This document shows, piece by piece, positions 1 to 64,000 of a stretch of DNA of 64,000 nucleotides. Origin of the DNA: Apophysomyces variabilis (taxonomy: Eukaryota > Mucoromycota > Mucoromycetes > Mucorales > Mucoraceae); the NCBI GenBank assembly GCA_002749535.1, contig MZZL01000386.1, forward strand, positions 372,001 through 436,000, read 5' to 3'. The position numbers and the translations under genes are program-made. A model generated the notes under the pieces. The model did no database searches. It was given only the letters and a program-made list of their open reading frames with translations, and was not told where the DNA came from. The first letter of the stretch is position 1, and each line of letters starts with the position of its first letter.

Positions 1-155
1 GGGTGTGGGGCAGATCAGACCTCGGCGAGAAAAAAAAAAGGTAAGTGACACATTTGGATGGCCAAAAATTTCCTGCAGTCAAGTTTCGCATTTTTGGAAC
101 TCCCTTTTTTCTCGTATTCTCTCTTCTCCGTTTAACTTGAACCTTTTTAAATGCC
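1..155 (+). promoter_or_regulatory. 5' leader of the KIN1-like kinase gene
   Basis: This short stretch is AT-rich and non-coding. A strong 5' splice consensus GTAAGT lies at 41 after an A-run, so the leader may contain an intron; a possible acceptor TGCAG ends at 78, which would make it very short. Immediately before the kinase start a two-codon upstream ORF, ATG CCA TGA at 151-159, overlaps the kinase ATG at 156 as ATGATGA. This arrangement could favour reinitiation on the main frame. Confidence 0.4.
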
Positions 156-3080
156 ATGATGAATCATCCCTCCATGGACCACAATCGAACTGACACGAGC
201 GCTCATGTTATTGGAACAACTGGAGACGCACCCAAAGAACCTTGTTCTCGAAGGCGAATGTTGAGTGCTGAAGGAAACGGGATACTTCGTGATTCACCCG
301 AACCTGACCACCCACCACCTTATGCTGGTCCCGACGAAGAACTCGCACAATCGAAAAAATCCTCTTCTGCATCCTCTAGTAACGGCTCCAATCGTCGTAA
401 ATATCCAAGTTTCCCGGAAGGCACAAAGCCCCGACGAGTGATTGGGAATTATACACTCGTCAGCACCTTGGGATCAGGCTCGATGGGAAAGGTGCGATTG
501 GCAGTGCATAATATCACAGGTGATAAGGTAGAGTATTAGAACGTGTGTTGATTTGGATCGAAAAAAGCACAGGAAACGAGGCCTTTTCCTGATCCTTGTA
601 CATAGCTTGCGGTGAAAATTGTCCCAAAGGTGGGACGAAACAAGAAAGAAGGAAAAGATGAGAATCGCGAAATACGCACGATCCGTGAGGCCAGCATCAT
701 GCTACTATTACATCATCCTTACATTGTCAGTTTGAAAGAAATGGTTGTTCTTGATTCATATAACTATTTGTTCATGGAATACGTGAATGGTGGCCAGTTA
801 CTCGATTATATCATATCGCACGGGAAATTAAAAGAAAAACAAGCTCGAAGATTTGCACGTCAAATTGCGAGTGCACTAGGTGAGAGGAAAAAGAAACGCC
901 TTAAGTTGCCTTTAAAGGGAACTCATTGTCATTTTACTTTAAACCACAGATTACTGCCATCGTAACTCTATTGTACATCGAGGTAAAAACAAAGAGCTCT
1001 ACTTTGTTTGTCAAGTTCAATCTGGCTGTAGATTTGAAGATTGAGAATATCTTAATCTCATCCTCGGGTCATATCAAAATCATCGATTTCGGACTTTCAA
1101 ACTTATTCTCGCCGCAATCTCACCTTTCAACATTTTGTGGTTCCCTTTACTTTGCCGCGCCAGAATTACTACATGCCAAAATCTATACAGGTCCCGAAGT
1201 GGACGTATGGAGTTTTGGCGTAGTTCTCTTTGTTTTGGTATGCGGAAAAGTCCCATTCGACGATCAGAATATGCCTGCATTGCATGACAAAATTAAACGA
1301 GGTGTAGTAGAATATCCGAGTCATTTGAGTTCAGGTAAAACTAGGGTGGAAAATGGAAAGAGAAATTGGAAAGAAAGGAAGAAGCCGGCTATTAAGTAAT
1401 ACAAACTGCTCACACTACATAGAATGCAAATCGTTGTTATGTCGAATGCTGGTGACGAATCCTAATCATAGAGCCACAGTTTCCGAGATTATTGTACACC
1501 CATGGATGAATCGAGGCTATGATAATCCTGTCGACAACCATTTGCCCGATCGCGCACCCTTAACCTTACCTGTGGATCCGGAAGTCATCAAGGGAATGAC
1601 TGGATTTGAATTTGGCACGGAAGCAGAGATTAGACAACAGCTTGAAGCAATTATCGTCTCGGAAGAATACCAAAAAGCAGCGAAAAAGTTGGCAACAAGA
1701 TCAGCAGAGTCACATCGGAACAGCAGTCAATCTCGGTTTAGTCATTCTCCCTTTGCAGAGAAGAGGTCATTTACGATGCCTAATGATGATCCACAGTCCA
1801 TCCCTTTGGCTTACCATCCGCTTGTATCGATTTACTACTTGGTCAAAGAACGTATGGATCGTGAGCGTCGCGGGGTGGAGAACGGGCCGTCTTCGTACAT
1901 CGGTGCTGGATCACTGGACGATATTACGTCGGCACGAATACCCAATATCTCTTTACCCGAGACGGCACATGCATCAAACGTTGTGGATCCATCGATGCTG
2001 GGAACAGCAGGGGTTGCTTATGGGAAAAAGGGGAAAACAAACATACGGGTGGATGATGAAGGGCATATTTTGGACACAGATCGACATCATTTCCTTGAGA
2101 ATGGTTTGAATCGTTTATTTAGTCGCCCTGGGCGACTAGAAACTGCTCCTGAAGAGACGGATGAAATCGAACCAAGTAGTAGTAAGCATAAAGAGCCAGG
2201 TGTCTTCCGACGGCTTAGTTTGGCCATTGGTCGTAACTCCACCGACCGTCGCCCATCCACACGTAGACGTACTAGAAATCAAAGTGTCGGCAACAACGAT
2301 TCACCCTCGGCGGCTGCAGGCGGAGGACAACCGCCTGCTCCTCTTCCTTCACGATCAGAGAACCGAGACAGGAACAAGATTCAGTCCGATTCGTTTACTG
2401 AGAGTTCGGACGAATTTGATACAACCAACAACAACAATAATAATAACAACGACAGTGCGACTTTTGGCAACAAGCTGAGCCATCTGCTGACGCGTGTGAC
2501 CTCCAATGAATCCACTCGGAAATGCGAAGGTCGATTATCTTCTGTGAAGGGACCGGCCCAAGATCTTCCTCAGATGGAAATGCTACCTCAACATCATCAT
2601 CATCATGAACAGGTCTTTCCACCGAATATTCATGGCTATTCATCGCAACAAGGAACAGCCGATGAAAATATTAAGCCGGTGTTCTTGAAAGGGCTTTTTT
2701 CCGTCACCACCACTTCCACGAAGCATCCTTCAGTGATGCGTGCCGATCTGATACGTGTTTTAGAACGCATTGGCGTCAAATGGCGTGAAAGCAAGGGCCG
2801 TTTTGAATGCGTCCATATACCGAGCATTGATATGAACCGGGTGGTTACTGAAGACGATCGCTGCCGGTCATTTATTTCGGATGAATCGAACCACAAAGAG
2901 GAAGCAGTATCTTCTGCCGCTCCCGTTACCGTGCCTGATCTCGTTGTTCGGTTTGAGATCTATATTGTCAAGGTACCATGGTTATTAGGGATGCATGGCA
3001 TCCAGTTTCGACGTGTGAGTGGTGATTCATGGCAGTACAAAACCATGTGCAGTAGAATTCTTGCGGAACTCAAGTTGTAA
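156..3080 (+). CDS. KIN1: KIN1/MARK/PAR-1 type Ser/Thr protein kinase with C-terminal KA1 domain
   Basis: Five exons join in phase: 156-527, 606-879, 950-982, 1032-1334 and 1423-3080, giving 879 residues. The kinase domain begins near residue 97 with the glycine loop GSGSMGKV, followed by the ATP lysine in LAVKIVPK, the catalytic loop HRDLKIEN, DFGLSN and the APELL motif. Splicing restores the HRD motif across a 49-base intron. A long Ser/Asn/Arg-rich linker follows, with an Asn run near residue 660. The last ~45 residues ([12 protein letters not shown] to the end) match a KA1 domain, which binds acidic phospholipids and inhibits the kinase in this family. KIN1-family kinases act at the plasma membrane in polarity, septation and exocytosis. 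The GSGSMGKV loop is the KIN1/KIN2 form. The family call is firm; the exact orthologue name is inferred. Confidence 0.9.
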
Positions 3081-3565
3081 ATTTATATACATACATATAT
3101 AAAAATATAAAGGACTCTGATAAGGAGTTTCTACCGTACAGCTGTGAAAGAGAAGAAGCATTCCAACATGATCAAGATCTTAGCCATACCGAGTATGGAT
3201 AGCTAAAGTAAAAGGATGAGGAACCTGAAAGGCATGGTGACCATGTTGCCCTGTTTTTCCCCGCTTTGCAAACAGCCAAAGCACGCTCGCTTTTTTTTCG
3301 CAGCCAGATTCCAGAACCGCTGACTGCAACACAACGGTTGCATACTGCCCCGAAATCTTTGATGTTGTTGGCTAAACGGAAATAAAGAAGAAAAAGAGTA
3401 CAAGTGAAGCTTGTGCACTCCCCTTTTGTCTAATATTTAAAAATCCTGCGATCCGTCTATTGGACTACGTTAAGTCCCCGACACTATATATAATATATAA
3501 ATTCTGCCATTAAAGAACCCAGCGCTTTCGGATTCGACTTGTTCTTTTTTCTGCAGTAATACATC
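3081..3565. other. Intergenic region with CT/TATC microsatellite
   Basis: No convincing reading frame is present. A TATA-rich segment (TATATATAATATATAA, about 3485-3500) lies 66-81 bases upstream of the next start codon and is a plausible core promoter for the MIR gene. A CT repeat that turns into TATC repeats (about 3633-3662) lies inside the first intron of the next gene. Confidence 0.4.
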
Positions 3566-4706
3566 ATGGGTAACGTCAGACCGACCTTTTTCGTTTATTC
3601 TTTCATTCTCTGCTTTACTATCCCTCCCATATCTGTCTCTCTCTCTCTCTCTATCTATCTATCGATAAAACAGGGATATGTTTTCTTGCTGTACTGACCA
3701 GTATATGGTTATTCTTTCTTGGCTGTAGGTGAAGTTTATTACGGTTCTCGACCGGATGGTAGCAAAATTCGCTATGGGTAGGGAAGACACAAGAGAAGAC
3801 AAAAGCAGAAACTCATCGACATGGAATTCCACCTAAAACAAAACAAAAATAACAGGGACCATATCTCTCTAAAACATAATATGACGGGTCGCTATCTGAC
3901 TTCGTCTTACGAACACTATGAAGGAGGAAGTGGTCAACAACAGGTAAAAGAAAAAAGAAAACTAGCTTTTTAGTGTCCATAGGCTCCCTAGGCTACTCTT
4001 CTTTCTTTCTTGTTTTAGATATGGAAGGCTAAACGTGAAATCTGTCTTCTTAATCTAGGTGTTCGCTGGTGGTTGGCAAGCTATTCCCGAAGCGACATGG
4101 ATTGTGATCCCTCCTTTCCATGTAACAGAAGAACCGGGTGTGCCTATCCGTTATGGAGACACGATCCGTCTCAAGCATGTCGTTACCCGTCGCAATCTGC
4201 ATAGTCATCCCGACTGGGAAAGTCCGGTCACCGGTCAACAAGAAGTAACTGCTTTCGGAGGCGATTTTGAAAGTGATAGCAACGATTATTGGCGAGTCGA
4301 GCCATGGATAGAAGAGGAAGAGGAAGAGGAAGAATACAATGAAGTACGTATCTCTCTTTTTCTTTTTTTTTTTTTTTCTTGCAGGCCACAGGCTACTCAC
4401 GTCTTTTGCAACAGTTCTGGCATGTCGGTCAATCCTTTATGCTTCGTCATGTAGAGACAGGCGTAACACTGTAAGTAAAAAAGAAAAATCCCATTGCATC
4501 CGGGATTAATTCTAATTCGATGATATCTCTTTCAATTCGAAATGGCTTATAGTCATAGTCATGAAGAATCGCTAACAGAAGAAAGCAACGAGGTTACTGG
4601 TTTCCAAGAAGGTCCTGACGAAAATGATAGATGGCGCGTCAAGTTCGAAGATGAGGAGCAAGAAGAAGAGGAAAAGGAAGAAGAAGAAGAGGAGGAGGAG
4701 GAAGAA

Positions 4707-4738
<32 letters not shown>

Positions 4739-4760
4739 GGAAGAAGAAGAAGAAGAGTAG
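3566..4760 (+). CDS. Cytosolic MIR-domain protein with poly-glutamate tail
   Basis: Six exons join in phase: 3566-3569, 3729-3777, 3856-3943, 4059-4343, 4385-4470 and 4553-4760, giving 239 residues. The first coding exon is only ATGG. MIR motifs are visible as RYGDHISLKHNMTGRYLTSS, RYGDTIRLKHVVTRRNLHSH and GQSFMLRHVETGVTLHSH, with the GDFESDSNDYWRVEPW and GPDENDRWRVKFED type strands that follow each motif. MIR modules form a beta-trefoil and occur in protein O-mannosyltransferases, SDF2 and IP3 receptors, where they sit in the ER. This protein has no signal peptide and no membrane span, so it looks like a stand-alone cytosolic or nuclear MIR protein. It ends in roughly forty near-continuous Glu residues encoded by GAA/GAG, and the middle linker is also Glu-rich. 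Its substrate is unknown. The domain call is strong; the role is not known. Confidence 0.82.
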
Positions 4761-5190
4761 ACATATTCACAACTACATACCCCTTGTGAAGAGCATACCT
4801 TCGCCGTACTTATACCACGATGGCAAAATAAACAAGAATGTAATAACCTAGACCTTTCCCCATTTCGTATGTAATATAGAATCCATAATATCTTCAAAAT
4901 TGATATTGTTAGAAAACGAGCAATAAAACCTGCTAGATATGTCAAGATTAAAATTTATCACCCAGACTACTTTAAATATCATCACAATGAGATACATCTG
5001 CTGAATGTAAAAGCCGTAAAAAGCAGGTTTTGTTCTTCAAAAGGCCCGCATTCGTACAATTGGTTCACTTCTACACTACTATCTACACGCCAAGGTCTTT
5101 GCCTTGAATCGACACTTTTGGTGTGCTTCGCTTTTGCCCGGTTTTTATGGATCTCATCTTTTCCTTCAGACGTTTAAAGGACGTGTCCGG
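4761..5190. other. Convergent 3' region between the MIR and IWS1 genes
   Basis: This is the shared 3' side of two genes that face each other. It is AT-rich with possible poly(A) signals on both strands, such as AATAAA at about 4827 and 4921. No further gene is seen. Confidence 0.4.
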
Positions 5191-6747
5191 CTAAGCCAAG
5201 GATAACGATAACAATTCAGTGGGGAGGCTAACTTTATGACCAGATTCAAATACCTTGTTCTTTGTTTTATCAACCCGTACAACACTCTGAGGCATAATAT
5301 CGTAATCTGCAGCAACGGCCTGAGGGATTCTCACATGCATTCTCCTACTGTCACTAACACCCGCCAACGACTTCAGCTCAAAAACATCTGACCATCCAAT
5401 TGCACTTACACTTCTTCCTCTTCTGGTTCTGTTCGGAAATTTTTGGGACGTCTTGCGCTAAAAGACGGATTACTATGAAAAGGGTCAAATCGTTTTACTC
5501 TTACATCTCCTCTTGTCGGAATTCGCGCTGTTCATGTCGTTTCTCTCGATAGTTTTCACTTCGCTTAATAACAAGACGACTCCATCTGGCTACCAATTGT
5601 TCTGCTTTCCTTCTTACACGTGTTTCAACGCGTGGCGACTTTGTGTAGAAATAAACAATTTTGCCAACACCGCTCTCCCGCAAATGATCGCTTGCAATAG
5701 GCAACTGTAAAAGGAAATGTCAGCAACAGCACATGATTCGCTCCTCTTTTTCTTCTGGACATTACATTATCCATCACGTCTAACATTTCTGTTTGAATGT
5801 CCAATGCAGGCAGTGAACGATCAGGCAAAGGTTCCAGCCATAACCGGATAGTGTCTAAGAGCTGGTTATCGAGGATACTGTCTTGCAACAGTTTGCTAAG
5901 ACGCGATAGCTGTTCAGAACGACCATGTCGACCGAATAACGGAGAAATAGAGAGCAAATCTTACTTATTCAGCATGCTTGTTACTTCGCTGAGCATCTTT
6001 AGCTTCGAAATGGCAGGTTTCTTATTACTGTTCGCAATGGCATCTTCTTCGGCGGCATTCTTCATGCGTTCTCTTAAGTTAGATAGCTCTTCATCCATAC
6101 TTCGTTCCAAATCATCTTCGTTCATGCGCTTTCGTTTCTTTTTACCGCTCGCTAACGCCTTCGCAAATTGCCGGTCAATCTCATCTCGAAGGGCTAAATG
6201 AAAACAAAAACATTAATAAAAAAAAACAACGTATGGTCAGGTCAGCGTTCCGTTGGTTATTGCGAAATTTGGATTCTGACCTTGTTGAGGGTCAATTTCC
6301 TCTTCCTTAGCTCCTTCTGTCGCAGCATCGCCTTCTTTACGTTTCTCACGTAATTCACGTCGGACAGCCTCCAATTTCGCACTTTCCTCTTCAGATATTT
6401 CTCTCGTTCTCTTTTTGAATGATGGAAGCTTTTGTGGTTTGGATTCGGGTGCTGGTGGTTGAGCTGCTGTTTCAGGTTCTGCCTGATCAACATCTGAGCC
6501 TGCTTTATAATTAGCAAGAAAAAAAAGAGATCTCTCATATAGAATTATGAAAAGCAATGCATGCCTTGATCGTCGTCTAGATCGGACAGTTCCTCCTCGC
6601 CGCCGCTGCTGTATCCAAACAGATCTTTGTCTTGTTCCTCGGTCTGCACAAGTACAAAGAAAACATGAACAGGAGGTTTTATAGTATGTATCCTCGATTC
6701 CCTATTTGATTTACCACAGTATTTCTTTCCCGTCCTTGTGATGCCAT
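5191..6747 (-). CDS. IWS1: Transcription elongation factor IWS1/SPN1 (TFIIS N-terminal-like domain)
   Basis: Seven exons join in phase on the minus strand: 6747-6715, 6643-6565, 6499-6281, 6193-5965, 5895-5766, 5704-5505 and 5428-5191, giving 375 residues. The N-terminus is acidic (DLFGYSSGGEEELSDLDDD). The TFIIS N-terminal (LW) helical domain contains IRLWLEPLPDRSLPALDIQ, HLRESGVGKIVYFYTKSP and RKAEQLVARWSRLVIKRS, the hallmark of IWS1. The C-terminus has the basic RRMHVRIPQAVAADYDIMPQ segment. IWS1 binds Spt6 and RNA polymerase II and works in elongation and mRNA export. The intron after exon 2 has no GT donor; CAAG|GCATGC suggests a GC-AG intron. The last intron (5504-5429) uses a GAACAG acceptor that alone keeps the conserved C-terminus in frame; a stronger-looking TTTTAG acceptor upstream would end the protein early. 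Confidence 0.88.
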
Positions 6748-8649
6748 TTCTCAATTGCCAAAACGGTGAGCAAAGAGTTACTTTTCGGTCAACCTCCCAG
6801 TCAGCGAAATCGAAACTCAGTTTCCTTGCGTGACTTAAAATATTTACCAGCACACTGATAACGACGACTGGCCACATGATGTCCTCTTTCTACGGTGGAA
6901 CAATGCATTCTCATATGATAAAGAGCATCTCACAGTCAGATAAAGGGTAGTAAGGATTAAAGCAGCGTCACAAGTTATCTCAGAAAGTAAACAGCACCTA
7001 TCCAAGCCAAAAAAGCCAACCGACAACGACAATGATCGGTTAGACTTTATACAGAGCTTTCCCGATAATTTATGCACCTACTTTGTGTTTAACTCTCATT
7101 AATTTCAACCTTTTTCGAGTACCTCTATAAATAAGACATAGTGTAAGTTACTATAGGGAGTTGTCTCATATGAGTCAACCTCTCAATGATTTCTACCTTT
7201 TTAGATGGTCTCTTCAGTGTTAAAGTTACCGGAGGACCACTGTATTTTGTTGCAAAACCAATGCCAGTGATTGATTGCTTGAAAAAGAAAAAACAGCATC
7301 TACATCGGGCGGGGACCTTTTCTACCTTATGAAGGAAAAAGATGAGAAAGTGTTATAGAAACAACTTTATCGGACTGGCTAGAGGAGCGCCATGCCCACC
7401 ACTGCCATGTCGAACAATATATGGTGGCTATCTCCTTTCAGTGATACGGAATGTAAGCAACAGTCTATAGAACAATGATCTTTCTTGTTCTAAAGACCGT
7501 GGCTTGAGGCGCAAGTGCTTTCACTCCAAGAAGACAACACTAAGAGTCTTCTCAGCTCCTGAGGCTTTCAAATGTCTCGCTCAGTTATCAATGCCGCACT
7601 TAATTTGAACATACGTTCAATGACTACTGTTTACTAATGTAAAATCGACAATATATCAATAGAGAAAGCCGCGCACCACAACGGCTTTAAAACGTGAAGA
7701 AGAACACAGCTAGTGCGAGTCGTGAGGTGTAAAACATGGCCGAGACTATTCTGTACTTGTAATAATAGGGGTCGGGGTAATTAGTATCAACATATCAAAG
7801 ACAACCATTGATCTCTTATTGTTCCTTCCATTCTGGATGCACCCGAAGAAGAAAGGATCGACAGAGCGGAGCCGGTTAGTATGACGTCCCATCTAAATTT
7901 AGTATCACGACTACACATTACTTACAATAGCTAGGTCTACCTAACTAAAAACTCTTAAATCAAAAGCAAAGGAAATTGACTAAAAACAAAACAAACCATA
8001 TAATTCGAGATCCTTGTTTTAGTTACCATAGAAACGAGGGAAAAATCGGTTGAGTATTAAAAAGTCCTTTTTTTCATGCCGTGCTTACTTTTCGGCTTGT
8101 TCCTATTCAGCCACGCTTAGCTGCTTGTGTACTCTTGGCGCAACGGATTAGTTCATATCATCATTTAGCTTAGATTTTTGCATATCAAACAAACAAATGA
8201 AAAAGGTCCCTGGCAACAAAGTGTTGCTGAAGATCCGAAATGTATGAAAAATTTCATGTGCGATCTCCAAGGTTTTCGCTTTATCGCTATGGAACCTGTA
8301 AGTCTGTCACACTTTCCATATTCGTACAAAACTGTGTCCATCCTGGATTTTTGCGCTTGCTTGATAATTTTAGTGTCAAAAAGAGTGTTGTTGTTATTTT
8401 TAATGCTGAAAATGGATCCGCTTCCAAATCAGCAAAGAGATGACGAAAAGAAACACGCTCTACGTCTCTGGATAGAAAGAGTGTAATGGTCATTTTTTTA
8501 TTCAATGATACGTATTTAATACAAAAATAAAAGGAAAGGAAATGGAGATACAGGTGAAATTTATGTTACATTTAGTGAAGAAAAAAGAAGGAGAAAAGTA
8601 ATAGAAGAGAGAGAAAGAGAGTCAGGCACAAGTGCCAGAGTCAGGTGTG
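6748..8649. other. Intergenic region, no supported gene
   Basis: About 1.9 kb between the IWS1 start and the 3' end of the membrane-protein gene. It is AT-rich. Short overlapping frames around 8178-8486 show no recognisable domain, and no tRNA box or repeat unit was seen. It should contain the IWS1 promoter at its left end. Confidence 0.4.
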
Positions 8650-9660
8650 TCAAATAGCCGCTGTTGGTCGGTAGGGAGGAGGAGCTGCTACTGCTTCGGG
8701 GTATACGACGCGATTTGAGGCTGCCCGGCCAAGGTTGGTTACTACCTTGGCTACTTCTTCTTGGGTCTTCTTGGATAACGATCTTTGTCGTTTGACGGAA
8801 GATTGCTGCTCGTATTGCATGGGATACTGCTGACCTAGGAGATGAAGACGGCGCACTAACAGACACAGCGTGAGAATGACCAAGATCGGGAAGTACACAG
8901 TGAAGGTTTCCAAAAGGATCCATGCTGGCGTGGACAAAAGAGATCCTAGACCACAAGCCAACCAGGAACACAACGTTGTTCCAAGCATAGCCACAGTAAA
9001 CAAGATAGGTGCCATACGTAGAAATAGCACGTCGTGTCGATTCTTGCGCATCATTCGAAGATTTTTCATCGACTGAAGACTGCTCCCTATCCAGATCAAA
9101 GCTGTGTTGACGATGGCCATGAATGCCATGATACTCGTACATATTGCCTGTTGTTGTCTTCGGGACAGATTATCAGGCTGAAGGAATCGTATGCACATAA
9201 ACGCCAGCGTGGCGGCGGAATAAATGACCAGAACAACCAAATTAGCCCAGTAGGTTCGGGGATGTGATGAAGACAGCCGTTGCTGAGGACGACCGTAATC
9301 CGTTAACTTTTCTGGATCTTGAAGGTAGAGGCTTCCCCATCGGTTACGGTTCGCGACGGCAATAGCGAGGTGACGAATGAAGATCAGCTGAGTCTCTAGG
9401 ATACCGACGAACAACACAAGCGATAGAAACGGCATCTGATCGATGACTGGGCTGCTGATAGTCCAGGTATTGCTAGGACTCAAGATGAATTCCCAACCTT
9501 GTCTTGATAGTAGGATAACCAAACCCACAAAAACTAGAGCTGCAAACATGGCAAAGGGCCACAATAAGCGATTCGATCGGCAGCGAACCGTCAAACTGAC
9601 GGACAGTATGGCGAAAAGCGTGCAATACACTGCCCATGCAGATGCTTGTTGATTCAACAT
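8650..9660 (-). CDS. Seven-transmembrane protein with C-terminal PPxY motif
   Basis: A single exon encodes 336 residues from the ATG at 9660 (MLNQQASAWAVYC). Seven hydrophobic spans can be picked out at roughly residues 8-27, 32-51, 71-95, 136-159, 171-195, 211-241 and 246-270. The loop after span 3 is long (about 40 residues, with RNRWGSLYLQDPEKLTDYG). The tail of about 65 residues is basic (KRQRSLSKK) and ends in PPPYRPTAAI, a PPxY motif that in fungi recruits Rsp5-type HECT ubiquitin ligases. The topology resembles a receptor-like or transporter-accessory protein, but no GPCR family signature is recognised. The gene stands alone, and no intron is needed. The family is not recognised; the membrane topology is the reliable part. 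Confidence 0.72.
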   Translation of the reverse strand: MLNQQASAWAVYCTLFAILSVSLTVRCRSNRLLWPFAMFAALVFVGLVILLSRQGWEFILSPSNTWTISSPVIDQMPFLSLVLFVGILETQLIFIRHLAIAVANRNRWGSLYLQDPEKLTDYGRPQQRLSSSHPRTYWANLVVLVIYSAATLAFMCIRFLQPDNLSRRQQQAICTSIMAFMAIVNTALIWIGSSLQSMKNLRMMRKNRHDVLFLRMAPILFTVAMLGTTLCSWLACGLGSLLSTPAWILLETFTVYFPILVILTLCLLVRRLHLLGQQYPMQYEQQSSVKRQRSLSKKTQEEVAKVVTNLGRAASNRVVYPEAVAAPPPYRPTAAI

Positions 9661-10301
9661 AATAATAGAATGCAATAGAAGAAAGAGAGAAACTAAGCAA
9701 CTTTTTCTGTCTTTGTATGTATTTTTTTTTTCGTAGCTCAGATCTGCTTGACAGGAAGAGGAAAAGTATTTTTGTTACGCCAAGCCCCGACATCCTTTTA
9801 CGGATTGTGGTTTTTCTGTTTATGACGACAGCCGAATCGCTAAAAATAGAGTCTTCCTATTCCGTCTCATTGCTTATGCCACAGCCTTGTGGATAAGAAA
9901 AAGCACCATAAAAAGAGAGTCCGAGCAAAAGTAGGGACGATGACAAAGGTTGATACTACAACAGATAGAACCAACTTGCAACAAAAGAAGCTTCCGTCTG
10001 GTTTAGTCATATTCGGACTATCCAAACTTCTGTTGAGAAAGAAAACCAAGTTCTACTCTCCGCTTTCCAGACTTGCGAAGTGCTTTGCGATCTTTCTGTT
10101 GCATAACAATGCTACGTAGCACAACCAGCCATCAGACAAAAATATCCACCCACAAAAATGATTATTAGATGAATAAGTTTAATGGCCAAATGCTATTAGA
10201 AAAGCTATGTTAAAGAGCAACATCCGACTATATGTTAACGGTATCACCCTGGGCGCAATTAGCTCTCCCAAAAAACATGTACAATGATTACAAAAGACTT
10301 T
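9661..10301. other. Intergenic region
   Basis: This is the upstream region of the seven-helix gene and the 3' side of the thiolase gene. Both genes are on the minus strand. A basic reading frame near 9889-10119 has no recognisable features and is treated as chance. AATAAG/AATAAA-like signals near 10170 may serve as the thiolase polyadenylation site on neither strand clearly. Confidence 0.3.
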
Positions 10302-11846
<1,545 letters not shown>

Positions 11847-12454
11847 ATTAAGAACCAGTCGGTGTTTATGGTTGCAATCAAGCGCAAAGATGGACGAGAA
11901 AAAACTTGGTTTTTCGCGAAGAAAAAAAGAGAAAAAAGAAGCAAATAATTGCCCCCTTTCTTGGGCTCTTTTTGAATTTGACGTGGAATTGTGGGCCAAT
12001 CAATTTGACACTTGATGCTGCGGAAGTTGGATAGGCTCTGCATTGAGGTCCGAAGCAAACCATCACCCAGAATCATACAGATGCTTATCATATATCATCA
12101 TGATGGCCCCCTAGATAAACAAACCTAGTCATAACCTTGCTAAATGACACCATCCTAAACAGACTTTGTCATCGGGCTCACTCTCAACAAGTATCAATGC
12201 TAACCTTGAAAAACGATAAACACATGAAGGCTACTTCTTCACTGGATTGATTAAACAAGGGGAAATAAACAAACATATCCTCTAGCACAGACAGTAAAAT
12301 CCCAAGAAATAAAACAAATAGCGCAAAAGGAACCTGTATCTGAGAAGGTGGGATCCCAAATCTATGGTCTGTTATAAGCGATCTTACAATGTTGGTGGTA
12401 ATTCGGCCGTGACTTCTTCACCTCAACCGCAGCTTCGTTTCCTGCATCGCACCC
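11847..12454. promoter_or_regulatory. Divergent intergenic region between thiolase and the small membrane protein
   Basis: About 0.6 kb between two outward-facing genes. It should hold both promoters. It is AT-rich, and no operator or repeat is recognisable. Confidence 0.35.
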
Positions 12455-12933
12455 ATGATACCACGTCTACCGCCCGTCCTATTAGCCCTTCTCGGAGGCG
12501 TTTCTGTTTATGGAATAAAATCTATCTTAGATAAACTGGAGCAAAAACAAATTGGTCCTCCAGGTTCCTCCGAGCGTGCTGAACGACAGATCCAGTTTCG
12601 GAGAGCAACAAGTAGAATTGGCATGGCATTAGCAGCTTCAGGGTTAATTTACGCCGGTTATTGGAGTAAGATCATTAGGAAAAGTGGGATGTCACGAATC
12701 TTCTGTTAACCTCTGCTACAGTGTACGAGGCACGAACGCATAGGGCGATCCCTTCGAAATCAGTTGCTGGATCTCAAGATAGATTCTACCAAGACCAATA
12801 CAGCGACCGCGAAGAACGTCTGCGGGAAGACATTAAGAAGATTAACGAAGAGCAACATCGCCGAGAAGCAATGCGACAACGGTCGTTAGAATCTATGCAC
12901 GGCGCAGAAAATGGCTCAAGTGTCAAAAAATGA
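12455..12933 (+). CDS. Small protein with N-terminal hydrophobic segment, possibly mitochondrial
   Basis: Two exons, 12455-12665 and 12722-12933, join in phase to 140 residues. The N-terminus MIPRLPPVLLALLGGVSVYG is hydrophobic, and a second weak span (IGMALAASGLIYAGYW) lies near residues 53-68. The C-terminal half is charged and helical, with many Arg, Glu and Gln residues (YSDREERLREDIKKINEEQ), and looks like a coiled coil. This pattern is common in small inner-membrane assembly proteins of mitochondria, but no family is recognised. The intron boundary (GA|GTAAGA ... TACAG|TG) is canonical. Confidence is in the gene model, not the function. Confidence 0.6.
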
Positions 12934-13705
12934 CAGAAGGAACATGACTTGATAGTTTCATCGATCAGTTACTGGAAGTGACCTTGGGATCAAACGAAAA
13001 CTGTTTTTAATATGATCTATGATTTGCCTTCATCAATCGAGCTTACGCTTATGTAAAATTATTTTTGGTGCAAGTCAACCACAAGTTGAGTAGAAGCGAC
13101 CGAGATTTTAGGATTTTTGTTCTGAGCACCTTTGCTACGAACCATTGTACTTGTTTCTAGACTGACAATTAAACAATGTCACTTCGGCAGAAAAAAGCAA
13201 GGAGATAGAGATCGAAGATTAAGCAATAAATGGGTTGTTCACCATTGCTGGACAAGGGAGTTAAATGAGATTGCAACCTGTTTAACCTGCACAATAATTT
13301 GGTTGTATTTCTTTTTTCAAACAAGAAGATGATTAAACTATTCGGGGTACTTGCGCAGGATACAAGCGCCATGAAGGCAAATAAGATAAGATTACAGTTG
13401 CTATGGTGGAACCGGAGCATGGGAAGGACATCGACAGTCTTATCCAATCTGAAAGTGTGTCCCGCATCGCATACTGATTATTGAATCATATTTTGCGCTA
13501 CTGCAAAACAAATTCTGCGCCCATGAAAGCACCAAATTTACGCTAAAAGTAAACTAATTTTATGTCATTAACCAAATCAGTTATGCGGGAAGTACACTTT
13601 GCTTACATGAATCTGATACTTTAGTGGGACACAGAATTCATTCAAGTAGCGAGAAATACAATTCATGGTTAACAAATCGGAAGGGTACATTACTGTCTTT
13701 TTACT
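12934..13705. other. Intergenic region left of the Fanzor locus
   Basis: AT-rich DNA of about 0.8 kb without a supported gene. It contains TTAACCAAATC at 13568-13578 and GTTAACAAATC near 13666, similar to a sequence beyond the other end of the Fanzor gene (16985-16995). No terminal inverted repeat was found by eye. Confidence 0.35.
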
Positions 13706-13760
13706 TACCCCGAAGGTATCCCGCTGCTAAGCGCGGGCACCCACGCCGCACCCCTCCGGG
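13706..13760 (-). ncRNA. Candidate guide-RNA scaffold (fRNA/omega-RNA-like) at the 3' end of the Fanzor gene
   Basis: The last codons, the stop codon and the bases just after it form an unusually GC-rich island within AT-rich DNA. Read on the minus strand, CCCGC (13737-13733) pairs with GCGGG (13724-13720); the inner GC..GC also pairs, leaving a TTA loop and one bulged A, and the TAG stop lies inside this hairpin. Just downstream TACC (13718-13715) pairs with GGTA (13709-13706) around a TTCGG loop. A weak CCC/GGG hairpin lies at 13760-13751. In TnpB and Fanzor loci the guide RNA typically overlaps the 3' end of the gene and the element end, so this is the expected place. The RNA and its ends are inferred; no transcript evidence is available. 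Confidence 0.45.
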
Positions 13761-16643
13761 ATAGACATAAGCGAAGCTAACAGATTATTATCCAGCAAGT
13801 ATTTACTGGCTTTCTTTGGGTTGAACTCCGGGAATGGCTCGTGGTGGTTTGAGAAAAGGGCACTCGTCCCGGCGACAGCAATGTTCAGGGCAGCATTTTG
13901 GTCCCGGTCACGTGAGCCGTACCCTTTCTTCACACTAATGCATTCGGAATTTGTAGAAATGACTGTGCCAAAGTTTTTCTTGATATAGCCATTTTTTTTC
14001 TTGTTCGGGTGGGAGAGAACTTGGTAGCAGAAAGGACACAGTTGAGAAGAACGGAATTCGTTTGTGATCCCCACCGATGTTTGTTGCAAATGTTGCTCTC
14101 TCAATTTCTTCCCACCACACCGGTAATGCCCTCGGATAGGGGAGCACACTCCTGTTTCAGCCGAGCCAGTCATCATAAGTGACATATTGGTCTTCTTCCC
14201 CGAACCATTCAGGAAATTGCGTTCATTCGAAGCAACGGTAGCGTATGCTTTCTGTGTGTATATATCTTGAATGCGTTTTGACTTCTTTATGATTTCTTCT
14301 CCGAATAAAATTTGCTCAATGTATCTCTGTTATCTATCGCAATCTATAATCAGATCTAAGTTAGTTGTTTAGTTCAATAGAACCGTAAAATACTATCTTG
14401 CGATAATTGTGCAAACTGTCGATGTCAACTGCATTTCCGACATTGTCCTTTGACAATTTCTTTTCGATAGCTTTTACCTTCTTTCCCTCTTCGGTCGCCT
14501 GCGATGCAGAAAGAATTGTCATTGCAGCGTAGCTCCACATGAAATACGGCTCTTACCCTTTTCCTATACTCCCTTTGTCTTCTGGCGCGTCTTGTAAAGG
14601 AAAGGTCATCAATTTGTTTCGCAGTGATTTTGAAGGTCTTTGGTATCTTTTGGAAATCTGACGCCAAGTCATCTTCGGTGTCGTCATCCTGAGTCTCAAG
14701 TGCACTGAATCGGTTATGAAGCTTCAGATGGTAGGCAAAACGTTCAATTGGCAAAGAAACCGATTCCGACATTGTGTCAACAACGTAATCGGTGCCGGAA
14801 AACGTGATTCCTGTACATGGATCTTTGGTCATTCCTCTGATATCCATTTTTAAAACGTCATCTTCACATTTGAAACTATTCGCTGTAATTTTCGTCAGGT
14901 CTTTGTCCTTCGTTTTCCGTTTTCTTTTGCGTCCTTTGCTTAATTTTTGATCGCTCTTTTCGATCTCTTCGTCAACGATGGCCTGTAAAAGGGAGACGTT
15001 TTACTTAGCAAGGTTTGTACCAGTAGTCATTTTACCTGGACTGCGAGATACTTGTCGTGTCGAAATTTCTGCAATTTTTTCCGTTCCAGAAGCAGTTTCT
15101 TGTTTTCTTGACTCCTTTCGTTTTTCAAACCATTCCTGACGGCAATAGTATCTATGAGATCTTCTGCATTCGACGTGTTGGATCGACCATCTTTGATAGC
15201 GTTGATTTCTTCCGTCAATAAACATATAGTTTCTGTCCTATCTCTAAGGCTGTTTTCCAATTGCTTGACTTTTCCTGTGGTTTTAACGATATCCTTGCCG
15301 ATGGCTGTAACGGTATCGCTTTCTTGAGCCTTTCGCAAAATCGTTGCTGAAGGCCGTGCATGCTTCTTTTTGCGTTTCTCGTATCCGGGATCTTGCAACT
15401 TTTCTGCTTTCCAACACAGTCCCTTGTATGCTCGTAGAACCATATGATGAAATTTTTAGGACATTGTCAAATTTCAGACCATGTTTGTGGCATGTGCGAT
15501 CTATTCGCTCGAGGTCAAAAAAGGCACCGAGAATGTATTTAGGATTATGGGTGGCATCGGGGCAGCTTGTCATTGTTTTGCCATTTGGGCTAACGATGTC
15601 AAACCCGTCCATGTCGTCTCTGGTACAGCATAATATCTCGAAGGTTGTGGTAGGATTTAAAACAAGGGAATATATGGCCGACGGTCGAACAGCGGGGCAA
15701 ATAGAACGCGTAAATTTCTTGTTATCAGTTATCGTAAAGACTGCATTTGCGAGCAGCACCAAAGGGGCATTCAGCAATGGGTGTCGATCAACAGCAAGCT
15801 CGCCAGTAGGACACAGAACAAAAGGCTTGATGAAGCTATACACGTCTATGACTGCCTCGGCTTCTTTCAGGTTCAACTCGGCAGTGCTAAATTCCTTTTG
15901 TAGCTTCCTCACTGTGATGTTGTCTACCGAGACGTCTTCCAATGCTAATAGCCGCTTTGTTAGAGTTGTTAACCTTTGAAGTCTGGAGTGGCTCGTTTCT
16001 TGGGTTATTTTCCTCTTTTTTTTGAATTCGGCTCTGAAGATGTCGATGCTAGAATAGGGCGCTTTTCACCTGCTTGATGGCTCCGGGATGTTGGCACTTC
16101 CTCTTCCTCCTCTGCTTCCTTTTCGTCATCTTTCGCACCTTTCTGATATTCTTCGTCTTCTTCGTCTTCTTCTCCGTTCCTTTCCCATTCTGCATCTTCA
16201 TCGTTCAACTGGACCTTGTCCATTTCGTCATCTTCTCTTTCCGTAGATGGGTTACTTGCTAGTTCCTTCTGATTGCTCTTTTGTGCAAGTAAATTTGATC
16301 TGGTTGATTTTAGGGTAGCGATAATGGCGGACAGCTTCTGTACACGTGGATCGTCCGCGGATACTCGGTTTTCGAGCTTTCTTAGGCGGCGAGTTTGATA
16401 CTTTATGCGCCAGTCGAGAGTTGCAACTGACGATTTATTCTCGCACCTAGATCATTATATCCTAGTTAGATCTACATGACACGTAAGGAAAGAGTATACA
16501 TACTTTTCATGTTTGTCTTTTCTTTCCTGCTTCCGCTTCCGCAAGTTGTAGCTTTGTCTTTCCCTTTCGCGAGCCAGAGCGAATCGTAATAGCAACAGTA
16601 TGAGTTGTGGCGCCATTCCACATATTTCGACAGGCTGTGGCAT
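13727..16643 (-). CDS. Fanzor: eukaryotic TnpB-like RNA-guided nuclease, with two apparent frame breaks
   Basis: Supported exons on the minus strand are 16643-16504, 16446 to about 16020, about 16020-15036 (two frames), 14982-14557, 14498-14394 and 14326-13727; every junction checked is in phase. Total coding potential is about 890 residues. The N-terminal half is helical, with an acidic stretch (EEDEEDEE) and lysine-rich patches. RuvC-I is TFSGTDYVVDTMSE in the fourth segment. The last exon has GITNEFRSS (RuvC-II glutamate), CPFC and a later Cys (zinc ribbon), and GSRDRDQNAALNI (RuvC-III), the TnpB/Fanzor signature. Fanzor proteins use an RNA guide to cut DNA and spread with transposons. The frame changes at an A8 run (16016-16023) and again between about 15443 and 15285, in opposite directions, so net frame is kept. 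These may be mutations, hidden introns or assembly errors. Similar proteins are also labelled IS605 OrfB-like transposases. Confidence 0.82.
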
Positions 16644-17761
16644 ATTGCCGCAGTTTTGCTATTGAAATTTTTGGGAGCATAAAGAGGAGGCAGACTGTAA
16701 AAGAAACGGGCGATGGGAAGGAAAGGGAAAAAGAGCCTTCTGTGTATATAAAAAAGTAAGAAACCCCAAGAAATAAGCGAAACTCTGATTAATTCTTTTA
16801 TGTGATAAATAATTGTTCTACTTGGATATCTATGATAGAGCGCGGATAATGCGCCGGTTGGGATGGTTACTAACATATTTTGTAAAATCTGAACGATTGG
16901 TGATGATAAGTGGTTCTTCTCACTTTGCTATTCTGTGTCCACCGGTGCCTCAGTAGCACATAGATAGAATAGAATGTTAATGTGTTAACCAAATCTGAAT
17001 GATAATTACAGCCAATACATTCACGGAAGAGTCTGGAGTGATCAGGAAGACCTACCGCTATTAAAACAAAATGTTGGAGATATATCTTAAAGCATATGAG
17101 TCAGGAAAAAGTAGGTTCGGAAGTTCAAAGGAAGTAGAGAAATCCTTCAACCAAGCATACAAATTTCATACACGAGTTGGTAGACATGACTGGTTTTGCT
17201 TTATCACCCAACCACCTTTCTGTTCTTATAGTGCCACTTACTTGAATACACCATAACATAATAAGAGCATACTAGTTTATTCTCATGTTTATCTTAAAAC
17301 TTGGCAAGATTTGGACTACTTACATTGGGGATTCTTCTTTCTAGTTGGCGCAAAAGGCGAAGGTTGCCGAAGAGAAGAGGAAAGATGTGGTTCACACCCA
17401 ACCCTGCTTCTTCCATCGTTTCTTCTGACATCTCCCCTCCCCTCCCCAAATATAATCGATTGTAGTGCGTCTTTCAAGATATGAGTTGAGATGGATGAAG
17501 GAGTTTTTCATTTTATATTACTTTTTCTACGAATAAAGCGCAGTTTTGGGGGATTGTACCACATCTGGAGTTGGAGCAGAGGCAACCAGACTTAGCGTAG
17601 GAACGAACGTTAGGGTATCATATCCGCTGGCGCAAAAGTACTTTTTGGCTGACACAAATTACCTTGCAAGAACCAGTAAATTCTTGTGACTCCCATTTAA
17701 AGTGGTTTTCACTTTTTCTTCGCACCGCGCTACGCGTTTCTTATTCGCCTTTTTCTCACCC
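16644..17761. other. Divergent intergenic region between Fanzor and the proline-rich protein gene
   Basis: A TATATA box (minus strand, near 16741-16755) lies about 100 bases upstream of the Fanzor start. TTAACCAAATC at 16985-16995 repeats a sequence on the other side of the locus. Near the right end TGGCGCAAAAG occurs twice (17346-17356 and 17628-17638), upstream of the next gene. A 61-codon frame at 17071-17256 has no recognisable feature. Confidence 0.4.
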
Positions 17762-19542
17762 ATGTTCACCCCTCAGACATCACGAGAATATGATCGCTCA
17801 ATGCTAAAGACTCCAGAGCATTCAAGAATGCAAACTGACCTTGCCCTGACACCCACTTCTTCACCGCTGCATGCTTTGACCCCAGTTGTAGATGCCCTGA
17901 GAAATGTGAAAGATAACGCTACCCGAGAATTCGACCGACTATATGGGAATTTCTTGTTAGGAAGAAGTCCTAGACGATCAGAGGTGAGCTTTTCTTTTGT
18001 TTTTATTACTATGGAAAATGTGGGCCGGTTTTAAATATATCCTAGCAGCATAAAGTAACCAAGCGCTCCCATAAAATGACAGACCACACAAAGAAAGGCG
18101 ATACTCCTAAACGACCAAGGACAAGAAACACATCGTTGACACCTTTTATGGAAAAACACTCATTATATGACAATGGAGGAGGTACTACTTGATCACTGAT
18201 GTCATATCTTTTTATTTTTGTCTTTCTAACTTGGGAAACTTGTTAGCTACTAACAGCAATATCCTCAGTACACCTTCGCTTGTCCACTCTGCACGAAATT
18301 ACCATAAGGCGCCCAACAGCATGCCACGTAGTCCTAGCGATCGATATGCTCCCCCGAGAACTAGATATCCGTCATCATTACCTGAAGCCTTCTTTGGCAA
18401 GGATCCCTCTATAGCCCTAAGCAAAAGGTTGGAAGATGAAAGCGACCGCATGGAAAAGCTGGCAACAACTTTACGGGATATCCGAAGACAAACATGCTAT
18501 CTCGCTAACTCCAACCTTACATTCGTGGAAAACTGTGAGCTAACCTCTGATACGAAATATCACCGCCCAGCATCGTCATCATATCATACACATTCTCAAG
18601 CTTCTCACTCTGAAAAACAATCTTTGCATGCATCCTATCCCACTTCGGTATCTGAACCCTTGAAACCGGAATTCTCTGTCCCATCTGCAAACGCTGCACA
18701 TCTCACGATTCCTTCTCATATTACGCCGCCACCTCCTCGTCCTCCTCCTCCTCCTCCCCCACCTCCTCCAGCAACTTCGAACGGTTCTCATTTAATCAGA
18801 GCCAGTGACAAGTTGGACGACTCCAAAGTAAGTCCCACTTGGACTGTGATATAGGAGAATATTAATTGCCATCAGCAGCGCACACCGAAACAAGTTACAA
18901 CTTCTACCCCTAAACGTGCTATGAATGACGTGCTAAATGATATACCTAAGGCTAAGCTACGATCAACAGCCATCATAAGGTATCTGAGGACATCCTAAAC
19001 CTGGTATAGACTCACATTTTTTTTTATTTCAAAGAACACCTAACGGTAGCGAAGTAGTCAACCGATTTTGGAAAGAAATACATGGGTCGAATAACAAGAA
19101 AACATCAAACGAATCTTTGGTTGCTTCGACATCGGAAACCGACTCGAACGTTCTTACAAGAAATTCAACTTGGGCCATGGATGATGGTTTCTGGGAAGCC
19201 CCGGCTACACGATCAAGCAGATTTAATGATAAATTGCGACGAGCAGTTGAAGCCGAAAAAAAAGAGCAGGAACAACAGTACAGATACAGGGAACAGCAAT
19301 CGAGGACATTGGAAGATGAAATGCAACTTGCCAACCAGAAATCGTTACAAAGCGCACTAGAAGACCGTCGTCGAAACCTTGCGAATCGTTCATTCTCTTT
19401 AAGACCAATACAAACAGATGAGTGCTCATCAGATAGCGCAGCGTCATCACCTATTAGCAACAGACCACGACGCATCGATGGTGACGAGTGGATGTTTGGT
19501 GGTCGAGAATACCTTGTAGATGAAAGTCCCGAAACCCGATAG
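17762..19542 (+). CDS. Proline- and serine-rich protein with polyproline tract, function unknown
   Basis: Five exons, 17762-17983, 18049-18181, 18247-18827, 18879-18979 and 19035-19542, join in phase to 514 residues. The N-terminal third has many SP and TP sites. A helix near residues 125-165 of the third exon (IALSKRLEDESDRMEKLATTL) may be a coiled coil. A run of prolines broken by Arg (ITPPPPRPPPPPPPPPP) is followed by NDVLNDIPKAKLRSTAIIRT, which loosely fits the WH2 pattern L..I...[x]LR; proline tracts followed by WH2 are typical of actin regulators, but the match is weak. The C-terminal part is a charged helix (EAEKKEQEQQYRYREQQSRT). The start at 17762 is preferred over 17702 because it follows a TCACCC context and avoids a hydrophobic leader. 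No family is recognised. Confidence 0.7.
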
Positions 19543-20094
19543 TTCTTGTAACAAGCAAATATGTAATACATCCGAGTACATTAATGAATTTATACGTCCG
19601 CAGAATATGACCCTCAGTAGCGCTTTGTTCTAAATACATGAAACGTATTTTCCTGGTAGCCTTTGTAGTTAGAGATGTCTTCATGATCTGAGCATCAAGA
19701 AGTACTTTTTTGCTATTCTATCTGTCTGCAATATACGTTTCCTAGAGATTTTTGATGTCATTCTGTAACAGCTTTCAGGCCATTCATGCTCTAGTTGGAA
19801 AAGTGCTGCAAGTTTTTGAAAGCTGTTTACTCAGGCTAAAAGGCTTTTATATGGCTATGCATAAGGAATTGGAGGAGACAGTAACTACGTGATTTCAGAG
19901 GCCTTTGTACTTGAGTTGACGACTATCGGACAAATAGACTAGCCTTTACCGTGGAGAGAGAAAAAAGATTTCAAGTGACCGGCGCGCGCTGTGAGTCTTC
20001 TTTTTCTTTCCCGTATTCCTGCAGATTTTGTGAAATTCATTCACCGGTTTCGCTTAACGTAAGAGTAGCTCTTTTTGTCACACCCCTTTTCAAC
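19543..20094. promoter_or_regulatory. Intergenic region, no gene seen
   Basis: About 0.55 kb between two plus-strand genes. It presumably holds the terminator of the first and promoter of the second. In the last 140 bases the reading frame is open upstream of the chosen ATG (20095), so a longer N-terminus cannot be fully excluded. Confidence 0.35.
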
Positions 20095-21624
20095 ATGGAG
20101 GCACAGTACATTTCACGCAGACACCTTTCACGTGCTAGCTATACGGACGATGAGGAACAAGCTAGTAGAATGTCGGACTTAGAGGGAGACAAGGAGTTTA
20201 TAAGACGTCGGAGGTCGTCTTCGACCTCACTACCAGCATCTCCATCCGCATCGTCGTACAAAATGAGTGTCGATTCGGACGATGCTCGATCAACGTCCTC
20301 TACGTCCATGGGTAGACAGTCCAATCATAACCATTCTCGTCAATCAACACCGGTATCATTCTTGACACAACCCACAGAGACGATCGTGTCACGCAGACCG
20401 CAACCAACTCGCCTCATATCCGACCTCGGACCAACAGGAGCCTCTTCCTCGTGGACCAACTTTGAGGGAAGCTCCAAAACCGGTCGAAATATGGACGAAG
20501 TGATGATCGATGAGTTAGGGCAGCAAGAAGATACGGGTAGCACCAGAGCCCGAAGGTCCATTGCTCATCCTAGAGGACAGCACGGTCCAATGCCGATAAA
20601 TCCCTCCGTTTATCGGAGCAACAGCACCGAACTAAGGAGAGATCCCGAACGTAGGAGTGTTACCCGTAGAAGCTCACTGCTGGTAAAGTGAATCACACAA
20701 AGGCGGGGCGCAAGCACATAGAAAAGATGAGCTAAATAGTTTAGTTCGTTTTTAGCCAAAGTCCAAAGCCCTTACTCGAGTGTTGACACAGGCAGAGGTA
20801 AAACGAAGAAGAAGGAGTTCCCCTTTTTTTTACCATTGTGTAACACCACATTCGTGTTCTTACCAGGAAGATACCCATCTTGCCGATTTAGAGATGCGAC
20901 GAGAACAAGGAACCACGTTACAGATCAAGGAACGTCTGGAAAAGTCGACAATGGACACAGACAGTTCTTCTAAATCACAGGTAACACCAAATAAAAAAGA
21001 AAATAAGCGTTTGCTGATCTGTTTCATAATCAATGCGGTTGATTTTTCTTATAGCCGTCCGTTCCTGCAGCAGCCTGGGTGCGGCTGAGGGATATCGATT
21101 CTTCACCGAACATGACACCGTATCAATGTTCTAAATTAAATCCGGAAATGGAAATGACTGTAAGCCCAGTATCGATGAGCTGCAACTATGATATATCTTG
21201 GATGGAGTATACTGAATTGATTGCATAGCATTTTCAATTTGACAACTTGCCTTCGCCCGTTCAACAGACTTTTCGAAGCGTTAAACGCAAAGGTAGACCA
21301 CTGTAACCATGAGACAGACGTGTGTCTCACTAGAACGATCATATCGTTTTTATAGCATCTGAAGATCGGTTATTTGAACCGTATCCTGCTGTTTGTCTTA
21401 AAAGAAGAGCAGTATCACCATCTGTTTCACTCACCGGATCACCCGTATTGACTGGTATATCCAGTCCTCCAGGTGTTTATGCATCCTACTATGGCTCAAG
21501 TCCGACCAGTAGCACTGCGAATGCCGCTGCAAGAGCACAGCAGAAGCCAGGTCAGCTGACGTCAAGTTCTTTTAATTTACATGACGCTAGTGGTGGTCTA
21601 AGTAGGATGTCCTTAAGCGAATGA
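20095..21624 (+). CDS. Serine/arginine-rich disordered protein, function unknown
   Basis: Six exons, 20095-20682, 20756-20797, 20867-20980, 21055-21159, 21229-21292 and 21356-21624, join in phase to 393 residues. The first half is low-complexity, rich in Ser, Arg and Thr, with RRRSSS and RRSS basophilic-kinase style sites. The middle (WVRLRDIDSSPNMTPYQ, then FQFDNLPSPVQQTFRSVKRK) and the C-terminal part (LFEPYPAVCLKRRAVSPSVS) read like conserved short linear motifs with SP sites and a nuclear-localisation-like KRK/KRR cluster. This suggests a nuclear regulator controlled by phosphorylation, but that is inference. The exon 2 of 42 bases and the exon 5 acceptor at 21228 are chosen because they keep the frame and add conserved-looking residues. 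No family is recognised. Confidence 0.65.
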
Positions 21625-24600
21625 GAAAGCGGATAGAACATGAAACGTCTATCACCTTCTTATGTAATTTCTCTTTTATCCTCTTCTGTAGTTAATTCCC
21701 TTACTTTCATTTAGCTTTGTAATCATAGCGCCCACAAAAAATTGCATCGAAATATCTTTGTTTTCCTTCCTGGCCCCGTTGGATTTCGCAAATCATAATT
21801 AGAGGATCAGAAACTCCTCCCGTTACTCTTTACCATCAAGTGACTCGTAAAATGGTCATATTTCAATTAGAAATTTGTCCTTTCTTTGTTATGCTTTGGT
21901 GCTATCTATGTCGGTGAAGCCCTGTTTAGATATGCACGTAGAGCTTTCATAAGGCAGTTTATTTGATATCTGGCTACAGGGTGGAGAAGATAACTGAGAA
22001 CTTACTCCCGTAGAAGTATGAAGCAAGATACCCATAGTTCATAACAAGAAGGGGATAATGAGAACTCAGTAAGTATAAGAGTTGCTTAGTGATAACGGGC
22101 AATTCTCTTGCCTGCTAAGCGAATTGCTCGTACATGATATGGTCCATTCCACAGACCACATTTTCCCGAGTCCAATTCATTTGCATAGATAGGATCTACG
22201 TTCAGTAACCCGATTTTTATTAGTGTACCCGTTGCATTAATGCTTTATGACACGTAAACGTCAGCCAAAGCTGCGCCACGAGGAAAACGCGATGCCAAGT
22301 AATTCAAGGTCGGAGGTGAAAGCTTAGGCCTCGCTACATATATGGTAACTCAGCGCATGTTGCTGGTATCTAAAGCTCATTTAAAAAGACGCGTCGCCAA
22401 CAATAGCTTATCCTTGTCTCTTCGCTTCCGATGCTTCAAAAACGGTCTAAATGCCCTGCAGCACGGTTAGCCTATATTTTACGAAGAAGTTGTGACTCAT
22501 ACAGAAGGTATCACCATGAAGCTTTGAAGCTCTTTTTTTGTAGCTTGCCAGCTGATCTTCTAGATCAATTGCTATGACGACCGGAACCGGCTCGAATAGA
22601 AGAATTGAACTGAATTTGGATCTCCATGGATTGTATCAAAGCAGATAAAGGATGATGCGGTAAAGGGTAAACGCACAAAGGTTGTGGACAACCAAATCCA
22701 CTAAATCGCCAACGAATACGCGAAGCAACAAGATAGTATCCCAACCAGGCCATACTTCAATTGAAGCAAACATATTTTAGGTGTCCAACAAATCCCAACG
22801 ACTGGGAACTGGCACGCATCATTGTTGCCGTCAAACTTGTGCGGAAATGGGTAAACTATAGATAAAAAAAAATAATCATCCTTTCTCCCTAACATGGTAT
22901 CCCGAGAAAGAGAAAAAAGAAAAAAAAAGGATATCTGCCGCAATCGGCTGAAATGGCACATGCACAAATAGAATCATTTACGCCCTAACAAAATCACGGA
23001 AAACAAGTGCAGTCTTCAGAGCGGCCAGCCGAGAAGAAAAGGACGATGAATTAGAATGGAAAAACGGATGGATTTCTGTTTCTAAATGACAACGATCTGC
23101 AGACGACTACGAGAGATTAGATTGCTAACAGATAATGTGCGCCCCTGCCAGTGCTGGACCATGGACAACTAACAGCCTATAAACAACCCCAAATCCGACT
23201 CCCACACATTACAGACAAACGGATCCTAAACTGTTTAAACGGCTTGAGACCTCGCCCGCTAGTATGCCTTTTCCGAATATGACTTACGGCAAGACAACGT
23301 TCAATAAGATCCCCACGGCACTCGAACATGGACGCACACGTTGAGGAACAAAAAATTTGATTGAAGCTAAGTTATATTCATGCCGAAGGCGTTAGATCCT
23401 TCCTCTCTTCCACATCCTTTCCTCTGATGAACCTGGCCATCACAAGCCCTTTGTTGAACAAGAATGCCTTGTCTTTGGAACACAAAAGCATTCGAAGGCC
23501 AAAGCTTTCGCTAGAAACTCATGATGCATAGCACAGGATAGCGTCTGTTTTATGGGAATCGAGACTCAAGTCGCATCATAACAAGCATTTTCGGCTGCAA
23601 GAGAGAGAAAGAGACATTGCGCATCAAAATAGGAGTCGTACCGAGCAGGAAAATCTCTCTCTATAAATAACAGAACCAAACCCTACATTCATCAAAAGGA
23701 TCCTCAAGAGGCAAGCCAAGAACATAAGTGGTTTATAAGGTTAATAGGAAGATGAGCATGAAGGAATCGTGGTAGATGCTTTTTTGTGAGCAGCAGCATG
23801 TTAAACGATGGTTAGGCGTTGGCAAGAGCAAAAACGATACCCTGCGTGTCCTGAGCTTGCCAAAATAGGAATATGAGACCACTAGAAAAAGGCAAGAAGG
23901 AAATGCAAAGCCCACGTTCTATTCTACTTTCCGAGCACTGGAAAAGAACTATACATTTGGTTTAGGTTTTCTGCAGCTGTTGATACATTTGCAAGGGGCA
24001 ACATCTTGGTAGAAGATACTTAACCAGATAAAAAAAAAAAAGAACAACCGAGAACAGGGTCTGTAACATTGAATATGGAAAGGATCATTTGCAGAGAAGT
24101 AAATATATTCTTACAAAGTCTTGCTTGGTTTCCTTTTCTTTTTTTTTGGGGGGGGGGAGGGGGATCTATTAGAGCTTACGAACAATGATAAAGAGCACTT
24201 TCACTTTAGTAGTAACTTGTAGATCACTGCTCAACCGTTATCCAGCAGAAGGAAAATCTGAGAGTGATTTAGCTCACTTTGGAGAGCGTTTTGAAAGGGC
24301 GGGAGGGGGAAAAAAGAAAGAAAGCTTAGTACAATATGGACATGACCAAAAAATGGAATGGCCGGGCAGACGAGAGGGTTAGAGAAAGATTGCTGTCTCT
24401 GGAACTTCAACCTATTGACTTCTCTATTTATTGGGATTTTTGCGTTGCCTATTGTGTAGACAAGGAGAAAGGGTAAACATTCTATGAGTTAGAGGGCACA
24501 AAGTTTACTATTTCGTGTGCGTCTCTCATTTATCAGATTTCTCTTTTTATGTATATAATCTATATTGCCATTGATACCGTGTCTCGTTAAATGGACACAG

Positions 24601-27600
24601 GTCGTTTATTTCTTTCAAGACTTTCAGCACAACGTCTCACTTTTGGGTAAAAGAAAACGCGTTTGATTTGCTGCCCCATCCACTTTCGTAGAAAAAAAAA
24701 AGAATTACGTGCTATTTTTTCTCTTTTCACTTAATTAAAACGACATGACCGAAGAGAGAGAGAAGATTCTGAGGTTATGCCCTGATGATACAAAGCAAAC
24801 CTGGGGAAGCAAAGCATGTTCCGGAGACAGCTGTGTCTATTTTGGATTGCGTTTCGGAGATTTGCTGAGAGCGTTAGCTCGTGCAAGTTACGTTTTCAAG
24901 GTTGCACACTTGCCGATGACAAGTTTCCGCGGGAAATAAAAACATCCCCTCTTTGTGGTCTCTCTAGTAGAATAAGTAGACTTCATGGACACCTAGCCGC
25001 GTCTTAACATAATGAATGATAAAACAAAGGGATACGCATTATTCCTAGTCTTGCTAAGTTTCGCTGTCTTTTTTAGCATCGCTTTACTCCTACTGCAGGA
25101 GTATAAGTTAGAAGCAACTGGAAAAGGATCTATATTAGTGCGCGTTTTTTTTGTTTTCTCGACTTTATCCCATGTTCGAAAGAAAAATAAGAACAATCTA
25201 TTGATGGTTTAGATCTCTTTTTTCTTTTTCTCCCGGTAGCATGCTGTAAACCTGTCCGAGTTATTTCCCAACCGTAATTCCGCTCTTGACTTTATTCGTT
25301 CTCTCTCGCCATGCGATAGGCTAAACTACCATTGCCAGCCTGAACGTCAATGACAAAAAAGGTAATAAAGCATATCCATCTTTTGATAGCGGCGTGTCAA
25401 AGTTTCAATGAAGATGTGTGTGTTCATAACAAGAAAACGGCAATTGAAGGCAATGCGTATAAATACACGCACTAGATTGAATAAGCATCGCTATCACATG
25501 CCAGCAAAATGGTTAATTTGAAAGAAAATTAAACGGTGGCATTCTTTTTCATTACAAAAAAAAATCAGAATCAAGATTGGTTATTGCTTCACTTCAGTTA
25601 CAGAAAGAGAAAGCCAAGACCTCATTTGCTAAAGGTTAAATGATAGCTTTTGTGATACGAAAAACCTAAGCTTCGCTTGACCAGGAACTCGGATACCTTT
25701 GAGGAGCCCAGTTTATTTTTTTTTTCTGGCGTTTCGTCGTTACTCAGCACAGCTTGTCCTACGATGTGGAATACGGCCCCCGTGGGAGCTCCAAATATTC
25801 TTTTTTTATATATCGTCATTTTATCTTGAAAAACTTTGATCGATTAATCGGAATGCATACGGTCAAATCCCGTTCCTAAAGGTACCAGCAGGATCGCCAC
25901 TAGATCATACGACTGACGTTGTCAAAGCCTCAAATCTTGTAGATTTCTTTTGTTTTTTGAACCTTTTAGCCATTGCTTACCGAATTTAAAAACAATCAAA
26001 AAGACTTTCGCGTTATAGAAAGAAAAAGGTTAAAAAGAAGTCTATTGGAAAGTTTGCCGATCGTTTTCTTTTTACCGATATGAACGGACGCGAAACTTTA
26101 CTATAGGACTGAGAAGCAGACCAGCTAAAATGCAGGAATAAGCGACGGACCAATTCCATACGACTAAACCGAATGAAAGCAAAAAGTACCGTTTGATCTG
26201 GTAAGAAACATAGGTTGGAGTACAAACCCAGTGAAAAAAAAAGAATGCTGTTTCCACACTAATTTTGGTCAAGGAATAAAAAAAGTACCTATAGTTCTGT
26301 CAGATGCATATGCTTTGTTTGTCTTGTTCTAGCTTTTTGATTATACCGATAAAACGATCTGCACAATCAGCATTATCTTTATCAGGAGTACGTCTTAGAA
26401 AAGGTACGTTGTTGTTTGTCAATTTCGACTACGCCCAATTTCTCAATGGCAGGAGAAATGCACATTGCAATCGATGAAACATCTCTAAAATGCATCATTG
26501 AAAAAGGAAATAAGGAATATCAACTAAAAAGCACCGTATACTTTGCTCTAACCAGGAAGTGATTGCTTCTAACGAACGTTTTTTTTGTTTCAATTGGGTG
26601 ATGGTCTTGGGTCTTCAAAATACCCCATTCATCATTAACTCATTTCCCAATAAAAGTGGCTTCTGTTTGTTATTCAATTAACTGAGTTCTCCGAGCCGAT
26701 CGATGGCGATATTTTTACAGGTTGCTTTTTAGGTAAGAAAAGGAAAACTGCATTGCCCCCAATTCTCTCTGGCCATTTATGGCTCCTTAGCCCTTGGACG
26801 AACCAAAAAAAAACATAAGAAAATAAAACTAAAGGAAAAAGTTCCTTTTGTAACTTTAATAGCGTTCTCTGTCGGGGCGGGCTGTCTGTTTCCCTGTCGC
26901 GTTGGTTGCATTAGAAAAGAAAAAAAAACTTGGCATTCTGTTTCTTCGGTCACAAATATTTACCTTTTCGTACCTCTCCAGTTTATGGTAAACTGGGAGA
27001 TTTCTAGCATCATTGTATGGAAAAGAGGAGCAGGACTCATGACAAGTTGCAGCAATAGTTTGCCTTGTTTTTCCCTTTTTATTTTATTTTCCTTGCTTAG
27101 GTTCTCTCGGTATCCTTCTCCCTTATCATCTACGACGAATTAGATAAAACTGATAGAGAAAAGAGATAGACGCGAAGAAGCAACAAAAAGGTAAATATCT
27201 CCGCCCCTATAAAACAAGGAAAAAACTTGTTGTAGTAGTAACTAAATCAAAACGGACCGCGAAAAAAAAACTTATTTTCGACGTACGGAGTTGCCTTACC
27301 GTTGACTATTAAGTTGAAAAAACAACATGGCACTATTTCCTTATATTCTGACGCAGCTATCAAAAAAAAAAAAAATCACATCTTGCATAGCAAGGGAACT
27401 AAATGTACTGGTGCGCGCTTTTTTTTTGCTTAAGTTTAAATCATCCCCTCTTTTTCTATTAGTTATCTATTATACTTCTCTCTCTTTTTCTTTCTCAGAG
27501 ATTATATTCGCTGCGGGTTACAGGCACCATTCTAGAACGTTTATTATTTAACCATATCTCTGCTTGAATTTCGTGCGCAGCTCTCTCTTTTTTTATATGC

Positions 27601-28480
27601 TTATAAAAGGAAGATCCTTTTCGTAACATTGAGCATGAACATGCATCATGTATAGCAGCATGGCAATTTTTCTTAAAAACAAAAAAAGAAGATGTGAAAG
27701 AGAAACAGAGATCCGGGTCCATCGTACAATAACAAAAAAAGAAATGATTCCCCCTATCGTAAAAAAATTATATAGCCTGCGTTGTGGATAATGCACTTAC
27801 AGAACACTAAACGAGTTTTACCAGTATTAGCACTTTCTCGGTCTCTTCTAACGCTTCTTAGGAGGGCTTTTTTTTTTGCTACTTTTAAGTTTGCATTTTC
27901 CTTTTCCTAAAATCTTGCATCGAAATGCAGCCCATCATTACTTTTTCCTTTTTTGATTTGCGCAAAATTCCTTCGATATGGAAAAATGATCGAATTTTTT
28001 TTTCTTGTTCAAAAAAAAATAGAAGAAAAATAACACAAAACATAGTACATAAAATGAATGGGGGGTAATTTTTGCATAAACAAAACAGGATTATAGGGGG
28101 GGGGAAAGAAAAGGTGGAGATGAAAGGAGAAAAAAGTGGCGGGAAAAGAAGAAGGGCGGAAGTAAACACTATGTCATTTCTCTTTTAAAAAGAAAAATTT
28201 GGTTTAGAAATATGGCCTATTTTTGCTATCCCAAAAGAGAATCGTATATAGGTTAGAAAAGAAAGCGAGGATGAGAGGAAAACTAGAGGTTTGTTTCGAT
28301 AGAGAGGACAGAGGGAAAAAATAATGGGTTAGTAGGAACAAGGGAATATATGTGCTGTAAGAAAAATTGTGTGTGATTACATATGAACATAAAGAAATGG
28401 GGAAAAAAAAGGAAAAAGATGGAGAGGAATTACAAATTTTGAAAAAGATTTGAAATGAAAGGGGGGGATTTCCATCTTTT
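21625..28480. other. 6.9 kb gene-poor region
   Basis: No gene could be supported over this long stretch. Only short frames occur, for example 24745-24939 (64 residues with a good AACGACATG start context, MTEEREKILRLCPDD) and 25012-25212 (66 residues with one hydrophobic span); neither has recognisable homology. A G-run with flanking T-run occurs at about 24140-24162. No tRNA boxes, CRISPR-like repeats or transposase motifs were seen. It may contain non-coding RNA genes, intron-rich genes of very short exons or the remains of old repeats. Confidence 0.4.
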
Positions 28481-30248
28481 TCATAATGCGGCTTCGATAA
28501 TGACATCTTGATCGTTTAGATATTGTTGGTAGGATGGGTGAGGTAGCCATGCCTTGAGCTGGCTTAAGGAAAGATGGTTGCAAGCAATCGATTTCATGAA
28601 ATCGTTGTCCTCGTAGAGAACATCTGAATTCGACAAGGACTGACAAGTGATGGTGGCTCGCTTGCCATCTTCGCCAAATTCAATATGGTTGCCTTGATTG
28701 TTGGTAGAACTCATAACAAAAAAGGGCAATTGGACTTTATCGATATTTTGATGCTGTTCCTGTTGTTGGTTATTGCGCCAGACCAATTTTTGCAACTGCA
28801 AATGCTATGGAAAAAGTTTAAGGTCAATGACTTGCAATGAATAGAAAAATTTGTGTTCATGTTTTTTTTTTCATCATGTTTACCCGTGTCAGCTTGTTTC
28901 GCATTTGATAGCGCGATTGATCTCGTAATTTTAATAACTTGGATTGTCGATGTTCTTCTTCTTCGATTTGCTTCTGCAAGATCTGTCTTTTATTGATTTC
29001 TTCTTCATCTTCGTCCACAGCCATTTCTTCATCGTTTGTTTGATAACAAGCCGGAATGCCGAGCCATTTGATCTCTCGTTTTTCTTTGGCAATAATGTTC
29101 ATGGCCATAAGAACATTGAGGGCATCGTACACACGGCGACGAATGTTTTTCTGATCGTAAGTCTGTTTCTACATAGAAAAAACCATGTTTTTTTTTAGTC
29201 GATACTCTTTCATCGGGATTTAGCGCCTTTCGAATTATGAGTGCATTGGGGGGAGGGGAAGAGGGACAGAGAGGGACAGAGAGGGGAGGGACATGTCGGG
29301 GTCCGGAACGAAGGACATAAACTTAGAAGGACCATTTGCCCGCCACAGAGGGGTGTATATGTGGGAGAGAGAGAGAAAGAGAGAAAGAAAAAGGACCAAA
29401 AGGCCAACTTACGTTTCCGTCAGGGCTCATCCCTGCTCGAATGTCCTGAGCAAGTTCATCAGCAACCTTAAAAAAAAAGGATTTCCATCGGTTAGTAAAA
29501 AAAAAAAAAAAAAGGAAGCATTGCTGATTCTCGTTTTCTTGGGTAAGAGTGAACTTACTTCGTTGTAGGAGGTCACACCTTTTTCGGCTACCTTGTCGCA
29601 TACGAGCTTGCTAAAATGCCTTAGGCCTTTGGTCACACGTGAATCTACAAGCACAGACTTGGTTCGGCTGGCCTGCACGGATGGACGGCCAAGTCGCTGT
29701 GGCTTACGATATTTACGTTTTCTGGATGGCTCGTGATGCGCCTGACGAGGACGGCCACGTCGGAGAGAAGGCATTGCATTATTGTTGTTGCTGAAATGGG
29801 ACTGATAATTACTTCGAGCTTCTTCTTCTTCCAGCTGACGCAGTTCCGGATCTGAGTTCAGTAGGGAAGCGATGGATGCCTTACGGGCGTTACTATGGCA
29901 ATTTCTCGGCGACAGTAACACAGTGAGTGCTGGTGAAGCGTTTCCATAGACCTGGGGATCTTGTTCAGGAGAAGGAAAGCCCGAGAACGTCTCGCCTGGT
30001 GAAGGCGATGTGGTGGAAGAGGAGGGTGGTGAAGGCGGACCGACATTTTGCAGTGGTGGAAGACTGTAAAATTCTTGCTTATACATGAACGGACGCAAAT
30101 CGCTAGGGCGCGTGGCCTCGGTTCCCAATTGATCAACAAGGGATGGAAGCTTATTACTAGAACAAGTGGACATGGTAGGTGACAACGTAAGAGGTCGATC
30201 CGAAAATCGCATCAGGGGTCCAATGATAGGTTGCGGCAAAGGAATCAT
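28481..30248 (-). CDS. E2F dimerisation partner DP (TFDP) transcription factor
   Basis: Four exons, 30248-29559, 29466-29413, 29168-28884 and 28804-28481, join in phase to 450 residues. The winged-helix domain starts near residue 205: [32 protein letters not shown] and then [20 protein letters not shown] with the RRxYD DNA-contact motif, followed by [16 protein letters not shown] leucine/charged helix ([20 protein letters not shown]) and the C-terminal beta-rich part form the coiled-coil/marked-box dimerisation region. DP binds E2F to activate or repress G1/S genes and is present in early-diverging fungi but lost from many yeasts. The N-terminal 200 residues are Ser/Pro-rich, with a KRKYRK/GRPRQ basic patch resembling an AT hook. 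The start is the ATG at 30248; a lysine-rich frame upstream lacks an ATG. Confidence 0.92.
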
Positions 30249-32067
30249 GGTTTTTTTTTTCAAAACAAGAAATGAAAAGGGAAAGATTGAGTTGTAGAGA
30301 AATAAAGAAAAGAACGTATGTGGATTGGTTTTTTGGTTTTCTTATTCTTATTTCAGACAGAAATGAAAGGAAAGGTTAGGAAAGACAGACAGAGAGAAAA
30401 AAGATTTAGAATGAGTGCGTTGAGTGAATGAGAATCAAAAGGCTTTGAGAAGAGAGAGAGAGAAAGACGAGGATGAGAGAGGTAAGATGGAAAGTCGGTT
30501 AGATAGAGAAAGAGAAAAAGAAGAAGAAGAAGAAAGAGAGAGAAGGGGGGGAGAGAGAGAAAGAGTTGTTAAGATTAGATGAGATGTGGGACCTCAGTCT
30601 TTAAAATCGATGATTCAAGCCCTCTCTATTTACTTTCTTTTTTTTTTTTAGCAACAAGATTCAAATACATATGCCTTCTTGTACTGGATGCAAGCATGTT
30701 ATTACGGGATTACCTAGTTAGAAAAGGGGATGATGATATGTCTTTTTTATTTTTTCTACGGATTCGCCATGAATGGGAAAGAACGATTCCCATGACTTCC
30801 TTAAGCGTGGCAACTTTCTAACGCTTTGCAGAGAGATGAGCGGCAGCGAGAGAAAGAGAAATAAAAACAAAAGGGAGAGAGAGATAGTCTAAGCAAAATG
30901 GAATCACACCGATTTGACAAGCTTTCTCCCCTGTGACAGAAATTCACACGTAAAGAACCAGACTCAGTTGGATGACTATATCCTATTTTACATGTGAACA
31001 TATTCCCGCCAAAAACACTGTCTTTTTTTTTTCTGATCTGGTGCTATGATAAGGTTGTCTTATAAGGTTGTTTTAGAACCCGCTAAACAATCGTTAGTAT
31101 AAGAATAAGGAAAACGTAAAATCGGGACAAACCTTCCGTGTCTGTCGAATGTCAACACAATCATATGTAAATTCCCCCCCCCCCTTAGCAAAGAATTGGA
31201 CCGCGCGCACAAAACACACATACACACATATATCTATCATCCGCTGGTGCACTGCCTTCTGGTTTTTCCCTCTTTAACCTGATGTCCTTTTTCCTTTTCT
31301 TTTTATTTTTTTATTTATCCGATCTATCCATTTTCGCTAGGCAACTTTCTCTCTATAAACACCCTTTGCATTTTTCGCTCATTTTCCCTTTTTCTCATGA
31401 TCCTGTTTATACCTCCTTTGTAATTCCTCAGAGCTGAGGTCACTGATAACCATCACGTTAATGAAAGCAAGAGCAAGAGAATTGAATAAAAGGAAAAAGG
31501 AAAGGCTCTAATACATTTTAATCGTCTTTTTGTATGGCTGACCTGGTTAAAAGGTTCAAAAAAGAACGGACTAGACCTTACCATTTCGAGCTTATTCTTC
31601 GTTTGTTTACACTTTGAGATACCTGTTACAATATTCCCATGTCTCTTTTTTTCTCCCGCTCCATGACGATGCCCAAATAGAAGCAATCAAAAACAGTGGA
31701 TAGAGTTGAAGCACTGATCATCGTGTTTCAGACTCGTGCAATGTCACTCTAAACTTTACTCTTGATTATTTAAATTCTTTTACTAGTATTAAGCCGATAT
31801 TGCTGTCAAAAAAAAGTTTAAAAAAACACGGGGAAGGAAGGGTAAAAAGGGATCGGGTAGCATAATCCTAAAAAAGAGAAAAATTGGGATAGAAAATGTC
31901 CTAGTTGTCTGAGGGTGGCGTGGGTAATATATATAAATGGGAAAACAAAAGGGAACTACAACACAGAAGCTTATAAAATGGACCATATTAAAAGGAAATA
32001 GTTTGTTGACGTTAAACAACCACATCCCTTTTTTTTGTTCTTGATTTTTTTTCTGTCGTTCTTCACT
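30249..32067. other. Upstream region of the DP gene with long GA/CT tracts
   Basis: The first ~350 bases upstream of DP (to about 30560) are dominated by GA-rich runs on the plus strand, so the DP transcript would have a CT-rich leader. From 30600 to 32067 no gene is supported; a poly-C run occurs near 31176-31186. The right end should contain the 3' end of the CBS/PB1 gene transcript. Confidence 0.4.
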
Positions 32068-34769
32068 CTAGTAACGACCGCTCGGTCCTGTGAGTTTGGT
32101 GATAGTAAACACCCCCAAAATAACCACCCCAAGAAAGGTGATCGCCGCCGGAAGTAACAGCTCTGACGGAACCGGTAGTCCATATTCAGCCGCAATGTCT
32201 TTCTTTGGCACTCGCCGACTGCGCCGTCTTTCTAACGTATCCTCTTCGTCTTCTGTTGAAGTATCACTTTCAGATTCACTATCGCCTCGATGGCGACGAC
32301 GACGTACCGGACTACGTCGGTGCTTTTTGTGCCCTTCTGATGATATCTCAGATACTGTCTCTGCTTCTTGTGGAACAAATTCTTTGGCTAAAGTGGCCTG
32401 TGTGTCGTTGGACAAGGTGGTCGGTTCACTGGCGGGTGGCTCCACTGTTGTTGCCTCCTCTGTTTTACTCTCTTCCATGGCCTCTGCTAGGGCATCATGG
32501 ACAAACAACCGCACACGATCCTGTCCAAGCTTACGTGCCAACTGGACAGAGTCCGCCAGATCGGCATCGCATGTCATCAGCACCTGATCATTTTCATCAT
32601 CCAGATAGGCAATCGTCAGCCATTCATTTTCAGGTTCCGCTGGTATTTTGACATAGGATTGCGACAATGAAAGGTGCTCATTCATAATCTTTTGTCGAAC
32701 AATATCTTTAAGGGCTTCGTAGTTACTGTAATCGCACCGGAATCGATGCGCTTTGTTTCCATAGTTGAATTTGAACGCAAAAGTGCCCGTGACATGCGAT
32801 GAAACAGCGGACTGTGCGTCGTCGTTGGCAACGGATGCACTGTCTCCGGGCGTAATATCCGGATAGCCTAATCCAGTATAGGTCGGAGCATGCCCGGGCA
32901 TGCTGGTAGAATACTGATCGGGTTGTGGTGTAAGTGAAGGTGATCGGAACATGTGCGAGTTTGCCGCCTGCGATAGCGAGTCAGAAATTGCGGAATCCGT
33001 CTCATGGTCACCAGCAGCAATATTGTTCCAGAATTTACCACCATCCGTACCGTTTCCCTCAATACTATTGATCTAAATTCATGAAGCCAAAGAAAAAAAA
33101 AGGTTTACACCACATATTCTCCTTTTTCTCTTCTTCTTCCTCTAATTATTACCTGTTCCAACGTCGCATAGGTTAACCGTAGGACGTCGACGAGTCCAAT
33201 AACAGTCTTGTCTTCATCCAATACTGGAAGATTGAGATAATGGCCATCTGATCACGTTCGGTTCAGAAATCACATGCGTCATAGAAATTCCCTCAAAAAC
33301 CCTACCATGCATCTTTTTTAGCGCATCTAATGTACTTGTCGTAGGTGTTGCTGTGTCAGGATGGGGAGTCATGACCCTCACTACAGAACAATTTTCCGGT
33401 GCTAATCCAGCTGCAATGACACGTAATACAATGTCCTTAGACTAAAGCAATAGAAGAAAAAAAACTGTAAGTTTCCCACATTGTTGGGGAATAGAAGAGG
33501 GCAAGCCATAATGAAACAACCCCCCCTAACAACAACTTACTGTGAAAATACCCGCCAGGCCACCATGATCCATCACAAGAACGGCGGTCGTATGATATTC
33601 TTTCATTAACTTGGCCACTTCACGTACGTTCGCCTTGACTGTGACTTGGACAGGACCCGCATGGTCAAGAACAGTGGTTAGATCAGGACAGGACATCTTG
33701 TCCCGTAAAGCCTCCATGTATTGGACAAACTGAACAGGACTATTGGCCCATTCACGTTCAACACCTTCCAATGCATCGTACAATTTTCTTGATGAACCAT
33801 AGGCCCGTTCCATTTTGTTCAATGCTTCATACAGACACTTTGTGATGTCCAGCAATCCAAAGATATCGCCTTCTTCATTGCATACAGGCTACATGGAAAT
33901 TCAACACATTCCAAAAAGGAAAAAACAAAAAGTTTAGAAACCGATCTGGACAATAAAAACGAACACTTTAAAAAAATCGAATGATTTACCAAATGCCGGA
34001 AGCCACGAGAGACCATAAGATTTAAGGCATCTTGTGCAGATGTATCTGCCGTGACGCACATTGGATCTTTCGTCATGATATGAGAGACCATAATGGCCCT
34101 ATAGTAAAAAAGAAAACCGAGTTATCAGCCAAACCGTTGTATTTTTCCCTTTTTTTCTTTTTTCTATATTTTCTCCTACTTACCTAGAGTCTAGATTATC
34201 CGCCACCACTCGATAAGCTAAATCTTTGGCCTAAAACATTATTAAGCAAAATGATAAGTAAAATAAACGCATTGCCAAGTCGTTCTTACGGTAAAAATAC
34301 CACACAAATGTTCCTCTTCATCCACTACGAGAACACAATCACTTCGTTTTGCGGCCATGAGTTGAGCTGCTTCAATGACCAAGATAGTTTGTCTGACCGT
34401 CAAAGCCTGTGCTGGTCTTAAGGCTGAGACGGTACCGGCGATCTTTTTGGTCTGTCGTATGCGTGTGGTACCACCTCGTTTCTTAAGTTCTTGTTCAATT
34501 TTCTTTCGAATAGCCTAGGATGATAATAGAAGAAAAAGTTGGTGATCAAACATGGGTTAACTTCTTCTGTCTCTCTGTGGTCAGGTGGACGGGTGGGCCA
34601 CTTTCTTTTCTTTCCGGTTGCATACCTCATCTTTCTTGGATTGTCGTTGTCTGCTACTGGCTGTAGGTTGCATGTCGGAATCGTGAATAACAGGGACAGG
34701 AATGCCAGAACCTGTGGAAGAAGCTTTTCCAGATCGTCTGCTGCTATGTGTTGAAGAGACGACTGACAT
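32068..34769 (-). CDS. CBS- and PB1-domain protein with C-terminal membrane anchor (Mug70-like)
   Basis: Eight exons, 34769-34626, 34514-34290, 34230-34184, 34098-33990, 33888-33541, 33441-33306, 33247-33153 and 33072-32068, join in phase to 702 residues. Four CBS repeats in two pairs are visible, each with a typical strand ending such as DCVLVVDEEEHLCGIFTAKD, HLPVCNEEGDIFGLLDITKC, TAVLVMDHGGLAGIFTSKD and NLPVLDEDKTVIGLVDVLRL. A PB1 domain follows (FKFNYGNKAHRFRCDYSNYE ... YLDDENDQVLMTCDADLADS). A Ser/Arg-rich segment then precedes one hydrophobic span near the C-terminus (AAITFLGVVILGVFTI). CBS pairs usually bind adenine nucleotides and PB1 makes protein-protein contacts. This order is known from the fission-yeast Mug70 family. 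The ligand is unknown. Tail anchoring to an internal membrane is inferred. Confidence 0.88.
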
Positions 34770-36444
34770 TAGGGGTTTATGGGATGGAGTTAAGTTAGAG
34801 ATAAGGAGCAAAAGGGGTCCCCCATACTTTTTTCAGGGCGCCGTTTTATTTTGTCGGACCGACTTTTTAGAAATCGCTGTACGTTAAACTTTTTTTCTTT
34901 TTACTCTCTTACTCGGGCAAAGAGGATACAATGAGCCTTCTTGTTCGGGTAAAGAAAGGTGAGAAAAAAATATAAGACGTCGATATTTTTATCCTTCCAT
35001 CACATGGTCCCCTTCTGGTGATTTAACCCTTTTGTTGCTTTCCCTTTCCAAAAAAAAAATAACAATCCAACCTACATACAGGTCCATATGTTTTTTTTTT
35101 GGTCTATGGCATACGTTATCTCTCGATATATATCAAAGACACCTTTTTTTCGTTATCCAAAGTACTTACAATGAAAGTTCATAAGGAACTTGAACTATCA
35201 AAAATATTGGATGATGTTTGCCCCGCATCACACTTCCAATTCGTTGCCAAGTGGAGCCACACCTTCTTTTTCTTTTTTTTTTTTTTTGTTTCCGTTGCAG
35301 GAACGGATGATTTCTTGCGTTAATTAAGCCAATCATCGCATCATAGGTTATACTCCGATACCTTTTCCGGGTAAACCTCCAACAGAAATAAAAGGGCACT
35401 GAAAGAACATAAAAACAATAAGCATCTTGTACCAAATGCCCAATTGTTTCTTTCATACGCTGCATAAAAGCATTGTTTAATACACGAAATAACAAGGAAG
35501 ACATTTTCCCCATTCCTTTTGTATGCAATATAAACAATATACACGTTATTATTGACAGCTTTCATGTCGGCAGTTGGTATGGCGACCAATTTTCACATGA
35601 TTGCTATGTGTTTCTGCAAATAAAACCAACGGAAACAATTGCACGCAGCATAGGCATTGTCCTTCTTTGGAATAAACACCATGTATGTGGTGCTTAACTT
35701 GCTATGACAATGATTTCACATGAAGGATAGGTGCGACTTATCACTACCAAGGAACAACTGGTGCTCGATTTGCCCATCCCTTCAATTCAAGCATTGACGG
35801 GGAGAAAACAGGAGAAGTACTAAGGGATAAGGAAACAACATCGCCATGTTTTCTTTAATCTACCTTCCCCTTCTCCATCATTTGCCACAACATTTGACAC
35901 TGCCCTGCATGATATCAACAGCTGTCTTTCTGTTGAGGTACCGTAAATCGGGTTATCGTTGATTGATTCACAATAAGAGAAAATACCTAACCTTAATAGA
36001 TCGTAGATCGCAAACGAATATATAACCCGGAAATAAATGAAAAAGAAAACGCCTAATTGTTTTTTATAAGTAAACCCCATTTGCCCTTTTTGCTGAATTA
36101 CTGGTTATAGATTTTTTATGTAGCCAAACTTTGTGTTATTTTAGTTCATTGCTCTTTTGAAGATAGGCCCAAAAAGTTTTGCACTTTTCAAGCTGGCCGG
36201 AAAGTGTAAGGCGTCGATCCGACCACATGGAAAAAGCGAAATACATGCAACAAGTCTCATTCGTCAATGTCGAAAATCCCTATTGAATCGCCGCAAGAAA
36301 GCAGACGATTTGCATGGTTGGGCCTTGTGACTTTTATGTTACGCTACCCAAGTGTTCCACTTAATTCCCTTACTTCGCGGGAACCAAAAAGAAAAAAAGC
36401 CTATCTTATTGTTCTAACTCTGTTCCTTTAACCGGAAGCCAAAG
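34770..36444. promoter_or_regulatory. Divergent intergenic region
   Basis: About 1.7 kb between the outward-facing CBS/PB1 and SIP5-like genes. It contains T-rich runs (for example near 35273-35287) but no supported gene or known operator. Frames on both strands near 35166-35697 overlap and look like chance. Confidence 0.35.
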
Positions 36445-37768
36445 ATGGGTGTCAACTCATCCAAAGATGCTTACAATGCATTGGGATTTGGCAGAGGTGA
36501 AATGGTCGACCACGGTTCCCTCATACCTCAAGGCATTTACTCGGAAGCCAACTTGGATTATGACCATAAAGCTGTGAGAAAGTTCATTCGAGAAGGACGC
36601 CTAGCCCCCTTTTACAAAGGTAAAAAACCTTTTTAGTCCCTTTTAACACCTTAAAAGCAAAGACTTAAAAAGAGAGAGAGAGAGAAAGAGAAAAAAATAA
36701 AAAATGAATAGGTCTTAACGATCCTTCCGAAAGACCGCCTCCAGTAGAAGATGAACATGATCCAACCGATAATAACAACAATAGCAGTATATCTCGTTTG
36801 TTATCGTATCGACCTATCCTCGGCAGACAAAAATCAAGCGAAACAAAAGATCAATTGCTTTACAGTCGTATTGTAGAATGTCCTATTTGCTTTATGGTAA
36901 GCAGAAATCAACCAAAGTAAGAGAGAGAAAGAGAGGCAAGATGACAAATCAAATCCATTCCAAGTTCTATCCAGAATTTATCAATTACTCCCGTTGTTGT
37001 GATAAACCCATTTGTACCGAATGTTTCCTGCAGCTCAAACGATCCTATGAATCCCCTTTAACACCACCCGTTTGTCCTTTTTGTGTCCAACCTAATTTTG
37101 GTGTTCTTCATATACCTCCGCGATGGAGCCCTCATTACGAGGTAAAAAAAAAAATTATCCAGATCAGCAATACTTCCTGCCTTGATTTTTTTTATTTCTT
37201 CTTTCTTTTTACTGACGGGGAAGACTTGGGCATGGTAGGCTTTTTGCAGACGTCGATCCGATTTAATCACCTCTTCTGATGATGCCGAATCCACCGAAAG
37301 ACGACGTAGTTGGCATCTAGCATCCAATGATCCCGACGTCATTCTTGTTGGTAAGTGGTTGATCTGTTCCAGAAAACGGGCGAGATCCACTAGCTTGTTT
37401 CTTGCTCTATTTCTTTTCCATGAACTGATGTTGGATGGGCACAAACAGATCAAGTTCGGCCAAATTGGCAAGATATGCTCATCACACCAGCGAGCCGACG
37501 ACGTTTTTCCGGGAGTTTGTCGGGTAATGGGACAACACGTCGCATTATTGTACGTCCTCATCCTACCACAGGCTCCACGAGTCGGAGAGCTTCTGCACGT
37601 TCCTACAGTTCATTAGGTGCCTCTTATTATTCCAGTCATTTTAATTCTATGCGAAATATCGACGTCGATCCGGAAGAAGCAATGGTGATGGAGGCCATTC
37701 GTCAGTCTTTGCAGGATCAACAACAACAACAACAATCATCTTCTATGACAAATGAACATGTTGCATAG
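36445..37768 (+). CDS. SIP5: SIP5-like zinc-binding protein, probably N-myristoylated
   Basis: Five exons, 36445-36619, 36712-36896, 36965-37141, 37239-37350 and 37449-37768, join in phase to 322 residues. The start MGVNSSKDAY fits an N-myristoylation signal (Gly2, Ser5/Ser6). A RING-like cluster reads ECPICFMFYPEF, RCCDKPICTECF and PVCPFC. The middle is Ser/Arg-rich. Near the C-terminus DPEEAMVMEAIRQSLQDQ fits a ubiquitin-interacting motif, followed by a glutamine run. In yeast Sip5 interacts with the Snf1 kinase and the Reg1/Glc7 phosphatase in glucose signalling; transfer of that role here is inference. The acceptor at 37238 (GGTAG|GCT) is chosen because the next one downstream breaks the frame. 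The neighbour across the promoter encodes a CBS protein. Confidence 0.85.
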
Positions 37769-38780
37769 AGCTGGTTTTTTTTCCCTTCTCTCTCTCTCTT
37801 TTTTGTTTCTGCCGTACAACTTTTTTTTTATTCAATGACTTGCTCCTCCATTCTATTTTTTCGCCTTTTTCTTTTCATCTTCAGTATTAGTTTGTATATT
37901 GTTATTAATGCCATTGTATTATATGTTTGTTTATTTCTGAACAAGACAATCTGGATTTCTGCTTGGATCTTCAGACATTCAAATTCGATGACTTGAAGTT
38001 TTCATTAGGCTATACTATATATCGAGCAAAGCTGTTAGCACCATACCCAACGAACGCCAACTCCGAAAGTACTACGGGCTATTCTGCAAATAAAAAAAAA
38101 CTATGGAACACTTTTAAAGAGGAACAAATGACCAGCTCAACTATGATCAACAGTGCCCATTTAGCATGACTTTGTTAGGTGGGGGGACAATGGATATCTT
38201 GATTTAGTTAGTTGCCATTGAGAAGTCATGCTGTCTATCAAAGTTAGTTAAATGGAGTGGAAAACCGTGTGTTTAAATGATCTTGAGCGTACAAAGTGAA
38301 TATATATATATACGGGAAGACGACTGTTATCTTTTCTTTTACTTCAAGTCCCGGTTACAGTAGCATGGCATAGCCATTTGATGCAACAATCATCCTAATG
38401 ATGACCAAGGGTTCTACGAAAGCTCCGGCAAAAAATTAAATTCAATTTCGGGTTTCGTTTTAGGAATAAAAGGTGTCGTTCAACAGTAGAAACAAAAAGG
38501 ATTGAAAGAATAAATGTGTTAGAAGAAGAGGGAAGCAAAGTGTATTAGAAAAAAAGATTCATCTATGTGATGGGTTTCCTTTTTGTCTTTTCACTATGGA
38601 AATCGCCATGTGGTTACCATGGTGTGTGTGTGAAAGGGCTCTTTGACTCCCACAGATCTGTGAATCCCCGGAAAAACAAAAAAGAAAAGAACCTAACAAA
38701 AAATCGGGTTGCACTAACCTTTTTTCCTTCTCTCTCTCTCTCTCTTTTTTTTTCTCTGTCTTCATTGTTATTAAAACAAG
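37769..38780. other. Intergenic region
   Basis: About 1 kb downstream of the SIP5-like gene with T-rich and CT-rich tracts. An open frame at 37927-38169 has no recognisable feature and is probably 3' untranslated sequence. The CT run near 38730-38748 lies just upstream of the next candidate start. Confidence 0.35.
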
Positions 38781-39581
38781 ATGTCAGTTAAGGGTAAAAA
38801 GGAACCCTTTCATGAAGAGAGAGCTGTGTGGCCGGTAAGTCGGATTTTTTTATTTTAAGGCACGTTTTCCTGCTTTGGATCCCACCTCTTTTTTTTTCTC
38901 TATCTTAAGAGCTTTATTTCTTTTTAAATGACCGATGGGGAGCATCGTACGACCTTTTTTTTTTTTTTCTGTCGATGGCCTCTGTCTCTGTCTCTCACTC
39001 ACTCTCTCTATCGTTTTCATTTTGTGACCCAGGCAACCGATTCTGTTTCCTATTTCATTGTTTGCCATGGCAAAAACTTCTCCTTGCCCTTCTTCTCCGA
39101 CAACCCCCTTACTTCTTTTTTCCCCTTCTTTTTCTTTCATTCAGTCTGAATAAAAGAACACTAGACAAAAAAAGGCTTAGGGGCACAAGAGAGTGAAGAG
39201 GTCCGTGTGTCTGTCTTTTTTTTGTTTTACCTTGTGTGTGCGTGTCTTTGTATTGTTTCACGCAATTAAAATATATGTTTGGAGTTCATGCTTTTGCATT
39301 AGACATGAAACTTGTTTCCTTTTTCCTTGTTTGCATCTCCAATTTCTTAGGAATCCGGATATCTACACTCTAGGTAATGTGAGAGAGGATGTGTATGTTT
39401 GTTATGTTTTGTTATGATTTTCTGTTTTGGTGGTAATGATGGTTCGAACTCCATCTTTTGACTCGTGAAGGTCACACACACACTTGGACAATCTTTTTTT
39501 CTTCTCTCACTCTTTTCTTTCTCTGCTAGACATAAAATCCCCAATGGATCGAGTCACTCATACACTGCGGTAACTGAATAA
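38781..39581 (+). CDS. Candidate 42-residue protein in three short exons
   Basis: The exons are 38781-38834, 39351-39373 and 39530-39581; they join in phase to 42 residues with a stop. The start context is AACAAGATG. The first exon encodes MSVKGKKEPFHEERAVWP, the second ESGYLHS with a split Arg, and the third HKIPNGSSHSYTAVTE. Splice sites are canonical (CCG|GTAAGT, CTTAG|GAA, AG|GTAATG, GCTAG|ACA). The first intron is 516 bases, long for this window, so an alternative is that the first exon belongs to a different transcript. The protein is hydrophilic with no membrane span or signal. No family is recognised. This gene is shorter than most gene finders accept. Confidence 0.45.
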
Positions 39582-40160
39582 GTCCTCCACCCCCCTTTGT
39601 CCAGATCCTGCCCCGCTTTTTTTTTTATTTTGGTGTCGTTCACGCGCCGCGCAATTTCATTGCTTCATAGCAACCATGCAAACCCTAAAATGTTCTTTTT
39701 AAAAATCCGCACGGAAACACAAAAATCAATGCTTTTTGGATACCCAAAGAGAGACAGAGAGAGTCAGTCCCAAACTACAAATAACTTTCTTCCTTCTTCG
39801 ATAGTTGAATTAAGGTCTCGACTCAGCTTTCTTTTATCTCTCTCTCTTTCTCTCTCTCTCTCTCTTGTTCCCTTTCCCTTTGCTTTCTTGCTCTTCCTTT
39901 TTTCGCTCTCTTTTCAATAGGAACGAACGTACAAAAGAACAAACGTATTGTTATTATTACTAAGAGAAAAAGAAAAAAAAGGAACCAAAAAAAAAAGGCG
40001 CGAGAGTCAACAAAAGAAGGAGAGATTCATAGACAAGAGGAACGAGAAAAGAGAAAGATCAAATCACTTTCTCGACATCGATTTATATACATATATACAC
40101 ATATATATATACACATACACGCAAGAACATACAATTTACTCTGACTTTTTTTTAAAGTTG
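39582..40160. promoter_or_regulatory. Leader region of the RGS gene
   Basis: This region is CT-rich (a CT repeat near 39838-39865) and then A-rich, with alternating TA/CA dinucleotides at about 40083-40120. It looks like a long 5' untranslated region. The frame of the following gene is open upstream to about 39948, but the residues encoded are lysine/arginine low-complexity and no ATG supports extension. Confidence 0.4.
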
Positions 40161-41423
40161 ATGGCGACACCCGATGGTTTGACTCTGGAGATAGTACTCC
40201 AAAACCAGAGCCCGAGTCCTTACAGTTTACGGGACTTTATCCAATATCTTGAAGAAACGTATTGTATAGAAAACCTCGAATTCTATATGGCTGTGGAAGA
40301 TTACAAACGTTCCGTCGATCAGGCCTTTGGTGATTTGGCATCCAACGGTTTCGATTTGTCGGTTCAACATCAAGATCTACTGGATCCGAACGAACGGATC
40401 GCCTTTGACCATTTGAAATCCAAATTTGAACTGATTCTTCAACAATTCATTCTTCCAGAAGCAGCACTGGAGATCAACATTCCCTGTGAATTGCGTCAAA
40501 CCCTTCTTCAGTCCTGTAGAAACGACAGGTCCTATCATCCTTCCTTGCTCGCCCCCGCCTGTGCTGCCGTCGTCGAACTCTTACGGATCAGTGCCTTTAT
40601 ACCCTTTGCGACCGACTCCCATCGTCTTCAGATCTGGGCTACCACGACGCATCAAGATAAAAAGAAGGATCCTTTGTCCATCAACCCATCAGGATCCCCG
40701 TCCTCATCCTCTCCTTTTCATCGTTTACGAAGTAACAGTCTTGCTCTGCTCTATCCTCATGAAGACGCAGAAAACGATGAATATCGCAAGAAGAAATCCA
40801 AAGAACAAGATGCCGCCATCGTAGGAAGAACAACAACAACAACAACAGGAACAGCGAATAGCGTTGTCTCGGCTGCAGGTCAGCCACGTTTTTTCTTTAT
40901 GGACCAAGAGCCACCCTCCTATGCTCCTCTTCCTCCTCCTGCTCCTCCTGCTCCAGCACCGGCGTCTTCCGTCTCAACCACGTTTTTCCGAAAATTGACC
41001 TCCTCCTTTCGTTTTCGTGCACGCTCCCATTCTCCTCCGCCTCGTTGGCGTCAAATTCATATCGATCCTCGCGCCCTGACACAGCATGCTTCTTCTACCA
41101 TCCATACCACGCCTACGACCAAGACAAGCCTGGAACGAGGTAACAGTTGTTCTAGCAGCAATAGTACCAATAGCAGTAGTACGGTCATCCACGAAGAGGA
41201 TCCTTTCTCTCTTTCTTCCCATGCTCGACCGCGATTTACCCTCGCTCGTTCTCAATCCAGTTCTTCCACTGACTTCTCCAGCCCTTCTTCTTCCTCTGCT
41301 TCTTCTTCTCCCCATCCCCTTGGTCATTCTTTCATTTCCTTTCTTCCCGAATTACCTTCGATGCCAACCCACTTTTTCCATCCTTTTGAAATCAAATCAG
41401 CTCATGATACAAAGAAAAACTAA
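40161..41423 (+). CDS. RGS-domain regulator of G-protein signalling
   Basis: A single exon of 420 residues starts at the ATG at 40161 (MATPDGLTLEIVLQNQSPSP). An RGS domain spans roughly residues 5-145: LRDFIQYLEETYCIENLEFY (helix with the Glu-Asn that contacts G-alpha), AVEDYKRS, then FDHLKSKFELILQQFILPEA. RGS proteins speed GTP hydrolysis on G-alpha and so switch off receptor signals. The remaining 270 residues are low-complexity: runs of Thr, Pro-rich segments (PLPPPAPPAPAPA), a PPSY motif (residues EPPSYAPL, a PPxY ubiquitin-ligase docking motif), and long Ser tracts. Fungal proteins with an N-terminal RGS followed by a long tail are common. A nearby unlinked seven-helix protein (8.6-9.7 kb) is not obviously a partner. 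Confidence 0.82.
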   Translation: MATPDGLTLEIVLQNQSPSPYSLRDFIQYLEETYCIENLEFYMAVEDYKRSVDQAFGDLASNGFDLSVQHQDLLDPNERIAFDHLKSKFELILQQFILPEAALEINIPCELRQTLLQSCRNDRSYHPSLLAPACAAVVELLRISAFIPFATDSHRLQIWATTTHQDKKKDPLSINPSGSPSSSSPFHRLRSNSLALLYPHEDAENDEYRKKKSKEQDAAIVGRTTTTTTGTANSVVSAAGQPRFFFMDQEPPSYAPLPPPAPPAPAPASSVSTTFFRKLTSSFRFRARSHSPPPRWRQIHIDPRALTQHASSTIHTTPTTKTSLERGNSCSSSNSTNSSSTVIHEEDPFSLSSHARPRFTLARSQSSSSTDFSSPSSSSASSSPHPLGHSFISFLPELPSMPTHFFHPFEIKSAHDTKKN

Positions 41424-41786
41424 AAAAAACTTGTTCATCCTCATCCATCTTTGTCTCTCCTTTCATTTACACATCTATGTAATGTTTTTGTTTCCTTTTC
41501 CGTTTTTGCTTCTTCCTCTCCTTTTGCTGTGTATATATACATATATACACGCATGTCTGTATTTTTCTTTCTGTTTTTCCGTCTTTTCAAATATATACTT
41601 CGTTTAGATCAATGTATGAAAACAAAGAGAAGAAGAAGTTATGTTTCTCAGTCTTTTCTTCTTCATTCGATCCAACAGCAAAAAAAAAAAGCTCAAAATG
41701 GTAGAATCCATGATATATCCATGCGTTTCTTTTCTTTTCTTTTCTTTTTCTTTTTCTTTTTTTTTCTTTTTTGGTTCTTGTTTATA
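41424..41786. terminator. Convergent 3' region of the RGS and SET genes
   Basis: A T-rich and CT-rich stretch between two genes that point at each other. Polyadenylation signals are not clearly identifiable. A TTTTC repeat array occupies about 41728-41771. Confidence 0.35.
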
Positions 41787-43460
41787 TCATTTTGAATCCC
41801 AATGCCGGTCTACATCTCGTCCATACCATACCAGTAATTCTTCGCCTTCTTCAATATCCCGTTTTGTCCAACAAATCACCTGATTGACCAAAGCCCCTTC
41901 TACAAAGACCATGTTGGCTCCTGCCTGATTGGTCTCATTCATGAAATGGAACGGACAATACATCTCTCCATCCGGATCATTGTAGGGATAGCCTTCCTCA
42001 TTGGTCGCGTCCAACACCGTCTTACGATACATCATCGAATATTCAGACGCACGGCCCACCCCGTCTTTTAACGAATCAAACTCATCCTCCGTCATTGGCA
42101 CGCCAAAATAGAATCCTAAAGGCGTGTTGCCTGGCAATCGTCGCGTGGCAAATAAACCTTTGCCTGCCCCAGCAATCTTGGATTCATCAACACGCAAAAT
42201 ATCTTTCCATGACTGGGGCACATCCGTGAGATCCAAATCCTCCAAATTCACAAGCTGTTCCTCCGCTGATGTGGCTACATCGTCCTTGTCATTATTTTTC
42301 TTGTTCTGCTCCTTCTCTACTTCTTCCTCTACTCCTTTTTCTTTCTCCGTCTCCTCGGATGCAATCCCACCTATAGAAGGACGTACAGCTACGATTTGGT
42401 TGCTGTCCTCTTTGTTTTCTTTATCGTCGTCCAATGCTGCTATCCTCATCACAGAGGATGATGATGATGATGATAATGACGATGATGAAGAAGGATGCTT
42501 GTTATTTTCTTCCAGGATAGCCTGATCACTTTTACGTCGTGCAATAAATGTATCGAATTCAGTCACTACAACGACCGGGGCGGATTCTACAACGGTGATT
42601 TCGGGGGAAAACTTGGTATGATTCGAAGATGATAACGATGAAGAAGAAGCAACGGCGTTTTCGGAAGAGTCATTCTCGGCCTCCTGTTTCGGTTTCACAT
42701 GATGCTGGTCGTCATTATTAGGGTTGCTGTCGTTGCTTTCCTTCATGCTGTTGCCGTTTTTCTTTGGCACGCCAAAACAATAGGGCCAATCATGTTCGGC
42801 TAGTTTCTTCTCCCATTTTCGGTATTCTTGAACGGCTTTCGTGAAATTGCCAGGTTCATAAGCCAACTTGAAATGCATGGATCGACTTCCTTCGGGTCGA
42901 AAAGGAATAAAATAACGATCGCTATTGTTCGTCAGGATCGCTGAAGCCGAATTCATAGGTGTCTACGCTAACGCAAGTTACGTCAAGTTTTTTCATATAT
43001 TTTTGGGTTGTATGCAATCTATTTTTTTTTAACGAAAGAAAAGGTCTCTAACCTTGCCTCGAAAAACTTTGGGTAAATGACGTTCCTCACTGATTTTTTT
43101 ATCCATAGCCAAAGCGGCTTTGATAAGTTCTGTTCGAGGAAGACATTGGTCTGGATGTTGTCGCAGCGCCAAAAAGAGCATGTAGGATTGATTATGCCAT
43201 CGTGGTTGAGTAGAACTACGTCCGTAATGAGGTTGTGTACGTTTATGTGTTTCTAAAAGAATCGGCCGGCGGTCATCCTCAGTAGCCCGTCGTTTTAAAC
43301 GCGGCTGATCCATGTCGACATCGGCATCATGCCCATCGTTGGTCGCATCACTGTTCCGTTTGTCGCCTACACAAGGTGCAGGAGAAGAAGAAAGATCTTC
43401 CGGCTCATGGATCGAACGGACAGCCGACTCCGAAGCTTGGTTTATGACATTATGTGACAT
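41787..43460 (-). CDS. SET-domain protein (putative protein lysine methyltransferase)
   Basis: Two exons, 43460-43053 and 42962-41787, join in phase to 527 residues. The SET domain is at the C-terminus, about residues 390-520: ESKIAGAGKGLFATRRLPGN, then LGFYFGVPMTEDEF, MNETNQAGANMVF (the MN.. pattern in place of the usual NHS loop) and DIEEGEELLVWYGRD. No pre-SET or post-SET cysteines are visible. The N-terminal part has an RRPILLETHKRTQPH segment and WHNQSYMLFLALRQHPDQC, which may form a winged-helix or similar helical domain (TELIKAALAMDKKI). The middle is low-complexity Ser, Asp and Glu. SET proteins of this type methylate histones or other proteins; the substrate here is unknown. Confidence 0.82.
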
Positions 43461-43933
43461 AAAGAAAAGAAAAAGTGTAAAAAAAAAACGAAACACGCGT
43501 TTTGTATGGGAAAAGTTAGCCGCAAGGCAGTCTTTTTTTTTTTTCCTTTCCAACATTGGCAGCAGAATCAAACATTGACCAATCAAATGCCGCCTTCCCC
43601 TTTTCTCTGTTCTGCTACTGATCGGGAAAATTTGGCCTTCCGGGCACATCATAAAGTGATACTACTTTCTTTTTCCCTTTTTGCTCCCCTTAGAAAAGGG
43701 AAAGAGAGAGAAAAAAAAAGCAATTCAACGCACAGATAACTTGGGTAATTTGTTTCTCTTTCTCTTATTATTGTATCATTGCTTTTTTTTCTTGCAAATA
43801 TAGGTTCGTAGAACATCTTATTTGTCCCCTTCCTTGCATCACAAGTGTTGTTGGTATCGTTGATATTATTTTTAAATCAAATCCTTTTCCTTTTTCTGCT
43901 CTCATCCACAGGGTCAAATGGGGATTATTATGT
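43461..43933. other. Intergenic region
   Basis: About 470 bases between the start of the SET gene and the 3' end of the kinase gene, both on the minus strand. It should hold the SET promoter. No other gene seen. Confidence 0.35.
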
Positions 43934-44248
43934 TCAGGTCGTGATATTTTTTCCATCATGGTCCAATTTCGCTTTGTACTCGCTGCCGTTCTGTTGACGT
44001 TTATGCGAGTTCCAGCCAACGGCATGCCGTTCACGGTGACCTTTTTTCCAAAACGGTCTCTGCTGATGTTGTTGAATAGAGGAAGAGCAGGAGGAGGAGA
44101 TGGAACGTTCACGTTCGTGCCGATCGCCTTCCGGAGGCTTCCAATGACTAGGACGGCGACGACGATGATAGCCATTGCCATTCTGTTGTTTTTGATCAAT
44201 CAAGGATAATTCCAAGGATAGGTCATCCATGACGAACACATCTTCTGC

Positions 44249-44280
<32 letters not shown>

Positions 44281-45861
44281 ATGGCTGTTGCTGCTGTGGT
44301 TGCTGTTGTTGCTGTTCATGTTGCAGCTGTTGATGGTAACGGGAATGATCCGAACGTTTGTCCTTTGATTGACCTGGTAATGGTCGCGCGGGTCGCGGCT
44401 GGCTACTACATTTGGTAATTCCGTTTGCGTTCGTGATCGGATTGTGAGGTATCATCAATGTTTTGGTGTTTGCAAAAGGTAAACGCATCACTGGTTGAGA
44501 AAATGGACCTCCATCTAAACACCCTCTCAGCACGCGTCTCAGGTAAGTGTAATCGGGCCTGTCAAAGTATTTCAACCGTCTGGCGTACTCTACAAATTCA
44601 AGCAAACCACATGGCAATCCTTCACAGAGGTCGCTCATCACTGTTTCTTCCTTGATGATCCGCATCCTTTCCCAACCTGCTTTGGAATTGCGTGCTTGGA
44701 TACCGGCCCAGGGTAGGGAGCCCAGAACCAAATCCAGGATGAGATAACCAAGACTTTCGATATCATCTCTTCTGGCATGGGTCTTCCCCCGATGCACATT
44801 CAGTGAAGCGTATCTTGCCGTGCCTGTCTTATTTCGTATCTTCTTCTTACTCTCAGGATAAGGTCGGCGCGTTGTCGGATTTTGCCACCACGTGGTCAAA
44901 CCGAAATCAACAACATACAGTTTTGTCGTCCCCCATCGTTCGAGCAGCTCACGACAGTCCAGCATTGCCGGATGATGCTCTCTGCTCAAATCGGGCTCCG
45001 GCAGTTGGCAGGAAGCGGGAAATAAAAAGTTATCTGGCTTCACATCTCGGAAAACCAATCCCCGTTGGTGAATATGTTCAAGGATACACACCTACAAGCA
45101 TTGCATAGGGGAACGTGTCCATCAGTTTTCCCTGTAAAAATGTATGCAAATCTTTTACCATTTGACATGCCAAATCGATCATAATATTCAAAGGTATATT
45201 GAATACTGTCTGTCTCAACTGCTCCAGGCTGGGACCAAGCAGATCGATGACAATACAGTCAAATTCTTCATGCTGACCATACCAATGGCATTGTGGAATT
45301 CCAGCTAAGGAAGTAGGGACGACAAGAAAAAGGTTAGAAAAGACAAAGAGGCATAAATGTACAATCAAGAAAAGAAAAGAAGGTTGCGTGGCCACTTACG
45401 CCCTGCAGCCAGAACGTCATACATGACACTTTCGTGCTTCATTTGCGGAACTCCTATTAAGCGGGATTGTCGCTTAATTGCATAATGTCGTCCGATGTCA
45501 ATGTCTCGGGCTACACAAAGCAGAAATAAAATTCAGATTCGTATGAGACGGAGTTTTAGTTCCAATGGGAAAAAGGCATCTGCTCTTTTTTCGACTTCTT
45601 CAAACCTTCAAATACTTCACCAAAGGACCCTTCGCCAATCTTGGCAAGGACTAGCCACTGTTCTCCCACGATGACATCTTTGCTATTAGCACTAAGTTCG
45701 GTACTTGTGCTGTCGAGAGAAGCGTTATCAACGCTAGGGCCATTGGTCAGGGTGGTGGAAGTGGAAGTAGTGGTGAGTGGTTGTACTGGGACTTTTGTTG
45801 TCTTTACGGGATGAGGAGCACGTTTTGTGGCTGGTTTATTTATGGTTTGCAATGTTGTCAT
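43934..45861 (-). CDS. Casein kinase 1-type protein kinase
   Basis: Four exons, 45861-45606, 45510-45400, 45304-45159 and 45091-43934, join in phase to 556 residues. The kinase domain starts near residue 62 with WLVLAKIGEGSFGEVFEA and the lysine in YAIKRQ. It continues with MKHESVMYDVLAAG, IDLLGPSLEQLR (typical of CK1), the catalytic loop FRDVKPDNFLF, VVDFGLTTWW and GTARYASLNVH, where CK1 kinases replace APE with SIN-like residues. DDIESLGYLILDLVLGSLPW fits CK1 too. The catalytic loop has FRD instead of HRD. The last 180 residues are low-complexity: glutamine and histidine runs (CAT repeats on the plus strand at 44243-44282) and basic patches. CK1 kinases prefer primed substrates and act in vesicle traffic, DNA repair and the clock. 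Subfamily assignment is open because of the divergent catalytic loop. Confidence 0.85.
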
Positions 45862-46942
45862 TACCAAGGTGGATGTGGAGAAACAGGAAAAGGACGAGGT
45901 CTGTGATGATGTCGTAGGGCTAAATGGTTGTGTTGGTGTTGAGTGGATAGTCTTCTTTTCTTTTCGAACACAGTGCCGTTGAGCCGATCGGCAAGAGATT
46001 CAAAAAGCAAGAAGGTTCCCTCGTACTGGACCCTACGTTGGTCGAAAGAGATAGAGGCCACTTGGAATATAGTAAAAAAAAAAGTAGAAGAAACAAAAAG
46101 AAGGTAAATGATTGTTGTGTAGGAGTCGTGCTGTTTTGTTGTGCGTATTTTATTGCACTATAAAAGGGGGATTTTTTTTTGTATGTGTATGTATAAAAGG
46201 TATGGAAAAGAGAAGAGAGAGAGAAAGAGAGAAGGGAGAGGGGTAAAGGTAAAAAACAAAAAAAAGGAAGAGAAATGGAAACACACCGTAAATGAGTCAA
46301 ATTAGCAGAGACGGGTGTGGATTAACAGTGTACGAGCCATGGGAACTTTTTCTCTCTCTTTGGCCGTGTAAGACAAAGGCCCGAATTAATTCATGCAACC
46401 CTCATTGGAACACGTGAGCTATCCTCCCCTTCCCTCTCTCAATCACACACCACGCACACGCATAGAGAGAGTAAAACGGGGGGGAGAGGGTAGAAGAAGA
46501 GAGAGTGAATGAAGAAAAAGGCTTAAGCATCCCTATGAATATGGATAAGCCTTTCACAGCCCTCCCTCTGCCTCCCCTCTTTTTACACCTACTGCAAGAT
46601 GGCTCGTGTTCAGGACACAAGAAAAAAATAACATTACCCAAAAGGCCGCTCTTTGTTTTTGGGGTCTATATACCCTCTCTTTCTCTCTCTCTTTTTTCGC
46701 TCTTCTTCAAGTCGTACACACACACGCACCTCTCTCTCTCTTTTTCTCTCTATACATAACCCCCCCCCGATCCTGGTTGGTCTAATCTCTTTATAACCCG
46801 GGGATCCTTTGTCATTTATCGTTCGTTTATCCCTTTTACCTTCTCATTCTCAGCAACCTTTCCCCCCCGTTCCTCTCTTTGCTGTTCTTTTTAATCTCGT
46901 TCCTTCCTCAAGAACCCATAATAAAACAGTAGAAGACGGAAC
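45862..46942. promoter_or_regulatory. Divergent intergenic region with CT/GA microsatellites
   Basis: About 1.1 kb between the CK1-type kinase and the coiled-coil protein gene. GA runs occur near 46212-46236 and CT runs near 46677-46760, ending in a poly-C run. TATATA-like and CTATAAA-like boxes are present near 46671 and 46788. No further gene is supported. Confidence 0.4.
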
Positions 46943-47908
46943 ATGATCCATATACAAGAATCACCTGGACCTCTATTGCTCGGATCCATTCAACCACAAC
47001 CAAGTATGTCTTCCTCGAGATCCACAAAAGTCATTGAGGAATTACAAGAAACTTGGGAAGCAGTTCAAAAAGAACTCGCCCAAACAAAAGCACAGGTTTG
47101 AATAAGAATAAGAAAAAAAAATTAGGGTGTATGTGTGCGGGTTATGTCTACGTTCTCGATAATATTTCTGACGTTTCTACCCCACCCATTCCCGCCCCCT
47201 TTTCTTTTCCAGCTTGCTTCAGCTCGTGAATTAAAGGCACAATCTGAAGAGGATACAAAAATATATACCGAAGCGAATCGTATGTATCGAACGAATATTC
47301 AGGAACTGATGCAAGTGCTTGAATCCAAACAACGTACCCTGGATGCGACGAAACAAGCTTCAAGAGTACTGGAATCCCAAGTGAAGAAATTAAAAGACGA
47401 GGCCCTGGCTTCACGAAAACAATTGGAAGAGCTTCGAAGGAAAGAACAAGTGCTTGAACGGGACCGAGATGTTGCTGTGGCGGACAAACAAAGAGCGGAA
47501 TGCCAACGCCAGGCATTGACCGATGCTGTGGCAATGTTAGGAACCCGATTTGCACGGGAACTGGCCAGTCTTCAGACAGATCTCGCCACAGTGAACCATT
47601 TGACACGTTCGATTGGCGAGCGAGCACAGGCACAGGCCCTGATGATAGAACACAAAATGACAAACCAAATGATGCTGAAACGGAAAGAATACATGGAACA
47701 ACTTATCCAAGCCAAACATCATCTCGAATCAAATACCCAAGCCTTTGTGGACCATGTCCAAGCCGATTTACAATCCCTGATCGACAGCATTGATAAGGCG
47801 ACAGGACGCACAGATGATTTCCAGAATGCTGTGCTGAAATGTCGAGGTGAAGTCAATGGATTAATCAGCCGTATACGAACCTACACAGAAGCCTCAGGAG
47901 TGGATTGA
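46943..47908 (+). CDS. Long coiled-coil protein (SHE3-like in pattern)
   Basis: Two exons, 46943-47095 and 47213-47908, join in phase to 282 residues. Almost the whole protein from residue 30 is predicted helical with heptad leucines: STKVIEELQETWEAVQKELA, then ELMQVLESKQRTLDATKQAS and LKDEALASRKQLEELRRKEQ. There is no membrane span or catalytic motif. The start KVIEELQETWEAVQKELAQT resembles the start of the SHE3 family, which links myosin V to mRNA cargo in yeast, but the similarity is by pattern and any parallel coiled coil could show it. A second helical part near the C-terminus (FVDHVQADLQSLIDSIDKAT) may form a small bundle. Function is not settled. Confidence 0.62.
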
Positions 47909-48500
47909 AAAAAAAAAAAGGTGTGATAGTATGAATAACGCGATCCATTCGAATCTTTTGTCTCTTTCCTCGATCTTTTTTCTTCTTCTTTTTCCTCTTT
48001 TTGTCTTTCTTGACAAACCTGTTTTTTTTTCTCTTTCTTGTCCTCCCTTGACTCTCTCTGTCTCTGTCTTTGTCTCTCTTTTCTCTTTGTGTTCTTCTTC
48101 TCTATAGTGGCTTTTCTTCCTCCCGTCTCCTATACTTGTCCCTTTTCCCCATGGACCCCTCTCTCTCTCACTCTCTCTATCAGACAAGTTTTTATCCGAT
48201 TTTATTCTTTGACATGGGAAGGGGCTTCATAAAAACCAAAGAAAAAAAAGGGAAACAAAAAGTCTCTTTTTTGTTTTTTCCTTCTGGTTTTTCTTCTTTT
48301 CTATGCATAGCATTGTTCATTTGTTGATGTGGGTTTGTGCAACCAATGTCTTTTTCCCGTTCAATGCGTTTTGTTGCTCGAATGAACCCAAAAAAAAGCG
48401 AATAATGTGACTGTCTTTCACTTGCTTTGAAAAAGTCTTGTAGCAAGGCAACGTTAAAGATCTTTCCTTTTTTCTTATTGAACTCTTTTGCATCGGCATC
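47909..48500. other. Intergenic region
   Basis: About 0.6 kb between two plus-strand genes, T- and CT-rich in the first half. It holds the terminator of the coiled-coil gene and the promoter of PXR1. The opposite strand is open over 48192-49277 because of low complexity and is not considered coding. Confidence 0.4.
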
Positions 48501-49328
48501 ATGGGCTTGGCAGGTCAAAAAGTCAAGCAGCGTCTTAGTGCCGATCCCAACAATCTTCATTGGAGCAAAGGTACGCAAGAAAAAAAACATTGAGGCAGAG
48601 AGAAACTGACATGAGAGGTTATTTCTTTTTTTTTTTATTTCTCTTCTAGATGAGTCCAAGTTCGGATTTCGTATGCTCATGAAGATGGGTTGGGCTCCTG
48701 GCAAAGGTTTGGGTGTCAATGAGGACGGAAACAAAGAACATGTCAAGATTCGACTCAAGGACAATACGTTGGGTGTGGGTGCGACCAAGAAGAATGAGGA
48801 CAATTGGTTGGATAATACCGATGCGTTTTCACGTTTGTTGGCCGATCTGAATAGTCGTGCACCAGAGGCGACCGCGACAACTGAGTCGAGCGAGACGAGT
48901 GGGGAAGAAGAAGAAGAAGAAGATTCGTCCAAAAAGACCAAGAGAAAGCGAGACAGTGAAAATGAGGAAGAGGAGGAAGGCGAGAAAAAGAAACAGAAAA
49001 AGAGCAAGAAAGAAAAGAAGAAGTCGAAGAAAGAGAAAAAAGAGAAAAAAGACAAGAAAGACAAGAAAGAAAAGAAAGAGAAAAAATCCAAAAAATCCAA
49101 GAAAGAAGTAGCAAGTGATGATGATGACGACGAGACGACTGAAGTGAAACAGGCAACCACCGTTTTGCGTAACGCGTAAGTAGAATCTTTGTGCTTTGCT
49201 TCAATCCATTCTAAAATATCATGGGTTGTAGTGCGCGTGCCAAGTTCCTGCGAGCCAAACGCATGGCGACCCAACATGATAAGGCTCGATTGAATGAGAT
49301 CCTAGGCATCAAACCCGTCTCAGCCTAA
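48501..49328 (+). CDS. PXR1: G-patch protein PXR1/PINX1
   Basis: Three exons, 48501-48570, 48650-49175 and 49232-49328, join in phase to 230 residues. The N-terminal MGLAGQKVKQRLSADPNN leads into the G-patch, KFGFRMLMKMGWAPGKGLGV, followed by HVKIRLKDNTLGVGATKK and DNWLDNTDAFSRLLADLN, the standard PXR1/PINX1 order. The G-patch binds and activates the helicase Prp43. The protein acts in the nucleolus in rRNA and snoRNA maturation, and in animals also restrains telomerase. A very long lysine/glutamate-rich segment of KKSKKEKKE repeats makes up about one third of the protein. The C-terminus KFLRAKRMATQHDKARLNEI is conserved in the family. Confidence 0.92.
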
Positions 49329-50123
49329 AAAAAAAATAACGAAAAAAAAAGGACATAGACAGCACTTCCCTAACCATACATACTCTCTTTCTCTCTCTCT
49401 CTCTCTCCTGCTTTTGTTTTTCCTCTCTCCCGAATTTCCTCGCATTTTTTTTGTAGCATTAATGTTTCCCCCCTTTTTTTTTGTTCTTTCATGCTTTGAC
49501 ATTTCTATACTGATAACAACAGCAATAACAATAACAAAGCTTGACTTCCGTCCACTATTATCATATTCTTCGGTGAGTTAGTCCTTCCAAAAGACAAATG
49601 TATCCCTTTGGGACCAAAAAAAAATAGAACAGTAACATGTTTGTAATGAAAAATAAGAAGCAAATGATCGTATAAAACAACTATGAACTTTGCGAATGGT
49701 AAACAAACGGTCGTCATGCTGATCAAAAAACTAAATCCGGCTTTCCCAAGCTTAATCCAATAAGGGTTACCAAGAAAGTAAATTAATTGTCATCACTATC
49801 TGCTTTCTTTTTTGTTTTCGTCTTCTTTTTTCTTAGAATAGGAATATAAAACGATAGTAAGCAGAATGAAGAAATAAAAGAAACAGGAGCAGGTTTATGA
49901 TATAGCGGGTTTGGGGAAGAAAAAGAAAGATTTGAGGTTACAGAGCGAAATAGAAAGCGAATGAGCGGAACAACAGAGAGTGAGTGGGTGTGTATGTGTG
50001 TTTTTGTGAGTGTGTGGTGTCGGTGAAGAGACAAAAGTTTAAAGAGATTACAATGTTAAAAACAAAGAAAAGTTGAAAGTAAAGAAATAAGAACCAAAGG
50101 AAAAACAAGGGAAAGAAAGAGGA
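49329..50123. terminator. Convergent 3' region of PXR1 and the Zn2Cys6 gene
   Basis: About 0.8 kb between genes that face each other, rich in CT runs (about 49383-49408) and T-runs. No further gene is supported. Confidence 0.35.
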
Positions 50124-53100
50124 TTATGCTGATTCATCCCAATCACGATGAACTCGCTTTCGATTAGAGGCAGCAAACATGGCTGCTGCGATATCATTCT
50201 CTGGAAACTGTGGCCCTGGTGCTCCTGGTTGTTGTGATGCTTGCGAATGATTGGCAAATTGGAAATGACCGCCATAGCCATCTCCAGCTGCACTGTATTG
50301 CAGAAATGCATTCATTGTGGCTGGATCCATATTCATCGGGCCAAACAATGTATTGGGATCAAAGGTTGTCCCTCCACCCACTTGCGATGATGCTGTTGAC
50401 GAACCATTGAGCTGATATTGTCCCAAAAGGGTCTGTGGTGCTGGAGCTGTCTGGGACTCATGCCCTTGACCATTCGCATGCGAAGACAATCCGAATAATT
50501 CGGTGTTAGGAAGGAAACTCTGGTAGGAAGAAGGGTTGTCGGTAGTGTTCCCTTGCTGTCCGTACATCGGCACCTCCGCCCCCTGAGCCATATGGCTAAA
50601 CTGGAAAGGTGCACCGGGATTATGCGCATTGGCATCAAAGCCTTGCAAACCACCCGTCTGAAAAGAAGTCGTATTCACAGGCCCTCGGCCATTAAACATA
50701 GGGGTATCCAATGATCCAAGCATCGTTTGATGTCCAAAACCTGCACCATCCGTCGTAGGCATTCGCTCATTCGCCATGGTCGTAGTATTACTCATATTCG
50801 TATTATTCATGTCGAAACCCATGCTACGGAAGAACAAGCTATCCATTGTACCCGATCCATTGTTATTCGTCATATTTAATTCCATCAAACCTGGATTGGT
50901 AAATAACATATCTGTCTCCACCATGACATTCGCGGTTGTATGGTTCAATTGCGTCGTTCCAAACGGCATGGGAGGTTGCGGTGGTTGTTGTTGTTGTTGT
51001 GGCGCCTGATGATGTTGCTGCGGCAGTTGCGGAGTTGTCTGTGCGCGTGATGCGACTTGCGCGGGCTTGCTTGGCTCTGTCATAGGCCGTTGCGGAGAAT
51101 GGACCATGGGAATCGGGCTCGTACCGCTATGGCCAGAAAATACGGATGGGTGAGGTGACATCTGCGACGGTACACTACCAGGTCGCATAGACGTTGAGGA
51201 TGGTGGCCGTGGTGAAGTTCCCGGTATCGCACTCACACTACCGAAAGGTGAAGAGCTAATACAAGGCGAATCTGGATCTGCACGAGTTTGACTCAAAGGT
51301 GTCGTTGACCCAAAGTTGGATGCGCCAAAGCTGCTGGTCTGGTGCTGACTGCTGGGACTCTCGAACACCTTTGGATGGAAAATGGATGAAATCGACTGCT
51401 GGTTGGCCGAATCCTCATTGATGGGTGGCAATTCGCTGAGGTCAGTTGGTAATCCATTCTTTTTCAAAAAGCACTCAATGCTCTCAATGATCTCATTCAC
51501 TTTCTCCATGTATACAAGAGGCGACTTCTTCAACACGTTAGCGGTAACGATTAGGTTGTGTTGTGCAAGATGCGCCACTTCCTTTTCGTTTGATAACGCA
51601 TTCACCTGATGAATCGTCACGCTTGCGATCACACCATCCAACGCATAGAAAAACTGACACCAGCTCAGATTTGTTGCGTATATGTCCAGCATTTTGGTGA
51701 TGAAATTCGCTGATTTGGTACAGATATTGAGAGATAGTAACGCCACAGGCGTAGCCGTCTGATCTTGCTTGGGGAGGAAGAATTTGTGTAACATTACCCA
51801 CGTCGTTTGGTACTGAATGTTGAGAATCAGACAAGCTTCATCCCTGAAGGACTTGGTGCACTGAAAAGTATCGTCCTGCTCAAAATGCAGATCCTGTGGA
51901 AGCTCGTTCAACCAATTCGTCAAAGCGTTCTCCAGTCGTGAGATAGCCGACAACAAAGATTGACCTGATTGTTCAGAGGGTAAATGTTTAGTAATATCCT
52001 TGCGAATCTTCATCAATTTGATCGAATGTACACAGAAGCTAATCCTATAGCCGGTTTCTTCATCTTCCGAGTCAAGCTTCGTTGGATATTCCAGATCGCA
52101 ATCCTTGTCGTCCACCATTGTAGGTCGATTAGATTCCAAGGCAGCACAAAGATCAAGCCAGTAAGCTGACCACCACAGACGCTTGTTCGTTTCTCGTTGC
52201 TTCGGGTCGGCAGGCATATGATCCTTCTTGTGGAACTTCAAGTCTTGCGCCATACGTATAGCAAGACCAATATACAAGTAGGCCAGATTGGATCGTTCAC
52301 TGCTTAACTGATACATGTAGAGATTGAGCAACGCATGGATGGTGGTTGGACTACTGATATCGAAACACTTCTTCAATAACTGACGAGCGTGTTTGAAATA
52401 AGCTTCGCCCATGGCTGCAGGGTCCTGGCCGGGGCACGCATTATGATAAATGCAGCCATGCTTCGATATCCAAGCATTAATCGAATTAGCCAAGAGTGGC
52501 TCCAGTCCTGAGTCGCTGGAACATTGCTGCATAAACGCTTCCTTATCAACAATCTGATATGCTAGGAAACATTTATGGTAACAACTATGCATCAATTGAT
52601 TGAGCGTCTCCTGTGGTAACGTGTCTTCTGACTGCTTGCGCTCTTGGAGAATTTTTCGCGCTTCGTTATCATCCACTTCCCACAGCCGACCGCCGCCGGT
52701 GTTGTTGCCGGAAGAAACACCCATGTCACTGTCAACACTCATTATCTGACCGTTTGGCTCCAAATTGGTTTTTCCACCCAAGTATCGATTAAGACCTCTG
52801 TTTTGCTTAGGTTTGGTGCTGTCACCACGAATTGAGTCTGTACTGTAGAGATTGGCACCCGAGTCGCTGTTGATGTTCAGTTGACTGATACCATTCAACA
52901 GAATACGATAGAGGTCAGCAACGCTGGCTATGTTCGTGTCTATACGTAAGCCGGACTGAGAGAGTGATAATTTCCAGGTGACAGGTTGTTGAGACGGGGG
53001 TTGTTGCTGTAGATGCTGAGATTCTATCACAGCCACCGTACCTCTCGGCGTAAGCTGGTCCACAGGACCTTGGCTTACATTGAGAGGTGTTGTAGCACCT

Positions 53101-53573
53101 GAGCTGCTATTATCATCGTCACTTGCACGGTAGCCCATGGTGGCTGAGAATGGATGGAGATTGTTTTTCATCATTGCCAGCTCTGATTGCATCTTCTGCA
53201 TTCTCTCCTTCAATTCTTCGACATGGTTTCCGAGCTGGTCGAAAGCATGACCATCAACACGACGAGGAGGGGTAGCATAGCTACAAGGAAGGCCGGCAAT
53301 TGCACAACGACCACAGGTCGGCTGGACAAAGTCGCACTTCACTTTCTTCTTTCGACAACGGATGCACTGTGAAGTAATAACTCATGAGAATACTGATATA
53401 GTCGGGAAGAAGCAAAGAGACAAAGAGGGAAAAAAGGGGGACGAAATAACGTAGTTGTTTTCCCTACTTACTGCTAAACTAGATCGAGGTCGCTTCGGAC
53501 GTGCTGGTTCTGGTGGTTTCTGTTGCTGCGACTGATTGGATCCACTGTTCTCGGTGACAAACACGGACGACAT
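50124..53573 (-). CDS. Zn2Cys6 fungal transcription factor with fungal-specific TF domain
   Basis: Two exons, 53573-53472 and 53366-50124, join in phase to 1114 residues. The binuclear zinc cluster is complete: CIRCRKKKVKCDFVQPTC then GRCAIAGLPC, with the Cys-x2-Cys-x6-Cys-x6-Cys-x2-Cys-x6-Cys spacing. A basic PARPKRPRS patch precedes it. A coiled coil (NHVEELKERMQKMQSELAMM) follows and should drive dimerisation. The fungal-specific regulatory domain runs from about residue 255 to 600, with QLMHSCYHKCFLAYQIVDKE, YLYIGLAIRMAQDLKFHKKD and TNKRLWWSAYWLDLCAALES, the signature of this domain. The rest is disordered, rich in Gln, Pro, Ser, Asn and Gly and fits activation regions. It resembles the xylanase or starvation-type regulators, but the target genes cannot be told from sequence. 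The intron splits the protein just before the zinc cluster. Confidence 0.92.
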
Positions 53574-54162
53574 GATGCAAGCAAGCTATATTTGAAAAAA
53601 GGAACGAATGGCAAGCGAGTAGATAAAATGCAGATTCAATCAATATACAGCGCAGCAGCTAGAAAAGAAAAAGAAAAGGAACACCGAAGACTCTCCTTGC
53701 GTGGGATGTGCAACGGCAAAAACTATAACCTTTTAGCAAGTGACGTCGTCAATCTGTGGTCGGCGCTCTCTGAGTAAGAAGCGCGAATAAGGTTTGTGCA
53801 AATGCTATTGGACATTGGTTGGAAAACTTATTTAACGTTTGTGCGCTCTGACACAAACAAGGAAAAAGAAGGATAGCGTATCTGATCGAAATACTTTTTT
53901 CCACTCCCTTCCACAACTTACAACGTTGTCTTACACAGTGAATGTTGGACAATATCCCACTTTTATTCCTCTCGCAATCAAATACAAAGGGGGATGGGGA
54001 CGATTAACGATTTCTTTTCCTTTTTTTCCTGGTGATCGAATGAGCTTGTATACCTTATCGTGGTTACATTTTGTTTTACCCATAGCAATCCCAACTCCGT
54101 TACAATTTTCATAGCCATATATCAACAGAAGCCGAACAATGATGGCTTCGATCTTTCCAAAT
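53574..54162. other. Promoter region of the Zn2Cys6 gene and 3' side of the PFK-2 gene
   Basis: About 0.6 kb between two minus-strand genes. No further gene is supported; the open frames here have no recognisable motif. Confidence 0.35.
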
Positions 54163-56179
<2,017 letters not shown>

Positions 56180-56886
56180 GATGTCTTGTACAAAGAAGAA
56201 GTTGAAGCAGCAAGAATAAATAGGGAAAAACGTGAAATTTATCTAGTCATGGAGATAACTTAATCTTTTTCTATCTCAGCGTTCCATCCATTGTATGAAT
56301 AAGAACGAATATCCACTTGGCTGGTGAAACCATTCGTCGCTGCCAATGAAAAACATCACTGTAACCACTCCCCCACTTGTTATGTGAAATGGATCTATTG
56401 ATCTGTCTGATTTATTCGTACTAAACGGCTTTATGCTTTCTATGTATCATTGAACGTAATTGACGTCGATAAAGAAAGTGCCAAGTATAAAGTGCTGGTC
56501 ATGAAGACACATCGAACTTCTTCTCAGTTAAACCCATCCTTATCATCAACAGCATCGCCATCTAACTCTATCCTTGAGTAATCGTAAGAATGGATGGAGC
56601 TAAGCGCTATGATCCGCACACACCATGTTTTTCATGGTTAAGCTTTTTTTTAATTTCCCAAAGCAACTCCATTACTCTATTTGTGCTATCGATTCGCTTA
56701 AAATTTTTACCCTTATGAACCTCTCATTTGCTCGTGCACGCAGTGAGTCATAACGGGCTCGATTTGTCTCTTTTTTCTTGTCCTCTTTTCCCTTTGACCT
56801 TGATCTCCTCCCACGAATCCCCTTTTCCTTCGTTGTCTTTTCCTCTCTCTCTCACACAAAAACACTTTTTTTTCAGTGGACGCAAC
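56180..56886. promoter_or_regulatory. Shared promoter region of the PFK-2/FBPase-2 and PDH-kinase genes
   Basis: This 0.7 kb region lies between two outward-facing genes that both control sugar catabolism. No operator could be named. The last 120 bases before the right-hand start are T- and CT-rich, as in a 5' leader. Confidence 0.4.
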
Positions 56887-58227
56887 ATGACACGGTTGAC
56901 CAAAGGCATGTTCATAACCCGCTATTTCTCCTCCAACACCCGTGCCGCACGTTTGAATGTCGAAAGCTATGTGCGAGAGAACAGCCCGAGTATATCCAAC
57001 CAACACTTTTATATGAACAAAATCCTTGACCAATATGTACAACAGCAAGCGACACCTATCACCCTACGCCAACTGGTCTTCTACGAAAGGCATATGAATA
57101 TTGACCGGCTCCTGAAATCAGCCAATTATGTCCGAAGAGAGCTTCCGATCAGAATATCCCACCGCATCCGTGAATTTCAAAAACTACCATTCATTGTGGG
57201 TACCAATCCAAATATCCAGATGGTATACGACCTTTATTGGCAAGCCTTTGAACGATTGCGTAAAGTCCCTCCCATCACCTCACTGGAAGAGAATGAGGAT
57301 TTCTGTCGTCTGCTGAAGGAATCATTGGAAGCCCATCTGGTCGTGATCCCTCGCCTCGCACAGGGTATTTCAGAATGTGAACAGCATATCGATCCCGATC
57401 GTCTTGACCGATTCATGAACGGGACACTCCGGTCACGTATTTCCCGAAGGGTCCTTACGGAACAACATCTTGTCCTCTCCCAATATAAACATGGGATCAG
57501 TACGATCCATGCATCATCACCATTATCATCATCTGGCGACCTAACAAGGCACACACAACAAACCGTTTTCAGCCGATGTTCGGCACATGACGTGGTTGGT
57601 ATGTGCTCTGCATTGGCTCAGGCCAATGCACGACAAATCCATCGACAAGGTCCGGAATGGATCCCTCCTCAAGTTCACATCACCCATCGCGACAGTGATG
57701 TTGAATTTACTTACGTCTCCGAACATATCGAATACATCATATACCAAATCCTCTCCAACTCCATCCGACATACCATCGCCGCCCATCCACAACAACAACA
57801 ACAACTGCAGCAGTATCCGCCGATCGAAGTCACTATCTGCTCTAATCAGTCAGATGTTTTTTTCCGTATATCAGATAAAGGTGGGGGGATGTCAAATGAC
57901 GTTCACAAGCATTTGTGGTCTTATGGTCGAAGACCACACAAAACGTTTGGGAACTTCCGAGATATATCGCAACTGGCAGCAAAACCATCAGAACATTGGA
58001 ACGTTCCTCTGGGCATTGGTCTACCGATGAGTCGAGTTTATGCCGAATACTGGGGCGGGGAAATTAATGTGGTTACCATGGAAGGATGCGGCACAGATGC
58101 GTATGTGCGGATCCCTATCTTAGGGACACAAAATGAAAACCTGGATATGGAAGACAATCATGACATTTCTGCATCTTCTGCTTTATCTTCCTCTTCTGGC
58201 ATCCTTAGACGGCAGTTCATTGTATAG
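56887..58227 (+). CDS. Mitochondrial pyruvate dehydrogenase kinase-type (PDK/BCKDK) protein kinase
   Basis: A single exon encodes 446 residues from the ATG at 56887. The N-terminus MTRLTKGMFITRYFSSNTRA is basic and amphipathic, as in a mitochondrial presequence. The N-terminal helical domain includes LRQLVFYERHMN and the ANYVRRELPIRISHRIREFQ segment. The GHKL ATPase part has the N box (EHIEYIIYQILSNSIRHT), the G1 box FRISDKGGGMS and the G2 part LGIGLPMSRVYAEYWGGEIN. In this family the enzyme phosphorylates the E1 subunit of the pyruvate (or branched-chain) dehydrogenase complex and shuts it down. The lid region has RRPHKTFGNFRDIS. PDK and BCKDK cannot be separated safely by eye. No intron is needed. 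A frame extending upstream to 56728 encodes no sensible leader and is likely 5' leader sequence. Confidence 0.9.
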   Translation: MTRLTKGMFITRYFSSNTRAARLNVESYVRENSPSISNQHFYMNKILDQYVQQQATPITLRQLVFYERHMNIDRLLKSANYVRRELPIRISHRIREFQKLPFIVGTNPNIQMVYDLYWQAFERLRKVPPITSLEENEDFCRLLKESLEAHLVVIPRLAQGISECEQHIDPDRLDRFMNGTLRSRISRRVLTEQHLVLSQYKHGISTIHASSPLSSSGDLTRHTQQTVFSRCSAHDVVGMCSALAQANARQIHRQGPEWIPPQVHITHRDSDVEFTYVSEHIEYIIYQILSNSIRHTIAAHPQQQQQLQQYPPIEVTICSNQSDVFFRISDKGGGMSNDVHKHLWSYGRRPHKTFGNFRDISQLAAKPSEHWNVPLGIGLPMSRVYAEYWGGEINVVTMEGCGTDAYVRIPILGTQNENLDMEDNHDISASSALSSSSGILRRQFIV

Positions 58228-58878
58228 TAATAATTATTAAACACAAGGAGATGGGGTTGGTAAAGGACCAAGTAATTGGATACGGCGTGTGTGTGACCTT
58301 CGGGTGATCTTGGCATGGTCTGTTAGAACCCTGCGGCTACTAAAAAAAGCATATGATCTTTTTTAACATGCTTCTTTTGAATATGTTGTAGTAGAAATTT
58401 TCTATTTTTTGTCAATAGGGTAAACACATTTGGTGGCGGTTAACCGGTACTTTCATTAACAAAGTACATCCCATCTTGTGATATACTAAGTCAGCTATCT
58501 GGTATGGCTCTAAGCTTGTTCCTTGTGTCAAGGGGGTATATATTCATTGTGTAGCCTTGACACAAAGAAAACCTTTACAATTTTGGCAATTCATTAGCCC
58601 ATAGCCGGCATGATCCGGAGACGTGTAGTAATTAAGTTGTATGATTATTATTCTTCTAGAAGACCTCGCACCTCCTTTTACGTCTTTCAACAGTTGCAGG
58701 GTAATTCGTTTCGCTTGATAAATCCGTACAGTATTCCGGGAAAAGAAAGGAAGGCGACGCTTTTCTTAGTGAATCCAACAAGCAATGTCGCAGCCAATCA
58801 AAATTAATACACGGCTCTTCCGCGAATTTATCAGAATCTATAGCTCAGAAGAGAAAAACAACATATACAACTATATAA
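58228..58878. other. Intergenic region
   Basis: About 0.65 kb of AT-rich DNA. A 65-codon frame (58610-58807, MIRRRVVIKLYDYY) has no recognisable motif and is likely chance. The region marks the change from gene-rich DNA to the degenerate right end. Confidence 0.35.
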
Positions 58879-60960
58879 ATGCCTCCAGGCGCTATAAACC
58901 AAACAGATAATATATCTAACACTCTCAACAATCTGTCCCATGAAGAAACTGATACCTTTTTCTCAAAATTTGAGACTCACCGAAAGTCATTAAAATGTCC
59001 CACTTGCGAAAGTGGGTACTTTCCGTCGCAATGGCTCCACTAAAACTGAGCCTCCGCAACCTGTTTTCCGTTGTAGTGGTTGCAGTAGTAGCGTCAGGGC
59101 AAAAAGCTTGATGCATATCATACAATCTGTCTTGTCTACTGGAAGACAACTTCAAGCACCGATTGATGCCGAAATTCCGGAATTAAATGGGGCTACTCTG
59201 CATGGAATCTGGTTGGAACGGTACAAGAAAGCGCTAATTCTCGTCAAGGGCTCAAAAGAAACATAAGTTGATAAAAGATTCGATTATCCGTCATCACCAA
59301 GTTTCACGTCCTTTTTTTTTTGCAACAGTTTTCAAAAGGTTTCCATGATTCTTCTTTCTGGGATGAAATCATGACTGGTATGGAGTTGCACGTATGTGAT
59401 GATCAAGATAAATAATGAAAATCATATCCGTGTACTGATCTTTTTTTAGAGGGATATGACTCAGTTGTTTAACGAGGAAGCTATTTAACTTCTTGGAACG
59501 GCTTCTTTCTCAGCAGCCAAACAAGTCGACCAACTACTTGCCACGGAAGCTGCGGATAACAAAGTTGATACCCCAACTACCTGTGATGCCAGTTTGGCGC
59601 ATCGTCATAAATTGATGAGACTCAAACAAGAACCAGATGTCGGTCAATCCACCTCTATACTACCGCCCAGTCCATCATCAACCACAACAACAGAGGCAGC
59701 GCTCAGTATTTCATCGCTCTCCGCAGCTCATTACCCATCTGCCACTTCGGCTTCGTCTTCAACAATTGCCGCTTTCTGGTACTTCATTGTCCTCTCCATC
59801 ATCTTCCACAGCACCAGGTTCAAAAAACATTGTCAGTGCAACTCTCAAGCTCCTGGATGTGATTGGATGCAGGTTGACAACATTGATATCTCTCAGCGAT
59901 TCTTTGAGTTACAACAATTTGCCTTTGGTACTGCTTGCATCACCGATTAACCTTGGAATCTGATATCCACTTGATCCTTGCGTTATCAACCTTTTTTTTG
60001 CTGCAAAAAAAACAACCGAATCCATCCAGCTATGAAACGATTATTTGGAAACAAACTCTACCACCAGATTCGACAGCGGAAAAATCAGGATTTGAAAATG
60101 ACAGTGAAATTCCCAACGGCAGCAATGGGTAAGCTTTTTGAAGTGGCTGAAGACCTATCTAATGGCAACATTGACCGGATTGGCGCGTGCTCAAACGTGC
60201 TCGATATGGCCCACAAGAATGAAAGTGGCCTATTGGATGCCCTTATAAGAAACTTATGGTGACTGTCTCGCAGCTTCTATCGAATTTGCCAATGGATCCA
60301 ACCCAACGCAACCATCAATGAAACGGAATTGATCACAAAATAGCTTTTACCAACACTCAACCCTTTTTCATGAATGATGAGAAGCATATGCGCATGCGTT
60401 GGACGGCAACCAAGCCATCGGGCAGTGCTAAGACTACCGCCATCACCAGCAAATGACCAGACTGCCTCATTACCATGTCTCCTGAGGACACAGATGATGG
60501 CGTCGATATCGGGTTTGGTGAGCTCAAACGCGACAAAGAACGGTGAAATCATTACCTCGAGCACCCGGGACTTGAAGCGTCTCACTCTGTTTGCCAACCC
60601 CATTGTCGACAACAACAGCTTTGACATTTGCGCTTAATTAGCCATCCATGCCGTTGGACCATCACTAACGTTCTATATTCTCAAATCCAGGACGATGGGA
60701 TCTACACCATGACAGAATTGGCCCATCTTGAAGTTCCCTTGGCAGTGTCAGCGATACCTTCGTTCCTGACCAAGTTTGTGGTATGTCGCTGTCATAGTGT
60801 GACTTCCTAGTACTTGTGTTCCATGAACAGCATGATCGGAATTAACGTGTTTCCATTTACAGTGAACTTCTCTAGTTTGGAACACCGGCTGCACCTCTTC
60901 TGTAAAACAGAGATCTATCACCGAGGATGAAGACAAGGTGACACTGCTCTACTACAGTTA
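58879..60960 (+). mobile_element. Degenerate zinc-ribbon gene, probably from a repeated or mobile element
   Basis: The plus strand keeps pieces of coding sequence in changing frames. It starts at an ATG at 58879 (MPPGAINQTDNISNTLNNLS) and gives CPTC at about 58997-59008, then shifts by one base near 59010 to CSGCSSS. The two Cys pairs with RRNG between them look like a zinc ribbon. Downstream, WDEIMTGMELH is followed by intron-like boundaries (CAC|GTATGT ... TTTTTAG) and then by an in-frame stop. Later blocks include KQVDQLLATEAADNK, IVSATLKLLDVIGC, KMTVKFPTAAMGKLFEVAED and TMTELAHLEVPLAVSA, each open for 50-100 codons. It looks like a decayed intron-containing gene. A mobile origin is inferred from decay and the poor neighbourhood, not from termini; no terminal repeat was found. 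Confidence 0.45.
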
Positions 60961-61895
60961 TTACACTTAGCTAAATCATACACCTATCGCCGATAAGATC
61001 ATTCACTAATTATAAATCCGCATAAGATTAAATAATTATAAATAGGCAGACAAGTTGAATGAAATAAAGATCCAACAGTCTCAAAAGATTCTATCCGTCC
61101 CTTTTACTATACACATATATCACACATAAAATAAGAACCGGCAAGAAGTCTGGAGGAAGGCAATGCCGTATACAAAGGGACAACAGCCTTAAATATGGCT
61201 AAACCATAGAAAACCATAGTTATTGGAGATTTTATGTCCAATAATTCCCTGAAATCTGGATAGAAGATGTCTATTGGTAAGGCTGGTGATTGGCAACATC
61301 AAAAGCCACATCACAATTACTGAGATAGTGTAGAAAAGGTATGGATAAGGGAGTAGTATAGAGAATAAATCTATATTCTCGTCTCACAGTATTTTACTGG
61401 TCGCATCTTTCCTATTTATCATGGCGCTACAACAGGAAGATGATAACATCTGGTTGCCAGATGCCAACAACGCGTGATATTTGTAATTCTACGTTTTCAT
61501 CAAATACTTGAATATCGCGGATCAAGGTGGTGATGGACAGCATCATGTCGTAAGCAAGTGGAATAAGTAAATAATGCTTCAATTGAATTCACGGACCCGA
61601 CTGAAACGCTCATTGGCTTTGCTACCAGTACATTTATCTGCCTGACTTTGTCGTCTCTTAATGATTCACACAGTATAATCGGCTCAACCCTGCCCACAAA
61701 CCAACTCGGATAAACCGTTTACAAAATACAGTACCATTAATCCAGTATGGCCAGCTGCCATGTACTTGCCATGTAAGATGCCGCAATGCCAAATCAGCAC
61801 CGCTAACGGACATTAAACACCCGTAAGTATTGGCGTTAGTAGGAATGCGACATTCATGATTTTATTGCAGATGCGCAACATAAAGTTTATAGAAA
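60961..61895. other. Gene-free AT-rich region
   Basis: No supported gene. An open frame on the minus strand at 61500-61697 has no recognisable motif. The region may still belong to the degenerate element to its left. Confidence 0.35.
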
Positions 61896-62288
61896 TTAGT
61901 CTTTTCCTTCGCCATCACCGTCGCTGTCGCTGTTGCTGTCGCTCTGGGCCCCGAATCCAGCATCATTGGAGGATGCTGCGTTGTTGGAAACTTGCAGGCA
62001 TCCAGGCATCTCCTTAGGGTCAAGACCGAAGCTTTGGTAAAGAACACAATCAATAGACTGGCCAGTGCTTTCAAAAAGTTCCGGGTGCGGATTCGGGATG
62101 ACTTCTCCACCTGTTTCCTGGTTTTGACTTCTTCGTTGCTTCTGATAGCCATGGTATTGCTTCTCCAAAGATTGAATAGGTTTGGCAGCAATCATGGAAC
62201 TGATACTGTCACGCCTAGGAATCACCGCAGCCTGGATTGTCCCATGGAAACCAAAATATGCGAGAACACATAGGGCAGCAAATCGCAT
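61896..62288 (-). CDS. Small secreted protein with acidic C-terminal tail
   Basis: One exon encodes 130 residues from the ATG at 62288, MRFAALCVLAYFGFHGTIQA, a clear signal peptide with likely cleavage near AAV. The mature N-terminus has VIPRRDS, a dibasic site suitable for Kex2. The middle is hydrophilic (LEKQYHGYQKQRRSQNQETG), and the mature protein has only two Cys residues (SIDC and MPGC), which could form one disulfide. The last 25 residues are Ser/Asp/Gly repeats, NSDSDGDGEGKD. Such small, secreted, low-complexity proteins near repeat-rich ends are often lineage-specific and may act at the surface or in host contact. No family is recognised. The ATG choice is supported by the signal peptide; an in-frame hydrophobic extension upstream exists. 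Confidence 0.55.
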   Translation of the reverse strand: MRFAALCVLAYFGFHGTIQAAVIPRRDSISSMIAAKPIQSLEKQYHGYQKQRRSQNQETGGEVIPNPHPELFESTGQSIDCVLYQSFGLDPKEMPGCLQVSNNAASSNDAGFGAQSDSNSDSDGDGEGKD

Positions 62289-64000
62289 GATGGATAGTGA
62301 ACTTAAAGAAACCAGAAAGTCAAAGCAAATCAAGCAAGGAAAATGATGTTTTAATGCATATATATACTACTAAAGAGCGTATATGTGTGTTTGTCTATTG
62401 GTAGATTGTCACCCTCAATCGTCATTATGACAATTCTCGTTACGTACGATCGGGAAGTGCCGCTTTGTCAAAAATGCTAAAATTACCCGTGTATGGCACC
62501 AGTAGGGCGATAAATATTTCAAGAAGCGGGTGTACTACCGTAACGATAATGGATAATATCTACTGTCAGGAAACAGTTTTTTGTTTGGCGCTTTAAGAAA
62601 AACCGAATTTTAGACGGAAAATATGGGGAAAAACGGGGTTGAGTACGCTTTCTTTCATATTTTGACCGGAGTTGATCCGTTTGCGAGCTATGTAACCAAA
62701 ACTGAGCGAGCGCTCTATGCTCTTATAGGAATCAATCATATCACCAATTATTTTCGGATCCATAGGAGCTAGGTTTTTGTTAGAAGTGAGGAATAAACCA
62801 TACCTGACTTTAGAATTAAGATGAACTTCTTTTGCCCATAAGCGTTGCCTATTGATTTGCTTGCTTTCCCCTAGGCTTGCTTCAAATAAAAATGCAATAT
62901 GCAAACTAAAGCTCGGATTGACCACTAACATACATCTACAGTGCAGCAAGTTACAAATAATGCAATTGCATATGTAATGTCGTTCCTGAAAGCATAAGGC
63001 TGGCAGATGCAGTTAGCCAACAATAGTAAACAATGTTCTTGTTATTAATTTCCTCTCTTCCTTTTCTTCTTGGCAATCTAGGAAAAAGATAAAGTTCCAA
63101 ATCTGAATCGCTATACTTTAATCATAGAAACCGCATAGATAATGAACCAAGCAGACGAAAGATTGGTATTACCCATTTATCACGTTCTGAATAAGCAACA
63201 GGACCTGATCCTCGCTTCGCACATGGAGATGACCACTTTACATATATGAAAGATGAGCATACATTTAGATGCATATTTACATGCTCTATCAGCTTCGATA
63301 GAACGCCAACATCCCTGCAGGATTAGATGAAACTTATATGCGGTAATTCTTTTTGGCAAGCCACTATCGATAAATTTACACCTTGATATCTTTATAGGTA
63401 CTTTATTGCTCTAGTGATCCTTGACATCCTGTTTCCTAACATTCAGCGGCAACTGAAATAATAGACTGGCGCTCTGTTGGAGCTTTGCAGCTATAGAGTG
63501 AGCAATATATGATGATACATTGAATATATGCAATTACGATGCCATTTTTTTTAGCATATGACGCTGCTAATAATGCAATTGTAAGAGAAAACAAGCACGC
63601 TATTCAGTGATCCGTATGCAGAGATGACTCTTCTTGCTAGCAGAGAATTTAACGGAAGCTGCTAAATAATGCAACTGCGTGTTCCCACCGTGATAATCAA
63701 TTACAGGATGCAAGCACAATGCAGATGCATGGCATGATAAGCAATTAACTTTTCGTTGTCCTTAGCAATGAACTCTTCCGCCCTCGTCAATCATGGTATG
63801 GGTAAAAGGTTTATACTAAGGATAAAACAACAGTCAATCGCAACAAAATGATTATCTTTCACCATCTTATACAGCTAACGCCGAGAGCGCTACGTACTTA
63901 AACATACTCATTATAGGAAAATTGCCGTATATCGAGTATTTTGTTATGCACCTTAGTAGCGGGACTACAATACAGTTTCCCAGTTCGGGTATATGGATCA
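62289..64000. other. Gene-free right end of the window
   Basis: AT-rich DNA with no confidently supported gene. A 112-codon minus-strand frame (62931-62593, MLVVNPSFSLHIAFLFEASL) has no recognisable domain. AATAATGCAATTG or a one-base variant occurs at 62956, 63569 and 63665. The window ends without a gene edge. Confidence 0.35.

Follow-up and report, generated by a model that had tools for sequence, protein, structure and literature searches.

Does the window (by which we mean the whole 64-kb stretch of DNA that was analysed) hold a working gene for a Fanzor, the eukaryotic counterpart of the TnpB nucleases, or the remains of one? The first-pass annotation had described an intron-rich, Fanzor/TnpB-like gene of a Mucoromycota fungus on the minus strand, and had regarded it as coherent over its nuclease half. 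The motifs that it listed, and the order in which it placed them (RuvC-I, RuvC-II, zinc ribbon and RuvC-III), are real when read on the minus strand (Table 1), and introns do lie between the exons as it proposed. Judged from the sequence, this set of motifs is more than chance, and an origin from chance or unrelated open reading frames is ruled out by matches across the genome, by the shared copies of the surrounding element and by the tblastn matches of relatives described below.

Table 1. Positions in the window of the element, its ends, the coding relic and the nuclease motifs
Feature	Position	Strand	Remarks
Whole element, including TA at each end	13472..17678	minus	about 4.2 kb; boundaries from blastn against 11 other loci and from end sequences
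Left terminal repeat with TA (TACTGGTTCTTGCAAGGTAATTTG..)	17653..17678	minus	end comparison
Right terminal repeat with TA (GCGCAAAATATGATTCAATAATCAGTA)	13472..13498	minus	end comparison
N-terminal coding remnant	16543..16680	minus	ATG fused across a deletion of about 1 kb, followed by another deletion that breaks the frame
Exon 2 relic (middle domain)	15036..16446	minus	identity to A and B 27% over the aligned part; frame broken by two insertions
Exon 3, RuvC-I	14557..14982	minus	GTDYV; GTDYG in 8 other copies
Exon 4 (short)	14397..14498	minus	splice donor AT, not GT
Exon 5	13727..14343	minus	RuvC-II NEFRSS, zinc ribbon CPFC..STNSEC with one Cys gone, RuvC-III RDQNAALNI; frame broken by one deletion close to the exon start
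RuvC-I motif TFSGTDYVVDT	14773-14805	minus	
RuvC-II motif ITNEFRSSQL	14039-14068	minus	
Zinc-ribbon CPFC	within 14021-14038	minus	
Later zinc-ribbon Cys	13940-13957	minus	
RuvC-III motif SRDRDQNAALNI	13880-13915	minus	
3' non-coding stretch, stop to right end	13474..13726	minus	about 250 nt; expected place of a guide RNA

A repeated element with TA at its ends

The span that had been taken as the unit of interest (13727-16643) proved too small, the relevant unit being the whole element in which the gene lies. When the window's 200-aa C-terminal frame was compared with the genome it comes from (G000; 38.7 Mb in 126 contigs), 101 matches were obtained. At least 12 copies of the element, the window copy included, are present in this genome and all 12 have their ends in common; the other 11 are 90.6-96.5% identical in DNA to the window copy, and at least one extra fragment (C23:198531) matches the C-terminal frame at 90% over 42 residues. 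Read by eye, TA stands at the right end in 11 of the 12 copies and at the left end also in 11, with L018 offset there by one base, and we infer a TA target duplication. As inverted repeats the two ends agree at 17 of 24 positions; among 200000 24-mers drawn at random from the window, 4 agree as well as this. On the same strand, at 10524-11632, lie exons that resemble acetyl-CoA acetyltransferase in translation and that we take to be a neighbouring host gene.

By its ends the element is Tc1/mariner-like, and it is apparently non-autonomous. No transposase was recognised by Pfam, at E up to 1, in the ten stop-to-stop frames of the element on both strands, and one locus (L077; G000:C75:557200-557600) is a miniature derivative of about 100 bp that holds only the two ends of the element; given these two observations, mobilisation in trans seems probable. 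The genome has 171 matches to DDE_3 transposases, and among the related right ends examined there we found no autonomous transposase partner with the ends of the window element. One candidate partner (L075/L080), near which a related right end lies, was rejected because it is a separate 1.87-kb unit with different repeats of 253 bp. This unit is itself a Tc1/mariner-like element with an open 461-aa frame containing DDE_3; its inverted repeats are perfect and the two copies are 99.8% identical. A further locus (L078; G000:C59:469500-474300) has a left end nearly the same as that of the window element, with 2 mismatches in 28, and an open reading frame carrying VDPGLN, a DPG-type motif, which suggests that this frame may be a DPG-type Fanzor; Pfam found nothing in two of the L078 frames. 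From L078 and the window element it seems that Fanzor-like cargoes can differ between transposons whose ends are similar.

Among the 600-nt flanks of the copies, similarity is confined to the right flanks of four copies, where a common repeat lies. Four of the 12 copies (L017, L019, L024 and L025) stand 7-9 nt from a repeat starting ACTAGTCC. This repeat is about 980 bp long, its start has at least 40 matches, and its ends look Helitron-like. In 12 of 18 sampled copies (L034-L051) it starts no more than 17 nt to the right of a CNGTA transposon-like end, the background for CNGTA being 228 of 7528 17-mers of the window (3%). A target preference belonging to the window element alone was rejected, since the repeat also adjoins the ends of other elements.

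Relatives of the nuclease and their right ends

Three families of relatives, A, B and C, carry long open exons. Two copies of each were compared, and these are 99.5% identical over 5.8 kb in A (L028/L029), 99.9% over 4961 bp in B (L030/L031) and 99.7% over 5.3 kb in C (L032/L033). A and B, of which the genome holds about 15 and 12 copies, are open, full-length genes of five exons that encode proteins of 1287 and 1257 aa with a mutual identity of 40.6%, and both keep the D-E-D residues of the nuclease, with the Glu relocated, together with the zinc ribbon. Protein B is the annotated protein EC973_007782 of Apophysomyces ossiformis (100% over the 358 residues searched), which bears out the proposed Mucoromycota host and makes A. 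ossiformis the very probable species; our gene model and that annotation, which extends to 1285 aa, agree at 1248 of 1251 residues. The ends of family B read ATACC on the left in 10 of 12 copies and on the right in all 12, there followed by G in 11 of 12. Given these ends, and flanks that show no mutual similarity among the 12 copies, the B elements are not of the TA type, and the flanks also dispose of a first impression, gained from L031, that family B lies at one of the repeat-adjoined ends described above.

That the window gene is Fanzor/TnpB-like, as had been claimed, is supported by the matches of these relatives to its exons, by a zinc-ribbon profile match below the cutoff and by SpuFz1 as a match of the relatives' profile. 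In tblastn the family A protein matches window exons at E 3.5e-26, 1.4e-16 and 4.5e-11, and the family C protein matches exon 5 at E 2.4e-15; where aligned to residues 531-721, 950-1041 and 1108-1270 of A, the relic is 27, 35 and 38% identical. At E 1e-3 proteins A and B and the C-terminal portion of C have no other match in the 64 kb, so that, as far as these searches reach, this is the sole candidate RNA-guided system in the window.

Against 177,635 solved-structure sequences, and with E up to 10, the A/B/C profile found only SpuFz1 (8gkh), a weak match (E 0.0038) whose alignment spans the relocated Glu, the four-Cys ribbon and RuvC-III. In the same search SpuFz1 ranked first with C alone (E 0.0096) and was not found with B alone. 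On PF07282 the window exon scored 18.4 bits, the cutoff being 26.3, and its sister L018 scored 11.2; no match to this family was found in the sister L016 or in P0001-P0004, and NCBIfam gave none for the window exon. Of the relatives of C, P0010 is above the PF07282 cutoff and P0009 just under it, both being weak on guided_TnpB, and the A/B profile aligns to P0010 with 98% probability over 147 columns. An AlphaFold model of the RuvC part of the relative P0003 was poor (mean pLDDT 52.9), and although SpuFz and GtFz appear in its structural comparison, unrelated helical proteins rank equally high.

An older Fanzor motif definition, D-X(125,275)-[TS][TS]XX-C4-X-RD in the part of PMC3627910 that we consulted, is present in A, B and P0003 in the form D-X(125,275)-[TS][TS]XX-C4 zinc finger-X(5,50)-RD, with a spacing of 204-214, and in the window copy it can be pieced together over separate exons, with one of the four Cys replaced. 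The relocated Glu is found in A and B (D/NEHRSSQ[TL]C), in P0003, P0004 and P0006, and in the window, where the alternative Glu of NEFRSSQLC in exon 5 lies six residues before the first zinc-ribbon Cys; P0002 has Gly at this position, and P0005, P0007 and P0008 do not cover the region. The portion of PMC10711439 used here gives, as a fingerprint found near exclusively in Fanzors, DPG at RuvC-I together with a Glu placed six residues ahead of the zinc finger, and treats D-hydrophobic-G with a relocated Glu as a separate clade. DPG occurs in family C, in its relatives P0009 and P0010 and in L078, and is absent at RuvC-I from the window family, A and B. RuvC-I reads DYG in A, B, P0002, P0003, P0007, P0008 and 8 sister copies of the window element, NYG in P0004 and L023, and DYV in the window itself. 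Since DYG replaces DPG whilst the relocated Glu and the older motif are present, we class the protein as a Fanzor1-like variant and not as one that conforms to the fingerprint.

Between the stop codon and the right end, A, B and the window element all have a stretch of about 250-275 nt. That of the window folds little better than its shuffles (z -0.42 to -1.46), the sisters L016 and L018 giving z of -1.29 and -2.21, and with folding so close to that of shuffles a structured right-end RNA in the window family is unsupported. Nor is this region more conserved between copies than the exons, its mean divergence being 5.65% compared with 4.63-5.61%. The corresponding stretches of A and B (L028 and L030), which are otherwise hardly alignable, have GTCGCTATGAC in common, and the six-pair A/B hairpin GUC-GCUAU-GAC differs on both sides at two positions of its outer pairs. 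The hairpin 11-mer has 50 matches in the genome compared with 8 for a reversed-pattern control; 15 of the 50 are at A copies, 12 at B copies, and 29 follow a Fanzor C-terminal exon on the same strand at a distance of at most 700 nt, as counted with 49 of the 101 exon matches. When 20 loci were scanned, an exact GCTAT hairpin with at least 5 pairs was present in five (L081, L082, L096, L097 and L100), a one-mismatch form in two and neither in 13, and the GCTAT hairpin was not found in the window copy. L081 and L082, which are among the 29, and L097 are A- or B-like DNA, and neither L096 nor L098 matches a Fanzor, so that the evidence for the hairpin comes from two independent families. We regard it as a candidate guide-RNA scaffold in these two families only.

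It could be argued that such proteins are RuvC-like, zinc-ribbon transposon proteins of the TnpB superfamily which are not RNA-guided Fanzors, for example a lineage that lost the use of a guide RNA. DYG in place of DPG, the very large N-terminal part (1257-1287 aa overall) and the lack of a PF07282 match in P0001 would all fit this reading, but the relocated Glu and zinc ribbon are as in SpuFz1, and A and B not only keep the D-E-D residues but have the 3' non-coding hairpin in common. We judge this reading improbable.

Decay of the window copy

The statement that four downstream junctions preserve the frame did not stand up to comparison with the other copies, and what had been called a coherent gene turned out to be a decayed, N-terminally deleted copy inside the repeated, TA-flanked element. 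Measured against the majority state of the 11 full-size copies, of which it is one, the window copy has four indels that break the frame: exon 2 holds two of them, and the first exon and exon 5 hold one each. The fourth splice donor, AT here, is GT in 9 of 11 copies; of the six splice sites inspected from exon 2 to exon 5, five keep GT or AG. About 1 kb, made up of N-terminal coding sequence and intron, is missing; L017 keeps it and L020 keeps part of it, and this gap is common to 9 of the 12 copies. One zinc-ribbon Cys has become Ser, where 8 of the 11 other copies keep Cys, and the RuvC-I Gly has become Val, where all 9 others in which the motif could be read have Gly. An intact gene is ruled out by the frame breaks, the lost donor and the replaced Cys and Gly, and the window copy can no longer encode a full nuclease.

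Comparison with copies elsewhere in the genome, as the first-pass annotation had recommended, did yield 11 related loci, but not one of the 12 copies is unbroken: L026 has lost most of its sequence, and every full-size copy, of which there are 11, carries one or more indels that break the frame. Substitutions in 11 copies (all but L026) were sorted by codon position along 2444 exon columns, in a test that ignores the relatedness of the copies. Those private to one copy number 127/116/128 at the three positions (p 0.70), whilst shared ones number 53/34/74 (p 0.0006) and favour third positions. Read simply, this suggests selection on the source gene during the spread of the family, followed by drift in each copy.

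If the gene in the window were functional, its frame breaks would have to be assembly errors or unrecognised introns. The frames of exons 3 and 5 do run open for 142 and 200 residues, and most of the splice sites survive, but frame-breaking indels occur in all 11 full-size copies, some of them shared and some private, the private substitutions look neutral, and a lost donor, a lost Cys, a lost Gly and a deletion of about 1 kb seen in 9 of 12 copies are unlike one-base errors; we hold a functional gene to be very improbable. That a domesticated, truncated Fanzor has been retained here as a host gene, for which one might cite the long open C-terminal exon of 200 aa, is scarcely credible against the frame breaks, the neutral-looking private substitutions, the element ends and the differing flanks.

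Proposed origin and comparison with known systems

We read the gene in the window as a relic of a DYG-type Fanzor1 variant. We consider it very likely that the locus as a whole is a dead copy of a TA-flanked Mucorales DNA transposon, with Tc1/mariner-like ends and apparently non-autonomous, whose only recognised cargo is a DYG-type, Fanzor1-like nuclease. By analogy with published Fanzors, the ancestral protein would have bound RNA made from the right end of the element and would have cut DNA matching the element's flanking sequence, and such cutting may have helped the element to persist, or to be restored by copying once it had been excised; transposition itself was probably carried out by a factor acting in trans. 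The family would have amplified with its gene under selection and its copies would have drifted afterwards, leaving a window copy that no longer encodes the nuclease. More tentatively, and with a confidence that falls a little short of even, we propose that Mucoromycota carry a distinct Fanzor1 lineage that is still mobile, with proteins of about 1260-1290 aa that have DYG at RuvC-I and a relocated Glu. These would either fall below the cutoff of the standard zinc-ribbon profile or go unrecognised by it, and their guide RNA would be marked by a conserved GUC-GCUAU-GAC hairpin near the right end; in A. ossiformis two families of the lineage (A and B) would be recent or active and the window family dead.

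The window copy itself is ordinary transposon debris and its living relatives matter more. The open genes of these relatives occur in nearly identical copies, which shows that Fanzor-bearing elements have moved recently in a Mucorales fungus, and A and B depart from the published DPG fingerprint of Fanzors. With living and dead families side by side in one genome, there is also a test ground for the benefit that a Fanzor may bring to its transposon. No report of this Fanzor family was found in the literature examined, supplements aside, and our literature search found no paper joining Fanzor with Mucoromycota or with Apophysomyces. The find is less surprising given that Fanzor1 in transposons of Mucor circinelloides, Rhizopus and Phycomyces (MCi, ROr and PBl) has been in print since 2013, as the relevant part of PMC3627910 sets out; PpFz1 of Parasitella, in the part of PMC11423790 available to us, is likewise a Mucorales Fanzor. 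These families resemble the present one, as far as those parts describe them, in being Fanzor1 in Mucorales genomes, some of them in multiple copies.

A close parallel is SPu-1 of Spizellomyces punctatus, the source of SpuFz1, which the consulted part of PMC3627910 describes as a Fanzor-only element about 2.1 kb long, bounded by terminal inverted repeats and by putative target duplications of TA, with a single 633-aa ORF that is intact in 9 of 17 full-length copies. Judged against that partial account, the window element is similarly a Fanzor-only, TA-flanked inverted-repeat element, and its family's protein matches SpuFz1 in sequence over the relocated Glu, the zinc ribbon and RuvC-III. In contrast with SPu-1 as described there, the gene of the window family has introns, its relatives are about twice as long, RuvC-I reads DYG and none of 12 copies is intact. 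The TA at the ends and the short inverted repeats also recall Tc1/mariner elements, although no transposase was recognised in the window element and none of the related right ends examined led to an autonomous partner that shares its ends. Finally, the combination of D-Phi-G with an alternative Glu, which the portion of PMC10711439 cited above assigns to a clade of TnpB, is seen in the window family too; unlike that clade, however, the window family is intron-bearing and fungal, and the sole solved-structure match of its profile is a Fanzor1.
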